Positions 1 through 64,000 of a stretch of 64,000 nt of DNA are shown in pieces. The notes under the pieces are model-generated. The model was not told where the DNA came from. It did not search any database and was given only the letters and a program-made list of their open reading frames with translations. The translations under genes were made by a program, and so were the position numbers. Source of the DNA: Halothermothrix orenii H 168 (lineage in GTDB: Bacteria; Bacillota; Halanaerobiia; Halanaerobiales; Halothermotrichaceae); the NCBI RefSeq assembly GCF_000020485.1, contig NC_011899.1, forward strand, positions 1,334,501 through 1,398,500, read 5' to 3'. The stretch's first letter is position 1, and the number at the start of each line of letters is the position of its first letter.

Positions 1-99
1 ATCCATAATTTCTTCATAGGTCAAATAGCCTTCTTCTTTACCTTTTTTAATTAATTCCTTAACTTCTTTAACTTTGTCTGGATTGAAATTTTTACCCAT
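1..99 (-). CDS. rpoD: RNA polymerase sigma factor RpoD/SigA, N-terminal 33 codons only
   Basis: The minus strand reads MGKNFNPDKVKEVKELIKKG and continues KEEGYLTYEEIMD to the window edge. The segment ending in GYLTYEEI is typical of region 1.1 of the housekeeping sigma-70 factor. The ATG shares one base with the dnaG stop codon (TAATG), so translation is probably coupled to dnaG, and a strong AAAGGAGGG ribosome binding site lies inside the dnaG end. The dnaG-rpoD pair is the conserved macromolecular-synthesis order. The rest of the gene lies outside the window. Confidence 0.9.
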   Translation of the reverse strand, partial: MGKNFNPDKVKEVKELIKKGKEEGYLTYEEIMD

Positions 100-1898
100 T
101 ACAATCCCTCCTTTCTGTGATTCCCTGACAACTTCTGAAAATTAATCAGTAATTTATTTAATCTATTGACATTAAGGTTATTTTCCTGAAGTTTTTTATA
201 TAAACCAACCTTTATATTATATACATTTTCCTCTTTGAAGTTAACTATTAACCTCTCAACCCCTTCAGGTTGGACAGTTTTATTATTAATCATAAGTTCC
301 ATAACTTTATTTCTTAAAACTTTACTTTCAATATTATTAATAATATCTCCTTTTAATGAATCCTTATTTTCCCATAAAAACTCTGCCACCTCTTGATACT
401 CTTTAGAAAACATATCAGTATTAATTTCATTAACAATAGTATTCCTTAATTCAGGGAAATCTATAAAAGCGTGTAAAAGTTTCTCTTCTATAAAATGTAT
501 ACTCCTAAAGGAATTTGTCTTATTATTCTTGTTAGTGAAATATCTTCTATTACTTTTTTTAGTATATCTTCTTGATGAATTTTTATCCTTATTTTTATTA
601 ATTTTAATCAATTTCTCGACTTCACTCTTTAATATTTCTGGATCCAGATTGAATTTATCGGAAACATTTTGTATATATATCTCTCTTTCAATCCGGTCCT
701 CTAATGTAGCAAGAATTTTTACCAGCTTTCTGGTACCTTCTATTTTACCCTGAACATTGTTAAGATCAATATTTTCAAGGCCCTGCTTGATTTTAAACTC
801 TACTAAATCAACCGCTTCTTCTAACAGGGTATAAAATTCATCTACACCCTTTTTTCTTAAATATTCATCAGGGTCACTATCCTGTGGCAAATCAACCACT
901 TTTACGTTAAGACCAGCATTTTTAAGAATATCAAGCCCTCTCAAAGTTGCTTTAGTGCCTGCAGTATCAGCATCATATGAAATATAAGCAAGATTGGAAT
1001 ACCTTGCTATCAACCGGGCCTGTTCAGAAGTAAGGGCTGTCCCCAGAGAAGCAACCACATTATTGATACCCATCTGATGGGCACGCAAAACATCAGTATA
1101 ACCTTCCATAATTATTACTTCGCTACTTTTTCTCATTTCATGTTTGGCCCAGTTTAAACCATAAAGGTTTTTACCTTTATTGAAAACAGGTGTTTCAGGA
1201 GAATTTAAATACTTGGGTTGAGATTCATCACTATCAATTAATCTACCCCCAAAAGCCAGAACTTCTCCCCGGCTATTAAATATGGGAAAAATAAGCCTGT
1301 CCCTGAACCTATCATAATAATTATTGTTATTACTTAACAGGACAAGGCCAGCCTTCACCAATTCTCCCTCCTCAAATCCTTTACCGGTTAAAAACTTTAA
1401 AAGCCCATCCCACCGGTCCGGGGCATAACCGAGTCCAAATTTCTTAATATCTTTTTTAGTAAAACCCCTTTTTTTGAGATAATTTATTGCTTTCAAGCCC
1501 TGGTCAGTTTCTAACAACAGGTAATGGTAAAATTTTGCAGTAAGATGGTTAATTTTAAAAAGCTTTTCTCTCTCTCTTAATTGTTGTCTGTGGCGGGGAT
1601 CATCTCCAGGGACCTCCATCCCGGACCTCCTGGCCAGCATTTTAACACTTTCTTTAAAAGTTATATTTTCTATCTCCATCAAGAAACTAATTACATCCCC
1701 ACCGACACCACAACCAAAACAGTAAAAAAACTGCCTCTCGGGGTTTACAGTAAAGGAAGGTGTTTTTTCCTGGTGAAATGGACACAGGCCAACATAATTT
1801 TTACCAACCTTCTTTAAATCCACATAGTCTGAAACTAGATCTACAATATCAAGTGAGCCTTTTAGTTCATCTAAAAATTTTTCAAAAGAACTCCCCAC
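99..1898 (-). CDS. dnaG: DNA primase DnaG
   Basis: Synthesises RNA primers for replication at the fork together with DnaB helicase. Visible parts are the N-terminal CHC2-type zinc ribbon (C39, H42, C60, C63 in CPFH...CFGC), the catalytic core, the Toprim motifs EGYTD and DADTAGTKA, and a C-terminal helicase-binding region after a basic, Lys/Asn-rich linker. At 599 residues it has normal family length. The start is GTG with an AGGGTGA-type binding site; no upstream ATG fits. It follows dgt after about 140 bases and is coupled to rpoD. Confidence 0.97.
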   Translation of the reverse strand: MGSSFEKFLDELKGSLDIVDLVSDYVDLKKVGKNYVGLCPFHQEKTPSFTVNPERQFFYCFGCGVGGDVISFLMEIENITFKESVKMLARRSGMEVPGDDPRHRQQLREREKLFKINHLTAKFYHYLLLETDQGLKAINYLKKRGFTKKDIKKFGLGYAPDRWDGLLKFLTGKGFEEGELVKAGLVLLSNNNNYYDRFRDRLIFPIFNSRGEVLAFGGRLIDSDESQPKYLNSPETPVFNKGKNLYGLNWAKHEMRKSSEVIIMEGYTDVLRAHQMGINNVVASLGTALTSEQARLIARYSNLAYISYDADTAGTKATLRGLDILKNAGLNVKVVDLPQDSDPDEYLRKKGVDEFYTLLEEAVDLVEFKIKQGLENIDLNNVQGKIEGTRKLVKILATLEDRIEREIYIQNVSDKFNLDPEILKSEVEKLIKINKNKDKNSSRRYTKKSNRRYFTNKNNKTNSFRSIHFIEEKLLHAFIDFPELRNTIVNEINTDMFSKEYQEVAEFLWENKDSLKGDIINNIESKVLRNKVMELMINNKTVQPEGVERLIVNFKEENVYNIKVGLYKKLQENNLNVNRLNKLLINFQKLSGNHRKEGL

Positions 1899-2039
1899 CT
1901 GTCTTCACCCTAACAATTCTACCCTATTTTTAATACTTCGTTAAAACTATCCTAATTCCTTCCCTGTGTCCCACTAGACACCCTTATCAATTATTCATCA
2001 TAAAATCTGAATCTCCTGCAAAAAAATTTATTTTTTTAT

Positions 2040-3047
2040 TTACCCCCATGGAGAAGGAAGAAATAATTCCTGTCCCATCTTAATAGCATAACGGTCAGTC
2101 ATACCTGCAATATAATCAATAACCATTTGTTCTATATCTTCATTTCCTTCTTTTTGTTTAAATTCATCAGGGATCTCCCGGGGATGGTCCAGATAATAAT
2201 AATATAGTTTTTTGACCAGATTTTTAGCTTTATTCTCTTCTTTTTTTGCCTTGGAACCGATATATACATTTTCAAAAAGAAATTGCCTTAGTTCAGTGGT
2301 TGCTTCTGCAACATCTCGACTTCTTTTTATAACTGATTTATTCCAGCTTTCCCTGATAATATCCCTCACCATTGTATCTATCCGGTCAGAATGGGTATTA
2401 CCAAGTATCTTGATAGCTGTATGAGGCAAATCTTTTTCACTAATAATACCCCCTCTGAGGGCATCATCAATATCATGGTTAATATAGGCAATTCTATCTG
2501 CAATTTTCACAATTTGTCCCTCCAGGGTAGAGGGATCTTGTTTTCCAGTATGGGTTAAAATTCCATCCCGTACTTCATAGCTCAAATTTAATCCCCTTAA
2601 ATTTGAATTCCTGACCTCAAGGTAATCTACCACTCTGAGGCTCTGGACATTATGGGAAAAACCATTTGAACTTATTTCATCCAGAACCTCTTCCCCGGCA
2701 TGTCCAAAAGGTGTGTGTCCCAGGTCATGCCCCAGAGCAATTGCTTCTGTCAGGTCTTCGTTAAGCCCTAAACCCCTGGCAATAGTTCTGGCAATCTGGG
2801 ATACCTCCAGGGTATGGGTTAATCTGGTCCGGTAGTGATCACCCTCCGGAGCGATAAAGACCTGAGTTTTATGTTTTAAACGCCTGAAGGCTTTAGAATG
2901 AATTATTCTATCCCGGTCCCGTTGAAATATTGTCCTGATATTACACTCATCTTCTGTTTTCAATCGCCCCCTGCTGTTTTTACTTAAACAGGCATAGGGA
3001 GATAAAACCTCTTCTTCAATCTGTTCTATTCTTGTCCTGCCATTCAT
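2040..3047 (-). CDS. dgt: Deoxyguanosinetriphosphate triphosphohydrolase-like protein (dGTPase)
   Basis: HD-domain enzyme that removes triphosphate from dNTPs, classically dGTP to deoxyguanosine. The metal ligands are readable as H78 (RLTHTLEV) and H107-D108 in GHDLGH, and the family motif [19 protein letters not shown] precedes them. At 335 residues it is of the short Firmicutes type. Placement directly before dnaG, in the slot used in many clostridia, suits a role in nucleotide-pool control during replication. True substrate range (dGTP only or several dNTPs) cannot be read from sequence. Confidence 0.93.
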
Positions 3048-3078
3048 ATGAAATACCCCCCTCCCAGGAGAAGCTCAT

Positions 3079-3879
3079 TTATCCATTAAGGTAATCAATA
3101 ACTTCATTGGCTGATTCTTCTATAGATTTATTAGTAACATCAATCACCGGACACCCTATTTTTTCCATTGTCTTTTCGGCATATTCCAGCTCGACATTGA
3201 TCCTGTCAATTGAAGCATAACTGGATTCGGGATCTATCCCCAGTGATTTTAACCTCTCCTGCCTGATTTCATTTAACAATAACGGGTCTATAGTCAAGCC
3301 TATAACCTTATTATCTGGATTCTCATAAATGAGAGGGGTAGGTTCAACTTCAGGAACCAGAGGAATATTGGCTGCTTTATATCCCCGGTATGAAAGATAA
3401 ATACACATTGGCGTCTTTGACGTCCTGGATACCCCGATTAAGACAACATCAGCTTCTTTTACCCCCCGGTCATCATTGGAATCATCATATTTAACTGTAA
3501 ATTCCATAGCCTCAACCCTTTTAAAATAATCCTTATCGAGACGATGAACCAGTCCTGGCTGGAGGCGTGGCTTTTTTTGAAAAAATTCCTCAAAAGCTTC
3601 CATCATTGGACCCATAATATCTACAGCGTAAATATTGTTTTTCCGGGCCAGAGTTGCTATCTCTTCCCTTAAACGGGGGTCTATCAGAGTATAGGCGATG
3701 AGGGTCTTCTGTTCAGTCGCTTTTTTTATGATATTATTTAATTCCCGTGTAGTTTGAACATAGGAAAATCGTTTACTATCTAAATAACCGTTAAACTGGC
3801 TTACAGTTGCATCTACAACATACTGGGCAGTCTCACCGATAGAGTCAGATACAATAAAAATTCGGGGTTTTTCTGTCAT
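3079..3879 (-). CDS. PEP synthase / pyruvate phosphate dikinase regulatory protein (PDRP, DUF299)
   Basis: Bifunctional Ser/Thr kinase and phosphorylase that switches PEP synthase or pyruvate phosphate dikinase off and on at a threonine next to the catalytic histidine. The family opening (IFIVSDSIGETA) and the unusual P-loop GVSRTSKT near residue 150 are present. Length is about 266 residues. The second ATG fits the AGAGGTGG site better than the first. A likely client, PpsA, is encoded about 25 kb away at 29-31 kb. In Bacillus this gene follows ccpN; here the ccpN-like gene sits instead in the ppsA operon. Confidence 0.92.
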   Translation of the reverse strand: MTEKPRIFIVSDSIGETAQYVVDATVSQFNGYLDSKRFSYVQTTRELNNIIKKATEQKTLIAYTLIDPRLREEIATLARKNNIYAVDIMGPMMEAFEEFFQKKPRLQPGLVHRLDKDYFKRVEAMEFTVKYDDSNDDRGVKEADVVLIGVSRTSKTPMCIYLSYRGYKAANIPLVPEVEPTPLIYENPDNKVIGLTIDPLLLNEIRQERLKSLGIDPESSYASIDRINVELEYAEKTMEKIGCPVIDVTNKSIEESANEVIDYLNG

Positions 3880-3898
3880 CATACCACCTCTATATTAA

Positions 3899-5959
3899 TT
3901 AATCATCCAGAGCAATCTCACTTATATTCATAACCCCACTTACCAGATTACTGATTTCCTGGAGTAAAGCCAGCCGATTATTCTTAATCCTCTCATCTTC
4001 AACCATTACAACTACATTATCAAGAAAATTATCTACCGGTTCCTTTACATCTACCAGCTTTTTTAAACCTGAAAGGTAATTTTTTTTCTTAAATTGTCTT
4101 TGAATTTCATCTTTAATTTTGCGATATATATCATAAAGTTCTTTTTCTTCCCTGCATTCAAAGTATTCAGGGTTTATATCATTATTGCCTTCACCTTTTG
4201 AAGCCAGATTCCTTGCTCTGACGAGACCCTGAATTAAGTCAACAAATAAATCAGGGTTTTCCTTCCTTAAGGACATAACTGCTTCAGCTCTGGATAAAAT
4301 ATTATTGGGGTCATCATCACCTACTCTCACGACTGAATTAATAATATCATACCTGATACCACGTTCATCGAGAATGGTTTCTAACCTCTGAAGCAGAAAA
4401 CTTTTTTCCTCATTCACAAAATCTTTATCTCCAGGCTCTAACACCTCTATACTCCAGTTCAACAGAGAAGATAATTTAAGGGGAAGTTGAGCATCTATAA
4501 TAATATTCACAATCCCATTAGCCTGACGTCTCAAGGCAAAAGGATCCTGGGAGCCACTGGGTATCATCCCGAGACTGAAATGACTGGTAATATTATCTAT
4601 TTTATCAGCTATACTCAGAATACGACCATATAAAGTCTGGGGTAGTCTATCACCGGAATATCGGGGAAGATACTGTTCATATATTGCAGTAGCAACCTCT
4701 TCATCCTCACCATTAATCAGAGCATATTCACGCCCCATTACTCCCTGTAATTTGGTAAATTCATTAACCATTTCAGTTACAAGGTCATTTTTGCTGAGTT
4801 CAGCTGCCCTAATAAGGCTCTGTAACTGGCTTTCTTTCAGATTTAATGATTTTCCAATCTGAATAACCAGTTGTTTTAATCTCTTTACTTTATCCATCAT
4901 TGAACCAAGGTCTTCCTGGAAAACAATTTCCTCAAGTTCCTTTTGCCGTTCTTCGATACTAACTTTAAGGTCTTCTTCAAAAAAGAAACGGGCATCTGCC
5001 AGGCGGGCCCTGAGTACCATTTCATTTCCATATCTCACTTCTTCAATATAATCTTCTATCCCATCCCTGACCCCGACGAAGTAAGGACTGAGGGATCCAT
5101 CTTCATCAATTACAGGGAAATATCTTTGATGCTCGGCCATTGAAGTTATTAATACATCATCGGGAAGTTCCAGATAAGACCTATCAAATTTACCGTAAAA
5201 TGCAGTAGGGTATTCTACTAAATCAACTACCTCCGTCAGGAGATCATCTTCAACCATTACCTTCCCGATTTCCTTCTCTATTTCCCTAATTTGTTTTAAA
5301 ATAAGTTCCCGCCTTTTATTATGATCGACAATTATATAACCCTTTTCCATAACATCAAAATAATGGTCAGGATCTTTCACTTCCAGCCTGTCTTTTACCA
5401 GAAATCTATGTCCCCTGGTATAGGCACCACTTTGAACACCGGCCATTGAAAAACTAATTATTTCTTCACCGAACAGAGCTAACAGCCACCTGATAGGTCT
5501 GATAAATTTAAAATTATAATCAGCCCACCGCATAGACCGGGGTAGTGGTAATTTATTAATAAGCCCGGGCAGAATATCCTTTAATAACCCTGCTGTATCC
5601 TGACCCTGTTCTATCTTTTCAACATAAACATAATCATCTTTTATAATGAGGTCATCTACCTCAACACCCTGGGCCCTGGAAAAACCTTTAGCTGCTCTGG
5701 TAGGAGTACCATCATCTTCAAAGGCAATAGACCGGGCAGGGCCCTTGACTACTTCCCTTTTTTCCTCCTGTTTTTCGGCAAGCTCTTTAACAAAAAGAAC
5801 CAGTCTTCTGGGGGTCGAAAAGACCTTACATTCTTTAAAGTCAAGTCTTTTATCCTCCAGGGTATTTATAGCCAGGTCTTTTAAATCAGACCTTATTTTC
5901 CCTATTAATCCAGCTGGCATCTCTTCTGTCCCTATTTCAAAAAGAAGGTCTCTAGCCAT
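3899..5959 (-). CDS. glyS: Glycyl-tRNA synthetase beta subunit
   Basis: Beta chain of the heterotetrameric bacterial glycyl-tRNA synthetase; it binds tRNA and carries HD-like and anticodon-binding domains. The N terminus MARDLLFEIGTEEMPAGL is the family hallmark, and the HD-like region shows DNITSHFSLG with PFALRR following. I chose the third start codon in the GTG-ATG-GAG-ATG stretch because the AAGGAG site lies nine bases before it and this gives the usual N terminus. About 686 residues, full length. Encoded immediately after glyQ. Confidence 0.96.
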   Translation of the reverse strand: MARDLLFEIGTEEMPAGLIGKIRSDLKDLAINTLEDKRLDFKECKVFSTPRRLVLFVKELAEKQEEKREVVKGPARSIAFEDDGTPTRAAKGFSRAQGVEVDDLIIKDDYVYVEKIEQGQDTAGLLKDILPGLINKLPLPRSMRWADYNFKFIRPIRWLLALFGEEIISFSMAGVQSGAYTRGHRFLVKDRLEVKDPDHYFDVMEKGYIIVDHNKRRELILKQIREIEKEIGKVMVEDDLLTEVVDLVEYPTAFYGKFDRSYLELPDDVLITSMAEHQRYFPVIDEDGSLSPYFVGVRDGIEDYIEEVRYGNEMVLRARLADARFFFEEDLKVSIEERQKELEEIVFQEDLGSMMDKVKRLKQLVIQIGKSLNLKESQLQSLIRAAELSKNDLVTEMVNEFTKLQGVMGREYALINGEDEEVATAIYEQYLPRYSGDRLPQTLYGRILSIADKIDNITSHFSLGMIPSGSQDPFALRRQANGIVNIIIDAQLPLKLSSLLNWSIEVLEPGDKDFVNEEKSFLLQRLETILDERGIRYDIINSVVRVGDDDPNNILSRAEAVMSLRKENPDLFVDLIQGLVRARNLASKGEGNNDINPEYFECREEKELYDIYRKIKDEIQRQFKKKNYLSGLKKLVDVKEPVDNFLDNVVVMVEDERIKNNRLALLQEISNLVSGVMNISEIALDD

Positions 5960-6108
5960 CTCCATCACTCCTTTTATAATTTAGTCTTTAGTCCGGTTAC
6001 ACTTCCAGGATTTATTTTAAATTTTTTATACCTGTATACTAAAATATATACCTGTACCCGTTATTCCCGATATATACTGAACCATTTACCCAATGAAGAT
6101 AAATAACT

Positions 6109-6957
6109 TTATTTATCCTTCAAAGAAGATAAATAGCTTTCAGCACAGAGATGAGCAAGTTCACGAACTCGACCTATATATCGTGTTCTTTCACTAACAC
6201 TTATTGCCCCTCTAGCATCGAGTAAATTAAAGGTATGGGAACACTTCAATGTATAATCAAAGGCCGGTAATGTTAACCCATCCTCTACCAGCTGCCGGGC
6301 CTCTTCTTCATACATGTTAAACAAATTTAATAGTTTCTTTACATCAGCAACCTCAAAATTATACCTTGACTGTTCAACCTCATTCTGGTGGTATATATCC
6401 CTGTAAGTGATGTCATCAACCCAGACCACATCAAAAATACTGTCCTTATCCTGGAGATACATGGCCAGCCTTTCCAGACCATAGGTTATCTCTACAGTAA
6501 CCGGCCTGGCCTCAAATCCACCTACCTGTTGAAAATAAGTAAACTGGGTTATTTCCATACCGTCGAGCCAGACTTCCCAGCCAATACCCCAGGCTCCTAA
6601 AGTTGGTGATTCCCAGTTATCTTCCACAAAACGTATGTCATGTTTTAAAGGGTCAATTCCGAGGGCTTTTAAGCTGTTAAGATATAGCTCCTGTATATTA
6701 TCAGGGGAAGGTTTCATTATTACCTGGTACTGAAAATACCTCTGTAACCTGAAGGGATTATCTCCATACCTCCCATCAGTAGGACGGCGACAGGGCTGTA
6801 CATATGCTGTATTCCAGCTATCGGGTCCCAGTGACCTTAAAAAAGTAGAAGGACTCATTGTAGCAGCCCCGACCTCTATATCATAAGGTTGTTCAATAAT
6901 GCAACCTAGATCTCCCCAGTACTTATTTAAAACCTGTATTAAATCCTGGAAATTCAT
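6109..6957 (-). CDS. glyQ: Glycyl-tRNA synthetase alpha subunit
   Basis: Catalytic alpha subunit that activates glycine and charges tRNA-Gly with GlyS. The protein begins [19 protein letters not shown] and contains the conserved [15 protein letters not shown] and [17 protein letters not shown] segments of this class II enzyme. At 282 residues it is slightly shorter than many homologues but complete. The roughly 190 bases between the upstream terminator and the start codon show no T-box sequence (no TGGNACCGCG-like specifier end), so control by tRNA is not evident. Confidence 0.97.
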
Positions 6958-7147
6958 CGTTATCTCCCATCCTTTCTTAAAATATATTAATATTATGTGT
7001 TATATATATGTATAGAAAATACAGGATTAAAAGTTATAACAAAAATAAAACCACAGTTCCTGATTCCTGCTGATTTAATTTATACAATGTGTAGAATTAA
7101 TCATATATTAAGTAGTTTTAATATAATAGAACTCCCATGAAAAATGC

Positions 7148-7179
7148 AAAAACCTCATCCCACTGGAACAGGGACGAGG
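7148..7179 (-). terminator. Rho-independent terminator after the DUF4342 gene
   Basis: On the minus strand a nine-base-pair stem (CCTCGTCCC with GGGATGAGG, one G-U pair) and a nine-base loop are followed by TTTTTGC. It separates the DUF4342-recO side from glyQ-glyS, which therefore need their own promoter in the AT-rich 190 bases that follow. I could not pick one convincing promoter there. Confidence 0.85.
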
Positions 7180-7192
7180 CCTAATTCTACCA

Positions 7193-7567
7193 TTAATTCT
7201 GGTCCTCTTTATCGATTTCCAGGGTATAATCCTTATACATGGCAGCCAGACCGGCCAGAATAGATATATACGGGAATAATACTAGCCCAACAATCCCTGC
7301 TGTAACCGGAATTTCAACAAGGGTTTTTTCATTATCTTTGACAACAATTTTTTTCGCATTACCTTCTTTAATAATTTCTTTAATTTTATTGATTAATTCC
7401 TGACCTTTAACATGGACTACGTTCTCACCATTTTTACCCATTTCTTTTTCAAGTTTAATTAAGGCCTCCACAACATCCCCGCCGGCTTCCTCAAGGGCCT
7501 GATTGGCTTTTTCATAGCTAACATTGAGTCGTTGCCGGATCATATCAATCTTTTCTAATTTATCCAT
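7193..7567 (-). CDS. DUF4342 protein with N-terminal UBA/TS-N-like helix bundle
   Basis: A 124-residue protein. Residues 1-45 look like a UBA/TS-N-type three-helix domain as in elongation factor Ts (VSYEKANQALEEAGGDVVEALIKLEKE). Residues 50-120 match the DUF4342 pattern: a charged segment, KIVVKDNEKTLVEIPVTAG, then a hydrophobic stretch near 90-108 that may be a membrane segment. Function unknown. It lies 20 bases after recO and ends in a terminator, so it is probably the last gene of the era-mgtE-deoC-recO run. Confidence 0.75.
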   Translation of the reverse strand: MDKLEKIDMIRQRLNVSYEKANQALEEAGGDVVEALIKLEKEMGKNGENVVHVKGQELINKIKEIIKEGNAKKIVVKDNEKTLVEIPVTAGIVGLVLFPYISILAGLAAMYKDYTLEIDKEDQN

Positions 7568-7587
7568 AAAATCACCTCATAATAAGT

Positions 7588-8364
7588 TTAACCCAAATCT
7601 CTAATCATATGCAAAAAATCAAGGGATTTAAATCTAAGATCTAAATGATAAGTAATAAAAGAATCAAGTAGACCATCGAGTTCTTCAAAGGCCTGTGTTG
7701 ATATTTTAAGTTTATCGAGAGGTTTTAATCCACTATCTATTATATTGGCCATTATCCTTAAAGATTCCCCCGATATTTTCTGGACTCCACCCATTCCATC
7801 CATATGATTAGAGCTACAATTATGACACAGGAGGCCACCACGTTCTATACTGAAAATATTAATAGAACCAGGATTATTCTGCTGTCCACAATCAACACAA
7901 CTACTGAGCTCTGGCTTGATCCCCAGAATAACAAGTATTCTTATTTTGAAAGCAAGAATTATATGATTGTACTCAGAGATTTCTTCTGCCTTTAAGAGTC
8001 TGTGAAAACTACTTAAAAGAAGTGAAAATAATGCCCTGTTATTATCATCTTCAACACTTACTTTTTCAATAAATTCTGCCATGTATGAAGCATAAGCCAT
8101 TCTTGTCAAATCTTCCCTGAGGGGTGAAAAGGAGTATTTAACCTTAATCCGGTTAATTTTATCCAGAGACCGCCCCCTGTAAATAGTTACCTCAGCATAA
8201 CTAAAAGGGAGAACCAGACCGGATATAGAACTCCGGGTTTTACGAACCCCCTTGGCAACTGCCCTGAGTTTTCCCATATCTCTGGTAATAAAGGTAATTA
8301 TCTTGTCAGCCTCACCGAGATCAAATTGTTTTAAGACAATACCTTCAGTATTAAATAATGGCAT
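7588..8364 (-). CDS. recO: DNA repair protein RecO
   Basis: RecFOR recombination mediator that loads RecA onto SSB-coated single-stranded DNA. The N-terminal OB fold starts MPLFNTEGIVLKQFDLGEADKI, followed by a helical domain and a C-terminal zinc site, C156-C159 and C180-C183 (CVDC...CHNC). Full length at 258 residues. It sits only five bases after deoC; era-recO proximity is conserved in Firmicutes, although here mgtE and deoC are inserted between them. Confidence 0.95.
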   Translation of the reverse strand: MPLFNTEGIVLKQFDLGEADKIITFITRDMGKLRAVAKGVRKTRSSISGLVLPFSYAEVTIYRGRSLDKINRIKVKYSFSPLREDLTRMAYASYMAEFIEKVSVEDDNNRALFSLLLSSFHRLLKAEEISEYNHIILAFKIRILVILGIKPELSSCVDCGQQNNPGSINIFSIERGGLLCHNCSSNHMDGMGGVQKISGESLRIMANIIDSGLKPLDKLKISTQAFEELDGLLDSFITYHLDLRFKSLDFLHMIRDLG

Positions 8365-8369
8365 ATATT

Positions 8370-9071
8370 TTAATACTCTTTATCCCCGTCATCAGTTTCG
8401 CCGGTAACAATAGCTACTCCGGAACTGGTACCAATCCTGTTGGCCCCTGCATCAAGCATAGCCAGTGCTTTATCAAAAGTCCGGATCCCTCCGGCTGCTT
8501 TAACCCCAACCTCTCTACCTACAGTCTTCCTCATGAGGCTGACATCATCTTCCCTGGCCCCATCAGAGCCAAATCCAGTTGAGGTTTTTACAAAATCAGC
8601 CCCGGCCTCCTTTGCAATTTCACAGGCCTTTGCTATTTCCTCATTATCCAGATAGCAGGTTTCAATTATAACCTTGACAATAATATCTGAAGTAACACCT
8701 GCGGTTTTGGTAGCATCTACTACTGCCTTTATGTCAGCCTTTACAAGGTCATATGCCTCTGATTTAAAGGCTCCGAGATTCATTACCATGTCTATTTCCT
8801 GGGCTCCATTTTTAATCACATTCCTTGTTTCAAAGGCCTTGGTCTCGGTGGTAGTTGAGCCCAGTGGAAAACCAACTACAGTAGTTACTTTAACTGAACT
8901 ATCTTCCAGCAACTTGCTGGCCAGAGGAACAAAAATAGGATTGACACAGACAGAAGCAAACTCATATTCCCTGGCCTCATCACATAATTTTTTAATATCT
9001 TCAACGGTAGCAGTCGGTTTCAAGTTGGTATGGTCGATCATTTTTGCCATGTCACGAGGTTTGATTGCCAT
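8370..9071 (-). CDS. deoC: Deoxyribose-phosphate aldolase
   Basis: Cleaves 2-deoxyribose 5-phosphate to glyceraldehyde 3-phosphate and acetaldehyde in deoxynucleoside salvage. Class I aldolase residues are visible: Schiff-base lysine K162 in VKTSTGFG, the relay lysine K191 in GVKAAGGIRT, and D94 in EIDMV. The ATG used is eight bases after AAGGAG; a GTG nine bases upstream is too close to that site. The product is 233 residues. The nearby cdd gene suggests a small nucleoside-salvage grouping. Confidence 0.95.
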   Translation of the reverse strand: MAIKPRDMAKMIDHTNLKPTATVEDIKKLCDEAREYEFASVCVNPIFVPLASKLLEDSSVKVTTVVGFPLGSTTTETKAFETRNVIKNGAQEIDMVMNLGAFKSEAYDLVKADIKAVVDATKTAGVTSDIIVKVIIETCYLDNEEIAKACEIAKEAGADFVKTSTGFGSDGAREDDVSLMRKTVGREVGVKAAGGIRTFDKALAMLDAGANRIGTSSGVAIVTGETDDGDKEY

Positions 9072-9160
9072 AACTTTCACTCCTTAATCATGTTATTCTT
9101 ATAATATCCTGGTATTTAATTTAATATTTATATTCTTCGTTATCATAAATTATCCTTCTT

Positions 9161-10489
9161 TTATAATAATTTTTCCATTAAAAGTGTAGCCAGAGTAAAA
9201 TAAATAAATAATCCGGACATATCAATTAAAGTCGTAATAAATGGCCCGGCTGCTACAGCAGGATCAGCCCCGATAGCTTCCATAATAAAAGGTATAGTTG
9301 TTCCCGCAATAATAGCTGTCACCAGTGTAATAAACATGGAAATACCCACAATTAGGCCCAGAACAGGATTATCCTGCCATAACAGGGCAACTACAGATAG
9401 CGAAGACCCCAGTATAAGGGCCATTACAATTCCTACCTTTAGCTCCTCCCAGAGATGGCTCCAGAACCGGGAAAAATGCAGCTCTCCGGTGGCGAGTCCT
9501 CTAACCACAACTGTCAGTGACTGTGTTCCTACATTACCACCCATATCCATCAATACCGGAATAAAAAAAGCCAGGGCTACAACCTGTTGTAAGGGCGTTT
9601 CAAAGTTTCTAATAACCGTTCCTGACATTAAATCCCCTACCAGTAAAATTAAGAGCCATGGAATACGTTTTTTGACACCTGACAGGAGACCATTTCGTTC
9701 AACATTTATATCAGCCGTAGCTGCCATTTTGTATATGTCCTCAGTGGCCTCTTCTTCAATAACATCAATAACATCATCCACAGTTATAATTCCCATTAAT
9801 TGATTTTTATTATTAACAACAGGAAGGGCCAGCAAATCATATTTAGCAAAGATATGGGCTACTTCTTCCCGGTCGAGGTTAACACTTACTTTTATAACAT
9901 TATTATTCATTATTTCCTCTAATAAAATATCAGGTTGGGCTGCCAAAAGCTGCCTGACCGATAAAACCCCTACCAGTTCCTTGGTACGGGAAATAACATA
10001 TATATAATAAATCATTTCAGCATCAGGGCTAATCTCTCTAAGTTTTTCTAAAACCTGCTGGGCCGTCTGGTCACTATAAAAGGCTAAATATTCGGTGGTC
10101 ATAAGACCCCCGGCACTCTCATCATCATAACCGAGTAGTCTTTTCAACTCTGATGCTTTATTAGTTCTTAACAGGTTTAAGGTTTCTTTAACTTTACCTA
10201 CTGGCATTGACCCTAGAAAATCGGCCGCGTCATCAGGATGCATATCACTTAAAATATCTGATAGTTCCGATTCAGAGAAAAACCTCGATAAAAAATACAT
10301 TAAGTCATGGTCAAGGTAACTTATAACCTCTGACCAGATTTCCCGGGGTAGTTTTTCCCTAAAAATATACTTGACTTCTTCTTCATCCAGTTTTGATAAA
10401 AAATCAGCAATATCAGCCGGATACGATTCCTCTAAAAAAAGTTCCAGCGATTCAAAACCATCAGGTAATTGCTCTTTTAATTTCTCCAT
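9161..10489 (-). CDS. mgtE: Magnesium transporter MgtE
   Basis: Mg2+-gated Mg2+ channel of the inner membrane. Order: N-terminal superhelical MgtE_N domain (PADIADFLSKL, MHPDDAADFLG), two CBS domains (DESAGGLMTTEYLAF and VVNNKNQLMGIITVDDVIDVIEEEA), a connecting helix, then five C-terminal membrane helices with the pore segment PVLMDMGGNVGTQS. I start it at MEKLKEQL, just after the era stop with AAGGGGTGA before it; the longer frame would run into era. Coupled to era. No M-box riboswitch is visible upstream. Confidence 0.94.
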   Translation of the reverse strand: MEKLKEQLPDGFESLELFLEESYPADIADFLSKLDEEEVKYIFREKLPREIWSEVISYLDHDLMYFLSRFFSESELSDILSDMHPDDAADFLGSMPVGKVKETLNLLRTNKASELKRLLGYDDESAGGLMTTEYLAFYSDQTAQQVLEKLREISPDAEMIYYIYVISRTKELVGVLSVRQLLAAQPDILLEEIMNNNVIKVSVNLDREEVAHIFAKYDLLALPVVNNKNQLMGIITVDDVIDVIEEEATEDIYKMAATADINVERNGLLSGVKKRIPWLLILLVGDLMSGTVIRNFETPLQQVVALAFFIPVLMDMGGNVGTQSLTVVVRGLATGELHFSRFWSHLWEELKVGIVMALILGSSLSVVALLWQDNPVLGLIVGISMFITLVTAIIAGTTIPFIMEAIGADPAVAAGPFITTLIDMSGLFIYFTLATLLMEKLL

Positions 10490-10496
10490 TTCTATT

Positions 10497-11785
<1,289 letters not shown>

Positions 11786-13036
11786 TCACTCCTCATAATC
11801 TACATAGGTGGTCTCCGGTACTATTATTATCCAGGTTTGACCGGGGTTAAAGGATACTTGTTCACCATTGTTATTATAAAAATCGGTCCTGGACCCATTA
11901 AGATTTTTCCACAACCCCTCGATAACAATACCGTTTTTGAAAATAAGGGCATCACCGGCTCCGGTTAAGTCCATTTCAAGCCTTCCCACATCATCAATAA
12001 CACTGGTAGGAACATACTGAATAATAATATTACGGGCAGTTAAGTGTTTATCATCTTCGTTCCGGTGGGGGGTATTAAAATCATTAATATATCTGTAGTA
12101 GAGATTTTCTCTGGAATTGTATTTATACAAAACCTTGTAGCCGCCCCAGAAATATATATATATTTTACCAGCCCTTATATCACCCGAGCTTACAAAACTT
12201 ACTTTATTAAACTTAAAACGTTCATCATATTCCTGACCGGTTAAATTCTTTAAATAATCTTTAATCTTAAATCCTCCGGTATATAAATTATGGGGAGCCT
12301 CTCTATCACTGGTTCGCCAGTAATAACTTCCTTTGAATATCTGATCAAGATGGTCAACATGACTCTTTTCCAGCAGAGCAAATCCCCGGGGACTGGCCCC
12401 GGCGTGTAATAATAAAGCATTATATTCAGAGGCAATTTTGATCATATATGGTCTAACACTTCGGATGGGACCAATCTGATCAGGTATATCCTGCCAGTAG
12501 AGGGCTAAAAACCTGGTAACACCACCCTCAACCAACATTTCATAAACAATCAGAGCCTCATCCAGGCCCGCCTGAGGCCTGGCAGCAGCTGAATTATCTA
12601 TACAGGTCATAATAGTTCTTTCAAGGGATGGTTTTAATATCGGTTCCCCGGTAAATGGTGAAAAATACTCTGGATATACCGCAATGTCATCGTTATTTTC
12701 CTCAATCAGATTTTTATTTGATTTGGTGTTTTTTTTATCAGGAAAGTTAACATTTGTATCTTCCCCTGTTTTATCAAGGCCTTTATTTAAACCAATTCCA
12801 TTCAAACTCAGATCCCCGACCTTACCGGGATCCATGGACTCATCAGAACTAGTACCGGTCTGGCTTTCTGAAAGGTTACCTCCATCTGGATTTGTAACCT
12901 GCTGTTTATTCTCTTTAGATATTTCCTGACTTTGTTCTACCGCGGCCTCTTTCTGACCTGAAGAACTACAACCCACAAGAGTAAAAATGAATATTATAGT
13001 CAGTAAAACCAACCCTATTTTTTTCATAAATTTCAC
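11786..13036 (-). CDS. DUF3048 lipoprotein (YerB-like)
   Basis: A signal peptide with lipobox TLVGC gives lipidation at C23, then a low-complexity Ser/Glu/Asn-rich linker to about residue 105, then the DUF3048 region (PLTGEPI-like opening FSPFTGEPILKP, RPQAGLDEALIVYEMLVEGGVTRFLALYW, IGPIRSVRPYMIKIASEYNALLLHAGASPRG) and the C-terminal DUF3048_C (WKNLNGSRTDFYNNNGEQVSF-type end). Function is unknown in the family. It is exported and membrane-anchored. It directly follows a DUF881 gene, whose product is also extracytoplasmic. Confidence 0.88.
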   Translation of the reverse strand: MKFMKKIGLVLLTIIFIFTLVGCSSSGQKEAAVEQSQEISKENKQQVTNPDGGNLSESQTGTSSDESMDPGKVGDLSLNGIGLNKGLDKTGEDTNVNFPDKKNTKSNKNLIEENNDDIAVYPEYFSPFTGEPILKPSLERTIMTCIDNSAAARPQAGLDEALIVYEMLVEGGVTRFLALYWQDIPDQIGPIRSVRPYMIKIASEYNALLLHAGASPRGFALLEKSHVDHLDQIFKGSYYWRTSDREAPHNLYTGGFKIKDYLKNLTGQEYDERFKFNKVSFVSSGDIRAGKIYIYFWGGYKVLYKYNSRENLYYRYINDFNTPHRNEDDKHLTARNIIIQYVPTSVIDDVGRLEMDLTGAGDALIFKNGIVIEGLWKNLNGSRTDFYNNNGEQVSFNPGQTWIIIVPETTYVDYEE

Positions 13037-13044
13037 CCCTTAAT

Positions 13045-14040
13045 TCAACTCTGCCCCTTAAGCGATATTTCCTTTTGTTTAGTGACTTTAAGTTCAATAC
13101 CAAAAGCCTTAAGATGGTTTCTTACTATATTTAAACTGCTTGCCAGTACCTCCGGATCCCCGACTGCTTTAATAACTATGGGATTAACCGGTATAGGTTT
13201 ATTATTAACAAGAATAGTGGGGCCTACACACCTGATGGCAGAATGAACAGTTAACCTCTGTCCTCCTACTTCAACTCCTTTAGCACCTGCAATAATTAAT
13301 TCATCAACGATATTCCTGATGTCAGTAGAATGTACAATTCCAGTTTTCTCCAGATTGCCGTTTTTGTCATACACTTTTATTATTATACCTGGCCCACTTA
13401 AGGGACCATAACCTGTTACTTTTTTTATCTCAGTTAATTGCCTTTCCAGCGAAGCTATCTTTGTCTGTAGATACTCGACCTGGTTAAATATATCTTCAGA
13501 AGTAATTACCCGGGCCCTTTTATTTTCAATAACTATTTCCACTGTCTGATTTAAGGAAATTTCTTTTATTTTTTTGCGGATTTTATCCTCCAAAATACCC
13601 CGCGGATCATAAAATTTAACCTTTCCGTTTACCATTGATATGGTAACACTACCCTCTTTTGGTAATTCCTGTCTGTTAATCAGGTCGAGAATGGTATTAA
13701 GCCTTTTATTCTGGACTTCTCTGAAAATAATATCCTGGGTCTGTCTCCCATAGTCAAGCATAAGGCTGGCTACTTCTTCAGGGTCACTGGATTTTTCTAT
13801 TTCATACTTAAATCTGGCCAGAATATCCTTAACAGATTTAGATCTGGCAACACCATAGCTCTTTGCCAGGTCTTCACTATAATTAATTACTGCCTGGGCT
13901 CCCTGTTTAGCTTTATCCAGTGGGGTTACCTCTCCTGGCAGATAAATCCAGCCTAAAACCCTGGTTGTTAAAACAATATTTAAAATTAATAATGTAATCA
14001 GCAGAATATGGTATACTTTCTTACCATATTTTTTAAACAT
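13045..14040 (-). CDS. DUF881 family membrane-anchored protein (YlxW/YlxX-like)
   Basis: One N-terminal membrane helix (HILLITLLILNIVLTT), a helical region to about residue 200 with a short coiled coil (VEYLQTKIASLERQLTEIKKV), then the DUF881 domain with GPGIIIKVYD, IVHSTDIRNIVDELIIAGAKGVEV and HSAIRCVGPTILVN. In other Firmicutes the family occurs near sigE/ftsZ genes; here it sits with DUF502 and DUF3048. The start at MFKKYG is preferred to an upstream codon overlapping the DUF502 gene. It is longer at its N terminus than typical YlxW. Confidence 0.82.
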   Translation of the reverse strand: MFKKYGKKVYHILLITLLILNIVLTTRVLGWIYLPGEVTPLDKAKQGAQAVINYSEDLAKSYGVARSKSVKDILARFKYEIEKSSDPEEVASLMLDYGRQTQDIIFREVQNKRLNTILDLINRQELPKEGSVTISMVNGKVKFYDPRGILEDKIRKKIKEISLNQTVEIVIENKRARVITSEDIFNQVEYLQTKIASLERQLTEIKKVTGYGPLSGPGIIIKVYDKNGNLEKTGIVHSTDIRNIVDELIIAGAKGVEVGGQRLTVHSAIRCVGPTILVNNKPIPVNPIVIKAVGDPEVLASSLNIVRNHLKAFGIELKVTKQKEISLKGQS

Positions 14041-14050
14041 GATAATGACA

Positions 14051-14665
14051 CTACCTTTCTTCCCGGTCAACTCCGGGTAAAGTCTCCGGGTTGAGTATGC
14101 CTCCAGAAATAATTAATTTTAAGGCATCTTCAACAGATAAATCTAAAATAATGGCATCCTCTTTTGGTATCATTATAAACATACCTGAGGTAGGGTTTGG
14201 AGTAGTAGGTAGAAAAATATTTAATAATTTCTCACCGGTTAAATAATCAAAATAAGGGGATGATTCAGAGGTTATAAAGCCAATCTGATAAAGTCCTTTC
14301 CGGGGATACTCAAAAAGAACAGCCTTTTTAAAAGTATCTTTTTTAGAAGTAAAAAGACCCTCAAGGACTTTTTTAATACTTATGTATATATTCCTGAAAA
14401 GGGGTATTTTAAGGAGAACCCTCTCCCCAAAAGATATAATTCTCTTTCCGATAATATTTGTAGCAAACAACCCCACTAAAAAAATAAATATGATTGTAAA
14501 AATAATTCCGACCCCGGGTATATTCCTGCCCAGAACAACCTTGACCATTGGGGCAGTCCATTTTTCTACACTGTTAAATAAAAACCACAAAACATATACT
14601 GAAGCAATGAGTGGAAGTAATACCAGAACACCTGTTAAAAATAAATTTCTTAATCTCCTGAACAA
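14051..14665 (-). CDS. DUF502 family integral membrane protein
   Basis: Two strong membrane helices at roughly residues 8-30 and 52-72 (GVLVLLPLIASVYVLWFLF and GVGIIFTIIFIFLVGLFA), the family signature IPLFRNIYISIKKVLEGL, then a soluble beta-rich part with FLPTTPNPTSGMFIMIPKEDAIILDLSVEDALKLIISGG, diagnostic for DUF502. No known activity. It is four bases after the CNNM-type gene and followed closely by DUF881, so it belongs to one transcript. Confidence 0.88.
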   Translation of the reverse strand: MFRRLRNLFLTGVLVLLPLIASVYVLWFLFNSVEKWTAPMVKVVLGRNIPGVGIIFTIIFIFLVGLFATNIIGKRIISFGERVLLKIPLFRNIYISIKKVLEGLFTSKKDTFKKAVLFEYPRKGLYQIGFITSESSPYFDYLTGEKLLNIFLPTTPNPTSGMFIMIPKEDAIILDLSVEDALKLIISGGILNPETLPGVDREER

Positions 14666-14669
14666 CCCC

Positions 14670-15932
14670 TTACCCCCCTTCCTTTATTCTATTAAGTTTG
14701 GTAGAACTTTTTAACCTGACTTTTTTAATCTGATGTTTGCTGCTTTCTTCTACCAGGATATGAAGTCCATCCAGCTCAAGCTCTTCACCCGTTTTGGGGA
14801 CATACCCCAGATAATGTAAAATAAACCCACTAATAGTTTCATAATCTTCTTCCCCTGGTAGTGGTTCTGGAAGGATCTCGTTAAGGTCATCTATATCTAC
14901 CCGGGCATCAATTAATAATTCTTTATCATTGATAAATTCTATCTGGCTGGGCTCAGTATCATATTCATCCTGAATATCCCCGACAATCTCTTCCAGGATA
15001 TCTTCAATGGTGACCAGACCCGATGTTCCCCCATACTCATCAAGAACAATGGCCATATGGACTTTCTTTTTCTTCATTTCTGTTAAGAGTTCATTAATTT
15101 TCTTACTTTCAGGAACATAATAAGGAGACCTTATAAAATCAGCCAGTCTGGCATCATTCTCAGGTTTGGTTAAATACCCGAGTAAATCTTTAACATAAAC
15201 TACACCGATTATTTCATCAATAGTATTTTTATAAACCGGAATACGGGAATGACCCCTGTCTACAGCTATTTTTATAACTTCAGAGAGTTCAGTATCACTT
15301 TTAATACAGACCATATCTATTCTGGGAACCATTATTTCCTTAACCGTTGTATCATCAAATTCAAAAATACTATTTATCATTCTACGTTCATCGGTTTTGA
15401 TGACCCCTTCTTCTTCACTGACATTTACAAACCGTTTAATCTCTTCTTCACTCAATAATTTTGATGATAGAAGATCTTCATTATCAACAAATATTTTTAT
15501 TAAATACTCAAAAAAAACAACCACTGGATAAAGAACCCTTTCCAGCCAGTATAAATAAATTGAACTAAATTTTGAGTACCGGACTGCCTTTTTACTCCCC
15601 ATAGCTTTAGGAGTTATCTCACCAAAGATAAGAACCAGCAGGGTAACAACACCTGTAGCGATCCCGACACCTTTGTTACCAAACAGGGAAATGGCTATAG
15701 ATGTAGCAATGGCCGAGGCCCATATATTAACCAGGTTATTACCTATTAAAATAGTGGTCAATAATCTGGTTTTATTATTTAAAAGACTGTCGACCAGCCT
15801 TGCCCTTTTATCGCCCTGATTGGCCAGTTCTTTAATACGAATCCTATTAACTGACATCAAAGCAGTTTCTGCACCGGAAAAAAATCCAGATAAAATAAAT
15901 AATATGATTAACCCAATACCGTTATATATCAT
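14670..15932 (-). CDS. CNNM/CorC-type hemolysin-like transporter-associated protein
   Basis: DUF21 membrane domain at the N terminus (GFFSGAETALMSVNRIRIKELANQGDKRA, IFGEITPKA), two CBS domains (VKEIMVPRIDMVCI... and VHMAIVLDEYGGTSGLVTIEDILEEIVGDI) and a C-terminal CorC_HlyC domain. Homologues are linked to Mg2+/Co2+ efflux. About 420 residues. I start at MIYNGIG, which has GAGGGATG eight bases before it; two upstream ATGs lack a binding site. A second magnesium-related gene, mgtE, lies 5 kb downstream. Confidence 0.9.
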   Translation of the reverse strand: MIYNGIGLIILFILSGFFSGAETALMSVNRIRIKELANQGDKRARLVDSLLNNKTRLLTTILIGNNLVNIWASAIATSIAISLFGNKGVGIATGVVTLLVLIFGEITPKAMGSKKAVRYSKFSSIYLYWLERVLYPVVVFFEYLIKIFVDNEDLLSSKLLSEEEIKRFVNVSEEEGVIKTDERRMINSIFEFDDTTVKEIMVPRIDMVCIKSDTELSEVIKIAVDRGHSRIPVYKNTIDEIIGVVYVKDLLGYLTKPENDARLADFIRSPYYVPESKKINELLTEMKKKKVHMAIVLDEYGGTSGLVTIEDILEEIVGDIQDEYDTEPSQIEFINDKELLIDARVDIDDLNEILPEPLPGEEDYETISGFILHYLGYVPKTGEELELDGLHILVEESSKHQIKKVRLKSSTKLNRIKEGG

Positions 15933-16023
15933 AATTTCATCCCTCATTATTGCTGTTTTCCATCTCATTTATAATTATAGACCAAAGCAGGGTTATTGTA
16001 AAACAAAAGTACGGTTTGTTTAT

Positions 16024-16719
16024 TTATAAAAACTGGAAAATTATAACAGTAACTATAATCCCGATCAGGGCACCTGTGATAACCTCCATAAGACTATGGG
16101 TATGGCTTTGAATCCGGCTTTGACCAACAATAAAGGCCAGTAAATAAACCAGGGAAGCCACCAGTATATCACTGGTTAAAAAGACAACTATAGTTGCCAG
16201 GGCAAATGAAAGGGCAGCATGCCCGCTGGGCATTCCCCCCTGAAGAGGGGTGCCTCTACCCCCAAGACTTTTTAAGAGTAAAATTATAATTACTATTATC
16301 CCCAGATCAATAAAGGTAAGATGGGCGGGATCCTGCTTAATCTGGTTTATTAGAGATAAAGAAAAACCCTTAATATCATCAAGAAAAATCAAATATCCTA
16401 TTATAATAGCATTGAGGGCAGCCATAAATACCGCCCCGGCAGCCATATTTTTTGCTATTTTGGCCCGGAAACGGTATTCTTCACAGATCATATCAATAAC
16501 TACCTCTATGGCCGTATTAACAAGTTCCATGGCAATAACAAAGGTTATTGCCAGAAAGAGTATTATAAGCTGCACCTTGGTAACTTCCAGAAACAAGCTT
16601 GCCAGAAGTACCAGAAAGGCAACAACAAAATGTATCTTCATGTTTCGCTGGGTCTTTAATGAATGGATAATTCCCTCAAGGGCATAATTAAAACTATCAA
16701 TTAAGCGGTGTTCCTGCAA
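16024..16719 (-). CDS. Undecaprenol/diacylglycerol kinase fused to a PAP2 phosphatase
   Basis: Residues 1-110 are a DgkA/UdpK-type membrane kinase (ALEGIIHSLKTQRNMKIHF, the catalytic ELVNTAIEVVIDMI, and AKNMAAGAVFMAALNA). Residues 115-231 are a PAP2 phosphatase (KSLGGRGTPLQGGMPSGHAALSFA, then SRIQSHTHSLMEVITGALIG). The kinase domain is expected to phosphorylate undecaprenol or diacylglycerol and the PAP2 domain to dephosphorylate a lipid or lipid pyrophosphate. The classical first PAP2 motif KxxxxxxRP is poor here. The gene holds the conserved dgkA place between ybeY and cdd. Confidence 0.9.
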   Translation of the reverse strand: MQEHRLIDSFNYALEGIIHSLKTQRNMKIHFVVAFLVLLASLFLEVTKVQLIILFLAITFVIAMELVNTAIEVVIDMICEEYRFRAKIAKNMAAGAVFMAALNAIIIGYLIFLDDIKGFSLSLINQIKQDPAHLTFIDLGIIVIIILLLKSLGGRGTPLQGGMPSGHAALSFALATIVVFLTSDILVASLVYLLAFIVGQSRIQSHTHSLMEVITGALIGIIVTVIIFQFL

Positions 16720-16731
16720 AATAATACCCCC

Positions 16732-17160
16732 TCAATCCCGGTAGAGCTCAAGTTCTTTAAGAACCCTCTCCTCTTTCTGCCTCATTACACATTTTTCTTC
16801 ATCTGTTTTATGATTATAACCCAACAAATGAAGCATACCGTGAACGGTAAGAAAGCCCAGTTCCCTTTCCAGAGAGTGGCCATATTCATCGGCCTGCTGG
16901 CGGGCCCTATCTATAGATATAATTATATCTCCCAGGATATCTTCATCCATTGGAAAGGAAAGAACATCAGTCGGTCCCTCAACATTCCTGTATTTACTGT
17001 TCAATTCAGCAATAGTTTTATTATCTACTAAAGCCACACTTACCGTCCCCGACGCCTTTTCAACTTCAGCAGTTTTATTAATCACCGTTTCAATTAATTG
17101 TTTGATGTCATTATTGGATCCGGTAATACCCTGATTGTCATTTATCTCTACTTTTACCAT
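16732..17160 (-). CDS. ybeY: Endoribonuclease YbeY
   Basis: Metal-dependent RNase for 16S rRNA 3' maturation and ribosome quality control. The zinc-binding motif HGMLHLLGYNH is complete, with LNSKYRNVEGPTDVLSFPM upstream of it. The start is the ATG of MVKVEIND, with AAAGGGTGA placed eight bases before it, inside the end of pgpH. The genes overlap by 23 bases. 142 residues, normal length. Confidence 0.95.
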   Translation of the reverse strand: MVKVEINDNQGITGSNNDIKQLIETVINKTAEVEKASGTVSVALVDNKTIAELNSKYRNVEGPTDVLSFPMDEDILGDIIISIDRARQQADEYGHSLERELGFLTVHGMLHLLGYNHKTDEEKCVMRQKEERVLKELELYRD

Positions 17161-19276
17161 TGGAATCACCCTTTTTGATTTCCTTTAACAGGTTTTCGGG
17201 ATATTCAACCCGGTGATGATATACACCGGTTAAAACCTTGACAAAACTTCTGGCAATAACATCAAGGTCCTTCAGGGTTAAATCACATTCATCGAGCTGA
17301 CCTTCAATTAATTTCTCCTTAATCATTTCCCTTACCAGACCTTCTATCCGGTTATGGTTACTCTTCTTAAAGTTTTTAGACCTGACTGCTGCTTCCACAA
17401 TATCTGCCAGCATAATTATGGCTGCTTCTTTGGACTGAGGCTTTGGCCCATCATATCTGAAATCACTTTCCTTGATATTATCATGTTTATCATCACTTAA
17501 AGCCTCCTGATAAAAATAAGATATCAAATTGGTTCCGTGGTGTTGTTCTATTATGTCAATAATGGGTTTGGGCAATTTATATTTTCTGGCCAGCTCCACA
17601 CCATCTTTAACATGTGATTTTATAATTAGGGCACTTAAATTTGGCTTCAGCTTATCATGGGGGTTTTCACCACCAAATTGATTATCTGCAAAAAAGTATG
17701 GGCGTTTAATTTTTCCGATGTCGTGATAATAAGCTCCAACCCTTGCCAGTAAAGAATCTGCCCCAATATTATCGGCTGCAGTTTCGGCCAGGTTACCAAC
17801 CAGCAGGCTATGGTTGTAAGAACCCTGGGCATTTACCAGAAGTTTTTTCAAGAGGGGCTGGCTGGGATTAGCTAATTCCAGCAATCTTACTGATGATGTC
17901 AGGTCAAAACTATTTTCAAGAAAAGGCAGGAGCCCATTAGCAAAAATCGCAACCAGAAAACCGTTCAGAATACCGGCTCCAACTGGCCGGATTACCTCCA
18001 TCCAGGTATAAAATGATCGGTTAAAAGATAACCCTAACACAGTAATAGCCATGACAGCCCCAATATTCAGAGCTGCCCTATTCAGATCTCCCCTCTGGGT
18101 TATTTTGGAAGTGCTATATATTCCTACCAGACCACTGATAAAACCAATTACTGCCAGGCTAAAATTAAAATCAAAGAGGATTCCTACCAAAAAACTAATA
18201 AAGATAGTTAAAATAATGGCTATATCTGTACTGATTAAGATGGTTGTTAGAATAGAAGCAACTGCAACCGGCACAGTGTACAGTAAATAATCCTTTTGAA
18301 ATAAATCAATAATTTTACCCATTACAAGAATTATTATAACCATTAGTTCTAAAAAAACTACTTTTTTGTGGTCATTCCATATCTCTGGCTTATAATAATT
18401 TAGATATAATCCAACCAGGACCATTAAAATTATGATCGTTATAATAACACCAACAATACCGAGGTAATTTACCTGGGGTTTCTGAAGTCCCAGGGCCTCC
18501 AGGGCTTTAATATCATCTTTGGTAACTACATCTCCTTTTCTGACAATTATCTCACCCTTACGAACAGTTATTGTCTCAGGTTCGACCTGTTCCATTACCT
18601 CCTGTCGCCTCTTCTGGGTTTGTTCCACATCAAGCTTCATATTTGGTTCAACAAAGGTTTCAAGAATATTTACTAAAGCCAGGCGATATTTTTTGGAAAG
18701 GTCCAGCTCAAGGGCTTTTTCGGCCAGTTCATCTTTTGCTTCCGGTAAATCTTTGGGAAGAATACGCCTCTGTAACTGTTCTTCCATTAATCCAAGAGAG
18801 ATACCCTTTAATTCTTCCAGGTCTTCAACGGGTGCTTCATATAAAGTCTTTATTGTAGTATCTGTAATAGGACCATATTTATCTTTAATATCACTGATTA
18901 ACTTCTGGTATTTTGTTTCTTTAAGGATTTTTTTATCCATGAAGAGATCAAATAAGGATATTATCCTGTCTTTAACCCGCTTATTAACACTAACGTCTTC
19001 CTCGTATATTCTAATAGATTTAGCCTTCATCTTCTTAAGTTCTGAGGTCTTTTCCTCATCAATAAAAGTTATAGTCCGCGGGGCTTCAACATCACTATGG
19101 CTTACTTTTCCCGCCTCAAGATCAATCTTACTGGGAACAAGGTCAAGGGTTAAAATAAGAGATACTATAAGGAAAAATAAAATCGCACAAAAAACTTTGC
19201 GGTATCTTGAATTTTGTAAAAGCCTGTACATAAAACTCTTGCGATACCACTTTTTCAAAATTGTTAACTTAAACAT
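17138..19276 (-). CDS. pgpH: Cyclic-di-AMP phosphodiesterase PgpH-type (7TMR-HD) protein
   Basis: N-terminal membrane helix, extracytoplasmic 7TMR-HDED domain (residues about 55-280), a block of seven membrane helices, then a cytoplasmic HD domain (AQGSYNHSLLVGNLAE, YYHDIGKIKRPYFF, HVKDGVELARKY, IEQHHGTNLISYFY). Homologues such as Listeria PgpH hydrolyse c-di-AMP. About 712 residues. ATG is preferred over an upstream TTG because GGAG lies six bases before it. The order phoH-pgpH-ybeY-dgkA is conserved. Confidence 0.94.
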   Translation of the reverse strand: MFKLTILKKWYRKSFMYRLLQNSRYRKVFCAILFFLIVSLILTLDLVPSKIDLEAGKVSHSDVEAPRTITFIDEEKTSELKKMKAKSIRIYEEDVSVNKRVKDRIISLFDLFMDKKILKETKYQKLISDIKDKYGPITDTTIKTLYEAPVEDLEELKGISLGLMEEQLQRRILPKDLPEAKDELAEKALELDLSKKYRLALVNILETFVEPNMKLDVEQTQKRRQEVMEQVEPETITVRKGEIIVRKGDVVTKDDIKALEALGLQKPQVNYLGIVGVIITIIILMVLVGLYLNYYKPEIWNDHKKVVFLELMVIIILVMGKIIDLFQKDYLLYTVPVAVASILTTILISTDIAIILTIFISFLVGILFDFNFSLAVIGFISGLVGIYSTSKITQRGDLNRAALNIGAVMAITVLGLSFNRSFYTWMEVIRPVGAGILNGFLVAIFANGLLPFLENSFDLTSSVRLLELANPSQPLLKKLLVNAQGSYNHSLLVGNLAETAADNIGADSLLARVGAYYHDIGKIKRPYFFADNQFGGENPHDKLKPNLSALIIKSHVKDGVELARKYKLPKPIIDIIEQHHGTNLISYFYQEALSDDKHDNIKESDFRYDGPKPQSKEAAIIMLADIVEAAVRSKNFKKSNHNRIEGLVREMIKEKLIEGQLDECDLTLKDLDVIARSFVKVLTGVYHHRVEYPENLLKEIKKGDSNGKSRDK

Positions 19277-19278
19277 GG

Positions 19279-20241
19279 TCAACTCCTACTTTCGTATTTT
19301 TCATAGGCCCTTATAATTTCCTTAACCAGGTCATGGCGAACAACATCCTGTTTGGTCAAATAAATAAAATCAATCCCCTTAACATCTTTCAGGACCTTTC
19401 TAACCTGGTTTAAACCCGAATTTTTGTGTTGGGGAAGGTCCACCTGGGTAATATCTCCAGTAATAACCGCTTTGGAATTAAACCCAATTCTGGTCAAAAA
19501 CATCTTCATCTGTTCAGGTGTAGTATTCTGGGCCTCATCAAGTATAACAAAGGAATTATCCAGGGTTCTCCCCCGCATATAGGCAAGGGGAGCAATTTCG
19601 ATAATATCTTTTTCCAGATACTCATTTACCTTTTCGGGACCAAGTACATCATATAAAGAATCGTATAAAGGCCTTAGATATGGATCAATTTTATCCTGCA
19701 TGTCTCCAGGTAAGAAACCGAGTTTTTCCCCGGCCTCTATAGCAGGTCGTGTTAAAATAATACGTCCCACATTTTTATTTAATAGAAATTTAACCGCCAT
19801 AACCACGGCAAGATAAGTCTTACCGGTTCCGGCTGGCCCGATGGAAAAAACAATATCTGAACTCTTCATGGCCTCAACATAAAGCCTCTGACCCAGGGTC
19901 TTTACTTTGATCTTTTTACCACGATAGTTTACCTGTAAAACATCATTATATATTTTATTCAAATCTGCCTGATTATTGGTTTTCAACAGTTCGAGGGAAT
20001 ACCTGACCTCCTGTTCTGTTAATAATTTATTTTCAGTTGTAATTTTCATTAACTCTGATAAAAGTCTTCTGACAAATTCAACTTCTTCTTCATCCCCAAT
20101 AATTTTTATGGTATTCCCTCTACTAATTAACTGAACACCTGTCCTGTCCTCTATTAATTTTAAATTATTGTCCTTGTTACCTACCATATTTCTTAATAAC
20201 TGGTAATTATTAATTTCAAATTCTTTTTCAGTCGCTACCAC
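19279..20241 (-). CDS. phoH: PhoH-like ATPase
   Basis: N-terminal KH-like segment (residues 15-70), then a P-loop ATPase with Walker A GPAGTGKT at 135-142 and Walker B VILDEAQN at 232-239. Members act in RNA metabolism together with YbeY, and the two genes share this operon. The start is a GTG seven bases after GAGGAGGG; it overlaps the yqfD end by 14 bases. 320 residues, complete. Confidence 0.95.
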   Translation of the reverse strand: MVATEKEFEINNYQLLRNMVGNKDNNLKLIEDRTGVQLISRGNTIKIIGDEEEVEFVRRLLSELMKITTENKLLTEQEVRYSLELLKTNNQADLNKIYNDVLQVNYRGKKIKVKTLGQRLYVEAMKSSDIVFSIGPAGTGKTYLAVVMAVKFLLNKNVGRIILTRPAIEAGEKLGFLPGDMQDKIDPYLRPLYDSLYDVLGPEKVNEYLEKDIIEIAPLAYMRGRTLDNSFVILDEAQNTTPEQMKMFLTRIGFNSKAVITGDITQVDLPQHKNSGLNQVRKVLKDVKGIDFIYLTKQDVVRHDLVKEIIRAYEKYESRS

Positions 20242-21382
20242 CAGGACCCTCCTCGTCTGTAATTTTAGCTATATTTTCTTCAGTCTGGATTAATAATTTA
20301 ATTTTAACCACATTTTCATTTTTGGTTTCTATAACCCGGGAGTTAACATTTAAAATAATAGTCCCGGAATCTATCTCCCTGAGTATTTTTTTTAAGGCTT
20401 TTTCTTTAGCCAGAAAAAGCGCCGTCTTATAGCTTCTTTTTCCTTTGACATACTTTATCTGCCTGTACTCTTCTCTAATTAATTCTATAGGAATGCTGAG
20501 ATTCCTCCATTCCGGGAGAGATTTAATTTCTTTTCTTATCCTGTAAGACTTCCAGTCAGGTTTATTCCATGGAATTGATAACCCATATTCTCCAAACTTC
20601 AATCTATAAATAGTTTTAGATTTTCCAGTATATTTTACCTCTTTATAATTTACAGGGACCTTACCTTCTGCCTCATACCAGACATAAGCCCTGACAATAC
20701 CCCGGGCCCTCTCGTTTTTATCACGCTTGATAATAAGAGGTTGACCTGATAATACCGTATCTCCTTCTTCAACAACCGCTTTTCCCTTTAAAACAATGAT
20801 TTCTTTTATCACTCCACTTTTAGCTGCAATGAGGTGTCCGGGTTCTGTTTTTTCTACTATTTTCTTTTCAACGGTCTCAATAAAAAGCCTGCTTCCCTGC
20901 CATTTAACATCCACCCAGGCCAGGCGAGGCTCTTCCTTCAGAATAATGCTTTCCAGCCGTTCAGGATTAACCCTGTTTTTTAAAATTCCGGGTCTTACCC
21001 CTTCTTCTTTAAGGATGTTAATAATCCTTTCTTCAGGTATTTTTTCAAGACCCTCAATGCCAATAAATAATAAAAAATTTGAGCCAACATAAAGTATTAA
21101 AAATAATATTAAAAAACCTACCAAAAGAAAATAATTCTGTTTTGCTCTGGTAATAAGGAAAGGAAGGCCACATTTATCCATTATCCTGACCCGGCACATC
21201 CGTTTCCTGACAAGAGGTCTTAATTTATTAAAATTCTTTATATCTATTTTGGCCAGATATCTGGATTTGTTTTCACGCTTAACATCCCACAGAATAATTT
21301 CCTTTTCAATGATCTGGTTTATAAACCTTTCCAAGGCATTCCCGGTAATTTCAATTAAAAGATAACCCTGGATAAAATTCAT
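20228..21382 (-). CDS. yqfD: YqfD family sporulation protein
   Basis: Membrane protein of the YqfD/SpoIV-type family. A short N-terminal domain (MNFIQGYLLIEITGNALERFIN) precedes a single membrane helix near residues 90-115 (YFLLVGFLILFLILYVGSNF) and a large outside beta-rich domain (GVRPGILKNRVNPERLESIIL, AKSGVIKEIIVLKGKAVVEEGDTV). I place the start at MNFIQGYL, the usual family beginning; an upstream TTG is also possible. It follows yqfC by 27 bases, the normal pair. The exact role in sporulation is not settled. Confidence 0.88.
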   Translation of the reverse strand: MNFIQGYLLIEITGNALERFINQIIEKEIILWDVKRENKSRYLAKIDIKNFNKLRPLVRKRMCRVRIMDKCGLPFLITRAKQNYFLLVGFLILFLILYVGSNFLLFIGIEGLEKIPEERIINILKEEGVRPGILKNRVNPERLESIILKEEPRLAWVDVKWQGSRLFIETVEKKIVEKTEPGHLIAAKSGVIKEIIVLKGKAVVEEGDTVLSGQPLIIKRDKNERARGIVRAYVWYEAEGKVPVNYKEVKYTGKSKTIYRLKFGEYGLSIPWNKPDWKSYRIRKEIKSLPEWRNLSIPIELIREEYRQIKYVKGKRSYKTALFLAKEKALKKILREIDSGTIILNVNSRVIETKNENVVKIKLLIQTEENIAKITDEEGPGGSD

Positions 21383-21409
21383 TATTTTTCTCAGCAAAGT
21401 TAACGCCCC

Positions 21410-21679
21410 CTACCCCTGCTCGTAGTTTAGCCCGGTTAATTTTCCCGACAGGGATAAGTGATCGGTCTGTATTTCTTCAATAACAAGATCCTGTCCGGTA
21501 ACAATCAGGTAACCGGATTTAACCCTGATTTTAACCTCATCAGCCTGGTAGAGGGCAATTCCTTTATGATTTTCCAGGTATATCTTTTGCTGGCCTACCA
21601 TCATTAATAGTGGTAAATCAAGTACAACTTCCGGAGATAACTCAAAAATATCACAAAACTGTTTTTTTAAACCTTCCAT
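21410..21679 (-). CDS. yqfC: YqfC family sporulation protein
   Basis: An 89-residue small protein with the YabP/YqfC fold signature: LDLPLLMMVGQQKIYLENHKGI, then VKIRVKSGYLIVTGQDLVI. Family members are produced in the mother cell during sporulation and are encoded immediately before yqfD, as here. It is the first gene of the yqfC-yqfD-phoH-pgpH-ybeY-dgkA run and has a purine-rich GGGAAGGGGG somewhat far upstream of its ATG. Confidence 0.88.
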   Translation of the reverse strand: MEGLKKQFCDIFELSPEVVLDLPLLMMVGQQKIYLENHKGIALYQADEVKIRVKSGYLIVTGQDLVIEEIQTDHLSLSGKLTGLNYEQG

Positions 21680-21774
21680 AATTAGAATATCCCCCTTCCC
21701 TCTTTTACAAAATTTATGCGAGAGAAAAGGGAAATAATACTGGTTAGGAATATGAGCCAGAAGAATTCTCTTAT

Positions 21775-21802
21775 ATTATAACACAATAATTATTTCTTAC
21801 AA
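21775..21802 (-). promoter_or_regulatory. Candidate sigma-A promoter for the yqfC-yqfD-phoH operon
   Basis: On the minus strand TTGTAA is followed after 16 bases by TATAAT, about 95 bases before the yqfC ATG. The surrounding gap (21680-22043, 364 bases) otherwise holds only AT-rich sequence and the hairpin after the DUF421 gene. Because yqfC is a sporulation gene elsewhere while phoH/ybeY are vegetative, a vegetative promoter here is reasonable, and a mother-cell promoter may also exist. Confidence 0.55.
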
Positions 21803-21986
21803 GTTTTACAAAATTAGTTTTATTCTCTATATACTCCGGTATGACAACCTCAACAGATCAGTACAACCCTGACCATCTGTAAAAAAATTGAATGGTGAGT
21901 AAAACTGAAATTTATCTCCCGGTTTTGCAACTATGAAAATCAATTATAAAAAAATTGTAAAAAAAATAATAACTCTAAAATTAAGA

Positions 21987-22012
21987 CTGCTGACTATTAA
22001 CTAGTACAGCAG
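21987..22012 (-). terminator. Hairpin, probable terminator of the DUF421 gene
   Basis: A ten-base-pair stem CTGCTGACTA/TAGTACAGCAG with one bulged A and a five-base loop, about 32 bases after the DUF421 stop codon. The downstream T-tract on the minus strand is weak (TTAATTTT). This is the only structured part of the 364-base gap before yqfC apart from the promoter. Confidence 0.55.
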
Positions 22013-22043
22013 CCCTTTCTGAATAATATTTTTTTCTCCTGAT

Positions 22044-22679
22044 TTAATCATCTTCTTTTAATTTAATTATCTTTAATTTTTTCTCCTCACTTAACATTGC
22101 CAGTATAATTTGAGAAATCTCAAGTTCCCTTTTTTTAAGCATATTTTTTATAAAAAACTCATCTACCCCTATAATATCAAGGTTTATTTCATTAATTTTA
22201 CCATCTACAATAACCGGCAGGTTAATCTTGTCCTGTATTTGATTGGTAATCACAGTTAACTCACCGGTAGTTTCCAGGAATGCCAGCTTTATTTCATGCA
22301 AATTAAAAACATTTTTCTTTCTCAGTTGTAATAAAAGATTACTTACCGTATATCTTATCTTCTTTAAAGCCTTAAAGTCTATTTCCCCTTCTCTGACTAA
22401 AACCACCGGTTTTCCATTAATAAATTGCCTTAAAGACTTACTTTTAAGGGAAACAAAAGAAATGAGTATTTCAAGAAAAACCAGTAGAACAATGGGGGTT
22501 ATCCCTTTAATAAGATTTATTTTTTCTTTGTCAATTGGAATAACCGCAAGTTCAGCAATAAGAATAGCTACCACCAGATCAAAGGGAGATAGTTTACTTA
22601 TTTCCCGCTTTCCCATCAATCTTACCAGGATAAGCAGTACCAGATAAACGGTAATGGTCCTTATTATTATATTTATCAC
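22044..22679 (-). CDS. DUF421 family membrane protein (YetF-like)
   Basis: Three N-terminal membrane helices (TVYLVLLILVRLMGKREISKLSPFDLVVAILIAELAVIPI...), then the DUF421 soluble domain with INGKPVVLVREGEIDFKALKKIRYTVSNLLLQLRKKNVFNLHEIKLAFLE split here only for description. The LSPFDLVVAILIAELA and GKP-VLVREG motifs identify the family. In spore formers homologues include SpoVAE-cluster-adjacent proteins and YetF; the function is unknown. Transcribed alone, between the secretin operon and yqfC. Confidence 0.85.
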   Translation of the reverse strand: MINIIIRTITVYLVLLILVRLMGKREISKLSPFDLVVAILIAELAVIPIDKEKINLIKGITPIVLLVFLEILISFVSLKSKSLRQFINGKPVVLVREGEIDFKALKKIRYTVSNLLLQLRKKNVFNLHEIKLAFLETTGELTVITNQIQDKINLPVIVDGKINEINLDIIGVDEFFIKNMLKKRELEISQIILAMLSEEKKLKIIKLKEDD

Positions 22680-22835
22680 TCTTTATCAGTCCCCATTTAT
22701 CCATATTAGACTGTATCAATATTTTATAGTTTTACAATTTACTTTGCAGAAATAAAGATGTCTTTAAACTTTGTATTCCTGATATAATAGATAAATTAAA
22801 GATGATTTTACAGAGATAAAGATATCTTTAAACAC

Positions 22836-23261
22836 TTATTGTGCCCTGAATCTAAAACCCATCATTATGTCCTGGATATTTTCACCCTCTTCCTCTGTCA
22901 TCTTCCATCTAATCCCGGCTCTAAATTCGGGAAAAATTGTGTATTCTAAACCAAGGACAAAGGTATTATTATTATCATTAAATTTTCCGGAACAGTTAAC
23001 ATTCCAGTTATTATATTTTATACTACCACCGAGGTTTATATAAGAACCTGGCATAAATTTTTCCCGGTTAATATCCAGAGATAATGGAAATATTGAAGCT
23101 TTTAATTTTGCTTTATTAAAAATGGTTTCATCATAAAGTCCCCAGTATACCCGGGTTTTTTTATAATTATCATATTCCACATAATTGCTAAAATATAAAC
23201 TATCTAACAATAATAAATCCAAACCAAGGGAAATCCTCCCGGTCTTTTCACCTCTTTCCAC
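22836..23261 (-). CDS. Barrel-like C-terminal part of a secreted protein split by a -1 frame change
   Basis: A 141-residue reading frame rich in alternating beta strands (GSYINLGGSIKYNNWNVNCSG, FVLGLEYTIFPEFRAGIRW), ending in GFRFRAQ. This resembles the last strands of an outer-membrane barrel, although the final residue is not the usual Phe or Trp. The listed GTG start has no good ribosome binding site. The frame stays open upstream to 23426 and reads PSVKFLNKRELNIFF before it, so this is probably the C-terminal half of the protein at 23357-24097, reached by a -1 shift at the A7 tract. Joined length would be 420 residues. Confidence 0.6.
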   Translation of the reverse strand: MERGEKTGRISLGLDLLLLDSLYFSNYVEYDNYKKTRVYWGLYDETIFNKAKLKASIFPLSLDINREKFMPGSYINLGGSIKYNNWNVNCSGKFNDNNNTFVLGLEYTIFPEFRAGIRWKMTEEEGENIQDIMMGFRFRAQ

Positions 23262-23355
23262 TGACCCATAAATTCTTCTGTTACCTCCCCGCTCTACATC
23301 GATTATAACATCATCACTGTTAAAAAATATATTTAATTCTCTTTTATTTAGAAAC

Positions 23356-23383
23356 TTTACAGAAGGTTTTTTTCTTCTGTAAA
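23356..23383 (-). other. Candidate frameshift or slippage site A AAA AAC inside a hairpin
   Basis: In the mRNA sense, GAA GAA AAA AAC CTT CTG TAA ends the upstream frame; the heptamer A AAA AAC is in the correct phase for a -1 slip, which continues into CCT TCT GTA AAG and the barrel-like frame. The tract A7 is at 23367-23373. A perfect ten-base inverted repeat (TTTACAGAAG and CTTCTGTAAA) encloses it with an eight-base loop, and its 3' arm contains the zero-frame stop. Confidence 0.75.
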
Positions 23384-24097
23384 AATATTGTTCAATGTGG
23401 AGACATTCCCGAGAAGTACAGTCGATTTATCGGTTATTCTGCCTACTTCAATCATTTTAGCTGTTGCATACAGGACTACAAATTTTAATGAATCATTATC
23501 CTCCCTCTTAACCATTAAAAAAACGGGTCTTCTGGTTGTCGGAGTTAAGGATTTAATAGTTTTAATTCTAGAAACCATATCTCTATACTGTATTGAAAAA
23601 TATATTTCGGTTATTATCTTTTTTTGTGAAGTAATTAATTGTTCAGGGACAAGTTTTATTTTAACGGTATTTTCTTTAGTATTAATCATACCATGATTTA
23701 TGTCTTCTATTTTAAACACTACTGGTCTGTCTTCAAGGGTAACCAGGTAAATATCTTGATAATAAAAGCGATGAACCTCAGAATTATTTACATTAATTAT
23801 ATGATTTACTCCCATTAATTCCATTAATTCCGGGTCAGATATAATTACCCAGCCTTTATCAGAAATTTTTTTATTGATATTAACACTGATATCAATATTC
23901 TGTTCAGATTGGTTATTAAATTCAACAAATTTCAATATATATAGTACATTTTCCTGATTTACACTAACTTCTGTATTATTATTTATTTGATTAGAATCTT
24001 GCTTATATTCTATCTTACCACTGGCCTGGACAGGGAGTCCAGCCAGTAATATTATCAGGAAACTTAAAGCAACAACAAAAACCCTGCTATCTATCAT
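23357..24097 (-). CDS. Secreted beta-rich protein of the secretin operon, N-terminal part
   Basis: Signal peptide (residues about 1-26, VFVVALSFLIILLAGLPVQAS) followed by a 220-residue beta-rich region with no family I recognise. It begins with Asn-rich sequence, and the mid part reads QDIYLVTLEDRPVVFKIEDI and KNTVKIKLVPEQL-like strands. The strong AGGAGGA site lies seven bases before the ATG. The zero frame stops nine bases after an A7 tract; the -1 frame continues for 176 residues into a barrel-like domain. It directly follows the secretin gene, so it may be an outer-membrane partner of the secretin. Function is inferred from context only. Confidence 0.65.
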   Translation of the reverse strand: MIDSRVFVVALSFLIILLAGLPVQASGKIEYKQDSNQINNNTEVSVNQENVLYILKFVEFNNQSEQNIDISVNINKKISDKGWVIISDPELMELMGVNHIINVNNSEVHRFYYQDIYLVTLEDRPVVFKIEDINHGMINTKENTVKIKLVPEQLITSQKKIITEIYFSIQYRDMVSRIKTIKSLTPTTRRPVFLMVKREDNDSLKFVVLYATAKMIEVGRITDKSTVLLGNVSTLNNIFTEEKNLL

Positions 24098-24109
24098 ATA
24101 ACTGTCCTC

Positions 24110-25267
24110 CTACTTAATTGTTGGAGTCACAAATATTAATAATTCTCTATCTCCGGTATCATTTACTTTTTTGGTAAAAAGCCATCTTAATAAAGGAATT
24201 TTATTTAATCCAGGTACAGACTTTTTATAATTATAATCATCCTGTAAAGTCATACCGGCTATAACCGCTGTCTGACCACTTGCTACCCTGACTGTAGTAT
24301 CAAGTGTGTTTTCTCTAACTGCTATTTCAGGTAATTTAGAATTTACGAAATGGCTTATTGAAGGTGAGAAATCAAGTATCATTTCATCTTTAGAAATTAA
24401 CCTGGGGGTTACTTTTAAAGAAATACCCACTTTAATATCTTTAAAGTACTCTATTTCCTCATCCTCTGTAATAAATAAGGTCTGTTTTTCTCCAATGAAT
24501 AACTCCGCTGGCTCTCCATCCATGACGACAATACTGGGGTCAGCATGTATTTTAGCCTTTTCCTCTTCCTGTAAAATTTCAAGTCTGGTCAACAAATTTT
24601 CGAATATATTACCATTTAAAACCAGTGATGACCCATCATATTTTAAGTTTAAAGATGGATTATCCTTTTCCCGATATTCAAGAAAACCTGTCCCCAGTTT
24701 TTTGAGTTCTTTTGTTGAAACTTCACTGACTACTACTGTAATTTTAATCTGTTTTCTAGGTTTATCAATCCTCTTAATAAGATTAATTATTTTTTCCATC
24801 TTTGTCGGCGGTGCAGAAATAGATAACATGTCTCCTTTATGGTTTCCATAAACATAATCTTTAAGGTGGGGAGGAAGTATTGATAATACTGTGCTGACAG
24901 ATACATTCTCCAGGTCAACAATCCTGGTATTGATCAGGTCACCAAAATTCCGACTCCCGGGGTCAGCCAGTCCAACCAGATAATAGTTATCCTTATGGTA
25001 AAAGGTATAACCCCCACCAGATAATATTATTTCCAGAGCCTTTTCCAGGGGAACATTATTTAAATCTGCCGTAACAACACCCTCTACTGTATAATCAGGT
25101 ATAATATTTACTCCCGTTTGCAGTGAAATTTCATTGAGGGCTTCCCGTAATGGTGTCTCATAAAACACAATTGTAACCCGGGGTTGACTTTCATCTGCCA
25201 GCAGCACCCCAGTGGTGATTAACAAAAAAATTAATACTAAAACATTAATCCTGATAGACCTGTCCAT
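24110..25267 (-). CDS. Stand-alone outer-membrane secretin
   Basis: Signal peptide 1-24, then an STN/N0-like domain (TIVFYETPLREALNEISLQTGVNI, residues 29-95), one N1-type repeat (RIVDLENVSVSTVLSILPPHL, DMLSISAPPTKMEKIINLIKRIDKP) and the secretin domain, roughly 230-385, with EEEKAKIHADPSIVVMDGEPAELFIG, ASGQTAVIAGMT and the closing VPGLNKIPLLRWLFT...RELLIFVTPTI. At 385 residues it is shorter than type II or type IV pilus secretins (fewer N domains). No ATPase, inner-membrane platform or prepilin peptidase is encoded nearby. A secretin implies an outer membrane. Confidence 0.9.
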   Translation of the reverse strand: MDRSIRINVLVLIFLLITTGVLLADESQPRVTIVFYETPLREALNEISLQTGVNIIPDYTVEGVVTADLNNVPLEKALEIILSGGGYTFYHKDNYYLVGLADPGSRNFGDLINTRIVDLENVSVSTVLSILPPHLKDYVYGNHKGDMLSISAPPTKMEKIINLIKRIDKPRKQIKITVVVSEVSTKELKKLGTGFLEYREKDNPSLNLKYDGSSLVLNGNIFENLLTRLEILQEEEKAKIHADPSIVVMDGEPAELFIGEKQTLFITEDEEIEYFKDIKVGISLKVTPRLISKDEMILDFSPSISHFVNSKLPEIAVRENTLDTTVRVASGQTAVIAGMTLQDDYNYKKSVPGLNKIPLLRWLFTKKVNDTGDRELLIFVTPTIK

Positions 25268-25292
25268 AAGTGTACCCCCTGTTTTCGTCTTT

Positions 25293-25709
25293 TTATTTAA
25301 TAACCCTGATAGAAACAGGTATCTCCTTCTTTTTTATTACTTTTTCTTCTTTATATACTGTAAATATTAAATTTCCCTGCAACCTGTCTTTATCATTATT
25401 TCGTGGCACTTTAAAGGCCACCAATAACCTTCCCTTTTGATAACCTGATAATCTAATATTGTTATTAATAATATCTATCCATGGTTTTAAATCAGGGTTC
25501 TTACAGTTCAGCAGTACCTGAGCAGCAAGATTATTTTTGAGTTTAAAAACCATTGTTTTTCTCTGACCACCATGAAGCTTTATATTTATCCTGTTGGGTT
25601 TTATAATAACACCCTTATCCTTAACAGTGGAATATAAAAAGTCACCCTTTTTTATTTCTATATCCCGGGTTTTAATAACCCGGACATGTTTCCCTATTTT
25701 TAAAAACAC
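25293..25709 (-). CDS. C-terminal Ig-like part of the PapD-like chaperone, split by a -1 frame change
   Basis: 138 residues from a GTG with no clear ribosome binding site. It starts in the middle of a beta strand; upstream in frame it reads RLAAGTYQIR, which completes the GTY-x-I-R-V motif common near the end of PapD-like secreted domains. Residues 40-138 look like a further Ig-like domain (VIIKPNRINIKLHGGQRKTMVFKLKNN). The frame opens only at 25760, just before the A7 tract in the end of the upstream gene, so it is best read as the C-terminal part of a 391-residue protein. Confidence 0.62.
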   Translation of the reverse strand: MFLKIGKHVRVIKTRDIEIKKGDFLYSTVKDKGVIIKPNRINIKLHGGQRKTMVFKLKNNLAAQVLLNCKNPDLKPWIDIINNNIRLSGYQKGRLLVAFKVPRNNDKDRLQGNLIFTVYKEEKVIKKKEIPVSIRVIK

Positions 25710-25714
25710 CCGAA

Positions 25715-25751
25715 TCTGATAGGTACCTGCCGCTAATCTTTTTTTATCAGA
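25715..25751 (-). other. Candidate frameshift or slippage site A AAA AAA inside an inverted repeat
   Basis: In the mRNA sense the upstream gene ends CTG ATA AAA AAA GAT TAG. A -1 slip on the in-phase heptamer A AAA AAA continues into AGA TTA GCG GCA GGT ACC, the frame of the downstream part. The A7 tract is 25739-25745. A seven-base inverted repeat TCTGATA/TATCAGA encloses the site, and AGGT lies a few bases upstream. Confidence 0.72.
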
Positions 25752-26467
25752 CCTGTAATCTTAATAATACTAACGGGATAAACCCTTATGGTAGTATAGT
25801 TTGTCTTTTCAAGTGCCGGACTAATAAGTTTTACCCTGTCTACCAGCCTGTTATTACTGTCTCTAATGGTAGCTTCTCCTGACAGGACACAATCCAGCAA
25901 TGAAGGATTTTTTACATGTACAACCATCCTGGGAAGACCCTCATTATTTTTTCTTAAATCTATATCAAGTATTTTGACCTGAGGTCTAAGCCCCGGGGTT
26001 TTTACCCTGATATTAATCCGGACAGCATACTGAATAACATACTGAAGACCACTTTTATTTTCCTTCCTGGTCCGTAACATAAGAACTACTGTTTTGGTCC
26101 CCCGGGCCTGTAAGGGGACTTTTACTTTTCCTCTGATAACTTTTTTATGCCCGGGGTGTAATATAATTTTTCTTTTATCCAGCTTTACCCATTGAGCCGG
26201 TTCATAACTGTTTAAATCCTGTATTTTACGGTAATTTAAAGACCCATCTATTAGCTGAACTAATTGATATAGAGATACATTTACTTTTTCCTCATGTTTA
26301 TCTGCCGTCAAAACAATCTGGAAGTCTCTTTCCGCCCCCGGTTTGGCTTCAAGGTTTATCACCATTGGAGATACACCGGCTGATTCAACATTATAATTTA
26401 TTAAAACCGCAGATATTAAAGATAAAAAGATACAAATAAATACCTTCCTGAGAAATTTCAAGGTCAA
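25733..26467 (-). CDS. PapD-like periplasmic chaperone, N-terminal part
   Basis: Signal peptide about 1-30, then a PapD-type first domain at residues 31-130 (AGVSPMVINLEAKPGAERDFQIVLTA opening, QWVKLDKRKIILHPGHKKVIRGKVKVP, KTVVLMLRTR). A second Ig-like domain follows from about 133 (PQVKILDIDLRKNNEGLPRMVVHVKNPS). The zero frame ends within that domain, four bases after an A7 tract; the -1 frame supplies the missing strands. The start is TTG (a second TTG is two codons later) behind GGTGGTGACAGG. Such chaperones normally serve usher pathways, but a secretin gene follows here instead. Confidence 0.72.
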   Translation of the reverse strand: MTLKFLRKVFICIFLSLISAVLINYNVESAGVSPMVINLEAKPGAERDFQIVLTADKHEEKVNVSLYQLVQLIDGSLNYRKIQDLNSYEPAQWVKLDKRKIILHPGHKKVIRGKVKVPLQARGTKTVVLMLRTRKENKSGLQYVIQYAVRINIRVKTPGLRPQVKILDIDLRKNNEGLPRMVVHVKNPSLLDCVLSGEATIRDSNNRLVDRVKLISPALEKTNYTTIRVYPVSIIKITGLIKKD

Positions 26468-26491
26468 AATCCTGTCACCACCTTTTTTATT

Positions 26492-26528
26492 AGAAGAAGG
26501 AGGTGTTTATCTGTAACCTCCTTCTTCT
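26492..26528 (-). other. Strong hairpin between the pilin-like and chaperone genes
   Basis: A perfect twelve-base-pair stem (AGAAGAAGGAGG and CCTCCTTCTTCT) with a thirteen-base loop, 16 bases after the stop of the pilin-like gene. On the minus strand it is followed by AATAAAAAAGG, not a T-tract, so it is not a standard terminator. It could act as a 3' stabiliser or partial terminator that raises the amount of pilin-like mRNA over the assembly genes, as in known fimbrial operons. One arm contains an AAGGAGG sequence that it would mask. Confidence 0.7.
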
Positions 26529-26543
26529 TATAAAATTACCCGA

Positions 26544-27092
26544 TCAGTCTACCGGAGGAGCTGAAATTGTAAAAACTACATTTCCTTTGTAAGTACCCGG
26601 GGTTACTTCCCACCAGCCATTATCTGTTGAATCCCACTCTACGCCTTCTTTACTCCATTGTGGTAAAGTCATAGTTACATCAAAAAAATGAACCCCTGGA
26701 TCATCAATATCTATTGTCTTTACAATACTATTCCTAGAATCCAGGGTAAAATCATTATCGGTAGTTCCAGACATAAAATCGAGGGTAAAATCAAGTTCTT
26801 CACCGGTTACTGTATTAACCAACTTACCGAACCGAGCGGTAATAGTCACATTACCATTGGTACGAACCCTTATCTTACCCTCATACAGTTCACTGTTATA
26901 GTCGGGGTCAGCAGTTTCAATTTTAACTGGAACCCCACCATCCATTACGCAGATTTCTCCATAGGTTCCTATTTTTGCCTCTAACCCCAGGGTACTGGTA
27001 CCACCTGAAGTGCTGGCAGCCTGAATGACAAGGGACAAACCAAACAACATTGTCAAACTTAATACCACAGTAAAAATTCTTTTCATGGACAT
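26544..27092 (-). CDS. Secreted pilin-like beta-sandwich protein
   Basis: 182 residues with a signal peptide cut near VIQAAS|TSGG. The mature part is acidic and beta-rich with a single cysteine in the mature chain, and ends GTYKGNVVFTISAPPVD. The GTY-x(4)-V-x-x-T-I ending is like the last strand of spore-coat-U, CS1 and WxL-type sandwich proteins, which suits chaperone-guided subunit assembly. It is the first gene of the operon, with a very good AGGAGG site. I do not recognise a named family. The leader has a six-base TGCAGC/GCTGCA repeat (27116-27148). Confidence 0.68.
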   Translation of the reverse strand: MSMKRIFTVVLSLTMLFGLSLVIQAASTSGGTSTLGLEAKIGTYGEICVMDGGVPVKIETADPDYNSELYEGKIRVRTNGNVTITARFGKLVNTVTGEELDFTLDFMSGTTDNDFTLDSRNSIVKTIDIDDPGVHFFDVTMTLPQWSKEGVEWDSTDNGWWEVTPGTYKGNVVFTISAPPVD

Positions 27093-27261
27093 TCCTCCTG
27101 TTACTGTATATTTAATGCAGCTTTAAATAATCCCCCCTTTCTGCTGCAGGACTAACCATAAAAAACTTGTACAAAATTTTTTTTGAGAATTTAATCTCTT
27201 TAAGTAATTACAATCTATATATATTAAGGAAATTTATTTTTTATGCAATAAAAAAAGAAAA

Positions 27262-27286
27262 ACCTGTACTCCACCAGAGTACAGGT
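27262..27286 (-). terminator. Rho-independent terminator of the ppsA-ccpN-glpX operon
   Basis: A perfect ten-base-pair stem ACCTGTACTC/GAGTACAGGT with a five-base loop, followed on the minus strand by TTTTTCTTTTTTT. It separates the gluconeogenic operon from the pilin-like gene 170 bases further on. Confidence 0.93.
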
Positions 27287-27349
27287 CCCAACCTTTTATA
27301 TCCCTATATTATATAGTAAAACATCAAACTGTCTTCAGTTATATAATCA

Positions 27350-28330
27350 CTACATATTTAACACATCATGTGAATAATAATCTGGTTTATAGGCAATATT
27401 ATGGATCGCTTCAATCTTCCTGACAGTACGGGTTTTTGACCTCATTACCAGAGAGTAGGTTACAGCCTTTTTTCTGGAATAGGTAACACCCTTTAAAAGG
27501 TCGCCACCGGTTATCCCTGTAATAGAGATCATCACATCATCCCGGACAAGGTCCCCGGTAAAATAAACCCTGTCCAGATTTTTAATCCCGAAGCTAAATG
27601 CCTTTTCAACATCTTCCCGATTGCGGGGTTTCAAGCGGGCCTGTATCTCTCCTCCAAGACACTTTAAGGCCGCTGCTGTTAAAACCCCTTCCGGAGCCCC
27701 ACCTGTTCCCATCAAAATATCAACTCCACTATCTTTCAGGGCAGTTGCAATTCCACCTGCAACATCTCCATCACTGATAAGTTTAATCCTGCACCCCACC
27801 TGTCTTATCTCAGATATTAATTTTTCATGGCGGAGTCTATCGAGAACTATGACAGTTAAATCTTCCAGCTTTTTATTCAAAGCAGAAGCTACTTTTTCTA
27901 AGTTGGTGCGCACAGGGGCCTCTATATCAATTACCCCCCGGGCACCTGGGCCCACTGCTATTTTCTCCATATAGGTATCCGGCGCCTTCAGAAGTGTGTT
28001 CCGGGGACCAACTGCCAGAACAGCCAGGGCGTTGGGCAAACCCCTGGCAACCAGATTCGTACCTTCCAACGGGTCTACGGCTATGTCTAAACTTGGACTT
28101 TTACTCCCATTACCGATCTTTTCTCCAATATAAAGCCTTGGAGCCCTGTCTTTTTCACCTTCACCGATAACTACTTCACCATCAATCTGTATTGTATCCA
28201 GAACAGAGCGCATGGCTTTCACCGCTGCCCCATCTGCTTTTTTACGTTTTCCTTTACCCATCCATGGTGCTGCTGCTAAAGCAGCTGCTTCAGTAACCCT
28301 TACAATTTCAATTGCTAATTCCCTGTTCAA
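27350..28330 (-). CDS. glpX: Class II fructose-1,6-bisphosphatase GlpX
   Basis: Dephosphorylates fructose 1,6-bisphosphate in gluconeogenesis. The family opening (MNRELAIEIVRVTEAAALAAAPWMGKGKR), the metal-site segments DGEVVIGEGEKDRAP and DPLEGTNLVARG, and IATALKDSGVDILMGTGGAPEGVLTAA are present, each quoted in part. 326 residues, full length. It begins two bases after the CcpN-like gene, so repressor and target are in one transcript. Confidence 0.95.
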   Translation of the reverse strand: MNRELAIEIVRVTEAAALAAAPWMGKGKRKKADGAAVKAMRSVLDTIQIDGEVVIGEGEKDRAPRLYIGEKIGNGSKSPSLDIAVDPLEGTNLVARGLPNALAVLAVGPRNTLLKAPDTYMEKIAVGPGARGVIDIEAPVRTNLEKVASALNKKLEDLTVIVLDRLRHEKLISEIRQVGCRIKLISDGDVAGGIATALKDSGVDILMGTGGAPEGVLTAAALKCLGGEIQARLKPRNREDVEKAFSFGIKNLDRVYFTGDLVRDDVMISITGITGGDLLKGVTYSRKKAVTYSLVMRSKTRTVRKIEAIHNIAYKPDYYSHDVLNM

Positions 28331-28332
28331 TA

Positions 28333-28965
28333 TTAATCTCCCTTTCCTTTCATATTGTCACAAAGAAAATCGACTAGATTCCTGGCAATATTGGTCTTGG
28401 AGAACCTCCCTACAACCTCCATATCTTCATTGACTACCGGTAATGAATCTATCTGATTATCTACAATTTTTCTGGTTGCCTCGAGATAGGAGTCATCGGA
28501 GGTTGCTATTATGATATTTGGCATTCTGGTCATAGCCAGACTTACAGGTGTTCTTTTTAGATCATTTTGACCCATACTCATTTTTAATAAATCTTTTCGC
28601 GAAATAACTCCACAGAGTTTTTCATTTTCATTGATAACAAATAAAGTCCCGACATCCTCTAAAAACATGGTTACAATCGACTTATATATACTTACATCTT
28701 CGGCAACAACAACAGGAGGAGACATAATATCCTTAATGGGTATTTTTACCAGTTCATCAACCTCATCTATTTGCAGCTTTTTTTCAATATAGAAATAACC
28801 TACCCTTGGTTTTGCTTCCAGTAAATTGGCAGCAGTCAGGACAGCCAGGTCAGACCGCAAGGCTGCCCGGGAAAGACCAAGCCTTTCTGCGATATCCTGA
28901 CTGGTAATAGGTTCATTCTGTTTTACGATACGAATTATCTCCTTCTGTCTTTCAGATAGATTCAT
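28333..28965 (-). CDS. ccpN: CcpN-type transcriptional regulator (HTH plus two CBS domains)
   Basis: N-terminal winged HTH (LSERQKEIIRIVKQNEPITSQDIAERLGLSRAALRSDL in pieces), then two CBS domains: one from about residue 75 (IMSPPVVVAEDVSIYKSIV...GVISRKDLLKM) and one from about 145 (MTRMPNIIIATSDDSYLEA...VVGRFSKTNIARNLV). Bacillus CcpN represses gluconeogenic genes and senses ATP/ADP through CBS. The ATG start has GAGGGTGAG before it; a GTG four codons upstream lies inside that site. Located between ppsA and glpX, it probably controls its own operon. Confidence 0.88.
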   Translation of the reverse strand: MNLSERQKEIIRIVKQNEPITSQDIAERLGLSRAALRSDLAVLTAANLLEAKPRVGYFYIEKKLQIDEVDELVKIPIKDIMSPPVVVAEDVSIYKSIVTMFLEDVGTLFVINENEKLCGVISRKDLLKMSMGQNDLKRTPVSLAMTRMPNIIIATSDDSYLEATRKIVDNQIDSLPVVNEDMEVVGRFSKTNIARNLVDFLCDNMKGKGD

Positions 28966-28980
28966 TATATTACTCACCCT

Positions 28981-29020
28981 CTTAACTTATTTAAAATTAT
29001 CTTAACTTATTTAAAATTAT
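28981..29020. repeat. Exact tandem duplication of 20 bases at the ppsA stop codon
   Basis: Two copies of CTTAACTTATTTAAAATTAT stand head to tail. The downstream copy carries the last codons of ppsA; the other copy continues past its stop to just before the binding site of the CcpN-like gene. In the mRNA the repeat unit includes the stop region. Confidence 0.9.
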
Positions 29021-31291
29021 TTTCTTCTCAATAGATGCAACTAACTTTTTTGTCTCAAAAACTGTATCCGGATTAACACTTATACTGTCAATACCCTCTT
29101 GAACTAAGAACTCGGTTAATTCAGGATAGGTTGAAGGACCCTGACCACATATCGAAACCGTTTTATCATATCTGTGCGCTATTGTTATAAGTCGTTTTAT
29201 TGCCATTTTAACTGCAGGATCCCTTTCATCAAAATACCCCATCTGATTTAATATTCCTGAATCCCTGTCAGCTCCAATAATAAGTTGGGTCAAATCGTTA
29301 CTTCCTATACTGAATCCATCAATTAGCCTGGAAAATTCCTCAGCAAGAAAAATAACAGACGGTACTTCAGCCATTATCCAGACTTTAAAATCTGGACCCC
29401 TCTCTAAACCTTCCTCTGCCAGTATCTTAAGAACCTTTTTAACTTCCCATGTTGTTCTGACAAAGGGAAGCATTACATATACATTATTCAAGCCATAGTC
29501 ATCTCTGACCTTTTTTATGGCTTTACATTCCAGCCTGAAACCCTTTTCATATCTGGAGGAAATGTAACGGGCAACACCACGCCACCCGATCATGGGGTTA
29601 TTTTCAACCGGTTCTACCTCTTCTCCTCCTTCCAGTCCCCGAAATTCATTTGTCCTGAAATCACTGAGCCTGACTACAAGTTTCCGTGGATATATTTTTC
29701 TGGCAACTTTAGAAACAGCTTCTGCCATTTTACGGATCAGGATATTCCCCTGTCCTTTTTTAAGTAAATAAAGGGGGTGTACCCCGACATAATTTGAGAA
29801 TATAAACTCAGTTCTCATAAGGCCAATACCATCAAAGGGAATATCTTTGTATCTATCAATAAGATTTGGTTCCCCCAGGTTCATATATACCTTTGTAGCT
29901 GTTACAGGAACATACCCGGAACCAGCATAGTTATGTGATTTATTATTATTTAATCTTTCCTTACTGGTCTCAAAATTAAACCCGGAAAATACTGTTCCTC
30001 TGGTAGCATCAACTGTTACCTTCATTCCATCCTTCAAAATATCGGTCGCTTTTCCTGCCCCAACAATACAGGGAATTCCCAGTTCCCGGGATACTATTGC
30101 TGCATGACAGGTCCGCCCTCCCTCATCAGTAACTACTGCTGCCACCTTCCTCATAACCGGTACCATATCCGGGTTTGTCATTACTGTAACTAATATATCG
30201 CCTTCTTTTACCTCGTTTAATTTTTCCATATCATTAATTATCTTAACTTTTCCCTTCCCTATGCCTGGAGAGGCACTTAACCCTTTAACCAATGGTTTTA
30301 GTGACTTTTTTCTGGGTTTTAAAGTAGTTATTGGTCTTGCCTGTAAGATATATAGTCTATCAGTATATGCCCATTCTATATCCTGGGGTCTACCATAATG
30401 ATTTTCGATTTTGAGGGCGGCCTCCACCAACTCTCTTATTTCCTCCGGTTTTAAAGAAAGTTTTTTAACCTTATCTATCCCCAGATAGGTAGAAATATCT
30501 ACAACTTCAGTTCCTGACATTGCCTTTGTATTCTGGACAACCATATTGTTTTTAGTTCCCGGATTTTGTTCAATTACCTTCATGTTCCTTTTATCAACTA
30601 TAAATTCATCAGGGGTTACCATGCCAGATACAATAGCCTCTCCCAGACCCCAGGACGAATTAATCATTATTTCAGTATCATTATTCGTTACCGGATTAAC
30701 TGTAAAAAGAACACCTGATTTTTTACTATTTACCATTAATTGAACTACAGCACTGAGGCCTACCCCAGGATGCTCAAAACCATTTTCTTCACGATAAAAT
30801 ATGGCCCTGACTGTCCACAGGGAAGCCCAGCACATCTTAATTTTCTCTTTTAACTCTGCCATACCATTTACATAAAGGTAGGTATCCTGCTGCCCGGCAA
30901 AAGATGCTTCTGGTAAATCTTCTGCAGTAGCCGAACTTCTAACAGCCACAAACGAATTACCACCAGATACATCAATCAACTTATTATAGTTTTCTTTTAA
31001 CTTCCGTTCAAACTGTGTGCTTAATTTAGAAGAAATAATAATATTTCTAATTTTTGTTGATATTTTTTTTAATGATTCCATATCGTCTCTATTAACTCTT
31101 CTTAGTTCAGTGGCAATTACTTTATCGAGGCCCTGTTCTTTTATAAAACGGTGATAGGCGTCTACTGTTACACAAAAACCCGGAGGCACTGACACCCCTA
31201 GCTGTGATAATTCCCCGAGATTGGCCCCCTTTCCTCCCACCCTGTTTACATCCTTTCCTGTTAGCTCTTCAAACCATTTAATGTACTTCAT
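28997..31291 (-). CDS. ppsA: Phosphoenolpyruvate synthase
   Basis: Converts pyruvate, ATP and water to PEP, AMP and phosphate. N-terminal ATP-grasp domain (VGGKGANLGELSQLGVSVPPGF, SSATAEDLPEASFAGQQDTYL), swivelling phosphohistidine domain with GGRTCHAAIVSRELG near residue 390, and C-terminal PEP-binding TIM barrel (GIGLMRTEFIFS, FSIGSNDLTQL, SICGQGPSTYPEL). 764 residues, normal. The threonine before the catalytic histidine is the site PDRP enzymes phosphorylate, and a PDRP gene is at 3.1 kb. First gene of the ppsA-ccpN-glpX operon; a weak CcpN-box-like sequence lies upstream. Confidence 0.95.
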   Translation of the reverse strand: MKYIKWFEELTGKDVNRVGGKGANLGELSQLGVSVPPGFCVTVDAYHRFIKEQGLDKVIATELRRVNRDDMESLKKISTKIRNIIISSKLSTQFERKLKENYNKLIDVSGGNSFVAVRSSATAEDLPEASFAGQQDTYLYVNGMAELKEKIKMCWASLWTVRAIFYREENGFEHPGVGLSAVVQLMVNSKKSGVLFTVNPVTNNDTEIMINSSWGLGEAIVSGMVTPDEFIVDKRNMKVIEQNPGTKNNMVVQNTKAMSGTEVVDISTYLGIDKVKKLSLKPEEIRELVEAALKIENHYGRPQDIEWAYTDRLYILQARPITTLKPRKKSLKPLVKGLSASPGIGKGKVKIINDMEKLNEVKEGDILVTVMTNPDMVPVMRKVAAVVTDEGGRTCHAAIVSRELGIPCIVGAGKATDILKDGMKVTVDATRGTVFSGFNFETSKERLNNNKSHNYAGSGYVPVTATKVYMNLGEPNLIDRYKDIPFDGIGLMRTEFIFSNYVGVHPLYLLKKGQGNILIRKMAEAVSKVARKIYPRKLVVRLSDFRTNEFRGLEGGEEVEPVENNPMIGWRGVARYISSRYEKGFRLECKAIKKVRDDYGLNNVYVMLPFVRTTWEVKKVLKILAEEGLERGPDFKVWIMAEVPSVIFLAEEFSRLIDGFSIGSNDLTQLIIGADRDSGILNQMGYFDERDPAVKMAIKRLITIAHRYDKTVSICGQGPSTYPELTEFLVQEGIDSISVNPDTVFETKKLVASIEKKIILNKLR

Positions 31292-31522
31292 TTAATAGTA
31301 TTACACCTCTTTCATAAATATTTTTATTTTATAACGTATACTTTATTTTTTATATTCTACACTTTTTTGAGTTTCCCTCTTTATATTGTACATTATTTTT
31401 TGTAAATATATTCTAATTAAAAAATAACAAACTGGCCTGTCCCGTAATCATGACATTGTGAATTTATTGATAACAGAACTACAGGATACAAATGTATATA
31501 ATTTCCTGAACATTAAAAAAAA

Positions 31523-31568
31523 CCCCTAAGTGGGTTTTAGGTTAAAAAAACTATCCTCACTTAAGGGG
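31523..31568 (-). terminator. Rho-independent terminator after the HD-GYP gene
   Basis: On the minus strand CCCCTTAAGTG pairs with CACTTAGGGG (one bulged T), with an inner AGG/CCT pair in a long loop, followed by TTTTTTTT. The remaining 230 bases up to ppsA are AT-rich and must contain the ppsA promoter; several weak candidates exist and I could not choose one. Confidence 0.85.
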
Positions 31569-31583
31569 TGTATTAATAATAAT

Positions 31584-32858
31584 TTAGTTCAAACCGTTAA
31601 CAGCCTCTCTAAATTCCTGATAAGATTTAGATTCACTATGCTGTGAATGGTTCCGGATCTGATCGAATTCAGTATAATTATCCAGTAATAATTCGACTAT
31701 TTCCTGATCCAGGTGACCTTCACTGGCCATACTCTGTAGTACTTTAATTGCCTGTTCTTTACCCATCCCGGAACGGTAGGGGCGGTCTTCAGTAATGGCC
31801 GTAAAAACGTCAGCTACTGCCATTATCCGGGACCCCTGTGGTAAATCTTTTGAATCCAGATGAAAGGGATAACCATTCCCATCAAGCCGTTCATGGTGAT
31901 AAGAAGCCCATTGTTTTATAATAGCTAATTCTTTAAGGTTATCCAGCACCTGGTAGGTATAATAAGTATGGCTTTTTATAATATTATATTCCTCCCGGGT
32001 TAACTTTCCTGGCTTTTCCAGTATTTTAACAGGCACAGCCAGTTTACCGAGATCATGAAGATACCCTGCTATTTTCATCATCAATATTTCATTACCCGAA
32101 TAGCCCAGTGAGCTGGCCAGGGTTGTTGCAGTAGCCGCTACTCCATCAGAATGGGTTGCCGTAAAGGGGCTTCTAAAATCTATTACCTGACTGAATAGCT
32201 TTGTAAGCTCAGCCAGTCCCTCTAAACCAAGGTAATTTCTCTTTATATCATTGTAAGCATCTAAAGGACCTTTAATTGCCTTTGGAGATATAATATTTAA
32301 CCAGAAGTATTCTTTTTCCTGAATTCTTTTAAAAGCTTCTACAGCGTCAGGCCAGAACTTATTACCTGAATTCATCTCTATTAACCGGGTAATTTTATCC
32401 CTCTGGTTAAGGATATCAGCCCCCGATTTAATCAAAACGGCGATCCGGTCAGCCAGGTGTAAAACATGGGCAGTTAACGGGACCTTTTCCCCGTTATATG
32501 TCTGTCCCTTCCCATAACTCCAATCATAGTGATGATATCTGACAATAGGAGCAATCTCAGATAAGGGTTTTGAATTCATCAATAGATGGTATCCCACCCG
32601 GGCGTGATAGTCATCCTCTTTATCAAATCTTAAATTATTAATTCCTTCATTTAGATAAAAAGCCCCAACATCATGAAGAAAAGCCGCCAGGGTTAAGTTT
32701 TTTTTATCATCTTGACTCAATTCCATCTCTTCCCCCAGCATTGAAGCAATATAGGCTACCTGCTCATGATGCCCAACCACTGTTTTACTAATCAAATCCA
32801 GAGTATCAGATAAGCATAAAATAACATCATACAATGATACATCTAATCTGTTATCCAT
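31584..32858 (-). CDS. HD-GYP domain protein with two tandem HD domains
   Basis: 424 residues with an N-terminal HD-type domain (GHHEQVAYIASMLGEE, AAFLHDVGAF, ARVGYHLLM, RYHHYDW) and a C-terminal HD-GYP domain (HSDGVAATATTLA, GYLHDLGKLAVPVKILEKPGKL, YHHERLDGNGYPFHL, VADVFTAITEDRPYR). No membrane segment, so cytoplasmic. HD-GYP proteins commonly hydrolyse c-di-GMP; both domains keep their metal ligands. No GGDEF gene or c-di-GMP riboswitch is seen in the window. Transcribed alone. Confidence 0.9.
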   Translation of the reverse strand: MDNRLDVSLYDVILCLSDTLDLISKTVVGHHEQVAYIASMLGEEMELSQDDKKNLTLAAFLHDVGAFYLNEGINNLRFDKEDDYHARVGYHLLMNSKPLSEIAPIVRYHHYDWSYGKGQTYNGEKVPLTAHVLHLADRIAVLIKSGADILNQRDKITRLIEMNSGNKFWPDAVEAFKRIQEKEYFWLNIISPKAIKGPLDAYNDIKRNYLGLEGLAELTKLFSQVIDFRSPFTATHSDGVAATATTLASSLGYSGNEILMMKIAGYLHDLGKLAVPVKILEKPGKLTREEYNIIKSHTYYTYQVLDNLKELAIIKQWASYHHERLDGNGYPFHLDSKDLPQGSRIMAVADVFTAITEDRPYRSGMGKEQAIKVLQSMASEGHLDQEIVELLLDNYTEFDQIRNHSQHSESKSYQEFREAVNGLN

Positions 32859-33167
32859 AAATTATATACACTCCTTATTATGTAATGTTTTCAAACCTGC
32901 TATGTAAGTTATTTCACATATTGGTAAAACATAAATCAATAATTTTCAATCTTCATATATATAATTCGTTTAGATATTATTAAATCCTTCCAGTTTTATT
33001 GTTTTTCGTTATTTTGTATTATTTTTTTGTTTTTTTATGTAATTTTATTGGACTTTAACTATCCCCAATCCAGTAACCTGACTTTTAAAATTATTTTTGA
33101 AGTAAATATAACTCAATAAAAAGCTTCTTTTGAATGTTTCTTATTTGGAAAATATAAGAATAAAAAA
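32859..33167. other. AT-rich intergenic gap, no gene seen
   Basis: The space between the HD-GYP gene and the yqeY terminator is about 310 bases, very AT-rich, with long T runs on the plus strand and no convincing reading frame or structured RNA. It should contain the HD-GYP promoter; a TTGATT...TGAAAT pair with 17-base spacing is the best I see, and it is weak. Confidence 0.5.
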
Positions 33168-33189
33168 AGCCGGGGAATTTCCCCTGGCT
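33168..33189 (-). terminator. Rho-independent terminator after yqeY
   Basis: Minus-strand stem AGCCAGGGG/CCCCGGCT with one bulged A and a five-base AT loop, followed by TTTTTTT. It ends the long dnaJ-to-yqeY transcript. Confidence 0.88.
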
Positions 33190-33246
33190 TCAAAACGATA
33201 AACTCATAATATAACACCTGTAAATTTAAATTTTTTATATCAATAC

Positions 33247-33288
33247 TTATATTAAAGTCTAACTTGTAGTTATATTAAAGGCTAACTT
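33247..33288. repeat. Imperfect direct repeat at the yqeY stop codon
   Basis: Two 19-base copies, TTATATTAAAGTCTAACTT and TTATATTAAAGGCTAACTT, differ at one base and are 23 bases apart. One copy contains the yqeY stop codon; the other lies just downstream of the gene. The layout resembles the duplication at the ppsA stop. Confidence 0.85.
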
Positions 33289-33728
33289 AATTTTTTCCTG
33301 ACAATATTGTTAACAACCTTACCATCAGCCCGACCCCGGATCCGGGGCATAATTATTTGCATTACCTTTCCCATATCTTTCATACTTTCAGCATTAACCT
33401 CACTAATAACCTCATCTACTATTTTCTCAATTTCTTCCTTGGTGAGCTGTTCGGGAAGGTATTTAGACAGGATTTCAATTTCTTTATCCAGATCTTTAAC
33501 TACATTTTCTTTGCCTGCTTTTTTGTATTCTTCAATAGATTCTCGCCTTTGTTTTACTTCTTTGGCCAATACCTCAACAACCTCATCATCACTTAAATCT
33601 TTCCGTTTATTAATCTCGACATTTTTTATAGCAGCCCTGGCCATCCTTATCACTGATAACTTCATCTTATCTTTTTCTTTCATTGCCTTTTTCATATCTT
33701 CAACTAACTGTTCTTTTAATGATTTCAT
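33282..33728 (-). CDS. yqeY: GatB/YqeY domain protein
   Basis: 148 residues matching YqeY: MKSLKEQLVEDMKKAMKEKDKMKLSVIRM opening in part, DDEVVEVLAKEVKQRRESIEEYKKAG, and KYLPEQLTKEEIEKIVDEVI. The fold resembles the tail of the tRNA amidotransferase subunit GatB, suggesting RNA binding, but no activity is established. In Bacillus rpsU lies just upstream; the 32-base gap to the HIT gene leaves no room for it here. Confidence 0.93.
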   Translation of the reverse strand: MKSLKEQLVEDMKKAMKEKDKMKLSVIRMARAAIKNVEINKRKDLSDDEVVEVLAKEVKQRRESIEEYKKAGKENVVKDLDKEIEILSKYLPEQLTKEEIEKIVDEVISEVNAESMKDMGKVMQIIMPRIRGRADGKVVNNIVRKKLS

Positions 33729-33760
33729 ATCTCAAACCCCCTGTTTAATTCAATATGTAA

Positions 33761-34105
33761 TTAACCTGGAGGCCACTGCAAATTACGTCCACCCAGTAAA
33801 TGGAAATGGATATGAAAAACAGTCTGGCCTCCCTCTTCATTACAGTTAGAAACTACCCTGAAACCCCTGTCAGCAATACCTTCTTCCCGGGCCAGTTTAG
33901 ATGCGATTTTATATATATGACCAATCAGTTCTTCATCACTCTTTTCCAGGTCAAGAAGAGTCGGGATATGTTTTCTGGGCACAATTAAAAGGTGGACAGG
34001 GGCCTGTGGGTTGATATCTTTGAAGGCGACCACTTTTTCGTCCTCATATACTAAATCTGTATCCATTTCCCCATTTGCAATTTTGCAAAAAATACAATCA
34101 CCCAT
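33761..34105 (-). CDS. HIT family nucleotide-binding hydrolase
   Basis: HINT-type histidine triad protein: zinc cysteines in CIFCKIANGE near the N terminus, and the catalytic triad HIHFH (residues 101-105 counted from an upstream GTG). Likely hydrolyses adenosine phosphoramidates. I start at the ATG of MGDCIFC, with GAGGTGA five bases before it. About 114 residues. The mtaB-HIT-yqeY order is conserved in clostridia. Confidence 0.93.
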   Translation of the reverse strand: MGDCIFCKIANGEMDTDLVYEDEKVVAFKDINPQAPVHLLIVPRKHIPTLLDLEKSDEELIGHIYKIASKLAREEGIADRGFRVVSNCNEEGGQTVFHIHFHLLGGRNLQWPPG

Positions 34106-34237
34106 AAGTTTCACCTCACTTATGTTGATTTATCAAATGTATTGATTTAAAAAAATAATGATACACTTAACTAAATATATTTTAACCGGGCTGTATAGTT
34201 ATCTTTATATATCTTCTAGAATATATTATAAAACCCT

Positions 34238-35554
34238 TTATTTTATTACTTTTCCAATGGCATATTCATGGTTATAGGCTTTATCCAGCCTGACCTTACA
34301 CATTTTACCACGCAATGAATCATCAGCGTTTTCAATCATAACCTTAATATAGTTACCAGTAACTCCAGTCAATAAGTTAGTCCTGCTGTCCCGATTATCC
34401 TCAATAATAACATCCCTGAGGTGACCCCAGAACCTTTTTTGATACTCTAACATTAATTTTTTATTTAGTTCACGCATCTTTTTGCTATATTCTTTTTTAA
34501 CATCACCGGGAACCTGATTTTTCATCCTGGCAGCAGGTGTACCCTGCCTAATAGAAAAAGGGAAAACATGAAGCCTGCTAAAACCTAATTCCTTTACTGT
34601 ATTATAACTTTCATTAAATTCCTTTTGCCCTTCACCCGGAAAACCAACTATTATATCGGTTGTTATCGCTATATCTTCTATTATTTTCCTTATTTTATCA
34701 ACAGTCTCCTTAAACTCCTCAACCGTATAGGGCCTCTTCATCTTTTTTAGAATAGTATTACTCCCACTCTGTAATGGAAGATGCAAATGGGGACAAACCT
34801 TGTCTTCACTGCCCATTATCCTGATTAAATCATCATTTACCTCGGTAACTTCAAGGGAACTCAACCTGATTCGTGCAAGCCCCTTGACTTTTACAAGATT
34901 CTGAATTAATTCCACCAGAGCTTTATCATTATTTTCATCAAGTCCATATGCTCCCAGGTGAGTACCTGTCAGTACTATTTCCTTAACCCCGGCCCGGACA
35001 AGTCTCTCAACTTCCTGGATAACCGATTCCTCTTTTCTGCTCCTGACAGGCCCCCGGGCATAGGGTATAATACAATAACTACAGAACTGATTACAGCCCT
35101 CTTCAATTTTGATATAAGCCCTGGTTGTTTCTTTTACTTTATTTATATTAAGGTCTTCATAGGTGGTTAACTTTTTAAAATCTTTTACATCAGTTACTTC
35201 TTTTCCACCTGTCCTTACTTCTTCAACTAATTTAACAATGTCCTTCCTTCGATCTGAACCGAGAACAAGGTCAATGGCATCTATTTTCTTAACCTCATCA
35301 GGAGAAACCTGGGCATAACATCCGACCAGAGCCACTACTGCCTCCGGGTTTTTCCGCCTGGCCTTCCGGGCCAGCTGTCTTGATTTGCGAGCAGCTTCAT
35401 TGGTTACAGTACAACTATTAATAATATAAACATCTGCCCGGTCATCAAAATCAACAACTTTATAACCGGCCTCTTCAAATATGCCCATCATGGCTTCTGT
35501 CTCATAATGATTCACCTTACAACCAAGGGTGTGGAATGCTACTGTATTCATCAT
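34238..35554 (-). CDS. mtaB: tRNA t6A37 methylthiotransferase MtaB
   Basis: Radical-SAM enzyme that adds a methylthio group to t6A at tRNA position 37. Order: N-terminal UPF0004 domain with its own cluster cysteines (FHTLGCKVNHYETE, NSCTVTNEAARKS, GCYAQ), radical-SAM core with CNQFCSYCIIPYARGPVRSR, and a TRAM domain at the end. 438 residues. The ATG shares a base with the rsmE stop (TGATG), so translation is coupled. Confidence 0.95.
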   Translation of the reverse strand: MMNTVAFHTLGCKVNHYETEAMMGIFEEAGYKVVDFDDRADVYIINSCTVTNEAARKSRQLARKARRKNPEAVVALVGCYAQVSPDEVKKIDAIDLVLGSDRRKDIVKLVEEVRTGGKEVTDVKDFKKLTTYEDLNINKVKETTRAYIKIEEGCNQFCSYCIIPYARGPVRSRKEESVIQEVERLVRAGVKEIVLTGTHLGAYGLDENNDKALVELIQNLVKVKGLARIRLSSLEVTEVNDDLIRIMGSEDKVCPHLHLPLQSGSNTILKKMKRPYTVEEFKETVDKIRKIIEDIAITTDIIVGFPGEGQKEFNESYNTVKELGFSRLHVFPFSIRQGTPAARMKNQVPGDVKKEYSKKMRELNKKLMLEYQKRFWGHLRDVIIEDNRDSRTNLLTGVTGNYIKVMIENADDSLRGKMCKVRLDKAYNHEYAIGKVIK

Positions 35555-36303
35555 CAGCCCCCTAAATCACCTGATTCATATAATAGCATGGTCAATACCA
35601 CCAGTCCAGCAGTTTCAGTCCTCAAGATACGTGGTCCTAAAGTTATAGGAATTCCCCCAAGTTGTTCAATAAACTTAATTTCCTCCGGGGGAAAGCCCCC
35701 TTCAGGACCGATTATCACTAATATCTTACTGATTTCACTGACATTTACTGTTGATAAAACGTTTTTTAAGTTTTTACCCTGTTCCTCTTCCCAGGGAATT
35801 ATTATAAGATCAAAATTAGATTTAAATTGCGTTAACTCTTTGAGACTATATACCCTTTCAACTGTGGGTATCCTTCCCCGCCCCGACTGTTTGGCAGCTT
35901 CTTTAGCAATCTTTTGCCATCTATCGGTTTTCTTTCGTTCTTTTTTTTTATTTAATCTAACTATAGTCCTTGTTGTTTTAAGGGGGATAATACTACGAAC
36001 CCCGATTTCAGTTGCCTTCTGGATAACTAAATCCATTTTTCTTTTTTTAGGAAGAGCCTGGGCCAGGGTAATATTTAATGACGGTTCATTCCTGTTTTTA
36101 TATTCTTTAATTATTTTCCCGGTTATCTGGTTTTCCTTTATCTCCTCAATAGTAGCAACATAATCCCGACAGTTTCCGGGGCAGACAATGAGTTTATCAC
36201 CCGGATTCAGCCGTAAAGAATTAACAATATGGTTATAATCATTCCCTTTTATTATTACCAGATCATCCCGTATTTGTTCTTCAGATACAAAAAAACGGTG
36301 CAT
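35554..36303 (-). CDS. rsmE: 16S rRNA (uracil1498-N3)-methyltransferase RsmE
   Basis: SPOUT methyltransferase. The N-terminal PUA-like domain opens MHRFFVSEEQI, with HIVNSLRLNPGDKLIVC; the knotted SAM site shows VIIGPEGGFPPEEI and ITLGPRILRTETAGLVVL. I use the ATG of MHRFF, which has AAAGGA before it and begins nine bases after the prmA stop; the longer frame would overlap prmA. About 249 residues. Confidence 0.95.
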   Translation of the reverse strand: MHRFFVSEEQIRDDLVIIKGNDYNHIVNSLRLNPGDKLIVCPGNCRDYVATIEEIKENQITGKIIKEYKNRNEPSLNITLAQALPKKRKMDLVIQKATEIGVRSIIPLKTTRTIVRLNKKKERKKTDRWQKIAKEAAKQSGRGRIPTVERVYSLKELTQFKSNFDLIIIPWEEEQGKNLKNVLSTVNVSEISKILVIIGPEGGFPPEEIKFIEQLGGIPITLGPRILRTETAGLVVLTMLLYESGDLGG

Positions 36304-36311
36304 AAAACAGC

Positions 36312-37181
36312 TCAATCCTTTCTGGCAACCAGACTTACCCATTCGTTGAGTTTTACTTCTTCTAGCAGGTTAAACCCGGAATTTACTAAAACCGTAGCAA
36401 TTCCCTCTGTTTCTTCTTCAATAATGCCAGACAGAATTAAAAACCCATTATTTTGAACAACGGAAATAAGATTGGGTAATACCTTATAAATAATATGAGG
36501 AAGAAGATTGGCAACTACCAGGGAATAATTACCTGTAACTTTATCTGAGGCATCCTGAAGAACAAAATTAACAAAATCTTCTACTCCATTAATTCTGGCA
36601 TTCTCCCGGGCTGCTTTTATAGCAGCCCTATCCCGGTCGATTCCTACAACTTCCTTAACATCCAGCATAGCCCCCACTATTGACAGAATACCGGTGCCAC
36701 AACCTACATCCAGCATATTTTTAATGTTATAGGTACTGGTATACTTTTCTATTAATTTAACACACATTCTGGTAGTTTCATGATTTCCCGTACCAAATGC
36801 CATCCCGGGGTCTATTTCAATGATCTTTCTGGTATTATCCCGACAATTCTCCCAGCTCGGACAGACAATAAACCTGTCACCAACCGGAATGGGTTTAAAA
36901 TATTTGTGCCAGGAAGTAGCCCAGTCTTCATCTTTGACTGTATCAGTTATAATTTCACAATCACCGATATCAAATCCAAAATCCTTTAAATTAATTACCC
37001 TTTCCCTCAATAAATTCAATAAATCTGAGAGATTATTATCATCAGGGTAATATGCCGAAACCCGGCTTGTTTTTCCACTCTGGTCTAACTCAACTCCACG
37101 GGCCCCGAGTTCAATCATGATATTACTAACAGCTTCTTCTGCTAATATATTTACTTTTGCTGTTACTTTTTTCCAGTCCAT
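36312..37181 (-). CDS. prmA: Ribosomal protein L11 methyltransferase PrmA
   Basis: SAM-dependent trimethylation of ribosomal protein L11. The small N-terminal substrate-binding domain is followed by motif I MLDVGCGTGILSIVGAML and the post-I segment IDRDRAAIKAARENARING, then NLLPHIIYKVLP. Just before motif I comes the family segment IDPGMAFGTGNHETTRMC. 289 residues. Abuts dnaJ directly, as usual in this operon. Confidence 0.95.
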   Translation of the reverse strand: MDWKKVTAKVNILAEEAVSNIMIELGARGVELDQSGKTSRVSAYYPDDNNLSDLLNLLRERVINLKDFGFDIGDCEIITDTVKDEDWATSWHKYFKPIPVGDRFIVCPSWENCRDNTRKIIEIDPGMAFGTGNHETTRMCVKLIEKYTSTYNIKNMLDVGCGTGILSIVGAMLDVKEVVGIDRDRAAIKAARENARINGVEDFVNFVLQDASDKVTGNYSLVVANLLPHIIYKVLPNLISVVQNNGFLILSGIIEEETEGIATVLVNSGFNLLEEVKLNEWVSLVARKD

Positions 37182-38309
37182 TTATCCCACTCCAAAGGCA
37201 TCTTTAACTTTTTTTATAAAGCTTTTTTGTTCTGGATTTATTTCATCTCCACTAATTTCGGCAAATTTCCTTAAAAGTTCCTTTTGCTCATCATTCATCT
37301 TTTCAGGAATAACTACTCTAACCTTTATAAATTCATCTCCTCTTCCCCTTCCATTAAGGTGGGGAATTCCCTTGTTTTTCAGGCGGAAAACAGTATCAGG
37401 CTGGGTTCCTTCAGGAATAGTAAATTTAACCTTACCCTCAAGAGTAGGAACTTCAATTTTATCACCCAGGGCTGCCTGCACAAAACTAATAGGTACTTCA
37501 CAATATATGTCGTCATCTTTTCGCTCAAATATATCATGGGGTTCAACCTCTATTATAATATATAAATCACCATTGGGAGCACCTTTATCACCGGCTTCAC
37601 CTTCATTGGGCATCCGGAGCCTGGTTCCAGTATCTACACCCGGTGGTATTTTAACCGTAATCTTCCGCTGTTTCCTAACCTTACCACTACCCTGGCAGGT
37701 AGGACAGGGATCATCAATTATAGTACCCCGACCTCCACAGCGGTCACAGGTTCTGGTCTGGGCAAATTGTCCAAACGGAGTCCTCTGGGTGTATCTAACC
37801 TGTCCACTCCCATTACACTGGGGACATGTTTTAGGACTGGTACCGGGCTTTGCTCCGGTACCATTACAGGTATCACATGTTTCAGTCCGGGGTATTGTAA
37901 TCTTTTTAGTAGTCCCGAATGCAGCGTCTTCAAAGGGTATTTTCATCCTGTACTGGAGGTCAGCACCGGGCCGTGGGCCCCTGCGGCGACGACCCATACC
38001 ACCACCGAAAAACATATCAAATATATCATCAAAGCCACCAAAACCCCTCTGCGCAAAATCTTCAAAGTTAAAATCTTCTTCATTGATACCGGCATGGCCA
38101 TACTGATCATATCGAGCCCTTTTATCCGGATCACTGAGAATCTCATATGCCTCTGAAATCTCTTTAAACTTCTCTTCAGCATCAGGGTCATCTTTATTTA
38201 TATCAGGATGGTATTTTCTGGCCAAACGGCGATATGCTTTTTTAATTTCTTTTTGATCGGCATCTCTGCTGACTCCCAGAATTTCATAATAATCTTTACT
38301 GGTTGCCAC
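37182..38309 (-). CDS. dnaJ: Chaperone protein DnaJ
   Basis: DnaK co-chaperone. J domain with YHPDINKD, a Gly/Phe-rich linker ([16 protein letters not shown]), four CxxCxGxG zinc repeats ([32 protein letters not shown]) and the C-terminal substrate domain with [17 protein letters not shown]. 375 residues. The start is GTG behind AAAAGGTGGTGG. A terminator-like hairpin separates it from dnaK, so full expression needs read-through or a local promoter. Confidence 0.97.
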
Positions 38310-38479
38310 CTAACCACCACCTTTTTATTGCCTTTTTCACCTGTAGATTAATATATCAGTCCTTTACCATTTTACCACTACTTAATATGTTTTAAAACCC
38401 TTTTTTATTTTATGCTGTATCAAAAAACACGTTAATCATTCATTTTTCCCCTGAAAACAATTTTCTACCCAATATGAGA

Positions 38480-38506
38480 AAAGAAGGGGGAGTGGTCCCC
38501 TTCTTT
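38480..38506 (-). terminator. Terminator-like hairpin between dnaK and dnaJ
   Basis: Ten-base-pair stem AAAGAAGGGG/CCCCTTCTTT with a seven-base loop, about 50 bases after the dnaK stop. The T-tract is short (TTTTCTC), so termination is probably partial and would set dnaK above dnaJ. In the 170 bases between it and dnaJ a TAAAAT -10-like element is visible with only a weak -35. Confidence 0.65.
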
Positions 38507-38552
38507 CCTCGGAATAACTTTATTCTTTTCCTCATCATAAAAGCTTTATTTA

Positions 38553-40406
38553 TCATTTGTCGTCATCATCTACCTCTTCATAGTCAACATCAATGGTCTT
38601 CCCATCGTTTTGTCCTGTCTGGTTATCGGTCTGGGCTCCCTGCTGCCCCTGGGCCTGTTGCTGGGCCTGTTGCTGTGCCTGAGCATATAACTGGGAACTT
38701 AATTCGGTTAACTCATTCTTGAGGGCTTCAGTCTTTTCTTTAATCTGGTCCACATCATCACCCTCAAGGGCTTTTTTCAATTCATCTTTGGCTTTTTCAA
38801 CCTTATCTTTTACATCCTTACTGACCTTGTCACCGGATTCTTTAAGTGTCTTTTCAGTCTGATAAACCAGACTATCTGCTTCGTTTCTGGCCTCAATTTC
38901 CTCGAGACGTTTTTTATCTTCTTCCTCATGTTTTCTGGCATCGTTTACCATTTTTTCGATTTCGTCTTCAGATAAGCCACTGGAAGATTTTATGGTAATC
39001 TGCTGTTTTTTGCCTGTACCCAGGTCTTTAGCAGATACATGGACTATACCATTGGCATCAATATCAAACTTGACTTCAATTTGAGGAACTCCTCTCGGAG
39101 CAGGTGGAATACCGGTTAACTGGAAACGACCCAGGGTAACATTATCTTTAGCCAGTTTTCTTTCACCCTGTAATACATGGATATCAACACTTGTTTGATT
39201 ATCAGCTGCTGTAGTAAAGACTTTCTTCTTTGAAGTAGGGATGGTTGTATTCCTCTCAATTAACTTTGTAAATACTCCACCCAGTGTCTCGATACCAAGG
39301 GAAAGTGGTGTTACATCCAGGAGAACTATATCATCAACATCTCCCGCCAGTACACCTGCCTGAATGGCTGCTCCCATAGCAACAACCTCATCAGGGTTGA
39401 TACCCTTATGAGGGGCTTTACCGATAAAATCCTTAACAGCCTCCTGGACGGCCGGAATCCTGGTAGAACCACCTACCAGTATAACTTCATCAATGTCGCC
39501 AGGTTCTAAACCTGCATCTTTCAGGGCCTGACGGGTAGGACCCATGGTCTTTTCTACCAGGTCTTCTGTCAACTCATTAAATTTGGCCCGTGTCAAATCA
39601 ATATCCAGGTGTTTGGGCCCATCTTCTGTCTGGGTAATAAAAGGTAAGTTTATATTGGTAGTCTTTACAGAGGAAAGCTCTTTTTTAGCCTTTTCAGCGG
39701 CATCTTTAAGCCTCTGAAGAGCCATTCTGTCATCCCTGAGGTCAACACCATATTCTTTTTTAAAGTTTTCGGCCAGATAATCTATTATCCTTTTATCGAA
39801 ATCATCCCCACCCAGGTGGTTGTTACCACTGGTGGCTACAACCTCAAAAACGCCATCTCCAATTTCAAGTAAAGAAACATCAAAGGTACCACCACCCAGG
39901 TCAAAAACAAGAATGGTTTTATCTCCCTCTTTATCCAATCCATAAGCCAGGGCTGCTGCAGTAGGTTCATTGATAATTCTTTTAACCTCAAGACCGGCAA
40001 TACGACCGGCATCCTTTGTTGCCTGGCGTTGACTATCTGTAAAATAAGCTGGTACAGTAATAACTGCCTCATTAACTTCTTCACCGAGGTATTCTTCAGC
40101 ATCTCTTTTTAACTTCTGTAAAATCATTGCAGAAATTTCCTGGGGAGTATATTCCTTATCATTAAGGGTAACCTTATGGTCAGTACCCATATGCCTCTTT
40201 ATAGACCTGATGGTCTGATCTGGATTGGTAATAGCCTGCCTTTTAGCAGGTTCTCCGACAATACGCTCCCCTTTTTTAGTATAAGCAACAACCGAAGGTG
40301 TAGTGCGGTTACCTTCTGCATTTGGAATAACCGTTGGTTCTCCACCTTCGAGAACGGCTACACATGAGTTAGTTGTCCCTAAGTCAATACCTATAATTTT
40401 ACCCAT
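38553..40406 (-). CDS. dnaK: Chaperone protein DnaK (Hsp70)
   Basis: ATP-dependent chaperone. Opens [22 protein letters not shown]; phosphate motifs [18 protein letters not shown] and [14 protein letters not shown]; linker [14 protein letters not shown] leads to the substrate domain. The single-deletion Firmicutes form is expected (617 residues). The tail is Gln-rich ([14 protein letters not shown]) and ends in an acidic EEVDDDDK. Between grpE and dnaJ in the HrcA-regulated operon. Confidence 0.98.
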
Positions 40407-40443
40407 TTCAATTCCCCCTTATCTTTCCTTTTTAACTTATAGA

Positions 40444-41139
40444 TTATTTAGCAACTTTAACCATAGCAGGCCTGATTACTTTATCTTCAAGTATGTAGCC
40501 TTTTTGTAATTCCTCTACTACAGTACCGGATTCATACTTTGAATCTTCAACCTGCATTATAGCTTCATGAAGGTTATGGTCAAAGGGTTCACCAACAGCC
40601 GGTATAACTTCAACCCCTTCTTTTTTTAAGGTATCCATTAGCTGCCGGTAAATCATATCAACCCCCTGTTTAAATTCATCCTCATCAGGGGCAGAATTTA
40701 AAGCCCGTTCAAAATTATCAACAACGGGCAAAATTTTTTCAATCAATTCAATTTTAGCCCTGATACCAATCTTCCCCTTTTCTTTATTAGTTCTTTTCCG
40801 GTAATTAATAAAATCTGCCTGCAACCTCTGAAGTTTATTAAATATGTTATTCTTTTCTTCAGTCAATTCGTCTACTTCCGTTTCGAGCTCTTTAACCCGC
40901 TCTTTAAGGTGTTTTATATCTTCATCTGAGCCGTTCTTATCTTCCTGTTCCTGTTTATTGTCCCCATTGTCTTCTTTATTATTTGTCCTATCCTGTGATT
41001 TGTTATCGATCTGAATAGATTCATCATTATTTTCAACTTCTTGATCATTATTTTCATTATTTCTCACTGTTTCAACGTTATTTTTTTCTTCCTTTTCGTT
41101 AAATTCTTCATTAGAACTTACATGCTTTTCTTTTTCCAT
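40444..41139 (-). CDS. grpE: Nucleotide exchange factor GrpE
   Basis: Exchanges ADP for ATP on DnaK. The first 75 or so residues are a low-complexity extension very rich in Asn, Glu, Asp, Gln and Lys with no hydrophobic core. A long coiled coil follows (IKHLKERVKELETEVDELTEE), then the conserved beta domain (VIPAVGEPFDHNLHEAIMQVED, LQKGYILEDKVIRPAMVKVAK). 231 residues, longer than many homologues because of the extension. Confidence 0.96.
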   Translation of the reverse strand: MEKEKHVSSNEEFNEKEEKNNVETVRNNENNDQEVENNDESIQIDNKSQDRTNNKEDNGDNKQEQEDKNGSDEDIKHLKERVKELETEVDELTEEKNNIFNKLQRLQADFINYRKRTNKEKGKIGIRAKIELIEKILPVVDNFERALNSAPDEDEFKQGVDMIYRQLMDTLKKEGVEVIPAVGEPFDHNLHEAIMQVEDSKYESGTVVEELQKGYILEDKVIRPAMVKVAK

Positions 41140-41145
41140 GACACA

Positions 41146-42189
41146 TCACCCATCCATTCTAGATATTATTTTGCCAACAATTTTTGAAAGTGAATTTACT
41201 GTAGAAACTACCATGGGATAATGCATCCTTGTAGGACCAATTACCCCCAGTTTGCCCAGCGGTTTATCACCTATACAATAGGTAGCTATAACAATACTGC
41301 ATTTATGCATTTCTTCCAGCTGGTTTTCATGTCCAATTACAACTTTTAATTCATTATCAGAAAAACTATTAAGTAATTTACCAAGTATTTCTTCATGGTC
41401 AAGTATATTTAAAACCTTTTTTAGATTCTCAAGATTGTTAAATTCTGGCTGTTCCAAAATATATGAAGTTCCCCCGAGATGAACCTTGAGTTCAGCCGGT
41501 TTAGCAACTTTTAGCATTTCATCAAATATTAATTTTATTATACGTTCAGACATCTTTAACCTGTTCAGTAATTCTTCTTCAATTTTACTCAAAAAACCTT
41601 CGTCTAGTGTATTCAGCTCTCTTTTCTGTAGTTTTCGGGAAAAAAACTCATTAAGGTATCTTAATTGTTTGGAAGATATTTCTTTAGTAAGACTTATTAT
41701 TTTATTATTCACTATTCCGGTATCTGTCACTAAAACTATAAGTAAATTTTTACGGGAAACCTTTAATAATTTAATTTCCCTTATCCTGCTTTTTTTTAGT
41801 TGAGGTTCACTGATAACAGCAGTATATCTCGTTAACCTGGAAAGCATCCGGGCCAGATTGGACATTATAGTCTGGACATTCTGTTCAAAAGTAAACTCCC
41901 CTAACATTTTTCTAATTTCTTGTTCAGGATAGTCCCGGGTTTCCATCAGGGAATCAACATAATAACGGTAACCCTTATCTGAAGGAACCCTACCGGCAGA
42001 AGTATATGGCTGCTCCAGATATCCCATATCCTCAAGATCAGACATTTCATTTCTAATAGTTGCTGAACTAACACCAAACTCATAGTTTTTTGCCAGGGTC
42101 CGGGAACCGATCGGTTCGGCAGTCAGGATATGCTCCTGAACGATGGCCTTTAATATCTTTCTTTTCCTATCATCAATAAAGTCAACCAT
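41146..42189 (-). CDS. hrcA: Heat-inducible transcription repressor HrcA
   Basis: Winged-helix repressor of class I heat-shock operons that binds CIRCE. N-terminal HTH (ILKAIVQEHILTAEPIGSRTLAKNYEFGVSSATIRNEM in pieces), then PYTSAGRVPSDKGYRYYV, and a C-terminal GAF-like domain ending GVIGPTRMHYPMVVSTVNSLSKIV. The ATG of MVDFIDD is used; an upstream GTG lies within the ribosome binding site AAGGGGTGA. About 347 residues. First gene of hrcA-grpE-dnaK-dnaJ; controls itself. Confidence 0.96.
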   Translation of the reverse strand: MVDFIDDRKRKILKAIVQEHILTAEPIGSRTLAKNYEFGVSSATIRNEMSDLEDMGYLEQPYTSAGRVPSDKGYRYYVDSLMETRDYPEQEIRKMLGEFTFEQNVQTIMSNLARMLSRLTRYTAVISEPQLKKSRIREIKLLKVSRKNLLIVLVTDTGIVNNKIISLTKEISSKQLRYLNEFFSRKLQKRELNTLDEGFLSKIEEELLNRLKMSERIIKLIFDEMLKVAKPAELKVHLGGTSYILEQPEFNNLENLKKVLNILDHEEILGKLLNSFSDNELKVVIGHENQLEEMHKCSIVIATYCIGDKPLGKLGVIGPTRMHYPMVVSTVNSLSKIVGKIISRMDG

Positions 42190-42205
42190 CCTGTTCACCC
42201 CTTAT

Positions 42206-42232
42206 TTAGCACTCAACCCTACAGAGTGCTAA
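42206..42232. promoter_or_regulatory. CIRCE operator, perfect inverted repeat
   Basis: TTAGCACTC, nine spacer bases, GAGTGCTAA: an exact match to the CIRCE consensus, located 17 bases before the hrcA ATG. HrcA bound here blocks the operon at normal temperature. Confidence 0.98.
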
Positions 42233-42243
42233 TAGCTAATACT

Positions 42244-42272
42244 AAAATAACATATTAATTTTTTTTTGTCAA
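42244..42272 (-). promoter_or_regulatory. Sigma-A promoter of the hrcA operon
   Basis: TTGACA, 17 bases, TATTTT on the minus strand, with CIRCE starting 12 bases downstream, the usual HrcA arrangement. The -35 is exact. It lies six bases after the hemW stop, so the heat-shock operon is set off from hemW-lepA although no terminator separates them. Confidence 0.8.
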
Positions 42273-42277
42273 ATATT

Positions 42278-43438
42278 TTAAGCCGGCAAAAACTCTACAA
42301 ATACCTGATTTCCCAGCAACAGACCCTTTTCTGTTAGCTGTATCCTATCTCCTTTTATATGGATTAAATCCTTTTCAATTAGTTCTGTAATTTTATTATA
42401 ATAAATTTCCTTTAAATCAACACCAAAGCATTCCTTAAACTCCTTAAAAGAGATACCTTTCCGCAGCCGGAGACCAAGAATGATATACTCTGACATCATT
42501 TCTTCTCTATCAAGTCTTACAGTATTGTCTACAGGCAGCACCCCATTTTCAAGGTGTTTGATATAAGGGGTGAGATTAGAATAATTATTAAACCTGGTTT
42601 TACCGGTAAAACTATGGGCAGCCGGTCCCAGCCCCAGGTAAGGTTCATACTTCCAGTAGAGAATATTATGTCTCGATTCAAAACCCGGTCTGGCAAAATT
42701 AGATATTTCATAATGAAGGTAACCTGCTTTACCCAGCTGCTTTTTCGCTTTTAAGTACATCCGGGCATCAACTTCATCTGAGACCGGTTTAATTTCTCCC
42801 TTTTTAACCTTTTTATAAAGAAGAGTTCCTTTTTCTAGTTGAAGATTGTAAAGGGAAAGATGGGGTGGTTTCAATTCCAGGATCTGTTTCAAAGAATATT
42901 CCCAGTTATCCATACTCTGACCAGGTATGGCAAAGATTAAATCAGTATTATAATTATCAAAAACCCTGTTTATTAAAAGCAGAACCTCCCGGGCCTTCTT
43001 AGAACTATGGAATCTGCCCAGTAATTTGAGTTCATCTTCCACAAAACTCTGGACCCCAAGGCTCAGACGATTAATACCCAGCTTTTTAAAATACTTTATT
43101 TTTTCTAAAGTCAGGGAGCCAGGATTGGCTTCCAGGGTAATTTCACCTTCTTCAGATACAGAAAAATTATTAAAAATAAAATCAAATATCCTGTAAAGCT
43201 GGTTATAAGTAAAAAGGCCAGGGGTACCCCCGCCCAGATAAATGGTCTTTATTTTTTTGGTAGGTATCTTTTTGCTGTAGATTTTAATTTCCTTTAGGAG
43301 AGACTCAACATATTTATTGGCAAACTCCTGGGTGTATTTTATTGAGTAAAAATCACAATAACTACACTTACGCAGGCAAAATGGGAAATGAATATATAGG
43401 CCAAAGGGCCTGTCATATTCTTTTAATTTAATCATCAT
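42278..43438 (-). CDS. hemW: Heme chaperone HemW (radical SAM, HemN-like)
   Basis: Radical-SAM protein with the cluster motif [20 protein letters not shown] and [10 protein letters not shown], and the C-terminal HemN_C domain ([18 protein letters not shown]). The extra cysteine pattern CxxxCxYC is followed by D/F rather than the extended CxxC of true coproporphyrinogen dehydrogenases, which supports HemW, a heme-binding chaperone. 386 residues. The start overlaps the lepA end by 11 bases. Confidence 0.93.
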
Positions 43439-45215
43439 CGTTCCTCTCTAATACTGCCATAAAAGCTTTCTGGGGAATCTCAACTTTACCTACCTTTTTC
43501 ATCCGTTTTTTACCCTCTTTTTGCTTTTCCAGGAGCTTCCTTTTCCTGGTAACATCCCCTCCATAGCACTTCTGCAGTACATTTTTCCTTAAGGCTTTTA
43601 TATTTACCCTGGCTATTATTTTATTCCCGATGGCAGCCTGAATGGGTACTTCAAACATCTGTCTCGGAATAAGTTTTTTAAGTTTTCGTATAAGGGAACG
43701 CCCTCTTGCTTCAGCACTGTCCCGATGTACTATACAGGAAAGGGCATCCACAACTTCCCCATTAATAAGAATATCAAGTTTAACCAGATTGGATTCCTTA
43801 TAACCTTTAAATTCATAATCCAGGGTTGCATATCCCCTTGTTTTAGATTTTAGCTGATTAAAGAAATCTGTAATCAATTCACTCAGGGGTATTTCATATA
43901 TCAGAGAAACCCTGTCTCTATCCACATACTGCATATCCTTAAATTCACCACGGTTATCCTGACATAACTCCATGGCCTGTCCGACAAATTCTTCAGGAAG
44001 GTAAATCTCAGCCCTGACAAAGGGTTCTTCAATACTCTCTATTTGTTGTTGTTCCGGAAATTCAGCAGGATTTTCTATTTCCAGCTTCTCCCCATCAACC
44101 GTATTTATCCGGTAATTAACACTGGGAGCAGTAACCACCAGATTAAGACCATACTCCCTTTCCAGCCTTTCCTGAATTATTTCCATATGAAGAAGGCCTA
44201 AAAAGCCACATCTAAAACCAAAACCCAGGGCCTCTGATGTTTCCGGTTCAAAACTCAAAGAGGCATCATTGAGCTGAAGTTTTTCCAGAGCATCCTTCAA
44301 CAGCTCATAATCATTACTATCTGTCGGATAAAGACCACTGAAAACCATTGGTTTTACTTTTTTATACCCTGGTAATGGCGACTCAGCCGGTTTATTACTC
44401 AGGGTTATGGTATCCCCGACCCTACAGTTTTTAACATCTTTTATACCGGCAATTACATAACCAACATCCCCGGCCCTCAATTTATTAACTGTTTTCATAT
44501 CAGGAACAAATATACCCAGTTCATCAACTTCATAGGTTTTCTGGTTTGACATCATCATTATTTTATCTCCTGGACTTATTTCCCCATTCACTATCCTGAC
44601 ATAGGCGACTACGCCCTGGTAAGAATCATAAAAAGAATCAAAAACAAGGGCTCTCAAAGGTCTGTTAACTGTATTTTCGGGAGGAGGAACCAATTCTACT
44701 ATAGCATCAAGGACATCTTGAATCCCTGTCCCTTCTTTGGCACTGGTAAGAATAACATTATCTACTTCAAGACCAATTTCAATTAGCTGTTCCTTAACCC
44801 GTTCTGGATCAGCACTGGGTAAATCTATTTTATTAATGACAGGTATTATTTCCAGATCATGTTCAAGGGCAAGATAAATATTGGCCAGGGTCTGGGCTTC
44901 AACCCCCTGTGAGGCATCTACCACCAGAAGGGCTCCCTCACATGCTGCCAGACTCCTCGATACTTCATAGGTAAAATCAACATGGCCTGGTGTATCTATT
45001 AAATTTAGTTCATAACCCTTATAATTCAACCTGACGGCCTGAGCTTTAATGGTTATTCCCCTCTCCCTTTCCAGGTCCATCTTGTCAAGAACCTGATCCT
45101 GCATTTCACGGTCACTTATTGTTCCCGTATATTCAAGCAGCCGGTCAGCCAGGGTTGACTTGCCATGATCAATATGAGCTATTATACAAAAGTTACGAAT
45201 ATGACTGGTATCCAC
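43428..45215 (-). CDS. lepA: Elongation factor 4 (LepA)
   Basis: Translational GTPase that acts on stalled or initiating ribosomes. G1 AHIDHGKS, G2/G3 RGITIK and DTPGHVDF, G4 [10 protein letters not shown], followed by the EF-G-like domains and the LepA C-terminal domain ([26 protein letters not shown]). I prefer the GTG of (V/M)[15 protein letters not shown] because GAGGAGGT lies nine bases before it; the longer frame from 45251 has no binding site. 595 residues, as in most homologues. Confidence 0.95.
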
Positions 45216-45288
45216 CTGGGTTGGACCTCCTCTACTCTGACTAATTCTCACACCATTATAACACCGTAATCATTAATTATCAAGGAAA

Positions 45289-46350
45289 TCAATCCCTTTT
45301 ATACAGTAAAGAAGAAATTACATCAGCCAGTAACCTTACCGAATTTATGGCCTCTGTGGTTGTATTATTGTAATCACCTATTTCCAGTAATAGAGCCCTG
45401 GGATGAAGGTCCTGATTATAGGTGGTATCTCTAATCTCCAGTCTTTTGAGGAGCCCAGGATACATTTCCTCAATTTTGCCTGACATTTTTTGAGCAAACT
45501 CAAGGTTTTTCTTCCAGTTCTGATGATGCTCTTTAAGATTCAATCTGGCAAAATCAAATTTACCGTTTGTCACCACTATCATTATTCTGGCAACTTTTTT
45601 TCCATTAAGGGTGGTAGTATATACCCCTTCTTTAATATCTTCAACTCCATCCCGGTGAATATCAAGTACCAGGTCAACTCCTTCGTACTTTTTTAAAATA
45701 TTTTTAAGGGTTTGTCGTGATTTATAATAGGCCCGGGCATAACTTTCATCATGTACCCTGGTTGTATGTATAACCCTTATATTATGTTGTTCTGAAAGGA
45801 TCCGGGCAAGCTCGGCTCCAACCCTCCCTATATTCCCGATTTGACCCGGCAGAACATGTCCGTTGTTATCCTGGGGTCGGGGATCATCTATATAGGTTTC
45901 TGAAGTATGGGTATGGTATATCACAACCAGAGGACGTTCTACCGCTTTTTTAATATTATCTGCTTCCCTTTGTTTACTTTCACGCAAATCAAATTTTAAC
46001 CTGATAACACTACTTTTTTTACTTTTATCTTCTGCAGGTTCATAAACCTTCCTGGAAGGTTGTCTCAACGTGGCAGGGGTGTAATAACTTAATAAAGGTA
46101 TTTCCCGTTTCAGGTAGGTAATAGGGGCCTTAATGCGGATCCCGGTTAGCTGATATATTAAATTATCGGGTTGCAGGGTTTTTTTAATTTTATCCAGGGT
46201 TCCCATATTAACCTGTCTATAGTATTTTTTATCAAAACTCGACCAGACCGGTATTGCTTCATTACCAGTAGTCCGGTATTTCATGATATTTAACCATGCC
46301 AGGACCAGAATAATTATAATTACCACATATTTGGCTTTATTAATAGACAT
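45289..46350 (-). CDS. spoIIP: Stage II sporulation protein P (SpoIIP)
   Basis: Peptidoglycan amidase/endopeptidase of the DMP engulfment machine in the mother cell. One N-terminal membrane helix, then the SpoIIP domain with VVIYHTHTSETYIDD, NIGRVGAELARILSEQHNIRVIHTT, DLVLDIHRDG and LLLEIGDYNNTTTEA, which carry the zinc-binding histidines and glutamate. I start at MSINKAKY behind GGGAGG. Found between gpr and lepA, the normal position. About 353 residues. Confidence 0.94.
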   Translation of the reverse strand: MSINKAKYVVIIIILVLAWLNIMKYRTTGNEAIPVWSSFDKKYYRQVNMGTLDKIKKTLQPDNLIYQLTGIRIKAPITYLKREIPLLSYYTPATLRQPSRKVYEPAEDKSKKSSVIRLKFDLRESKQREADNIKKAVERPLVVIYHTHTSETYIDDPRPQDNNGHVLPGQIGNIGRVGAELARILSEQHNIRVIHTTRVHDESYARAYYKSRQTLKNILKKYEGVDLVLDIHRDGVEDIKEGVYTTTLNGKKVARIMIVVTNGKFDFARLNLKEHHQNWKKNLEFAQKMSGKIEEMYPGLLKRLEIRDTTYNQDLHPRALLLEIGDYNNTTTEAINSVRLLADVISSLLYKRD

Positions 46351-46456
46351 TATAATTCCTCCCATAAAAATATATGAGAGGAAGGATAGCTATAGAACGA
46401 ATAACCTTTACCTGTCCCCAAATTGTTATAATAATTATTTAAATTAATAATTAGTT

Positions 46457-46558
46457 TAACCGGACTCCGGCCCACATTACAAAGGCAGACATTACATTTA
46501 TATAAACTGTAATTCTAAAATATAATGTAAAAATTTAAACCAGGCCAGTGTCCGGTTA
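46457..46558. repeat. Nested inverted-repeat element between gpr and spoIIP
   Basis: Outer arms TAACCGGAC and GTCCGGTTA are exact complements; three bases further in both sides have GGCC, and inside are TTACATT and AATGTAA. The whole 102-base element can fold into one long interrupted stem. It sits in the 258-base gap before spoIIP; a TTGCTT-16-TATAAT pair just upstream would place it in the spoIIP 5' leader. The rest of the gap is plain AT-rich sequence. Confidence 0.65.
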
Positions 46559-46623
46559 TAACATTATACTCTCAATATATAAATAAGCAAAATTTATTTT
46601 TATCTATAAATATTATTTTTTAT

Positions 46624-47637
46624 TTATAAATATAATGATAGATTTTCTGGAGTAATATCAGGATGAAGGGCTACATTAACCCCTCCCCCAATTATTCGGC
46701 CAACATCCTTGATTAACTCATCTATACCTTTAGGAGACATAATTAAATCACCCATATAGGGGCTTAGAATATTTGCCATTAACCTTTTTTTCTCAGCTTC
46801 CTCAATATGGCGAAACCTTTCCCGTTCGGTAGGCGAAAATAATTCACCCTGTATTAGCTGTTCCATAGCATCATTTACAATAGTTATTGCATTTACCACT
46901 GTAGGTACCCCGATTGCGATTACAGGTATGTTCATTGTCTCCTGATTTATTGCCAGTCTCTTTTTCCCGAGGCCAGACCCTGGTGATATTCCTGTATTAC
47001 TTATTTGAATGGTCCGGGCCAGCCGGTCTGTACTCCTGGCTGCCAGGGAATCAATGGCTATAATAAGATCAGGGTTTACCAGCTGGACAACACCTTTTAT
47101 TATCTCAGCTGTCTGGACACCGGTTAATCCCAGTACACCGGGAGCCAGTGCACAGACTGGTCTTAATCCTTTTCTCAATTCTGGAGGAGCCTGTTGGTAG
47201 AGATGTCTGGTTACCATCAAATAATTCAGGGCATGGGGCCCCAGAGCATCCGGGGTAGCATTCCAGTTTCCAAGCCCAACTACAAAAATGGTAGGCTCCA
47301 GATTGGGATGGGGTCTTATGGCGTCAAAATTGATAAGATTCCCCAGTTCTGTGGCAAATATATCTGTTAGCTTATCATGGGCAAGCCTGTTTTGACCCCT
47401 CAAATCCTGTGATTCTATGGTAATATATGTACCAACAGGTTTATTAATGGCTTCTGCTCCCTGCTGATTTAAAACCTCTATTCGTGTTATTTTAGCATTC
47501 TCAACTATTTCCTCCCTAACACTGACCCCAGGAACCTCTCCCCCGGTCCTTTTAACAGCTAAATTATGTGCTTCTACCGCCAGGTCTGTATACACTTCTA
47601 CATTATTATAAGGGTTACTATTAAAATATGGTTTCAT
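46624..47637 (-). CDS. gpr: GPR endopeptidase, germination protease for SASPs
   Basis: Degrades small acid-soluble spore proteins at germination. The zymogen opening VYTDLAVEAHNLAVKRTGGEVPGV and the conserved FVVGLGNWNATPDALGP, APGVLGLTGVQTAEII and AIDSLAARSTDRL segments identify the A25 family. 337 residues. Two substrate SASP genes are encoded within 4 kb. Thirteen bases after the holin-like gene, so expressed from the forespore-type promoter upstream of it. Confidence 0.96.
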   Translation of the reverse strand: MKPYFNSNPYNNVEVYTDLAVEAHNLAVKRTGGEVPGVSVREEIVENAKITRIEVLNQQGAEAINKPVGTYITIESQDLRGQNRLAHDKLTDIFATELGNLINFDAIRPHPNLEPTIFVVGLGNWNATPDALGPHALNYLMVTRHLYQQAPPELRKGLRPVCALAPGVLGLTGVQTAEIIKGVVQLVNPDLIIAIDSLAARSTDRLARTIQISNTGISPGSGLGKKRLAINQETMNIPVIAIGVPTVVNAITIVNDAMEQLIQGELFSPTERERFRHIEEAEKKRLMANILSPYMGDLIMSPKGIDELIKDVGRIIGGGVNVALHPDITPENLSLYL

Positions 47638-47650
47638 TGTAGGACTCTCC

Positions 47651-47986
47651 TTATCTTAATTCAGTGGGGACAAAAGCATCAATTAACCCGATAACCAGGG
47701 ATGCCAGTAATGCTCCCCAGATGGATACGCTTAATCCTTCCACTAGAAATTGACTGGCATATATTACTACAGCTGCTGTAATAAATCCTATTATACCCCT
47801 GTTCTGAGGGGATATTCTGTCTCCCATTAAAGCTTCAACCACATAACCGAGGACAGCAATTACTACTGCAGCAATCAGGGCATTTACAAAGCCTACCATC
47901 GTAAAACCGGGAACAAAATAACCAACTGCCAGTAAAACAAGTGCTGAAACAATAAATCTAATTATGGCACCAACCCAGTTTGTCAT
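47651..47986 (-). CDS. Phage-holin-4-2 family membrane protein (YvlD-like)
   Basis: 111 residues with four hydrophobic helices (FIVSALVLLAVGYFVPGF, NALIAAVVIAVLGYVVEAL, IIGFITAAVVIYASQFLV, IWGALLASLVIGLIDAFV), each flanked by few charges. The pattern fits PF04020, a widespread membrane family without proven holin activity. It is co-transcribed with gpr from a sigma-F/G-like promoter, which suggests a forespore membrane role. Confidence 0.83.
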   Translation of the reverse strand: MTNWVGAIIRFIVSALVLLAVGYFVPGFTMVGFVNALIAAVVIAVLGYVVEALMGDRISPQNRGIIGFITAAVVIYASQFLVEGLSVSIWGALLASLVIGLIDAFVPTELR

Positions 47987-48017
47987 GATCTCACCTCCTG
48001 ATTTTATTAGCCAGTAA

Positions 48018-48047
48018 TATAATAACCCTAAAAACTAATTAATATGC
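48018..48047 (-). promoter_or_regulatory. Sigma-F/G-type promoter of the holin-like gene and gpr
   Basis: GCATA, 18 bases, TATTATA on the minus strand. The -35 matches the forespore consensus (GHATR) exactly and the -10 matches six of seven positions of CATWHTA. It is about 30 bases before the ATG, with AGGAGGTGA in between. gpr is sigma-F/G dependent in Bacillus. Confidence 0.6.
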
Positions 48048-48067
48048 AAATTTTTAAAGGCTTTACC

Positions 48068-48096
48068 TTGCATTTTAGAAAAAGTCATGGTAAAAT
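48068..48096 (+). promoter_or_regulatory. Sigma-A promoter of rpsT
   Basis: TTGCAT, 17 bases, TAAAAT on the plus strand, about 82 bases before the rpsT ATG. It diverges from the forespore-type promoter of the gpr operon. Confidence 0.65.
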
Positions 48097-48177
48097 TGAA
48101 ATGCTGTAAACAAGTAGGGTTACTTATAAGTATATAGAAATAAATCTGGTAAAAATCAAGGAGGTGAAAGTTTTAAG

Positions 48178-48441
48178 ATGCCAATTATCAAATCTGCAAA
48201 AAAGAGGGTAAGAATTACTGAAAAGAGAACTGCTTATAACCGGGAATGGAAAGAAAAAATAAAGCAGGCAATTAAAGAGTTTGAAAAGGTCGTTGAAGAA
48301 GGAAATGTTGAAGAGGCAGAAGCCAAACTCCGTGAAGCCAGTAAAATACTAGATAAATCAGCCGGTAAAGGAATTATTCATAAAAATAAAGCGGCCCGTA
48401 AAAAGAGCCAGCTTACCAGACAGTTTAATAAAATTGCTTAA
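48178..48441 (+). CDS. rpsT: 30S ribosomal protein S20
   Basis: Binds 16S rRNA in the body of the small subunit. The sequence opens MPIIKSAKKRVRITEKRTAYN and has AGKGIIHKNKAARKKSQLTRQFNK at its end, which identify bS20 (each quoted in part). 87 residues. AAGGAGGTGAAAG lies before the ATG. It is the only vegetative plus-strand gene here and lies between holA and gpr, as in Bacillus. Confidence 0.97.
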   Translation: MPIIKSAKKRVRITEKRTAYNREWKEKIKQAIKEFEKVVEEGNVEEAEAKLREASKILDKSAGKGIIHKNKAARKKSQLTRQFNKIA

Positions 48442-48474
48442 TAAGTTAAAATTAAAATATATTTAACATCCCAG

Positions 48475-48509
48475 TGTCAAGGAAAGATTTAAATTTCCTT
48501 GGCATTTTT
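48475..48509 (+). terminator. Rho-independent terminator of rpsT
   Basis: Eleven-base-pair stem TGTCAAGGAAA/TTTCCTTGGCA (one G-U) with an eight-base AT loop, followed by TTTTTA. Confidence 0.85.
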
Positions 48510-48565
48510 AATTTATATTACATTTTTATTACATTTTTGACGTTTAATATATAATTTTTATATTA

Positions 48566-49579
48566 TTAATTAATCGAACTTATCATGGCCAGTTCAAGGG
48601 AAAACCGACTATCTTTATATTTTCCGGTCACTATTTCATAATTAGCTTTAAGGAATTTTTCGAGCATTATTTCCAGTTCTTCTTCACTAAAATTATCACA
48701 CTGGCGGTAACACTTTTTTACCGGGTATGGGTGTTCCCCCAATATTTTTGCTATCTGATCCGGTGATTTACCTTCATTCTTTAGCTCCTTAACTGATAAT
48801 AACAACCTGACCTGTCTTACCACCATGGCCAGGATCCTTAATGGTGCTTCACCTTCCTTCATCATGTCATTGAGCAAAATAATAGCCTGCCCTTCATTCC
48901 TTTCACTAAGAGCATCGACCAGTTTAAAAATCATATTATCCTCTATATACCGGTCCCGGCTAATTATCTTTTGAATATCTTCAAGAGAAATTAAATCTTT
49001 ATCTCCTGTATAGATAGAAACTTTTTCAATTTCATTTTCCAGTTGTTCAAGGTTATTACTGAACATCTCTTCAAGCAACTGAACCACTGATCTATTTACC
49101 TTTTTTCCATGATTTTTAAATTTAGATATAATCCAGTTATCAAGCTGCCTATACCTGGGTGCCTTTAAATTTATTATCTCACCAACCTCTTTAATTTTCT
49201 TGGCAGGTTTTAACCGTTTATCTATCTGACCTTCAACTACTATTAAGAGAATGGTCGTCTCTGGAAAATCATCAAATAATTTTGCTAATTTATTATCATT
49301 ACCATTTTTACCGGTAAAATAATCTTTACACCGGGCAACAACATACCTCCTGTCAGACATAACAGGTAACGTTTTTACTTTTGCAATTAAACTATCAACA
49401 AAATTATCTTCCCCGTCATTAATAAAAGTTAGGTTAAAATCCCTGACTTCCTGTTTTACAAACTTATCAATAAATTTATCAATAAATTGTTCCCTTAAAT
49501 ATTTATCTTCACCGTAAATAAGATATACCGGTTTTAAATTTTTTTTGGCTCCCTTTAATATTTTCTCTAATTGACCCAT
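48566..49579 (-). CDS. holA: DNA polymerase III delta subunit
   Basis: Clamp-loader subunit that opens the beta clamp. Opening KPVYLIYGEDKYLREQFIDKF, then a degenerate AAA+ core without Walker A, FPETTILLIVVEGQIDKRLKPAKKI, the segment LFSNNLEQLENEIEKVSIY-like, and a C-terminal collar domain (RLLLSVKELKNEGKSPDQIAKILGEHPYPVKK in pieces). 337 residues. The comEA-comEC-holA-rpsT order is conserved, but here two SASP genes on the other strand are inserted between comEC and holA. Confidence 0.93.
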   Translation of the reverse strand: MGQLEKILKGAKKNLKPVYLIYGEDKYLREQFIDKFIDKFVKQEVRDFNLTFINDGEDNFVDSLIAKVKTLPVMSDRRYVVARCKDYFTGKNGNDNKLAKLFDDFPETTILLIVVEGQIDKRLKPAKKIKEVGEIINLKAPRYRQLDNWIISKFKNHGKKVNRSVVQLLEEMFSNNLEQLENEIEKVSIYTGDKDLISLEDIQKIISRDRYIEDNMIFKLVDALSERNEGQAIILLNDMMKEGEAPLRILAMVVRQVRLLLSVKELKNEGKSPDQIAKILGEHPYPVKKCYRQCDNFSEEELEIMLEKFLKANYEIVTGKYKDSRFSLELAMISSIN

Positions 49580-49779
49580 TCTTATTCACCTGCTTTTTTT
49601 AATAATCGTCACCCAATTTTACGACAGGAAATTATAAAAGTTCCTGAATTATTAAAAATCACTAAGTTAGAACAAAAAATATAAAATCATTGTTTTTTAA
49701 TTTACCATAAATATAGTAACATAAAATTTAATCCTGCTGCAAATTATAATTAATGAACTACTTGTCAGGAGGTGTCAAA

Positions 49780-50001
49780 TTGGCCAGACGTAATAACCAT
49801 ATTCTAAATCCACGGGCCGCTGATTCCCTTGACAGGTTTAAATATGAAACCGCTGATGAATTAGGACTTATAAATAAAATTCAAAGACAGGGTTGGGAAA
49901 ATATGACCACCAGAGAAGTTGGTAAAATCGGTGGTAATATGGTCCGTAAGATGATTCAGATGGCCGAGGACAAAATGGCAAGGCGGGGACCTGGCAAGTA
50001 G
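49780..50001 (+). CDS. Alpha/beta-type small acid-soluble spore protein
   Basis: DNA-binding spore protein. FKYETADELGL holds the GPR cleavage region, and VGKIGGNMVRKMIQMAE is the second SASP signature. I start at TTG (MARRNNHIL) because CAGGAGGTG lies six bases before it; the ATG nine codons upstream has no site and would put the binding site inside the gene. 73 residues. No good sigma-G promoter is visible upstream, unlike its neighbour. Confidence 0.92.
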   Translation: MARRNNHILNPRAADSLDRFKYETADELGLINKIQRQGWENMTTREVGKIGGNMVRKMIQMAEDKMARRGPGK

Positions 50002-50013
50002 ATAATATAGATC

Positions 50014-50038
50014 AGGCGGGATTTTTTAAATCCCGCCT
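50014..50038 (+). terminator. Hairpin terminator after the first SASP gene
   Basis: Perfect eleven-base-pair stem AGGCGGGATTT/AAATCCCGCCT with a three-T loop, followed by CTCTCTAAT. The T-tract is poor but the stem is strong. Confidence 0.7.
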
Positions 50039-50063
50039 CTCTAATAACTCCCATATAATTCTA

Positions 50064-50093
50064 GTATAACCTCCCTCCCTAAATCGCATAATA
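50064..50093 (+). promoter_or_regulatory. Sigma-G promoter of the second SASP gene
   Basis: GTATA, 18 bases, CATAATA: an exact match to the forespore sigma-G consensus GHATR-N18-CATWHTA, with the ATG 29 bases after the -10. Confidence 0.85.
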
Positions 50094-50121
50094 GTAATAC
50101 ACTGAAAGGAGGTGAGAATTG

Positions 50122-50358
50122 ATGGCAGGAACTGGACAAAGAAATAATACTCTGATTAACCCTCTGGCTGCTCAGGCCATGGAAAAATTTAAGTATGAAG
50201 TAGCTCAGGAACTGGGTATTCAGATTCCACAGAGCGGTTATTATGGTGAAATGACTACCCGTGACACCGGTGCTCTCGGTGGTCATATGGTAAGGAAAAT
50301 GGTTGAAGCTTATGAAAATTCTTTAGCCGGTACAGGTAACCAGAACCAACAGTATTAA
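50122..50358 (+). CDS. Alpha/beta-type small acid-soluble spore protein
   Basis: Close relative of the preceding SASP. The signature KFKYEVAQELGI contains the GPR cleavage site, and TGALGGHMVRKMVEAYENSL is the C-terminal signature, with a short Gln/Asn tail. AAAGGAGGTGAGA precedes the ATG (a TTG codon directly before it is too close). 78 residues. Coats spore DNA in the dormant forespore and is later degraded by GPR. Confidence 0.95.
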   Translation: MAGTGQRNNTLINPLAAQAMEKFKYEVAQELGIQIPQSGYYGEMTTRDTGALGGHMVRKMVEAYENSLAGTGNQNQQY

Positions 50359-50446
50359 TTTTAATATAATTTCTTACGTTTCTGGTTTAATTATCCTGGA
50401 ATTATAAAAATCATCTCCTTTTAATACTGTAAAGTAAGTCGACCCT

Positions 50447-50477
50447 AAAATGAGCGGGATTGAATCCCGCTCATTTT
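50447..50477. terminator. Bidirectional terminator shared by SASP and comEC
   Basis: Perfect fifteen-base-pair stem AAAATGAGCGGGATT/AATCCCGCTCATTTT with a one-base centre, T-rich on both sides. The comEC stop codon overlaps its right edge by two bases. Confidence 0.92.
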
Positions 50478-52803
50478 AATTTTGCTGTAAAAAACTTTTT
50501 ATTTCATATTCCCTGCCATTTGTATTAATAACTATTGCTCCCTGCTTGTCCGTCCTCCACACCCTGGCCCTGATATTTTGAACACGATTTAATACAGATG
50601 GTGAAGGGTGACCATATTTATTTGGACCTACTGATATAATAACATCTTCAGGCAAAACTTTTTTAAGAAAAAGGGAACTTGAAGAATCTTCACTCCCATG
50701 ATGGGCAAGTTTCAATACTTCACTTTTTAATAATTGACCTGACCTCATAAGATTATATTCAACCTTTTTCCCGGCATCTCCAGTTAAAAGGAGGTCAAAT
50801 TTTCCGTAACTTAATTTAAGTACTATAGAATTATCATTTCTACTATATAAACTACCTTTTGTTCCTGAATTAAATATTTTTAAAAAAACTGAACCGGATT
50901 TAAAATAATCACCTTTTTTAACTATATGAACCGGAATATCTTTTTTAAATGCCACCGCTAATATCTTTTGACAAAGGGTAGAGTTTTTATCTACCTCAGG
51001 AATACACAACAAACCAACCTCACGGTTTTTGAGAATGGTTAATACCCCCAGGGCGTGGTCAGCATCAAAATGGGTTATGAATACTATATCTATCTTTTTT
51101 ATTCCCCTGTCCCTTAAGTAAGGTAATAAAACCTTATCTGCCCGGGTTGAAGATTTTGTTAACCACCCTCCTCCATCCACCATAATGTGGTGCCCATCTG
51201 GCAGGTTAATTATTATTGCATCCCCCTGACCTACATCAAAAAATATTATTTCAAGCTGTGACGGAAAAATACCCATTAATACCATCATAACTATTAAACA
51301 GGTAACCAGGACACCTGCCCATTTCAACTTCATTTTTTGCCTTTTAATATTATATGGAATATACCTGGTTTTTAACAAAAATGGTAAGTAAATCAGTACT
51401 GAATATATAGCCAGTAAAATAAACAATGGTGGTTGAGGTACTTCAATATCAAAAGGTAACAGGGCCATAAATTTCATACCGGTCCCCAGTAACCTTAAGA
51501 GATAGTATACAAACAAACGAAAAATTACCAAGCTAAAGACCGGATGAACCAGGCCCAGGATTAAGCCTATCATGCTCATACTGACAACAAGGCCGGCCAG
51601 CGGAATAGCCCATATATTTGTTAAAATACCTATCGGGGTAATAATATTAAAATAATAACTTATAATGGGTGATGAACCCAGTAAAGCAGCCCCGGAAACT
51701 GCAACAATATTGCCTAAATATTTTTTTAAAATTCCACTCCATAATATAATAAATATTAAAACAAGGTAAGTTAACTGAAAACCAACCATAAATAATGACA
51801 GGGGATTTATAACCAGATTAAGTATAGCTGCCAGTCCCAGGGTATTGAAAAAATCAGCTTCCCTATTGAAATATGGTGCCCACAAAAACACCAACGATAG
51901 TATCCCGGCCCTGAATACAGAACTCCTGAAACCGGTCATGATTATATATATAACTAAAAAAAGCGTGATAAAAAAATTTTGCCATCCTGTCGGTAATTTA
52001 AAAATCTTTACAATCGTTAAAAGCATAATTACAATAAATCCAACATGTAAACCCGAGATAGCCAGAAGGTGATTGGCACCGGCCTGGCTAAACCAGCGGT
52101 CCCACTCCCGGGGCAAATTGCTTTTCTCCCCCAGAGTCAAAGCCTTAATAACCTCATTATACGGGGAAATCAGATTAGAATCTATATTTTTAATTAACTG
52201 TCGTTTAAGGGATATAATTATTTTTTTAACAGGGTGTTTTTTAAAATAGGTTTTACTTACAGGACCAGTAACATAACCTTTGCTGAAGACGCCTTTTTTA
52301 AATAAGTATTTATACTGGGAAAAGGATCCCGGGTTAGTTTGCCTGTAGGGGGTCTGTAATACCAGGTATACTCTTACTATATCTCCATTTACCAAATCTT
52401 CTTTTATATACCGCTGGTCCAGCTGAATCAATCCATATTTAACCCGGTGGCCATTAACATAAAGAGGTTTCAAATATATTTTATTGCCCTCCAGAGCAGC
52501 TAAATCTAATACTACTTCACCGAGTACCACTTTTTCACCATTTCCATTCCAGTCAGCTATCGACCATTTACTGTTATATTTAGCTTCTTCAAATTCAACT
52601 AAAAATAAACCTGTTAATATAACAGTTATTACTATAACCACTCGACTATATTTTTCATAATTTTTAAGCCAGCAGAAAGTTCCACATGTTATAAAAAATA
52701 CTAATAAAACAATTAAAATATATATATTAATATTAATAAAATAACCCAGGGTGATTCCCATTATTAAAAATAAAGCCGTCCAGAAAAGGGGTCTTGATTT
52801 CAT
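50476..52803 (-). CDS. comEC: DNA internalization competence protein ComEC/Rec2
   Basis: Inner-membrane channel for single-stranded DNA uptake. N-terminal membrane helices, a DUF4131-like soluble part, the Competence domain (ANHLLAISGLHVGFIVIML, GFRSSVFRAGIL) with many helices, and a C-terminal metallo-beta-lactamase domain (VGQGDAIIINLPDGHHIMVDGG, ITHFDADHALG, LKLAHHGSEDSS). 775 residues. Directly after comEA. Type IV pilus-like genes needed for uptake are not in this window. Confidence 0.95.
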   Translation of the reverse strand: MKSRPLFWTALFLIMGITLGYFININIYILIVLLVFFITCGTFCWLKNYEKYSRVVIVITVILTGLFLVEFEEAKYNSKWSIADWNGNGEKVVLGEVVLDLAALEGNKIYLKPLYVNGHRVKYGLIQLDQRYIKEDLVNGDIVRVYLVLQTPYRQTNPGSFSQYKYLFKKGVFSKGYVTGPVSKTYFKKHPVKKIIISLKRQLIKNIDSNLISPYNEVIKALTLGEKSNLPREWDRWFSQAGANHLLAISGLHVGFIVIMLLTIVKIFKLPTGWQNFFITLFLVIYIIMTGFRSSVFRAGILSLVFLWAPYFNREADFFNTLGLAAILNLVINPLSLFMVGFQLTYLVLIFIILWSGILKKYLGNIVAVSGAALLGSSPIISYYFNIITPIGILTNIWAIPLAGLVVSMSMIGLILGLVHPVFSLVIFRLFVYYLLRLLGTGMKFMALLPFDIEVPQPPLFILLAIYSVLIYLPFLLKTRYIPYNIKRQKMKLKWAGVLVTCLIVMMVLMGIFPSQLEIIFFDVGQGDAIIINLPDGHHIMVDGGGWLTKSSTRADKVLLPYLRDRGIKKIDIVFITHFDADHALGVLTILKNREVGLLCIPEVDKNSTLCQKILAVAFKKDIPVHIVKKGDYFKSGSVFLKIFNSGTKGSLYSRNDNSIVLKLSYGKFDLLLTGDAGKKVEYNLMRSGQLLKSEVLKLAHHGSEDSSSSLFLKKVLPEDVIISVGPNKYGHPSPSVLNRVQNIRARVWRTDKQGAIVINTNGREYEIKSFLQQN

Positions 52804-52804
52804 C

Positions 52805-53542
52805 TCATCTTAAACTCACTTTATCTTTTAATTTTTCATAAGTCTTCTCCCCAATCCCGGAAACATTAAGTAGTTGTGCCTTATCTGTAAAAAAGCCGTT
52901 TTCTTCCCGGTATTTTACTATACTCCTGGCCTTACTGGGACCTATTCCTGGTAGTTTTTGTAATTGTTCCTGACTTGACCGGTTTAAATTAATTTTTTCA
53001 GGATATTTATCAGTAATCAATAACTCATTATTTTTATTGACTTCTTCCCTGCTCCGGGATACGCTGACTGGTTTACTCCCTGTAATGTCATTTAATAAAG
53101 CAGGGTCTTCACCCTTGTTTGACTTAATTTTGGCCGGTATGACTATTTTTTCACCATCATAAATAGGGGCAGCAAGATTTACAGCATGCCGGTCAGCCTC
53201 ATCTGTAGTCCCACCAGCTGCGTTTACAGCGTCAATTACCCTTGCATCCTCTGGTAATTTATATACCCCCGGGTTTTTAACTTCCCCGGCCACATGAACA
53301 ATAATTTTTTTCTTTTCTTTCTCAAGAGTTTCGTTATTTTCTTTTTCTGCATCCTCTTCTGTAGAAACCTTTATATCTTTTCCATCAGCCAGTGATTGCT
53401 TTTCAGAAGTTAATTCATCATCTAATTTAGCTATTATTACAGAATCAGTAGTATTTTGGTAAATTAAAATTCCTGTACCAATTATAATTGTTAACAATAT
53501 AAATAACACTATAAGAAGTTGCTCTTTTTTTAATTTTGACAT
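52805..53542 (-). CDS. comEA: Competence protein ComEA (SLBB plus helix-hairpin-helix)
   Basis: Membrane-anchored DNA receptor. One N-terminal helix (LLIVLFILLTIIIGTGILIY), a Glu/Lys-rich linker, an SLBB domain (VHVAGEVKNPGVYKLPEDARVIDAVNAAGG in pieces), a second linker, and two HhH motifs at the end (INLNRSSQEQLQKLPGIGPSKARSIV and LLNVSGIGEKTYEKL, in pieces). The ATG used has AAAGGTGA five bases before it. About 245 residues, one base before comEC. Confidence 0.94.
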   Translation of the reverse strand: MSKLKKEQLLIVLFILLTIIIGTGILIYQNTTDSVIIAKLDDELTSEKQSLADGKDIKVSTEEDAEKENNETLEKEKKKIIVHVAGEVKNPGVYKLPEDARVIDAVNAAGGTTDEADRHAVNLAAPIYDGEKIVIPAKIKSNKGEDPALLNDITGSKPVSVSRSREEVNKNNELLITDKYPEKINLNRSSQEQLQKLPGIGPSKARSIVKYREENGFFTDKAQLLNVSGIGEKTYEKLKDKVSLR

Positions 53543-53662
53543 TAAAATCACCTTTCTTTATCAGGGATTATACTTAATAATTAACCATTTATTTCTATTA
53601 TCCTTTATTTTTATACAATTTATAGTAATTTTTTTATATTTTTAGATTTAAAAATACAAAAA

Positions 53663-53688
53663 AACCCTATTCTGAATAGAATAGGGTT
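53663..53688 (-). terminator. Rho-independent terminator of the EamA transporter gene
   Basis: Perfect ten-base-pair stem AACCCTATTC/GAATAGGGTT with a six-base loop, followed on the minus strand by TTTTTT. It isolates comEA-comEC from the transporter gene. Confidence 0.93.
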
Positions 53689-53723
53689 ATCAAAACAACA
53701 ATGTTCTTTTTTAAAAATCATAT

Positions 53724-54659
53724 TTATGTCCGTTTATAATTTATTAAAACTATCCCTGTCGAAACAAAAACAAGAGCAGTAAAAATATACCCGGTTATAC
53801 CTTCATTTAATAGCAGGGTAGAAAAAAAGACACCACTTACCGGAATTACAAATCTATAGATAGAAATATAACCGAGTTTATTATATTTAATTAGTGAATA
53901 CCACAGGCCAAAACCAGCTGCTGATACAAATGATAAATAAATTAATATTAATAAAGCTTTGAGAGACATGTTAAGACTTAAAGGACTGACCCCTGTTACA
54001 GCAATTAAAAATAAAATCAAGGCCCCCATCAGCATTTGATAAGCAGTAATTATTGTGGGTTCTATCTTCAATGAAATCTTTTTAACCAATAAATTAGATA
54101 GAGCAGAAGTAATGGCTGCCATAATAATAAACCCTTCACCTAAAAAATTAAAAGAAAAACTAAACTCCCCTCTAGAAAGGTTTACTAAAACTACTCCTGA
54201 AAATCCCAATACTAACCCCAGGGATTTCTGTAAATTTAATTTATCATAATAAAATATAAAATGTGATAATACAACTGTTAAAAAAATCCCCAGTGTATTC
54301 AAAATTGAAGCCTTAACACCGGTTGTATTGGCAAGACCATTATAAAAAAAGAAATACTGTAGAGTAGTCTGGATAAATCCCAGTAAAAGCAACTTAATAA
54401 TACTTTTTTTCCCCAGGGTAGTTATGTCATGACTGATACTCTTCCGGGTTTTTATAACCCTCCAGATCAAAAGAATCACTGCTGCCATCAAGAATCTATA
54501 TGAAGCAAACAGGATTTTTAAAAGATAGTCATTTTTTCCAATTCCCAGTTCCTGATAGCTTATTTTAAGGAAAGGAAAAGCAGTTCCCCACAATATACAG
54601 GCCAGTGTGGCCAGAAATGGTACAGAATATTTTCCGGTAAATATATTTTCTTCTCTCAT
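53724..54659 (-). CDS. EamA/DMT-superfamily transporter
   Basis: 311 residues with ten predicted membrane helices in two EamA repeats (about 10-145 and 165-305). It contains GTAFPFLKISYQELG, SLGLVLGFSGVVLVNLS and, in the second repeat, YSLIKYNKLGYISIYRFVIPVSGVFFSTLLLNE (in pieces), typical of drug/metabolite exporters. Substrate unknown; exporters of amino acids and nucleotides belong here. It is alone in its transcript, and the 280 bases upstream hold only the terminator of the next gene. Confidence 0.88.
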   Translation of the reverse strand: MREENIFTGKYSVPFLATLACILWGTAFPFLKISYQELGIGKNDYLLKILFASYRFLMAAVILLIWRVIKTRKSISHDITTLGKKSIIKLLLLGFIQTTLQYFFFYNGLANTTGVKASILNTLGIFLTVVLSHFIFYYDKLNLQKSLGLVLGFSGVVLVNLSRGEFSFSFNFLGEGFIIMAAITSALSNLLVKKISLKIEPTIITAYQMLMGALILFLIAVTGVSPLSLNMSLKALLILIYLSFVSAAGFGLWYSLIKYNKLGYISIYRFVIPVSGVFFSTLLLNEGITGYIFTALVFVSTGIVLINYKRT

Positions 54660-54831
54660 TTAAACCATCCTTAATTTCCTGACTTTTTAATCAACCATAA
54701 ATTTTTTTATATAAATCAAACAAATAGTCCACCATCTAATTATACAAAAATATTGGCAACTTTCAAGACTAAATCGGTAAATATACTCACTCCCACCTGT
54801 AAGATAAGCTTTTACTCCTGCCGTTATTAAA

Positions 54832-54858
54832 AAACCCTTCCCGGAAGGGGAAGGGTTT
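54832..54858 (-). terminator. Rho-independent terminator of the URO-D-like gene
   Basis: Perfect eleven-base-pair stem AAACCCTTCCC/GGGAAGGGTTT with a five-base loop, followed by TTT on the minus strand, 84 bases after the gene. Confidence 0.85.
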
Positions 54859-54942
54859 ATCTTACTGATTAAACTTTTACCTTATGTGAATTCTTATAGT
54901 ATGTTAATTTATATATATTATATAAAAGACTTTTAGAGTTAA

Positions 54943-56085
54943 TTATAAATTTAATGGAAATTGTCCATATTCTTTTATTACCCTGGTAATGGCTTTTAAA
55001 TTTTCTAAGGGTGTTCCATAAGCAGTAGAATCACCGGTTGATAAAATAAAATTACGGCCGGTTCCTACCTGTTTTAACTTTTCCAGAGTATATTCCCTCG
55101 TCTCTTCAACATTCATTCTAACCAGGGCAGCAGGTTCAAGTCCACCTATAATTATTTTCCCTGTCTCTTCAAGGGCATCACCGGGTTCCAGATCTCCGGT
55201 GGTTGGAGGACATACAGAATCGATACCATCCATCTTTCCTTCAGCCAGTGTATCTGTCAGTAGTGATAACTTACCACACATATGGGTAATAAATATTTTA
55301 TTATAATCATGAATAATATCTGCATACTCATCCAGCTCTTTTTTGCAATACTGTTCATACCAGGCAGGACTTAAAACAGTGGTTGAGGTATCTTCATAGG
55401 TTATAATTACTTCAGCAGGAGATTCTGCCATCACCCTGTAAATATCTCTATTCAAATTATGAATTTCACTAAATAAATTTTCCATCTCATCCTTATAATC
55501 CATTAAAAAATAGGTTGTGTTGGCAACACCTACATAAAACTGAAGCATCAACTGAATTGGAGTCAAGGGGCCAGTGAGGGTGGCAATACCATCATCTCCG
55601 ATATGTTCATCAAATTCATAAAAATCCTGGTAATCCGGTTCTACAACTGCATTTCTAAAAACATATGTTAAAACCTCTATATCTTTTTTATTTTCTAACA
55701 GGTGTTTAGAGATAAACTCCGTTCCTCCACTCTTTTTATGCTCTGAATATATTTTGCCAACCGGGGTTTCAAAACCTTCATACCTTACTCCATTTCTGGT
55801 TTCATTTATGAGCTTACAATTTTTATAATGTAGTTTATAAGAATTTACATGTCTGTACATGATATCAGCACCAATATGCCTTACCACTTCAACTTCATAA
55901 AGATTAACATCTCTTTTCAAAGCCGGTGTTTTTGCCATTTCCCGGGGAGCAATATCTTCAAGCTTAATCCCCTGTTCTTCTAAAGAATTTACATAATAAC
56001 GGCCTACCAGTGGAGACCATGGAATTCTATCAGGTTCCTTACCCCTTAAAACAGCCATAATTCTTTCCCGTGATGTCATCCCCAT
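54943..56085 (-). CDS. Uroporphyrinogen decarboxylase-like (URO-D/MtaA superfamily) protein
   Basis: 380 residues. Opens MTSRERIMAVLRGKEPDRIPW, the hallmark of the URO-D superfamily of corrinoid methyltransferases and decarboxylases. THMCGKL supplies the His-x-Cys of a zinc site, and GDLEPGDALEETGKIIIGGLEP is the usual late segment. The arginine pattern of true HemE is lacking, so it is more likely a methyltransferase or an enzyme of unknown substrate. No corrinoid protein or hem gene adjoins. It has its own strong AAGGAGG site and terminator. Confidence 0.82.
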   Translation of the reverse strand: MGMTSRERIMAVLRGKEPDRIPWSPLVGRYYVNSLEEQGIKLEDIAPREMAKTPALKRDVNLYEVEVVRHIGADIMYRHVNSYKLHYKNCKLINETRNGVRYEGFETPVGKIYSEHKKSGGTEFISKHLLENKKDIEVLTYVFRNAVVEPDYQDFYEFDEHIGDDGIATLTGPLTPIQLMLQFYVGVANTTYFLMDYKDEMENLFSEIHNLNRDIYRVMAESPAEVIITYEDTSTTVLSPAWYEQYCKKELDEYADIIHDYNKIFITHMCGKLSLLTDTLAEGKMDGIDSVCPPTTGDLEPGDALEETGKIIIGGLEPAALVRMNVEETREYTLEKLKQVGTGRNFILSTGDSTAYGTPLENLKAITRVIKEYGQFPLNL

Positions 56086-56261
56086 TTTAAATACCTCCTT
56101 GTTTTCGCGCGAACATTCTGTGGGTAAATTTTATGTCCGTTAGTTTTATTATATAATAAATAATGATTTGATAATTGTAATAATTTAATACATTGTTGTA
56201 TTAATTTAATATTTTTATATGTTTAAATCAATTATGAACTTATCATATTATAATAAAATAA

Positions 56262-56283
56262 CCCGGAGGCTGTTACCTCCGGG
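56262..56283 (-). terminator. Rho-independent terminator of the peroxiredoxin gene
   Basis: Eight-base-pair stem CCCGGAGG/CCTCCGGG with a six-base loop, followed by TTATTTTATTA on the minus strand. Confidence 0.88.
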
Positions 56284-56296
56284 CCTTAAAAAACAA

Positions 56297-56947
56297 TTAT
56301 TTTAACTCTTTATGGCAGAACCACCAGTCAAAGCATTTGTGTTCTTTAAGCCGCTTTTTAGCTGTTTCTTCATCTGAGGCAGGTTCAATAATAACCCGGT
56401 CGTTAATAAGTTCATTGTCTGGCCAGTTAGCAGGTACAGCAACATTGTTATCATCAGAAATCTGAAGGCCCTTAACCATCCTTAAAATTTCATCCATATT
56501 ACGTCCCAGTTCCTGTGGATAATAAAGGATTGCCCGGACTATACCTTCAGGGTCTACAATAAATACTGCCCTAACTGTATTGGTTCCCTTATTGGGATGA
56601 ATTAACCCCAGCTTTGAGGCAACCCTCCCGGTATCATCTGCAATAACAGGAAATTTAATTTCAACATCAAGGTTATCATTTATCCATTCCACCCATTTAA
56701 TGTGGGAAAAAACCTGATCAATACTTAATCCAATTAATTCCGCATCCATTTTTTTAAATTCATCAAATCTTTTTTGAAAAGCAACAAACTCAGTTGTACA
56801 TACCGGGGTGAAATCTGCCGGATGGCTGAAAAGAATAAACCATTTTCCCTTATAATCCTCTGGAAGATTCTTTACCCCGTGAGTAGTTTTTACCTCCATT
56901 TCAGGAAACCTATCACCTATTAATGGTATGTTATTAATGTTTTCCAT
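56297..56947 (-). CDS. Peroxiredoxin, Prx6 subfamily with C-terminal cysteine pair
   Basis: Reduces peroxides. Peroxidatic C50 lies in [33 protein letters not shown] and [17 protein letters not shown] are typical of the Prx6 group. The tail [13 protein letters not shown] has C205 and C211, as in thioredoxin peroxidases of thermophilic archaea, where one acts as the resolving cysteine. 216 residues. In an anaerobe this would serve oxygen-stress defence. Single-gene unit. Confidence 0.94.
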
Positions 56948-57044
56948 AAAAATACCTCCTCTTGATTTTTAATAATAGTAATTGTTACTATTATTATAAT
57001 CAAAAAAATAACTCCTGTCAAGGAATAAATAAAAAAATAAAAAA

Positions 57045-57065
57045 AAGACAGCAATCTACTGTCTT
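57045..57065 (-). terminator. Rho-independent terminator of udk
   Basis: Seven-base-pair stem AAGACAG/CTGTCTT with a seven-base loop, followed by TTTTTTATTTTTTT on the minus strand, directly after the stop codon. Confidence 0.88.
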
Positions 57066-57067
57066 CT

Positions 57068-57682
57068 TTAATCAGGATATAGATGAGTTTTTATCTTTCT
57101 GATTATCAAATCATTAGCAATCTCATTCATTCCTCCATGGGGAATAATTATATCTGCTAAATACCTGGTAGGCTCTACATATTTTTGATGCATGGGTTTA
57201 ACTGTATTTAAATACTGATTTTTTATAGAATCAAAGGAACGCCCCCGTTCCTTAATATCCCTGTCAATCCTCCTTATGAGTCTGATATCAGCATCAGTAT
57301 CAACAAAAATTTTCAAATCAAAAAGTTCTCTAAGTTCCTGGTAATGAAAAATCAGTATCCCTTCAACTATTATAATTGGTGATGGTTTGACCGGTTTTTT
57401 TTCTTCCAACCTCTCATTTGTTTTATATGAATATACCGGCCGGTATATAACCTCTCCATTTTTTAATTTATTAAGGTGTTCAATAAGTAACCCCGTTTCA
57501 AAGGATTCAGGGTGATCAAAATTTATCTGACCTTCAGGGACATTAAAATAACTTTTATCATAATAATAATAATCATGCCTTAAAACAGTTACCTTATCCT
57601 TAAATGAGTTTTTCAATATTTCAGTCAGGGTTGTCTTTCCAGAAGCTGTGCCTCCCGCAATTCCGATAATTAATGAGCTCAT
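57068..57682 (-). CDS. udk: Uridine/cytidine kinase
   Basis: Phosphorylates uridine and cytidine for salvage. P-loop GGTASGKT at residues 10-17, LRHDYYYYDKSYFNVPEGQINFDHPESFET (in pieces) for substrate binding, VEGILIFHYQELRELFDLKIFVD and RRIDRDIKERGRSFDSI. 204 residues, normal length. AGGGAG precedes the ATG. Complements cdd and deoC elsewhere in the window but is not linked to them. Confidence 0.93.
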   Translation of the reverse strand: MSSLIIGIAGGTASGKTTLTEILKNSFKDKVTVLRHDYYYYDKSYFNVPEGQINFDHPESFETGLLIEHLNKLKNGEVIYRPVYSYKTNERLEEKKPVKPSPIIIVEGILIFHYQELRELFDLKIFVDTDADIRLIRRIDRDIKERGRSFDSIKNQYLNTVKPMHQKYVEPTRYLADIIIPHGGMNEIANDLIIRKIKTHLYPD

Positions 57683-57818
57683 ATTATACTCCCTTTCTTC
57701 TAATTTTACACTATATTTCTATAATATATGTTAGCTTCTATTAAATTTTATGTTTAATGATTACTCCAACAAATAGTATACCCGGCTATCTCCCTGAGGT
57801 CAAGGGTAAAAAAGAAAA

Positions 57819-57834
57819 ACCCACCCTGGTGGGT
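57819..57834 (-). terminator. Rho-independent terminator of the Gld-like ABC operon
   Basis: Seven-base-pair GC-rich stem ACCCACC/GGTGGGT with a tight loop, then TTTTTCTTTTTT on the minus strand, about 75 bases after the DUF4340 gene. Confidence 0.85.
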
Positions 57835-57910
57835 GGCATGCCCCTCTTAACAGCAAATACTTCAATTAAAAGTTTATATAAGGACGAGCGCATCCATGGG
57901 TGGGTTAAGT

Positions 57911-59269
57911 TTATTCTATTTCCTTTTTATATTTCTTTAACTCATCCATAAGGCTTTGATAAGTATACTTTGAAAACTGAAAAACCAGCGGGTCATATAG
58001 ATTTTTACCCTTCTTAAGCACCTTTTTCGTAACAAAATATTGATATTTATCTTCATGGGCATCCTTATCTTTCTCATGTTTTCCAGTATTATCTTTTTCC
58101 TTTTCCTTTCTGTAAATACTGACAGCCTGGGTAAGTTCACTATTCTTAATCTTTAAAGTTAAATCTATAACATTATGACCGGTCTTTACATCATTATACA
58201 AACCCTTTAACTCTCCAGCATACATATATTTTATACGCTGAAAAATGTCATCTGCTTTCTCATCATCTGGAAAAACCTTCAGGTTATACCCCTGACCTTT
58301 TACCTCAAAGCAGGCAACCTCTTCTTCTTCAAATTCAAAAACTTTATCTTCTACAAAATTATCTAATTCCTTATCAAGCCAGCTAACTTCATTCATATTA
58401 AGATGGTATATTACCTTCTTTCCTTTAACTCTGGCATAGGCCCTGGCAGTTTCTTTTTCTTTAACTACAGCAAACTCAATTATAGTTGGTTTTTCGTGAT
58501 TACCGGCTAAAAGTTCTATAGTAAACCGGGGAGCAGCAAAACCATATTCATCTAAACTATCAGACCTGTCAACAAAATCTCTGGCCTTTAATAATTCAAG
58601 ACTATCCAGGTAATAATCAACTGACGTGGCAGGGTAATAAAAGGGTTTTTTAATAAACCAGTTGCCATTTTCTTTAGTTATTTTAATTACTTCTCCATCC
58701 CGTTTTATAACAACACTCTTTATTTTATCCATATCAAGAGCCAGAACCCTTTTATCCCGTAGCTCATCAGAAGTCTGCTTTAAATCATTTACTTTATATT
58801 TTTCTACCCTGAATACCTTATTTTCTCCGATTTTTCTTACATATACTCCACCACTGACCGGTGTTTCATAACCTATATACAACAATTCTTTTTGCCCATT
58901 CTTCAAATTAACCAGAAGTTTGTGCGATGGTTTATCAAGACCATATTGTTTCCAGTCAATATCAGTCCCCTTAGCTACTATCCGGTCAGATTTGAGTTCT
59001 TTTAGCCTATCTAGGAGATTATCAAACTTATCTTTATCAACTCGCCATTTATACGGTTCTGTCATCAACCATTTCTCTTCACCATTTAATAAGACTATTT
59101 TTTCCTGTGGTGTTGTCAATTCTATAGATTTAATATCTTCCGCAGAAAGCTTTAATATCTGTTTTGCTTTTTCTCCTTCAGGGACAGGTTTATTTAATTC
59201 AAAGAAGTATACATAACCCAGCAAGAAGACAAAAATAATAGCAAGCACCAGGGTTGATTTGAATTTCAT
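57911..59269 (-). CDS. DUF4340 protein of the Gld-like ABC operon
   Basis: 452 residues. One N-terminal membrane helix (STLVLAIIFVFLLGYVYFFE), then a long exported region with at least two DUF4340-type repeats: IKSIELTTPQEKIVLLNGEEKWLMTEPYKWRVD and VKIKSVVIKRDGEVIKITKENGNWFIKKPFYYPA-like, quoted in part, each strand-turn-strand. The C-terminal part is charged (HEKDKDAHEDK). DUF4340 genes commonly follow GldG-like genes, as here after one base. Role unknown; probably an extracytoplasmic subunit. Confidence 0.85.
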   Translation of the reverse strand: MKFKSTLVLAIIFVFLLGYVYFFELNKPVPEGEKAKQILKLSAEDIKSIELTTPQEKIVLLNGEEKWLMTEPYKWRVDKDKFDNLLDRLKELKSDRIVAKGTDIDWKQYGLDKPSHKLLVNLKNGQKELLYIGYETPVSGGVYVRKIGENKVFRVEKYKVNDLKQTSDELRDKRVLALDMDKIKSVVIKRDGEVIKITKENGNWFIKKPFYYPATSVDYYLDSLELLKARDFVDRSDSLDEYGFAAPRFTIELLAGNHEKPTIIEFAVVKEKETARAYARVKGKKVIYHLNMNEVSWLDKELDNFVEDKVFEFEEEEVACFEVKGQGYNLKVFPDDEKADDIFQRIKYMYAGELKGLYNDVKTGHNVIDLTLKIKNSELTQAVSIYRKEKEKDNTGKHEKDKDAHEDKYQYFVTKKVLKKGKNLYDPLVFQFSKYTYQSLMDELKKYKKEIE

Positions 59270-59270
59270 A

Positions 59271-60767
59271 CTACAGGTGCCTCCTCCTTAGATAAATTAC
59301 TATACCCACTGCAAATACCAACAATGGAATCAGGAACACAGTACTATAGAATATTAACCTGCCCGCATCAGGAGTTAGACTCAGATACTTAATACCAAAA
59401 CCTTTAGCCCTGATACTGATCTGCTCTTCCTGTCCGACAAGCCAGTTAACGCAATTTAACATGAAGTCCCGGTTGCCCTGTTGTGGTAATACTTTGTTGT
59501 TAATAATAGCTGATGTCCCCAGGACTACTGCCCTCATCTGGTCATCAATAAGCTTTTGAATATCTTCAAGTTCAGATTCTTCATAGGTTTCACTATTCCT
59601 TTTATCGATTATTTTGTCATTATTATTACCTTTATTACTTAAAGGTCTCATAACTGTATATACAAGATCGAATCGACCCTTTAAATCCTTTTCATCCCGG
59701 GCTATCCTTTCAGCTTCATAACGGGTTTCTCCCCAGGCATTTTTACTTGTTTTTAAAATAGATTCTATCTGATAATCCCCTTTATAATTAGATATCTCCT
59801 TAAAGCTTCTGGTATAGGGTAAGATAACTAAAAGATCATCTGAAATTAATTTGCTGGTTATATTATGGTATTCATAATCAGCAATGGGAGTTAAGGGGTC
59901 AAAAAAATATGACTGTTTCCGGTCTATAACCAGGTCATCCTGGGGAGTAATTCCCCATTCTTCAATTAAGTTAATCAAATTCCTGAAATTGTCATTTGGT
60001 GAAGGGTTTAAAAAAACCATCAGGTCTCCCCCGCGATTAATAAATTTATTGATTAATTCTATTTCTTTTATAGCATAATCTTTTCTGGGTCCGGCAATAA
60101 CCAGTATATTTGCATCATCAGGTATACCATCTTTAACAAGATTTATACTGTCTACCTGATAACCTTCACCGGTCAGGGCATCTTTAAACTGATAGAGATC
60201 TTCATTTAGAGTACTTTCCCCGTGGCCGGTTATAAAATACACACTGGCTGTAGTATTTTTGGTAACATCTATTAAAGCCCTGGTAAACTCCTCTTCACCT
60301 TTAAATTTCTGATCCTGGTATCCCGGACCATAGGTAAACAGGTTATATCTGGTAATCTTTTTTTTCCTTTTTTCAGTCTCAAAAACTATAGTATCATAGG
60401 CAGTCACATTATATTCTTTTGTTATTGAAGGATTCCGGTCAGGGTCAACAAACTCTACTTCTAAATTATCAGTATAATCCTGATATCTATCTAATAATCT
60501 TCTAACCAGTACCCTGACATTACTTCCCGGCTTAAAAAAACCAGTTACCTTAACCTCCTGATCTAAATTTTTTAATACTTTTATGGTTTTTTCCGACAGG
60601 CTAAACCTTTTATTTTCTGTTAAATCCCATCGAACATTGTGCTGGTATACCAGGTAGTTAACTACAGCCATTATTCCTATTATCATAACCACCATAACCA
60701 GAGTATTGCCACCATATTTGAATTGTCTTGTCCTAAAAAATTTCTTTAATTTATCAAAAAATCCCAT
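59271..60767 (-). CDS. GldG-like ABC-transporter auxiliary protein
   Basis: 498 residues with a membrane helix near 24-42 and another at the C terminus (LIFYSTVFLIPLLVFAVGIVIYL in part). Between them is the exported ABC_transp_aux domain with RWDLTENKRFSLSEKTIKVL, VEFVDPDRNPSITKEY, FITGHGESTLNEDLY and IAGPRKDYAIKEIELINKFINRGG (in part). Homologous to Bacteroidetes gliding protein GldG, but the family is widespread in non-gliders. Partner of the next two proteins. Confidence 0.9.
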   Translation of the reverse strand: MGFFDKLKKFFRTRQFKYGGNTLVMVVMIIGIMAVVNYLVYQHNVRWDLTENKRFSLSEKTIKVLKNLDQEVKVTGFFKPGSNVRVLVRRLLDRYQDYTDNLEVEFVDPDRNPSITKEYNVTAYDTIVFETEKRKKKITRYNLFTYGPGYQDQKFKGEEEFTRALIDVTKNTTASVYFITGHGESTLNEDLYQFKDALTGEGYQVDSINLVKDGIPDDANILVIAGPRKDYAIKEIELINKFINRGGDLMVFLNPSPNDNFRNLINLIEEWGITPQDDLVIDRKQSYFFDPLTPIADYEYHNITSKLISDDLLVILPYTRSFKEISNYKGDYQIESILKTSKNAWGETRYEAERIARDEKDLKGRFDLVYTVMRPLSNKGNNNDKIIDKRNSETYEESELEDIQKLIDDQMRAVVLGTSAIINNKVLPQQGNRDFMLNCVNWLVGQEEQISIRAKGFGIKYLSLTPDAGRLIFYSTVFLIPLLVFAVGIVIYLRRRHL

Positions 60768-60784
60768 ATTCTCCCCTCCCTTAA

Positions 60785-61492
60785 CTAGTTCCAGCGGCGC
60801 CTTTCAATATTCTGGATTGTAAGAAATATAAAAAAGATAGTCAGGGTAAAGTAATAAAACAGGTGGTCAAGGCCAATAATCCCCTGCCTGAAATCTTCAA
60901 GATGGGAAAGTATTGAAAACCATTCCAGTATTTCCCGGCCTCTGAATGATATAGCATCAGCAGCCCAGTCAATGATCCAGAACAGTAATAATATTGAAAA
61001 ACTAACCACAGCAGAAATAATCTGGTTCTCTGTCAGGGAAGAGGCAAATAAACCTATAGCTGCTGCCGCTGCTCCCATTAAAAATACTCCAACATACCCG
61101 GAAATAATGGGGCCAACTTCAGGTTCTCCGTAGACAAACAAAATAACCGGATAAATTAGTGAGATGAAAAGCATAAAGAATATTAAAAAAAGGGAAGCAA
61201 GATATTTCCCAATAACAACTGAAGTGGTAGTTACTGGAGAGGTAAGCAAAAGTTCCTCTGTACCCAGCTTTCTTTCATCAGCTATAAGATGCATGGTTAA
61301 GATAGGAACAACAAATATAAAGAGAAGACTCATATTCCCCAGGGTAACCTGCATAGTTACAATTCTTGAACTTAAAATAAAGGTTGAAAAAAAGTAACCT
61401 GAAAGTAGCAGAAAAAATCCTATAACAATATAGGCCATAGGTGATAGAAAATAATGTCCTACTTCTCTTTTAAATATAATCAGAGACTTCAT
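60785..61492 (-). CDS. ABC-2 type permease (GldF-like)
   Basis: 235 residues with six membrane helices. Opens MKSLIIFKREVGHYFLSPMAYIVIG and contains LIADERKLGTEELLLTSPVTTTSVVIGKYLA, typical of ABC-2 permeases of the GldF/NosY group (quoted in part). The stop of the ATPase gene and this start overlap by four bases, so the two are translated together. Substrate unknown. Confidence 0.92.
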   Translation of the reverse strand: MKSLIIFKREVGHYFLSPMAYIVIGFFLLLSGYFFSTFILSSRIVTMQVTLGNMSLLFIFVVPILTMHLIADERKLGTEELLLTSPVTTTSVVIGKYLASLFLIFFMLFISLIYPVILFVYGEPEVGPIISGYVGVFLMGAAAAAIGLFASSLTENQIISAVVSFSILLLFWIIDWAADAISFRGREILEWFSILSHLEDFRQGIIGLDHLFYYFTLTIFFIFLTIQNIERRRWN

Positions 61493-62421
61493 TTTAAAAC
61501 CTCCTCTTCTTCAGTTGTTAACTGGAGGAATATTTCTTCCAGGCTAAGATCTATAGTTTTCATTTCCAGAATAGGGTAACCCAATTCTGCCATTTTAAAG
61601 AAGAGATTTCTCCTGACATCACCCTTATGACCGGTTTCTATGTTAAATTTACCTTCTTTAAGATCAACCTGTTTCACACCATCTAATTCCTCAATTTCTT
61701 TTTTTATCTGGTCTTTATCTCCATCTATTTCTACCTGTAATACTTCTCCATGGCGCAATCTCCTGGAAAGACTGGATGGTGTGTCCTGAGCCACAATTTC
61801 CCCTTCATTAATAATTAGAACCCTTTCGGCAATCATATTAACTTCAGGTAAAATATGGGAACTAAGGATAATTGTCTTATCGGTACTTAAGGCCTTAATT
61901 AAATTTCTAATTTCGATAATCTGCCTGGGGTCAAGTCCAGAAGTAGGTTCATCCAGAATAAGAACTTCCGGGTCCCCTATTAAAGCCTGGGCAAGACCGA
62001 CCCTCTGCTTGTACCCCTTTGATAAATTTTTAATTAACCTGTTTCTAACATCCTTAATACTTATCACTTCCATAACCCTGTCCAGTTCTTTATCATGCTG
62101 GTCACGGGGTATATCTTTGAGTTCAGCAATAAATTTCAAAAACCTGTATACGGTCATATTCGGATATAAAGGCGGATTTTCAGGCAAATAACCGATCAAC
62201 CTTTTAACATCCAGAGGGTTTTTAAAGGTATCAAATCCCCCTACCTTAACTTCACCAGAAGTTGGTGGGATATACCCGGTAATAATCTGCATAGTAGTAG
62301 TCTTGCCCGCCCCATTGGGTCCTAAAAACCCGATAATTTCACCCTTACCTACTTTAAAATTGATTCCTTTCAGTGCTACTTTTTCCCCATACCTTTTAGT
62401 TACTTGCTTAACCTCTATCAA
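61489..62421 (-). CDS. ABC transporter ATP-binding protein (GldA-like)
   Basis: Walker A GPNGAGKT at 34-41, signature LSKGYKQRVGLAQAL, Walker B VLILDEPTSGLDP, switch His in ILSSHILPEV, and a C-terminal extension to 310 residues typical of the CcmA/GldA class. The start is TTG, eight bases after GGGAGGG. First gene of the ATPase-permease-GldG-DUF4340 operon, with a strong hairpin in its leader. Confidence 0.94.
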   Translation of the reverse strand: MIEVKQVTKRYGEKVALKGINFKVGKGEIIGFLGPNGAGKTTTMQIITGYIPPTSGEVKVGGFDTFKNPLDVKRLIGYLPENPPLYPNMTVYRFLKFIAELKDIPRDQHDKELDRVMEVISIKDVRNRLIKNLSKGYKQRVGLAQALIGDPEVLILDEPTSGLDPRQIIEIRNLIKALSTDKTIILSSHILPEVNMIAERVLIINEGEIVAQDTPSSLSRRLRHGEVLQVEIDGDKDQIKKEIEELDGVKQVDLKEGKFNIETGHKGDVRRNLFFKMAELGYPILEMKTIDLSLEEIFLQLTTEEEEVLK

Positions 62422-62451
62422 TTGCCAGCCCTCCCTTTCATCAAAATAAAA

Positions 62452-62519
62452 AATCCCATTCTTAGAAATAAAAGAAAACGCAAAAAAAAACGTTATCTTG
62501 AATTCCTAAAAATGAGATT
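62452..62519 (-). terminator. Terminator-like hairpin in the leader of the ABC operon
   Basis: Minus-strand arms AATCTCATTTTTAG and CTAAGAATGGGATT form 14 pairs including two G-U, around a 40-base loop with an inner AACG/CGTT pair, followed by TTTTATTTT. It ends about 30 bases before the TTG start. It may terminate the DUF4380 gene or act as an attenuator for the ABC operon, whose likely promoter is just upstream. Confidence 0.7.
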
Positions 62520-62547
62520 ATATACCGGAAAAAATATATACCGGCAA
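62519..62547 (-). promoter_or_regulatory. Candidate sigma-A promoter of the ABC operon with CCGGTATATA repeats
   Basis: TTGCCG, 17 bases, TATATA on the minus strand, the -10 merging into TATAAT. The element CCGGTATATA occurs twice, 16 bases apart, once over the -35 and once over the -10, which could be an operator. Transcription from here would begin at or inside the first hairpin arm. Confidence 0.5.
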
Positions 62548-62647
62548 TATAAAAATATCATAGTTAAAAAATAATTTCAATATTTTGTTAACATTTTTAT
62601 CTATCCTTTTACAATATATCCCTCTATTACAGTTGTAATTTTTAAGA

Positions 62648-63607
62648 TTAGCCATCAGGTACAATAGATTTAACTGTCTCCATGATCTCCTTAATATCGG
62701 ACTTTTTATCCCAGCTTAACACTCGCCATTCTTCAGTAAAAAAATATTTATCCTGTGGTCTTATTTTATTTAAGGGACCATGAACTTCAACTTCAAAATA
62801 GTTATATTTATTGGTATCAAAAACTTCCATGGCATATCCGTGTCCAAATCGGGCTCCAGAAAAAACAGGGAATATTTTAAGATAACCGAGAAGCCAGTCT
62901 TCCTTTTCAACCAGAGTCAAAATCCAGCCTTTTGAATAACCTGTTCCCAGTTTAAATATTTCCTGACCGGGACAGTGGACACTTATAAAACTTTTGCCAT
63001 CAAAATTATATCGCTCTGTATAGTTATTTTTTTCCGGGGTAACAATATAACCTAAACTATCATCTGAAAGAATAGGGAATATAACTCTGCCCTCTCCGTG
63101 GATCTGAGTAACATCCCAGAGCCCAAAAGTCCTGTCAGTGGTTGAACAATTTTCCATTCCCTGCTTAATAGTAACTTCCGGGCTTCCTGCTTTGAGGGTA
63201 ATAACCCTCATCAACCTCATACCACTTTCCCGGCAGACAGGACTTGTAAGCTCAACTTGAATTTTATCTTTTTCCTGAAATACAGACATATTATATGACC
63301 CCAGTTCCAGATCAAGGTAAGGAGGCCAGTCCCACTTTGACTGTGGAGCTAGCCAGGTTTTATAACCACCGGTAGGCACATAATCAAATTTCTTTCGATA
63401 AGACTTAACATCTCCTATACGGGAAAGGTCTATTTTAGAAGTGCTATTTTCCGGCAAATTAAAAAAGAGATCCTGTCCCCGATAGCTAAAACTTACTATC
63501 TTACCACCAACCTCCGGCAACAATATTAAACTGATAACCTTATTTTTTAACTCATAACCCTGCCAGCCTTTAAATTCTGTTTTTTTAAATTCAATCACAT
63601 AGATCAT
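62648..63607 (-). CDS. DUF4380 / aldose-epimerase-fold protein
   Basis: 319 residues with beta-sandwich character: GYELKNKVISLILLPEVGGKIVSFSYRG opening, PTGGYKTWLAPQSKWDWPPYLDLE (quoted in part), FGLWDVTQIHGEGRVIFPI and HGYAMEVFDTNKYNYFEVEVHGP. The pattern is that of DUF4380, related to galactose mutarotase-type sugar-binding folds. No signal peptide. The catalytic residues of a true epimerase cannot be assigned. Upstream of the ABC operon but probably a separate transcript. Confidence 0.75.
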   Translation of the reverse strand: MIYVIEFKKTEFKGWQGYELKNKVISLILLPEVGGKIVSFSYRGQDLFFNLPENSTSKIDLSRIGDVKSYRKKFDYVPTGGYKTWLAPQSKWDWPPYLDLELGSYNMSVFQEKDKIQVELTSPVCRESGMRLMRVITLKAGSPEVTIKQGMENCSTTDRTFGLWDVTQIHGEGRVIFPILSDDSLGYIVTPEKNNYTERYNFDGKSFISVHCPGQEIFKLGTGYSKGWILTLVEKEDWLLGYLKIFPVFSGARFGHGYAMEVFDTNKYNYFEVEVHGPLNKIRPQDKYFFTEEWRVLSWDKKSDIKEIMETVKSIVPDG

Positions 63608-63688
63608 CCTCTACCATCAAATTTGTTCTATAAAGTTAATATATAAAATTTGTACTAAAATTCTTTTTTATTCAATAAATTGTTTTTT

Positions 63689-64000
63689 TTAATTAGCCTG
63701 TTCTGGTATATATTTTTTTCTTTTATTCCTGTTTAATCCCAGCCAGATTTTAATATAAGCAGAATAAATCAGACTCAAACCAAATAATATAAATTGAATA
63801 AAGTAAAATACTTTTCCGGGGTTAAAGCCCTCATTATAATATGAGGCAATCAAGATTCCCAGTATTACAGAAGAAATTATAATTAAAAAGATCCCCAGAA
63901 AAAGGGCCTGTTTAACCATATATGATGATTCATTTTCATTATTAAGTTTGTTCAAAAGTTTTTTGGTTATATCTCCAAAGAGTATAATGGTAATTATCAT
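63689..64000 (-). CDS. Unknown small membrane protein, possibly truncated by the window edge
   Basis: 103 residues reading into the window edge, where an ATG coincides with the last three bases; whether this is the true start cannot be seen. It has two clear membrane helices (ALFLGIFLIIISSVILGILIA and VFYFIQFILFGLSLIYSAYI) and a basic tail (GLNRNKRKKYIPEQAN). No family recognised. Upstream context lies outside the window. Confidence 0.5.
   Translation of the reverse strand: MIITIILFGDITKKLLNKLNNENESSYMVKQALFLGIFLIIISSVILGILIASYYNEGFNPGKVFYFIQFILFGLSLIYSAYIKIWLGLNRNKRKKYIPEQAN

What the first reader, a model, noticed from the sequence alone, without database searches (positions are those of the whole stretch)
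22836..27092. Secretin-coupled chaperone/pilin-like cassette without an usher or an assembly ATPase
In order of transcription: a secreted beta-sandwich protein ending in a GTY...V..TI strand, a PapD-like chaperone with extra Ig-like domains, a short stand-alone secretin, and a secreted protein with a barrel-like C-terminus. Chaperone-usher pathways use an usher and secretins normally work with ATPase-driven systems; neither partner is here. The simplest reading is an envelope fibre or surface-layer export system in which a small secretin takes the usher's place. The gene content is seen; the mechanism is inference.
Basis: partly seen in the sequence, partly recalled or inferred. Interest (0 to 1): 0.85.

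Follow-up and report, generated by a model that had tools for sequence, protein, structure and literature searches.

The report
Chaperone–pilin cassette with paired secretins
This is one damaged copy of a gene set, found in many two-membraned relatives of Gram-positive bacteria, that seems to build surface fibres by pairing fibre subunits and their chaperone with a secretin pore and a second, previously unrecognised secretin-like barrel protein where the usual 'usher' would be; if right, it is an undescribed way to get fibres across an outer membrane.

Summary
The gene content is real and conserved. Of 49 distinct full-length relatives of the window's chaperone, 36 lie within 8.5 kb of both a short secretin and the fourth protein; all the others are cut by a contig end. 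None of these cassettes contains an usher or an assembly ATPase, and PF00577 ushers are absent from all 59 genomes of the class. Three corrections. (1) The chaperone is nearest to the WxL-interacting protein (WxLIP) by sequence and fold, with two extra Ig domains; relation to PapD itself is not shown. (2) The fourth protein is a degenerate second secretin (hhalign 95%, E 4e-8) fused to a 12-strand outer-membrane barrel. (3) In the window, the chaperone and fourth genes each carry a -1 frameshift at an A7 run, and the chaperone lacks its last domain, so this copy is probably broken; relatives are intact. The subunits are Sec-exported and resemble archaic chaperone–usher pilins (CsuE, 3e-5). One 93%-complete genome with two cassettes lacks T2SSE and T2SSF altogether. 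Best reading: a chaperone–subunit fibre export pathway whose outer-membrane platform is a secretin plus a secretin–barrel partner. Parts are shown; the mechanism is inferred.

The parts
26544..27092 (-). Pilin-like secreted beta-sandwich subunit (182 aa), Sec signal peptide, C-terminal GTYKGNVVFTIS strand
   Evidence: family alignment A10 matches CsuE/Caf1/SCPU in PDB; no type IV prepilin motif and no lipobox in 65 family members
25733..26467 (-). WxLIP-like chaperone, domains 1-2 (244 aa open frame)
   Evidence: profile E 5.5e-78
25739..25745 (-). A7 run at which the chaperone shifts to the -1 frame (A AAA AAA)
   Evidence: relatives are in one frame
25293..25739 (-). WxLIP-like chaperone continued in -1 frame, rest of domain 2 and domain 3 (148 aa); domain 4 of relatives is missing
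   Evidence: profile E 4e-23, model positions 241-396 of 505
24110..25267 (-). Short secretin (385 aa): STN/N0, one N domain, secretin C domain; no C-terminal S-domain
   Evidence: GspD/PilQ/pIV/RcpA; below the cut-off of every NCBIfam model matched
23357..24097 (-). Degenerate secretin-like domain of the fourth protein (246 aa open frame)
   Evidence: hhalign to cassette secretin, E 4e-8; profile E 1e-27
23367..23373 (-). A7 run at which the fourth gene shifts to the -1 frame (A AAA AAC), in the loop of an 11-pair inverted repeat 23356-23383
22836..23369 (-). 12-strand outer-membrane beta-barrel domain of the fourth protein (177 aa in -1 frame)
   Evidence: intact relative: KdgM/NanC-like barrel; profile E 5e-17

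Best explanation
A chaperone-assisted surface-fibre (or surface-coat) export pathway of diderm Firmicutes. Sec-exported beta-sandwich subunits, usually 2-4 per cassette, are held in the periplasm by a dedicated multi-Ig WxLIP-like chaperone. They cross the outer membrane through a short secretin that works with a cassette-specific partner, a degenerate secretin domain fused to a 12-strand OM barrel, which takes the usher's place as anchor or assembly platform. Polymerisation would be driven by donor-strand exchange and not by an ATPase: the subunits carry an N-terminal alternating-hydrophobic stretch that is unstructured in the model. Shown here: gene content, homologies, conservation, absence of ushers, absence of ATPases from the cassettes. 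Inferred: chaperone-subunit strand donation, a secretin/secretin-barrel complex, fibre formation, ATPase independence. The window copy itself is probably inactive, phase-off or dependent on slippage.
For: 36 of 49 unique chaperone loci carry secretin + fourth protein within 8.5 kb; the other 13 all meet a contig end within about 5 kb on at least one side. Two gene orders occur (24 SEC-OMP-CHAP, 12 CHAP-SEC-OMP); the longest ORF inside any cassette is 562 aa, and the only two Walker-A-like motifs lie in a subunit and a BTAD-type regulator. The same 15 genomes hold the strong chaperone and secretin hits, with matched copy numbers (4:4, 3:3, 2:2) except where a contig ends. Usher PF00577: 0 of 59 genomes. 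G045 (93% complete, two cassettes) has no T2SSE and no T2SSF. Fourth protein vs secretin: hhalign 95%, E 4e-8 over 180 collinear columns, with controls vs chaperone, subunits and ushers negative; AlphaFold2 pLDDT 83 with 12 C-terminal strands, KdgM TM 0.68 by target. Chaperone: EfmWxLIP1 E 3e-7, Foldseek to 9i1y/9i25 TMt 0.54-0.59. WxLIP is predicted to insert a strand into WxL to complete its sandwich (PMC10599100). Subunits: CsuE E 3e-5, then Caf1, SCPU, CsuA/B weakly.
Against: No experiment on any member was found. Most genomes of the class also have T2SSE ATPases elsewhere (55 of 59), so borrowing one is possible. The chaperone-subunit read-through model (pTM 0.54) gave no interface evidence and its coordinates could not be inspected. 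The subunit-to-CsuE match covers mainly the C-terminal half. The window copy is frameshifted. WxLIP proteins are described as wall anchors, not assembly chaperones.
Confidence: 0.5

Rival explanations
1. A diderm counterpart of the WxL surface-coat system: the WxLIP-like protein anchors or stabilises beta-sandwich coat proteins at the peptidoglycan or surface, and the secretin pair only exports them; no fibre and no donor-strand polymerisation.
For: Chaperone is closest to WxLIP in sequence and fold; WxL clusters also combine a small and a large beta-sandwich WxL protein with one WxLIP (PMC10599100).
Against: No WxL Pfam domain was listed among 65 subunits at E 0.1; they match SCPU/DUF4402/PapG_C weakly and CsuE in PDB. 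The alignment shows no C-terminal transmembrane segment on the chaperone, and it carries two extra Ig domains.
Confidence: 0.22
2. An accessory, secretin-dependent export branch powered by the cell's type IV pilus/T2SS ATPase encoded elsewhere; the cassette secretin is simply an extra gate.
For: T2SSE is present in 55 of 59 genomes; H. orenii has secretins Hore_06090 and Hore_18620 in T2SS-type operons (PMC2626281).
Against: No ATPase in any complete cassette; 0 of 65 subunits carry a prepilin motif; G045 has two cassettes and neither T2SSE nor T2SSF (it is a draft genome, so absence is not proof).
Confidence: 0.18
3. In this genome the cassette is a pseudogene set: two poly-A indels and loss of the chaperone's last domain inactivated it, whatever it does in relatives.
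For: Both breaks lie in A7 runs; 68 A/T runs of 7 or more lie inside long ORFs of the window; relatives are in one frame.
Against: Downstream frames stay open for 148 and 177 codons and keep profile similarity (E 4e-23, 5e-17); both sites are A AAA AAA / A AAA AAC, known -1 slippery forms, so slippage, phase variation or a sequencing error (part of the assembly is 454) remain possible.
Confidence: 0.6

Closest known systems
Chaperone-usher pathway, archaic/Csu class
   Same: Several Sec-exported beta-sandwich subunits with a conserved C-terminal strand, a dedicated Ig-fold chaperone, one OM platform; subunit profile matches CsuE
   Different: No usher in the cassette or in the class; chaperone not detectably related to E. 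coli FimC/EcpB/YraI; OM position held by a secretin plus a secretin-barrel protein
WxL cluster (WxL proteins + WxLIP, DUF916-DUF3324)
   Same: Two-domain WxLIP core in the chaperone; strand-insertion binding of a beta-sandwich partner predicted (PMC10599100)
   Different: Diderm hosts, secretin present, no WxL domain found, no TM anchor, two extra Ig domains
Secretin-dependent systems (T2SS, T4P, Tad, filamentous phage pIV)
   Same: A secretin with N0/N1 and C domain; short like pIV and RcpA
   Different: No ATPase and no type IV pilin in the cassette; partnered instead with a secretin-like barrel protein
TasA/TapA of Bacillus subtilis
   Same: Filament protein with a chaperone acting by strand complementation (title of PMC10151520)
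   Different: Monoderm, no OM pore; no sequence relation tested here

Membership tests
Chaperone-usher pathway | OM usher (PF00577) | tested here: not met
   0 of 59 genomes of the class, E. coli control positive; longest cassette ORF 562 aa
Chaperone-usher pathway | Incomplete Ig-fold subunits polymerising by donor-strand exchange | tested here: inconclusive
   CsuE E 3e-5 and weak SCPU/DUF4402/PapG_C matches; modelled subunit has 7 strands and a low-confidence N-terminal extension; polymerisation not testable
Chaperone-usher pathway | PapD-family two-domain chaperone (PF00345) | tested here: not met
   PF00345 not among the Pfam families shown for 18 chaperones (first 25 of 27 shown); hhalign vs FimC/EcpB/YraI 1.2%. 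A PapD-like fold in the broad sense is not excluded
WxL/WxLIP cluster | WxLIP core (PF06030 + PF11797) | tested here: inconclusive
   PF06030 in 11 of 18 and PF11797 in 4 of 18 members (best 9.8e-6, 9.2e-7); the window and L042 proteins score below the curated cut-off; PDB WxLIP E 3e-7 and fold match TMt 0.54-0.59
WxL/WxLIP cluster | WxL domain in partner proteins | tested here: not met
   no WxL family among matches of 65 subunits at E 0.1
WxL/WxLIP cluster | C-terminal transmembrane helix on WxLIP | tested here: not met
   alignment A3 ends in polar beta-strand sequence
Secretin family | Secretin C domain (PF00263) | tested here: met
   E 4.3e-34 for the window protein
Secretin family (fourth protein) | Homology to the secretin C domain | tested here: inconclusive
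   hhalign 95%, E 4e-8 but no secretin Pfam match in 18 members; the VPxLGxIPLxRWLF segment conserved in the cassette secretins has no counterpart
T2SS / type IV pilus | Assembly ATPase encoded with the secretin | tested here: not met
   none in 36 complete cassettes; the two listed full-length H. orenii T2SSE genes lie at 0.65 and 2.00 Mb, the cassette at 1.36 Mb
T2SS / type IV pilus | Type IV prepilin signal on the subunits | tested here: not met
   0 of 65

The most novel reading that the evidence does not exclude
A separate class of fibre assembly across the outer membrane: subunits are chaperoned by a WxLIP-type protein and threaded by donor-strand exchange through a secretin ring capped or anchored by a secretin-barrel fusion, without usher and without ATPase. 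It would suggest that strand-complementation coats of Gram-positives and chaperone-usher fibres of Gram-negatives share a chaperone principle, kept in the diderm Firmicutes.
Probability: 0.4. Interest if true: 0.92.

Novelty: new variant of a known kind. Interest (0 to 1): 0.78.

Why it matters
Secretins are known as gates of ATPase-driven machines, and chaperone-stabilised beta-sandwich fibres of diderms are known to need an usher. A conserved cassette that joins a secretin to such subunits and their chaperone, with a second secretin-like protein carrying its own OM barrel, would break both rules and give a testable route to how fibres cross the outer membrane in diderm Firmicutes, the lineages central to the diderm/monoderm question. 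It also defines a new OM protein family (degenerate secretin + 12-strand barrel) for which no Pfam or NCBIfam model was found here.

Tried and rejected
TraT (E 7e-4) and IAT_beta (E 5e-3) Pfam hits on the two halves of the window's fourth gene are below cut-off and did not recur in 18 intact relatives. NCBIfam gave no name for the fourth protein or the subunits tested. A programmed -1 frameshift was considered because both sites are slippery heptamers, but A7 runs are common in intact ORFs here and relatives are unbroken, so indel or error is simpler. An alignment mixing subunit-only and chaperone-only rows misaligned and was replaced. A read-through of adjacent subunit and chaperone genes (stop codons read as Gly) was modelled to look for strand donation, but only confidence and DSSP are returned, so no interface could be checked. 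Foldseek of that model is topped by generic multi-Ig proteins; WxLIP stood out by TM-score. Large proteins of a sister locus were tested as divergent ushers: no profile link to E. coli ushers. Literature searches listed no description of such a cassette; most subscription papers are not held.

Full report
The genome is a single 2,578,146-base contig, the size reported for Halothermothrix orenii, a Halanaerobiales member with an outer membrane (PMC2626281). That paper notes H. orenii secretins and places two of them (Hore_06090, Hore_18620) in T2SS-type operons; the passages read do not discuss the secretin of this window.

Observation. The four genes are on the minus strand, in the stated order. 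The secretin is unambiguous. The chaperone and the fourth gene are each broken by a -1 shift at an A7 run. Reading through the breaks restores similarity to relatives: the joined chaperone aligns to model positions 3-396 of 505 (E 3e-103), so it lacks the last domain, and the joined fourth protein to 6-432 of 433 (E 2e-47). Runs of seven or more A/T are frequent inside long ORFs of the window (68), so an ordinary poly-A indel or a sequencing error (part of the assembly is 454 data) is the simplest cause, although both sites are slippery heptamers.

Conservation. The chaperone was found at E<=0.01 in 17 of 61 related genomes and, with a profile, at E<=1e-5 in 21 of 59 genomes of the class. Fifteen of these have strong matches, and the same fifteen have the cassette-type secretin at E<1e-90, with matching copy numbers wherever contigs allow. 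A scan of genome contigs added loci from Halanaerobiia, Limnochordia and unclassified Bacillota MAGs. Among 49 distinct chaperones of at least 400 aa, 36 have both secretin and fourth protein within 8.5 kb; the remaining 13 all meet a contig end close by. These loci were found through the chaperone, so the genome-wide comparison is the independent test. Two orders occur (SEC-OMP-CHAP, 24; CHAP-SEC-OMP, 12). Most cassettes have 2-4 subunit genes, and many have a BTAD/SARP-type regulator. No cassette has an ORF longer than 562 aa or a plausible ATPase. Ushers are absent from the class. T2SSE ATPases are common in the class (55 of 59), but G045, a 93%-complete genome with two cassettes, has neither T2SSE nor T2SSF. 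G045 is a draft genome, so this is suggestive, not proof.

The fourth protein. Its alignment (36 members) matches the cassette secretin alignment by hhalign with probability 95% and E 4e-8 over 180 collinear columns covering most of the secretin C domain. Comparisons with the chaperone, the subunits and E. coli ushers gave no such match. The weak PDB hits of its profile are all secretins (PilQ, InvG). The VPxLGxIPLxRWLF segment conserved in the cassette secretins has no counterpart in it. AlphaFold2 on the intact H. jeridensis member (pLDDT 83) gives an alpha/beta N-terminal part and twelve C-terminal strands; Foldseek matches the latter to the porins KdgM (TM 0.68 by target) and NanC, which are 12-strand barrels (own knowledge). 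It is therefore best read as a second, degenerate secretin domain fused to its own OM barrel, which I did not find described.

The chaperone. Members hit the WxLIP Pfam domains (PF06030 in 11 of 18, PF11797 in 4 of 18), and the profile finds the E. faecium WxLIP structures (E 3e-7). The model matches the same structures at TM 0.54-0.59. It has two Ig domains beyond WxLIP and no transmembrane anchor. It is not linked to E. coli FimC/EcpB/YraI by profile comparison. WxLIP is predicted to complete the sandwich of its WxL partner with an inserted strand (PMC10599100), so a strand-donating chaperone role is reasonable but inferred.

The subunits. They have Sec-type signals, no prepilin motif and no lipobox. 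Their profile matches CsuE (E 3e-5) and then, weakly, Caf1, SCPU and CsuA/B. A conserved alternating-hydrophobic stretch precedes the fold and is modelled at low confidence (residues 17-41 of the fusion model below pLDDT 50), as expected of a donor strand but not diagnostic, since part of that segment is signal peptide.

Reading. The parts resemble chaperone-usher fibre assembly with the usher's place taken by a secretin and a secretin-barrel partner. It cannot be filed as chaperone-usher (no usher), as T2SS/T4P (no ATPase or type IV pilins in the cassette) or as a WxL cluster (no WxL domain, no anchor). I give 0.5 to the proposed pathway, 0.22 to a coat-anchoring system without fibres, and 0.18 to an ATPase-dependent accessory export branch; the pseudogene question (0.6) concerns only this copy and is independent of these.

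Sister loci. The same genomes hold a related arrangement in which a shorter homologous chaperone (profile match E 8e-21 to the cassette chaperone) and subunits precede a very large secreted protein of 0.9-1.25 thousand aa. That protein has no detectable usher homology but occupies the usher's position.

Noticed in passing
L105 2096-8003 (own genome, C1 about 2.200-2.206 Mb): A second WxLIP-like locus in H. orenii: pilin-like 164 aa, chaperone-like 492 aa, then a 1248-aa secreted protein with CarboxypepD_reg and DUF11 domains, without secretin.
   Followed up: partly
L106 5299-10166; L108 3780-9297; L109 5328-11009; L107 6733-10490: Sister arrangement in relatives: subunits + short (272-284 aa) chaperone homologous to the cassette chaperone + 883-1096 aa secreted protein in the usher position; no detectable usher homology.
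   Followed up: partly
L046 1-3382: In Halanaerobium kushneri a short chaperone (2573-3382) and a large protein of the sister type lie directly beside the secretin cassette.
   Followed up: no
window 23356-23383: An 11-pair inverted repeat encloses the A7 frameshift site of the fourth gene; not examined whether it affects slippage.
   Followed up: no
L069 6851-8053, L074 6741-7943, L077 6829-8031, L044 8908-10122 and others: BTAD/SARP-type regulators recur inside or beside the cassettes, suggesting dedicated control; none lies in the window cassette.
   Followed up: partly
L054 6702-7988: Another relative has a chaperone lacking the last Ig domain (428 aa), as in H. orenii; an in-frame TGA lies in its matched stretch.
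   Followed up: no

Follow-up and report, generated by a model that had tools for sequence, protein, structure and literature searches.

On the minus strand of Halothermothrix orenii, a thermohalophilic diderm Firmicute (PMC2626281), two overlapping reading frames meet at the heptamer A AAA AAC, and the question is whether ribosomes are programmed to slip there or whether the DNA carries a broken gene. All coordinates without a locus prefix refer to the window, the whole 64,000-nt stretch of DNA that was analysed, which is part of a genome assembled as one contig of 2,578,146 bp. A preliminary description of the locus had proposed that a slip sets a ratio between two products.

Read directly, the first frame runs from an ATG at 24097 to a TAA at 23357-23359 (N half, 23357..24097, minus strand, 246 codons). 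Its end reads GAA GAA AAA AAC CTT CTG TAA, so the stop falls three codons past the heptamer. The in-phase heptamer (23366..23372, minus strand) sits in an A7 run and in the frame overlap, and the frame probably broke at the A7 run itself (23367..23373, minus strand). From approximately 23426 onwards the -1 frame is open, and its stop is at 22836-22838, which gives a C half of 177 codons plus stop (22836..23369, minus strand); the peptide ASIFPLSLDINR is an example from this half. The overlapping frames are as first described, and so is the joined product of 420 residues after a -1 slip, 177 of which lie past the slip rather than the 176 originally given. The C half is genuinely coding, and chance does not explain it: its score against a profile of the relatives built without H. 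orenii is 27.5 bits, and the highest among 500 shuffles is 7.3. The coding signal is equal in the two halves (0.17 in each), and no second stop or frameshift interrupts the C half. No ATG, GTG or TTG occurs in the -1 frame between the start of the overlap and 90 nts past the stop, which makes re-initiation of a useful product unlikely, and we rejected re-initiation at the C half for this absence of a nearby start codon.

The two frames are, by sequence comparison, the N and C halves of one gene, as had been proposed. A search with the N half among 100 relatives finds homologues in 5 genomes, each in one open frame of 417-454 codons. A class-wide profile search finds homologues in 11 other genomes, and a draw across the phylum gives matches, full-length or partial, in 11 genomes of other classes. 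The family profile holds 13 class members from 11 genomes, one of which, at 546 codons, is an outlier extended at its N-terminus. The N half matches profile positions 14-259 and the C half positions 264-429, which are adjoining segments; these positions come from a first version of the profile that also held a mis-picked ORF (L025), later dropped. The single-frame orthologues span both halves continuously, and neither the 13 class homologues nor the matches in the 11 genomes elsewhere in the phylum have a frame break; one stop flagged in the phylum draw is, as the coordinates read, the gene's own terminal stop. None of the 13 class homologues has an A_AAA_AAN heptamer at the junction, and the A7 run is absent at that place in the relatives; a few homologues have A_AAA_AAN elsewhere in the gene with the frame unchanged. 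Intact single frames lacking the heptamer at the junction are the very result that the preliminary description had named as pointing away from a programmed slip. The joined reading frame is thus real as ancestry, which does not imply that it is expressed.

Predicted structures place the frame break in a linker between two domains. The N half begins with a signal peptide, identified by eye (...LAGLPVQA|SG). Past the junction, AlphaFold2 run on the -1 part aligned with its relatives predicts 12 strands forming a barrel (pLDDT 90.7, pTM 0.81), and the same 12 strands recur at the C-terminus in the model of a full-length relative (mean pLDDT 73.6). The barrel of that relative matches the KdgM and NanC porins with Z about 17 (VIA-align), and Foldseek matches them too. 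The models confidently predict a closed 12-strand antiparallel outer-membrane beta-barrel for the C domain, and the whole protein is likely an outer-membrane protein, in agreement with the first reading of the locus. For the N domain, the structure search was made within the model of the full-length relative, where residues 52-241 match the secretin cores of InvG and GspD (Z 9.2-9.8, rmsd 5.3-5.4 A). A profile-profile comparison with the neighbouring secretins (hhalign) covers 184 columns with E 4e-5 and a probability of 70%, and the Pfam Secretin model PF00263 has no match in the N domain. The N domain looks like a degenerate secretin domain, and we take this as a strong lead. A 540-aa family member (L058:8246-9865, minus strand) has retained an extension at its N-terminus and is similar to the H. 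orenii secretin (phmmer 1e-10); it is possibly an intermediate between a secretin and the barrel fusion.

The split gene belongs to an operon on the minus strand that runs from a pilin-like subunit through a chaperone and a short secretin to the split barrel gene. The secreted pilin-like subunit (26544..27092) is intact and has homologues in the operons of relatives, and the short secretin (24110..25267; STN, Secretin_N and Secretin domains, Pfam PF00263 4.3e-34) is also intact. The chaperone gene is itself split. Its N half has 244 codons (25733..26467) and matches profile positions 7-244 of homologues of approximately 510 aa; its C half is in the -1 frame (25293..25741) and matches positions 243-406. 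The junction reads ATA AAA AAA GAT TAG, where a second A7 run (25739..25745), also in phase as A AAA AAA, precedes GAT TAG and carries a -1 break 2.4 kb from the first one. Read through the junction, the chaperone aligns to its relatives without a gap, and the relatives have it as a single protein, usually close to 510 residues long within a range of about 430-540. It has weak similarity to WxL-interacting proteins. The operon is conserved in diderm Firmicutes (22836-27092, minus strand, in the window; L046-L058 in relatives), where it occurs in two gene orders and is made of a short secretin, the secretin-like-barrel fusion, pilin-like subunits and the approximately 510-aa chaperone. We found no description of this operon in the literature. 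It may be an undescribed chaperone-plus-secretin surface-fibre system. It is the more interesting by-product of this analysis, and deserves more attention than the heptamer.

The heptamer by itself is mildly unusual. In a 464-kb sample of the genome, an in-phase A_AAA_AAC occurs in 0.6% of 23-codon windows, A_AAA_AAN in 5.2%, and some X_XXY_YYZ heptamer in 16%. Counted over 1068 intact ORFs, an in-phase A_AAA_AAC occurs 99 times, and there are 565 A7 runs. Since an in-phase A_AAA_AAN accompanies 58% of A7 runs, a frame break at an A7 run yields an in-phase heptamer more often than not, and the tempting claim of recoding is corrected accordingly: a break at A7 brings such a heptamer with it in more than half of cases. 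In E. coli, A_AA.A_AA.G ranks with the most efficient frameshift motifs, and AAAAAAA is under-represented, possibly from slippage or from indel mutation (PMC4066793).

Signals that would stimulate a frameshift are missing around the run. The 74 nts downstream fold at -5.0 kcal/mol against -8.1 for shuffles (z +1.27, folding without pseudoknots), and there is no Shine-Dalgarno-like sequence 10-15 nts upstream, in ACAATATTTTTACAGAAG. A larger region folds better than shuffles (z -3.0), and much of this is due to an inverted repeat, perfect over 10 bp, with the A7 run between its arms, TTTACAGAAG-AAAAAAAC-CTTCTGTAAA (23356..23383, minus strand). Such hairpins are rare inside ORFs, with 9 cases in the 464-kb sample. 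We rejected the hairpin as a frameshift stimulator because the slip run is in its loop, and a ribosome decoding the run would have opened it; we also rejected it as a repeat element since it occurs only once in the genome. Inverted repeats of this kind promote replication errors, and the one here is possibly a mutation hotspot or the product of a fold-back insertion. The perfect repeat, together with a linker that exceeds that of the relatives by 2-4 residues, hints at a fold-back (template-switch) insertion of 11 nts. The profile scores do not mark it out as the origin of the shift (114.2 bits for the slip, 117.4 for the removal of 11 nts and 119.2 for the removal of 5 nts), and we keep it only as a possible mutation route.

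The breaks extend beyond this operon. We sampled 1.26 Mb of the genome, about half of it, for frames whose stop lies within a coding frame of the same strand that lacks a start signal. Five further splits appear, all -1 at runs of A6-A9: CorA (L077:13497), YetF/DUF421 (L090:15281), a methyltransferase (L099:13313), MscS (L075:6499) and an ABC transporter (L104:6379). Pfam matches to both halves confirm all but MscS, which is less sure, with a Pfam match on the N half only and an MscS-like motif seen by eye in the C half. Together with the two operon genes, the seven breaks are all -1, none is +1, and three of the runs are A6 and three A7. The genes of the five are unrelated to the operon, and they and the chaperone share the lesion at runs in slippery phase and at runs outside it. 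The slippery phase is found in four of the seven, and 3.65 are expected from the phases of runs in intact genes. Ribosomal slipping as the cause would enrich for the slippery phase, and the lack of enrichment in this small sample argues against programming. A flavodoxin-like gene (L079:18689-19377, minus strand) seems shortened, with a -1 continuation away from any A run, and is a putative split. The published description of the genome lists 24 pseudogenes and describes a PTS Enzyme I with a frameshift (PMC2626281). Our sampling of half of this reference genome flags about seven genes with reading frames that should be resequenced.

Most probably the frame is broken in the DNA sequence itself, through mutation or a base missed in the consensus, and the site is not a designed ribosomal slip. 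The explanation that we favour, to which we give an even chance of being right, is that a recent and real mutation, the loss of one base, broke an ordinary gene. The ancestor would have had one frame of approximately 420 codons encoding the signal peptide, the secretin-like domain and the 12-stranded barrel. A base would have been lost at the A run in the H. orenii lineage, in the simplest form from A8 to A7, after which translation would stop three codons later and leave a secreted stub without the barrel; the chaperone gene would have been hit by the same kind of lesion. With two genes of the operon broken, the surface system has probably ceased to work and entered early decay. What speaks against an ordinary break is that the C half is free of further lesions with a coding signal as good as that of the N half, and that a break in the linker would also suit the end of a designed stub. 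An otherwise intact C half means that the loss is very recent, or that the sequence is wrong, or that the product is still made. The main contender, credible though we hold it to be less than evenly probable, is a consensus or sequencing error in which the cell has an unbroken gene and the assembly dropped one A from an A8, both here and in the chaperone. The genome was sequenced by Sanger and 454 FLX with an error of less than 1 in 50,000 (PMC2626281), a rate that allows up to about 50 errors, and a search for a second H. orenii sequence found none, such that the break is read from one assembly. Seven breaks in half the genome fit mutation or error alike. That all seven are one base short at an A run, that both halves look fully constrained, and that housekeeping-type genes such as CorA are affected too favour an error, but the main assembly is Sanger with finishing, the three A6 runs are short, and approximately 2,100 runs of six or more As remain unbroken in the 1068 sampled ORFs. 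Two breaks in one operon are also mildly clustered (about 0.08 by chance, our own estimate), which leans to real decay, while the absence of any other lesion leans to an error or a very recent loss. On balance, the loss is more likely a real mutation than an assembly error.

Readings in which the broken frames are nevertheless expressed or switched are, all taken together, unlikely. In one, RNA polymerase slippage at the A7 run would add an A to some transcripts and so produce some full-length protein. One more A in the mRNA would indeed mend all seven breaks, all of which are on coding-strand A runs, and neither half has extra lesions; but the bias to the A strand falls short of significance (p about 0.11, with 2128 A runs and 773 T runs), and runs of six or seven As are short for slippage, which has been documented at bacterial runs of around nine As and also in endosymbionts (PMC5009743). 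At A7 the run here is shorter than the roughly 8-9 or more As or Ts that mark slippage sites; shorter runs may still slip, though less. We find this leaky rescue improbable, and give the same small chance to the wider proposal that a free-living thermophile tolerates at least seven A-run breaks because slippage at short runs restores enough protein; if true, two genes of one surface operon would be expressed across broken frames. Lower still, and very improbable, is the original idea of a programmed -1 ribosomal frameshift that sets the ratio of stub to barrel. It draws on the in-phase heptamer, the stop three codons on, and the junction between two domains, and the missing stimulator is not proof against it, since there is one proven insertion-sequence case of A_AAA_AAC with no established stimulator (PMC4066793). 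The arrangement, however, is found in no relative, the downstream and upstream signals are absent, the hairpin encloses the slip run, and the heptamer is common in intact ORFs. The least probable reading is that the length of the A run is a phase-variable contingency switch for the surface system. Two breaks at short homopolymers in one surface operon suggest it, but A7 is a short and common run, the relatives do not have it at the junction, and two separate switches would both need to be on.

Among known systems, a close parallel is offered by frameshifted genes at homopolymer runs and, in the same genome, by the PTS Enzyme I, Hore_20150: they too have one frame break, halves otherwise intact, and single-frame orthologues elsewhere. 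Enzyme I was reported as a likely pseudogene, not at a slippery site (PMC2626281), whereas the present break is at an A7 run whose phase is, by coincidence, slippery. The poly(A) slippage systems of Buchnera, Blochmannia and the Shigella type III secretion genes (PMC5009743) share with our case an A run in a surface or secretion gene and a frame that one more A in the mRNA would restore; here the run is A7, it is absent in the relatives, and the case is known from DNA alone. The programmed -1 sites of dnaX and the IS3 family are similar in having an in-phase A_AAA_AAN with a zero-frame stop soon after, but the site in H. orenii has no stimulators and no conservation, and it is in a host gene with single-frame relatives. 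As for the protein, the N domain resembles secretins such as GspD and InvG in its fit to the secretin core (Z 9.8, 133 residues, 5.4 A) and in its profile match to the neighbouring secretin; the family differs in being degenerate, with no Pfam Secretin hit, in being fused to a 12-stranded barrel, and in that most members are without STN/N domains. The barrel has the 12-stranded fold of the KdgM and NanC porins (Z 17.5, 154 residues, 2.7 A) at about 11% identity, and here a secretin-like domain precedes it; the common fold says nothing about function.
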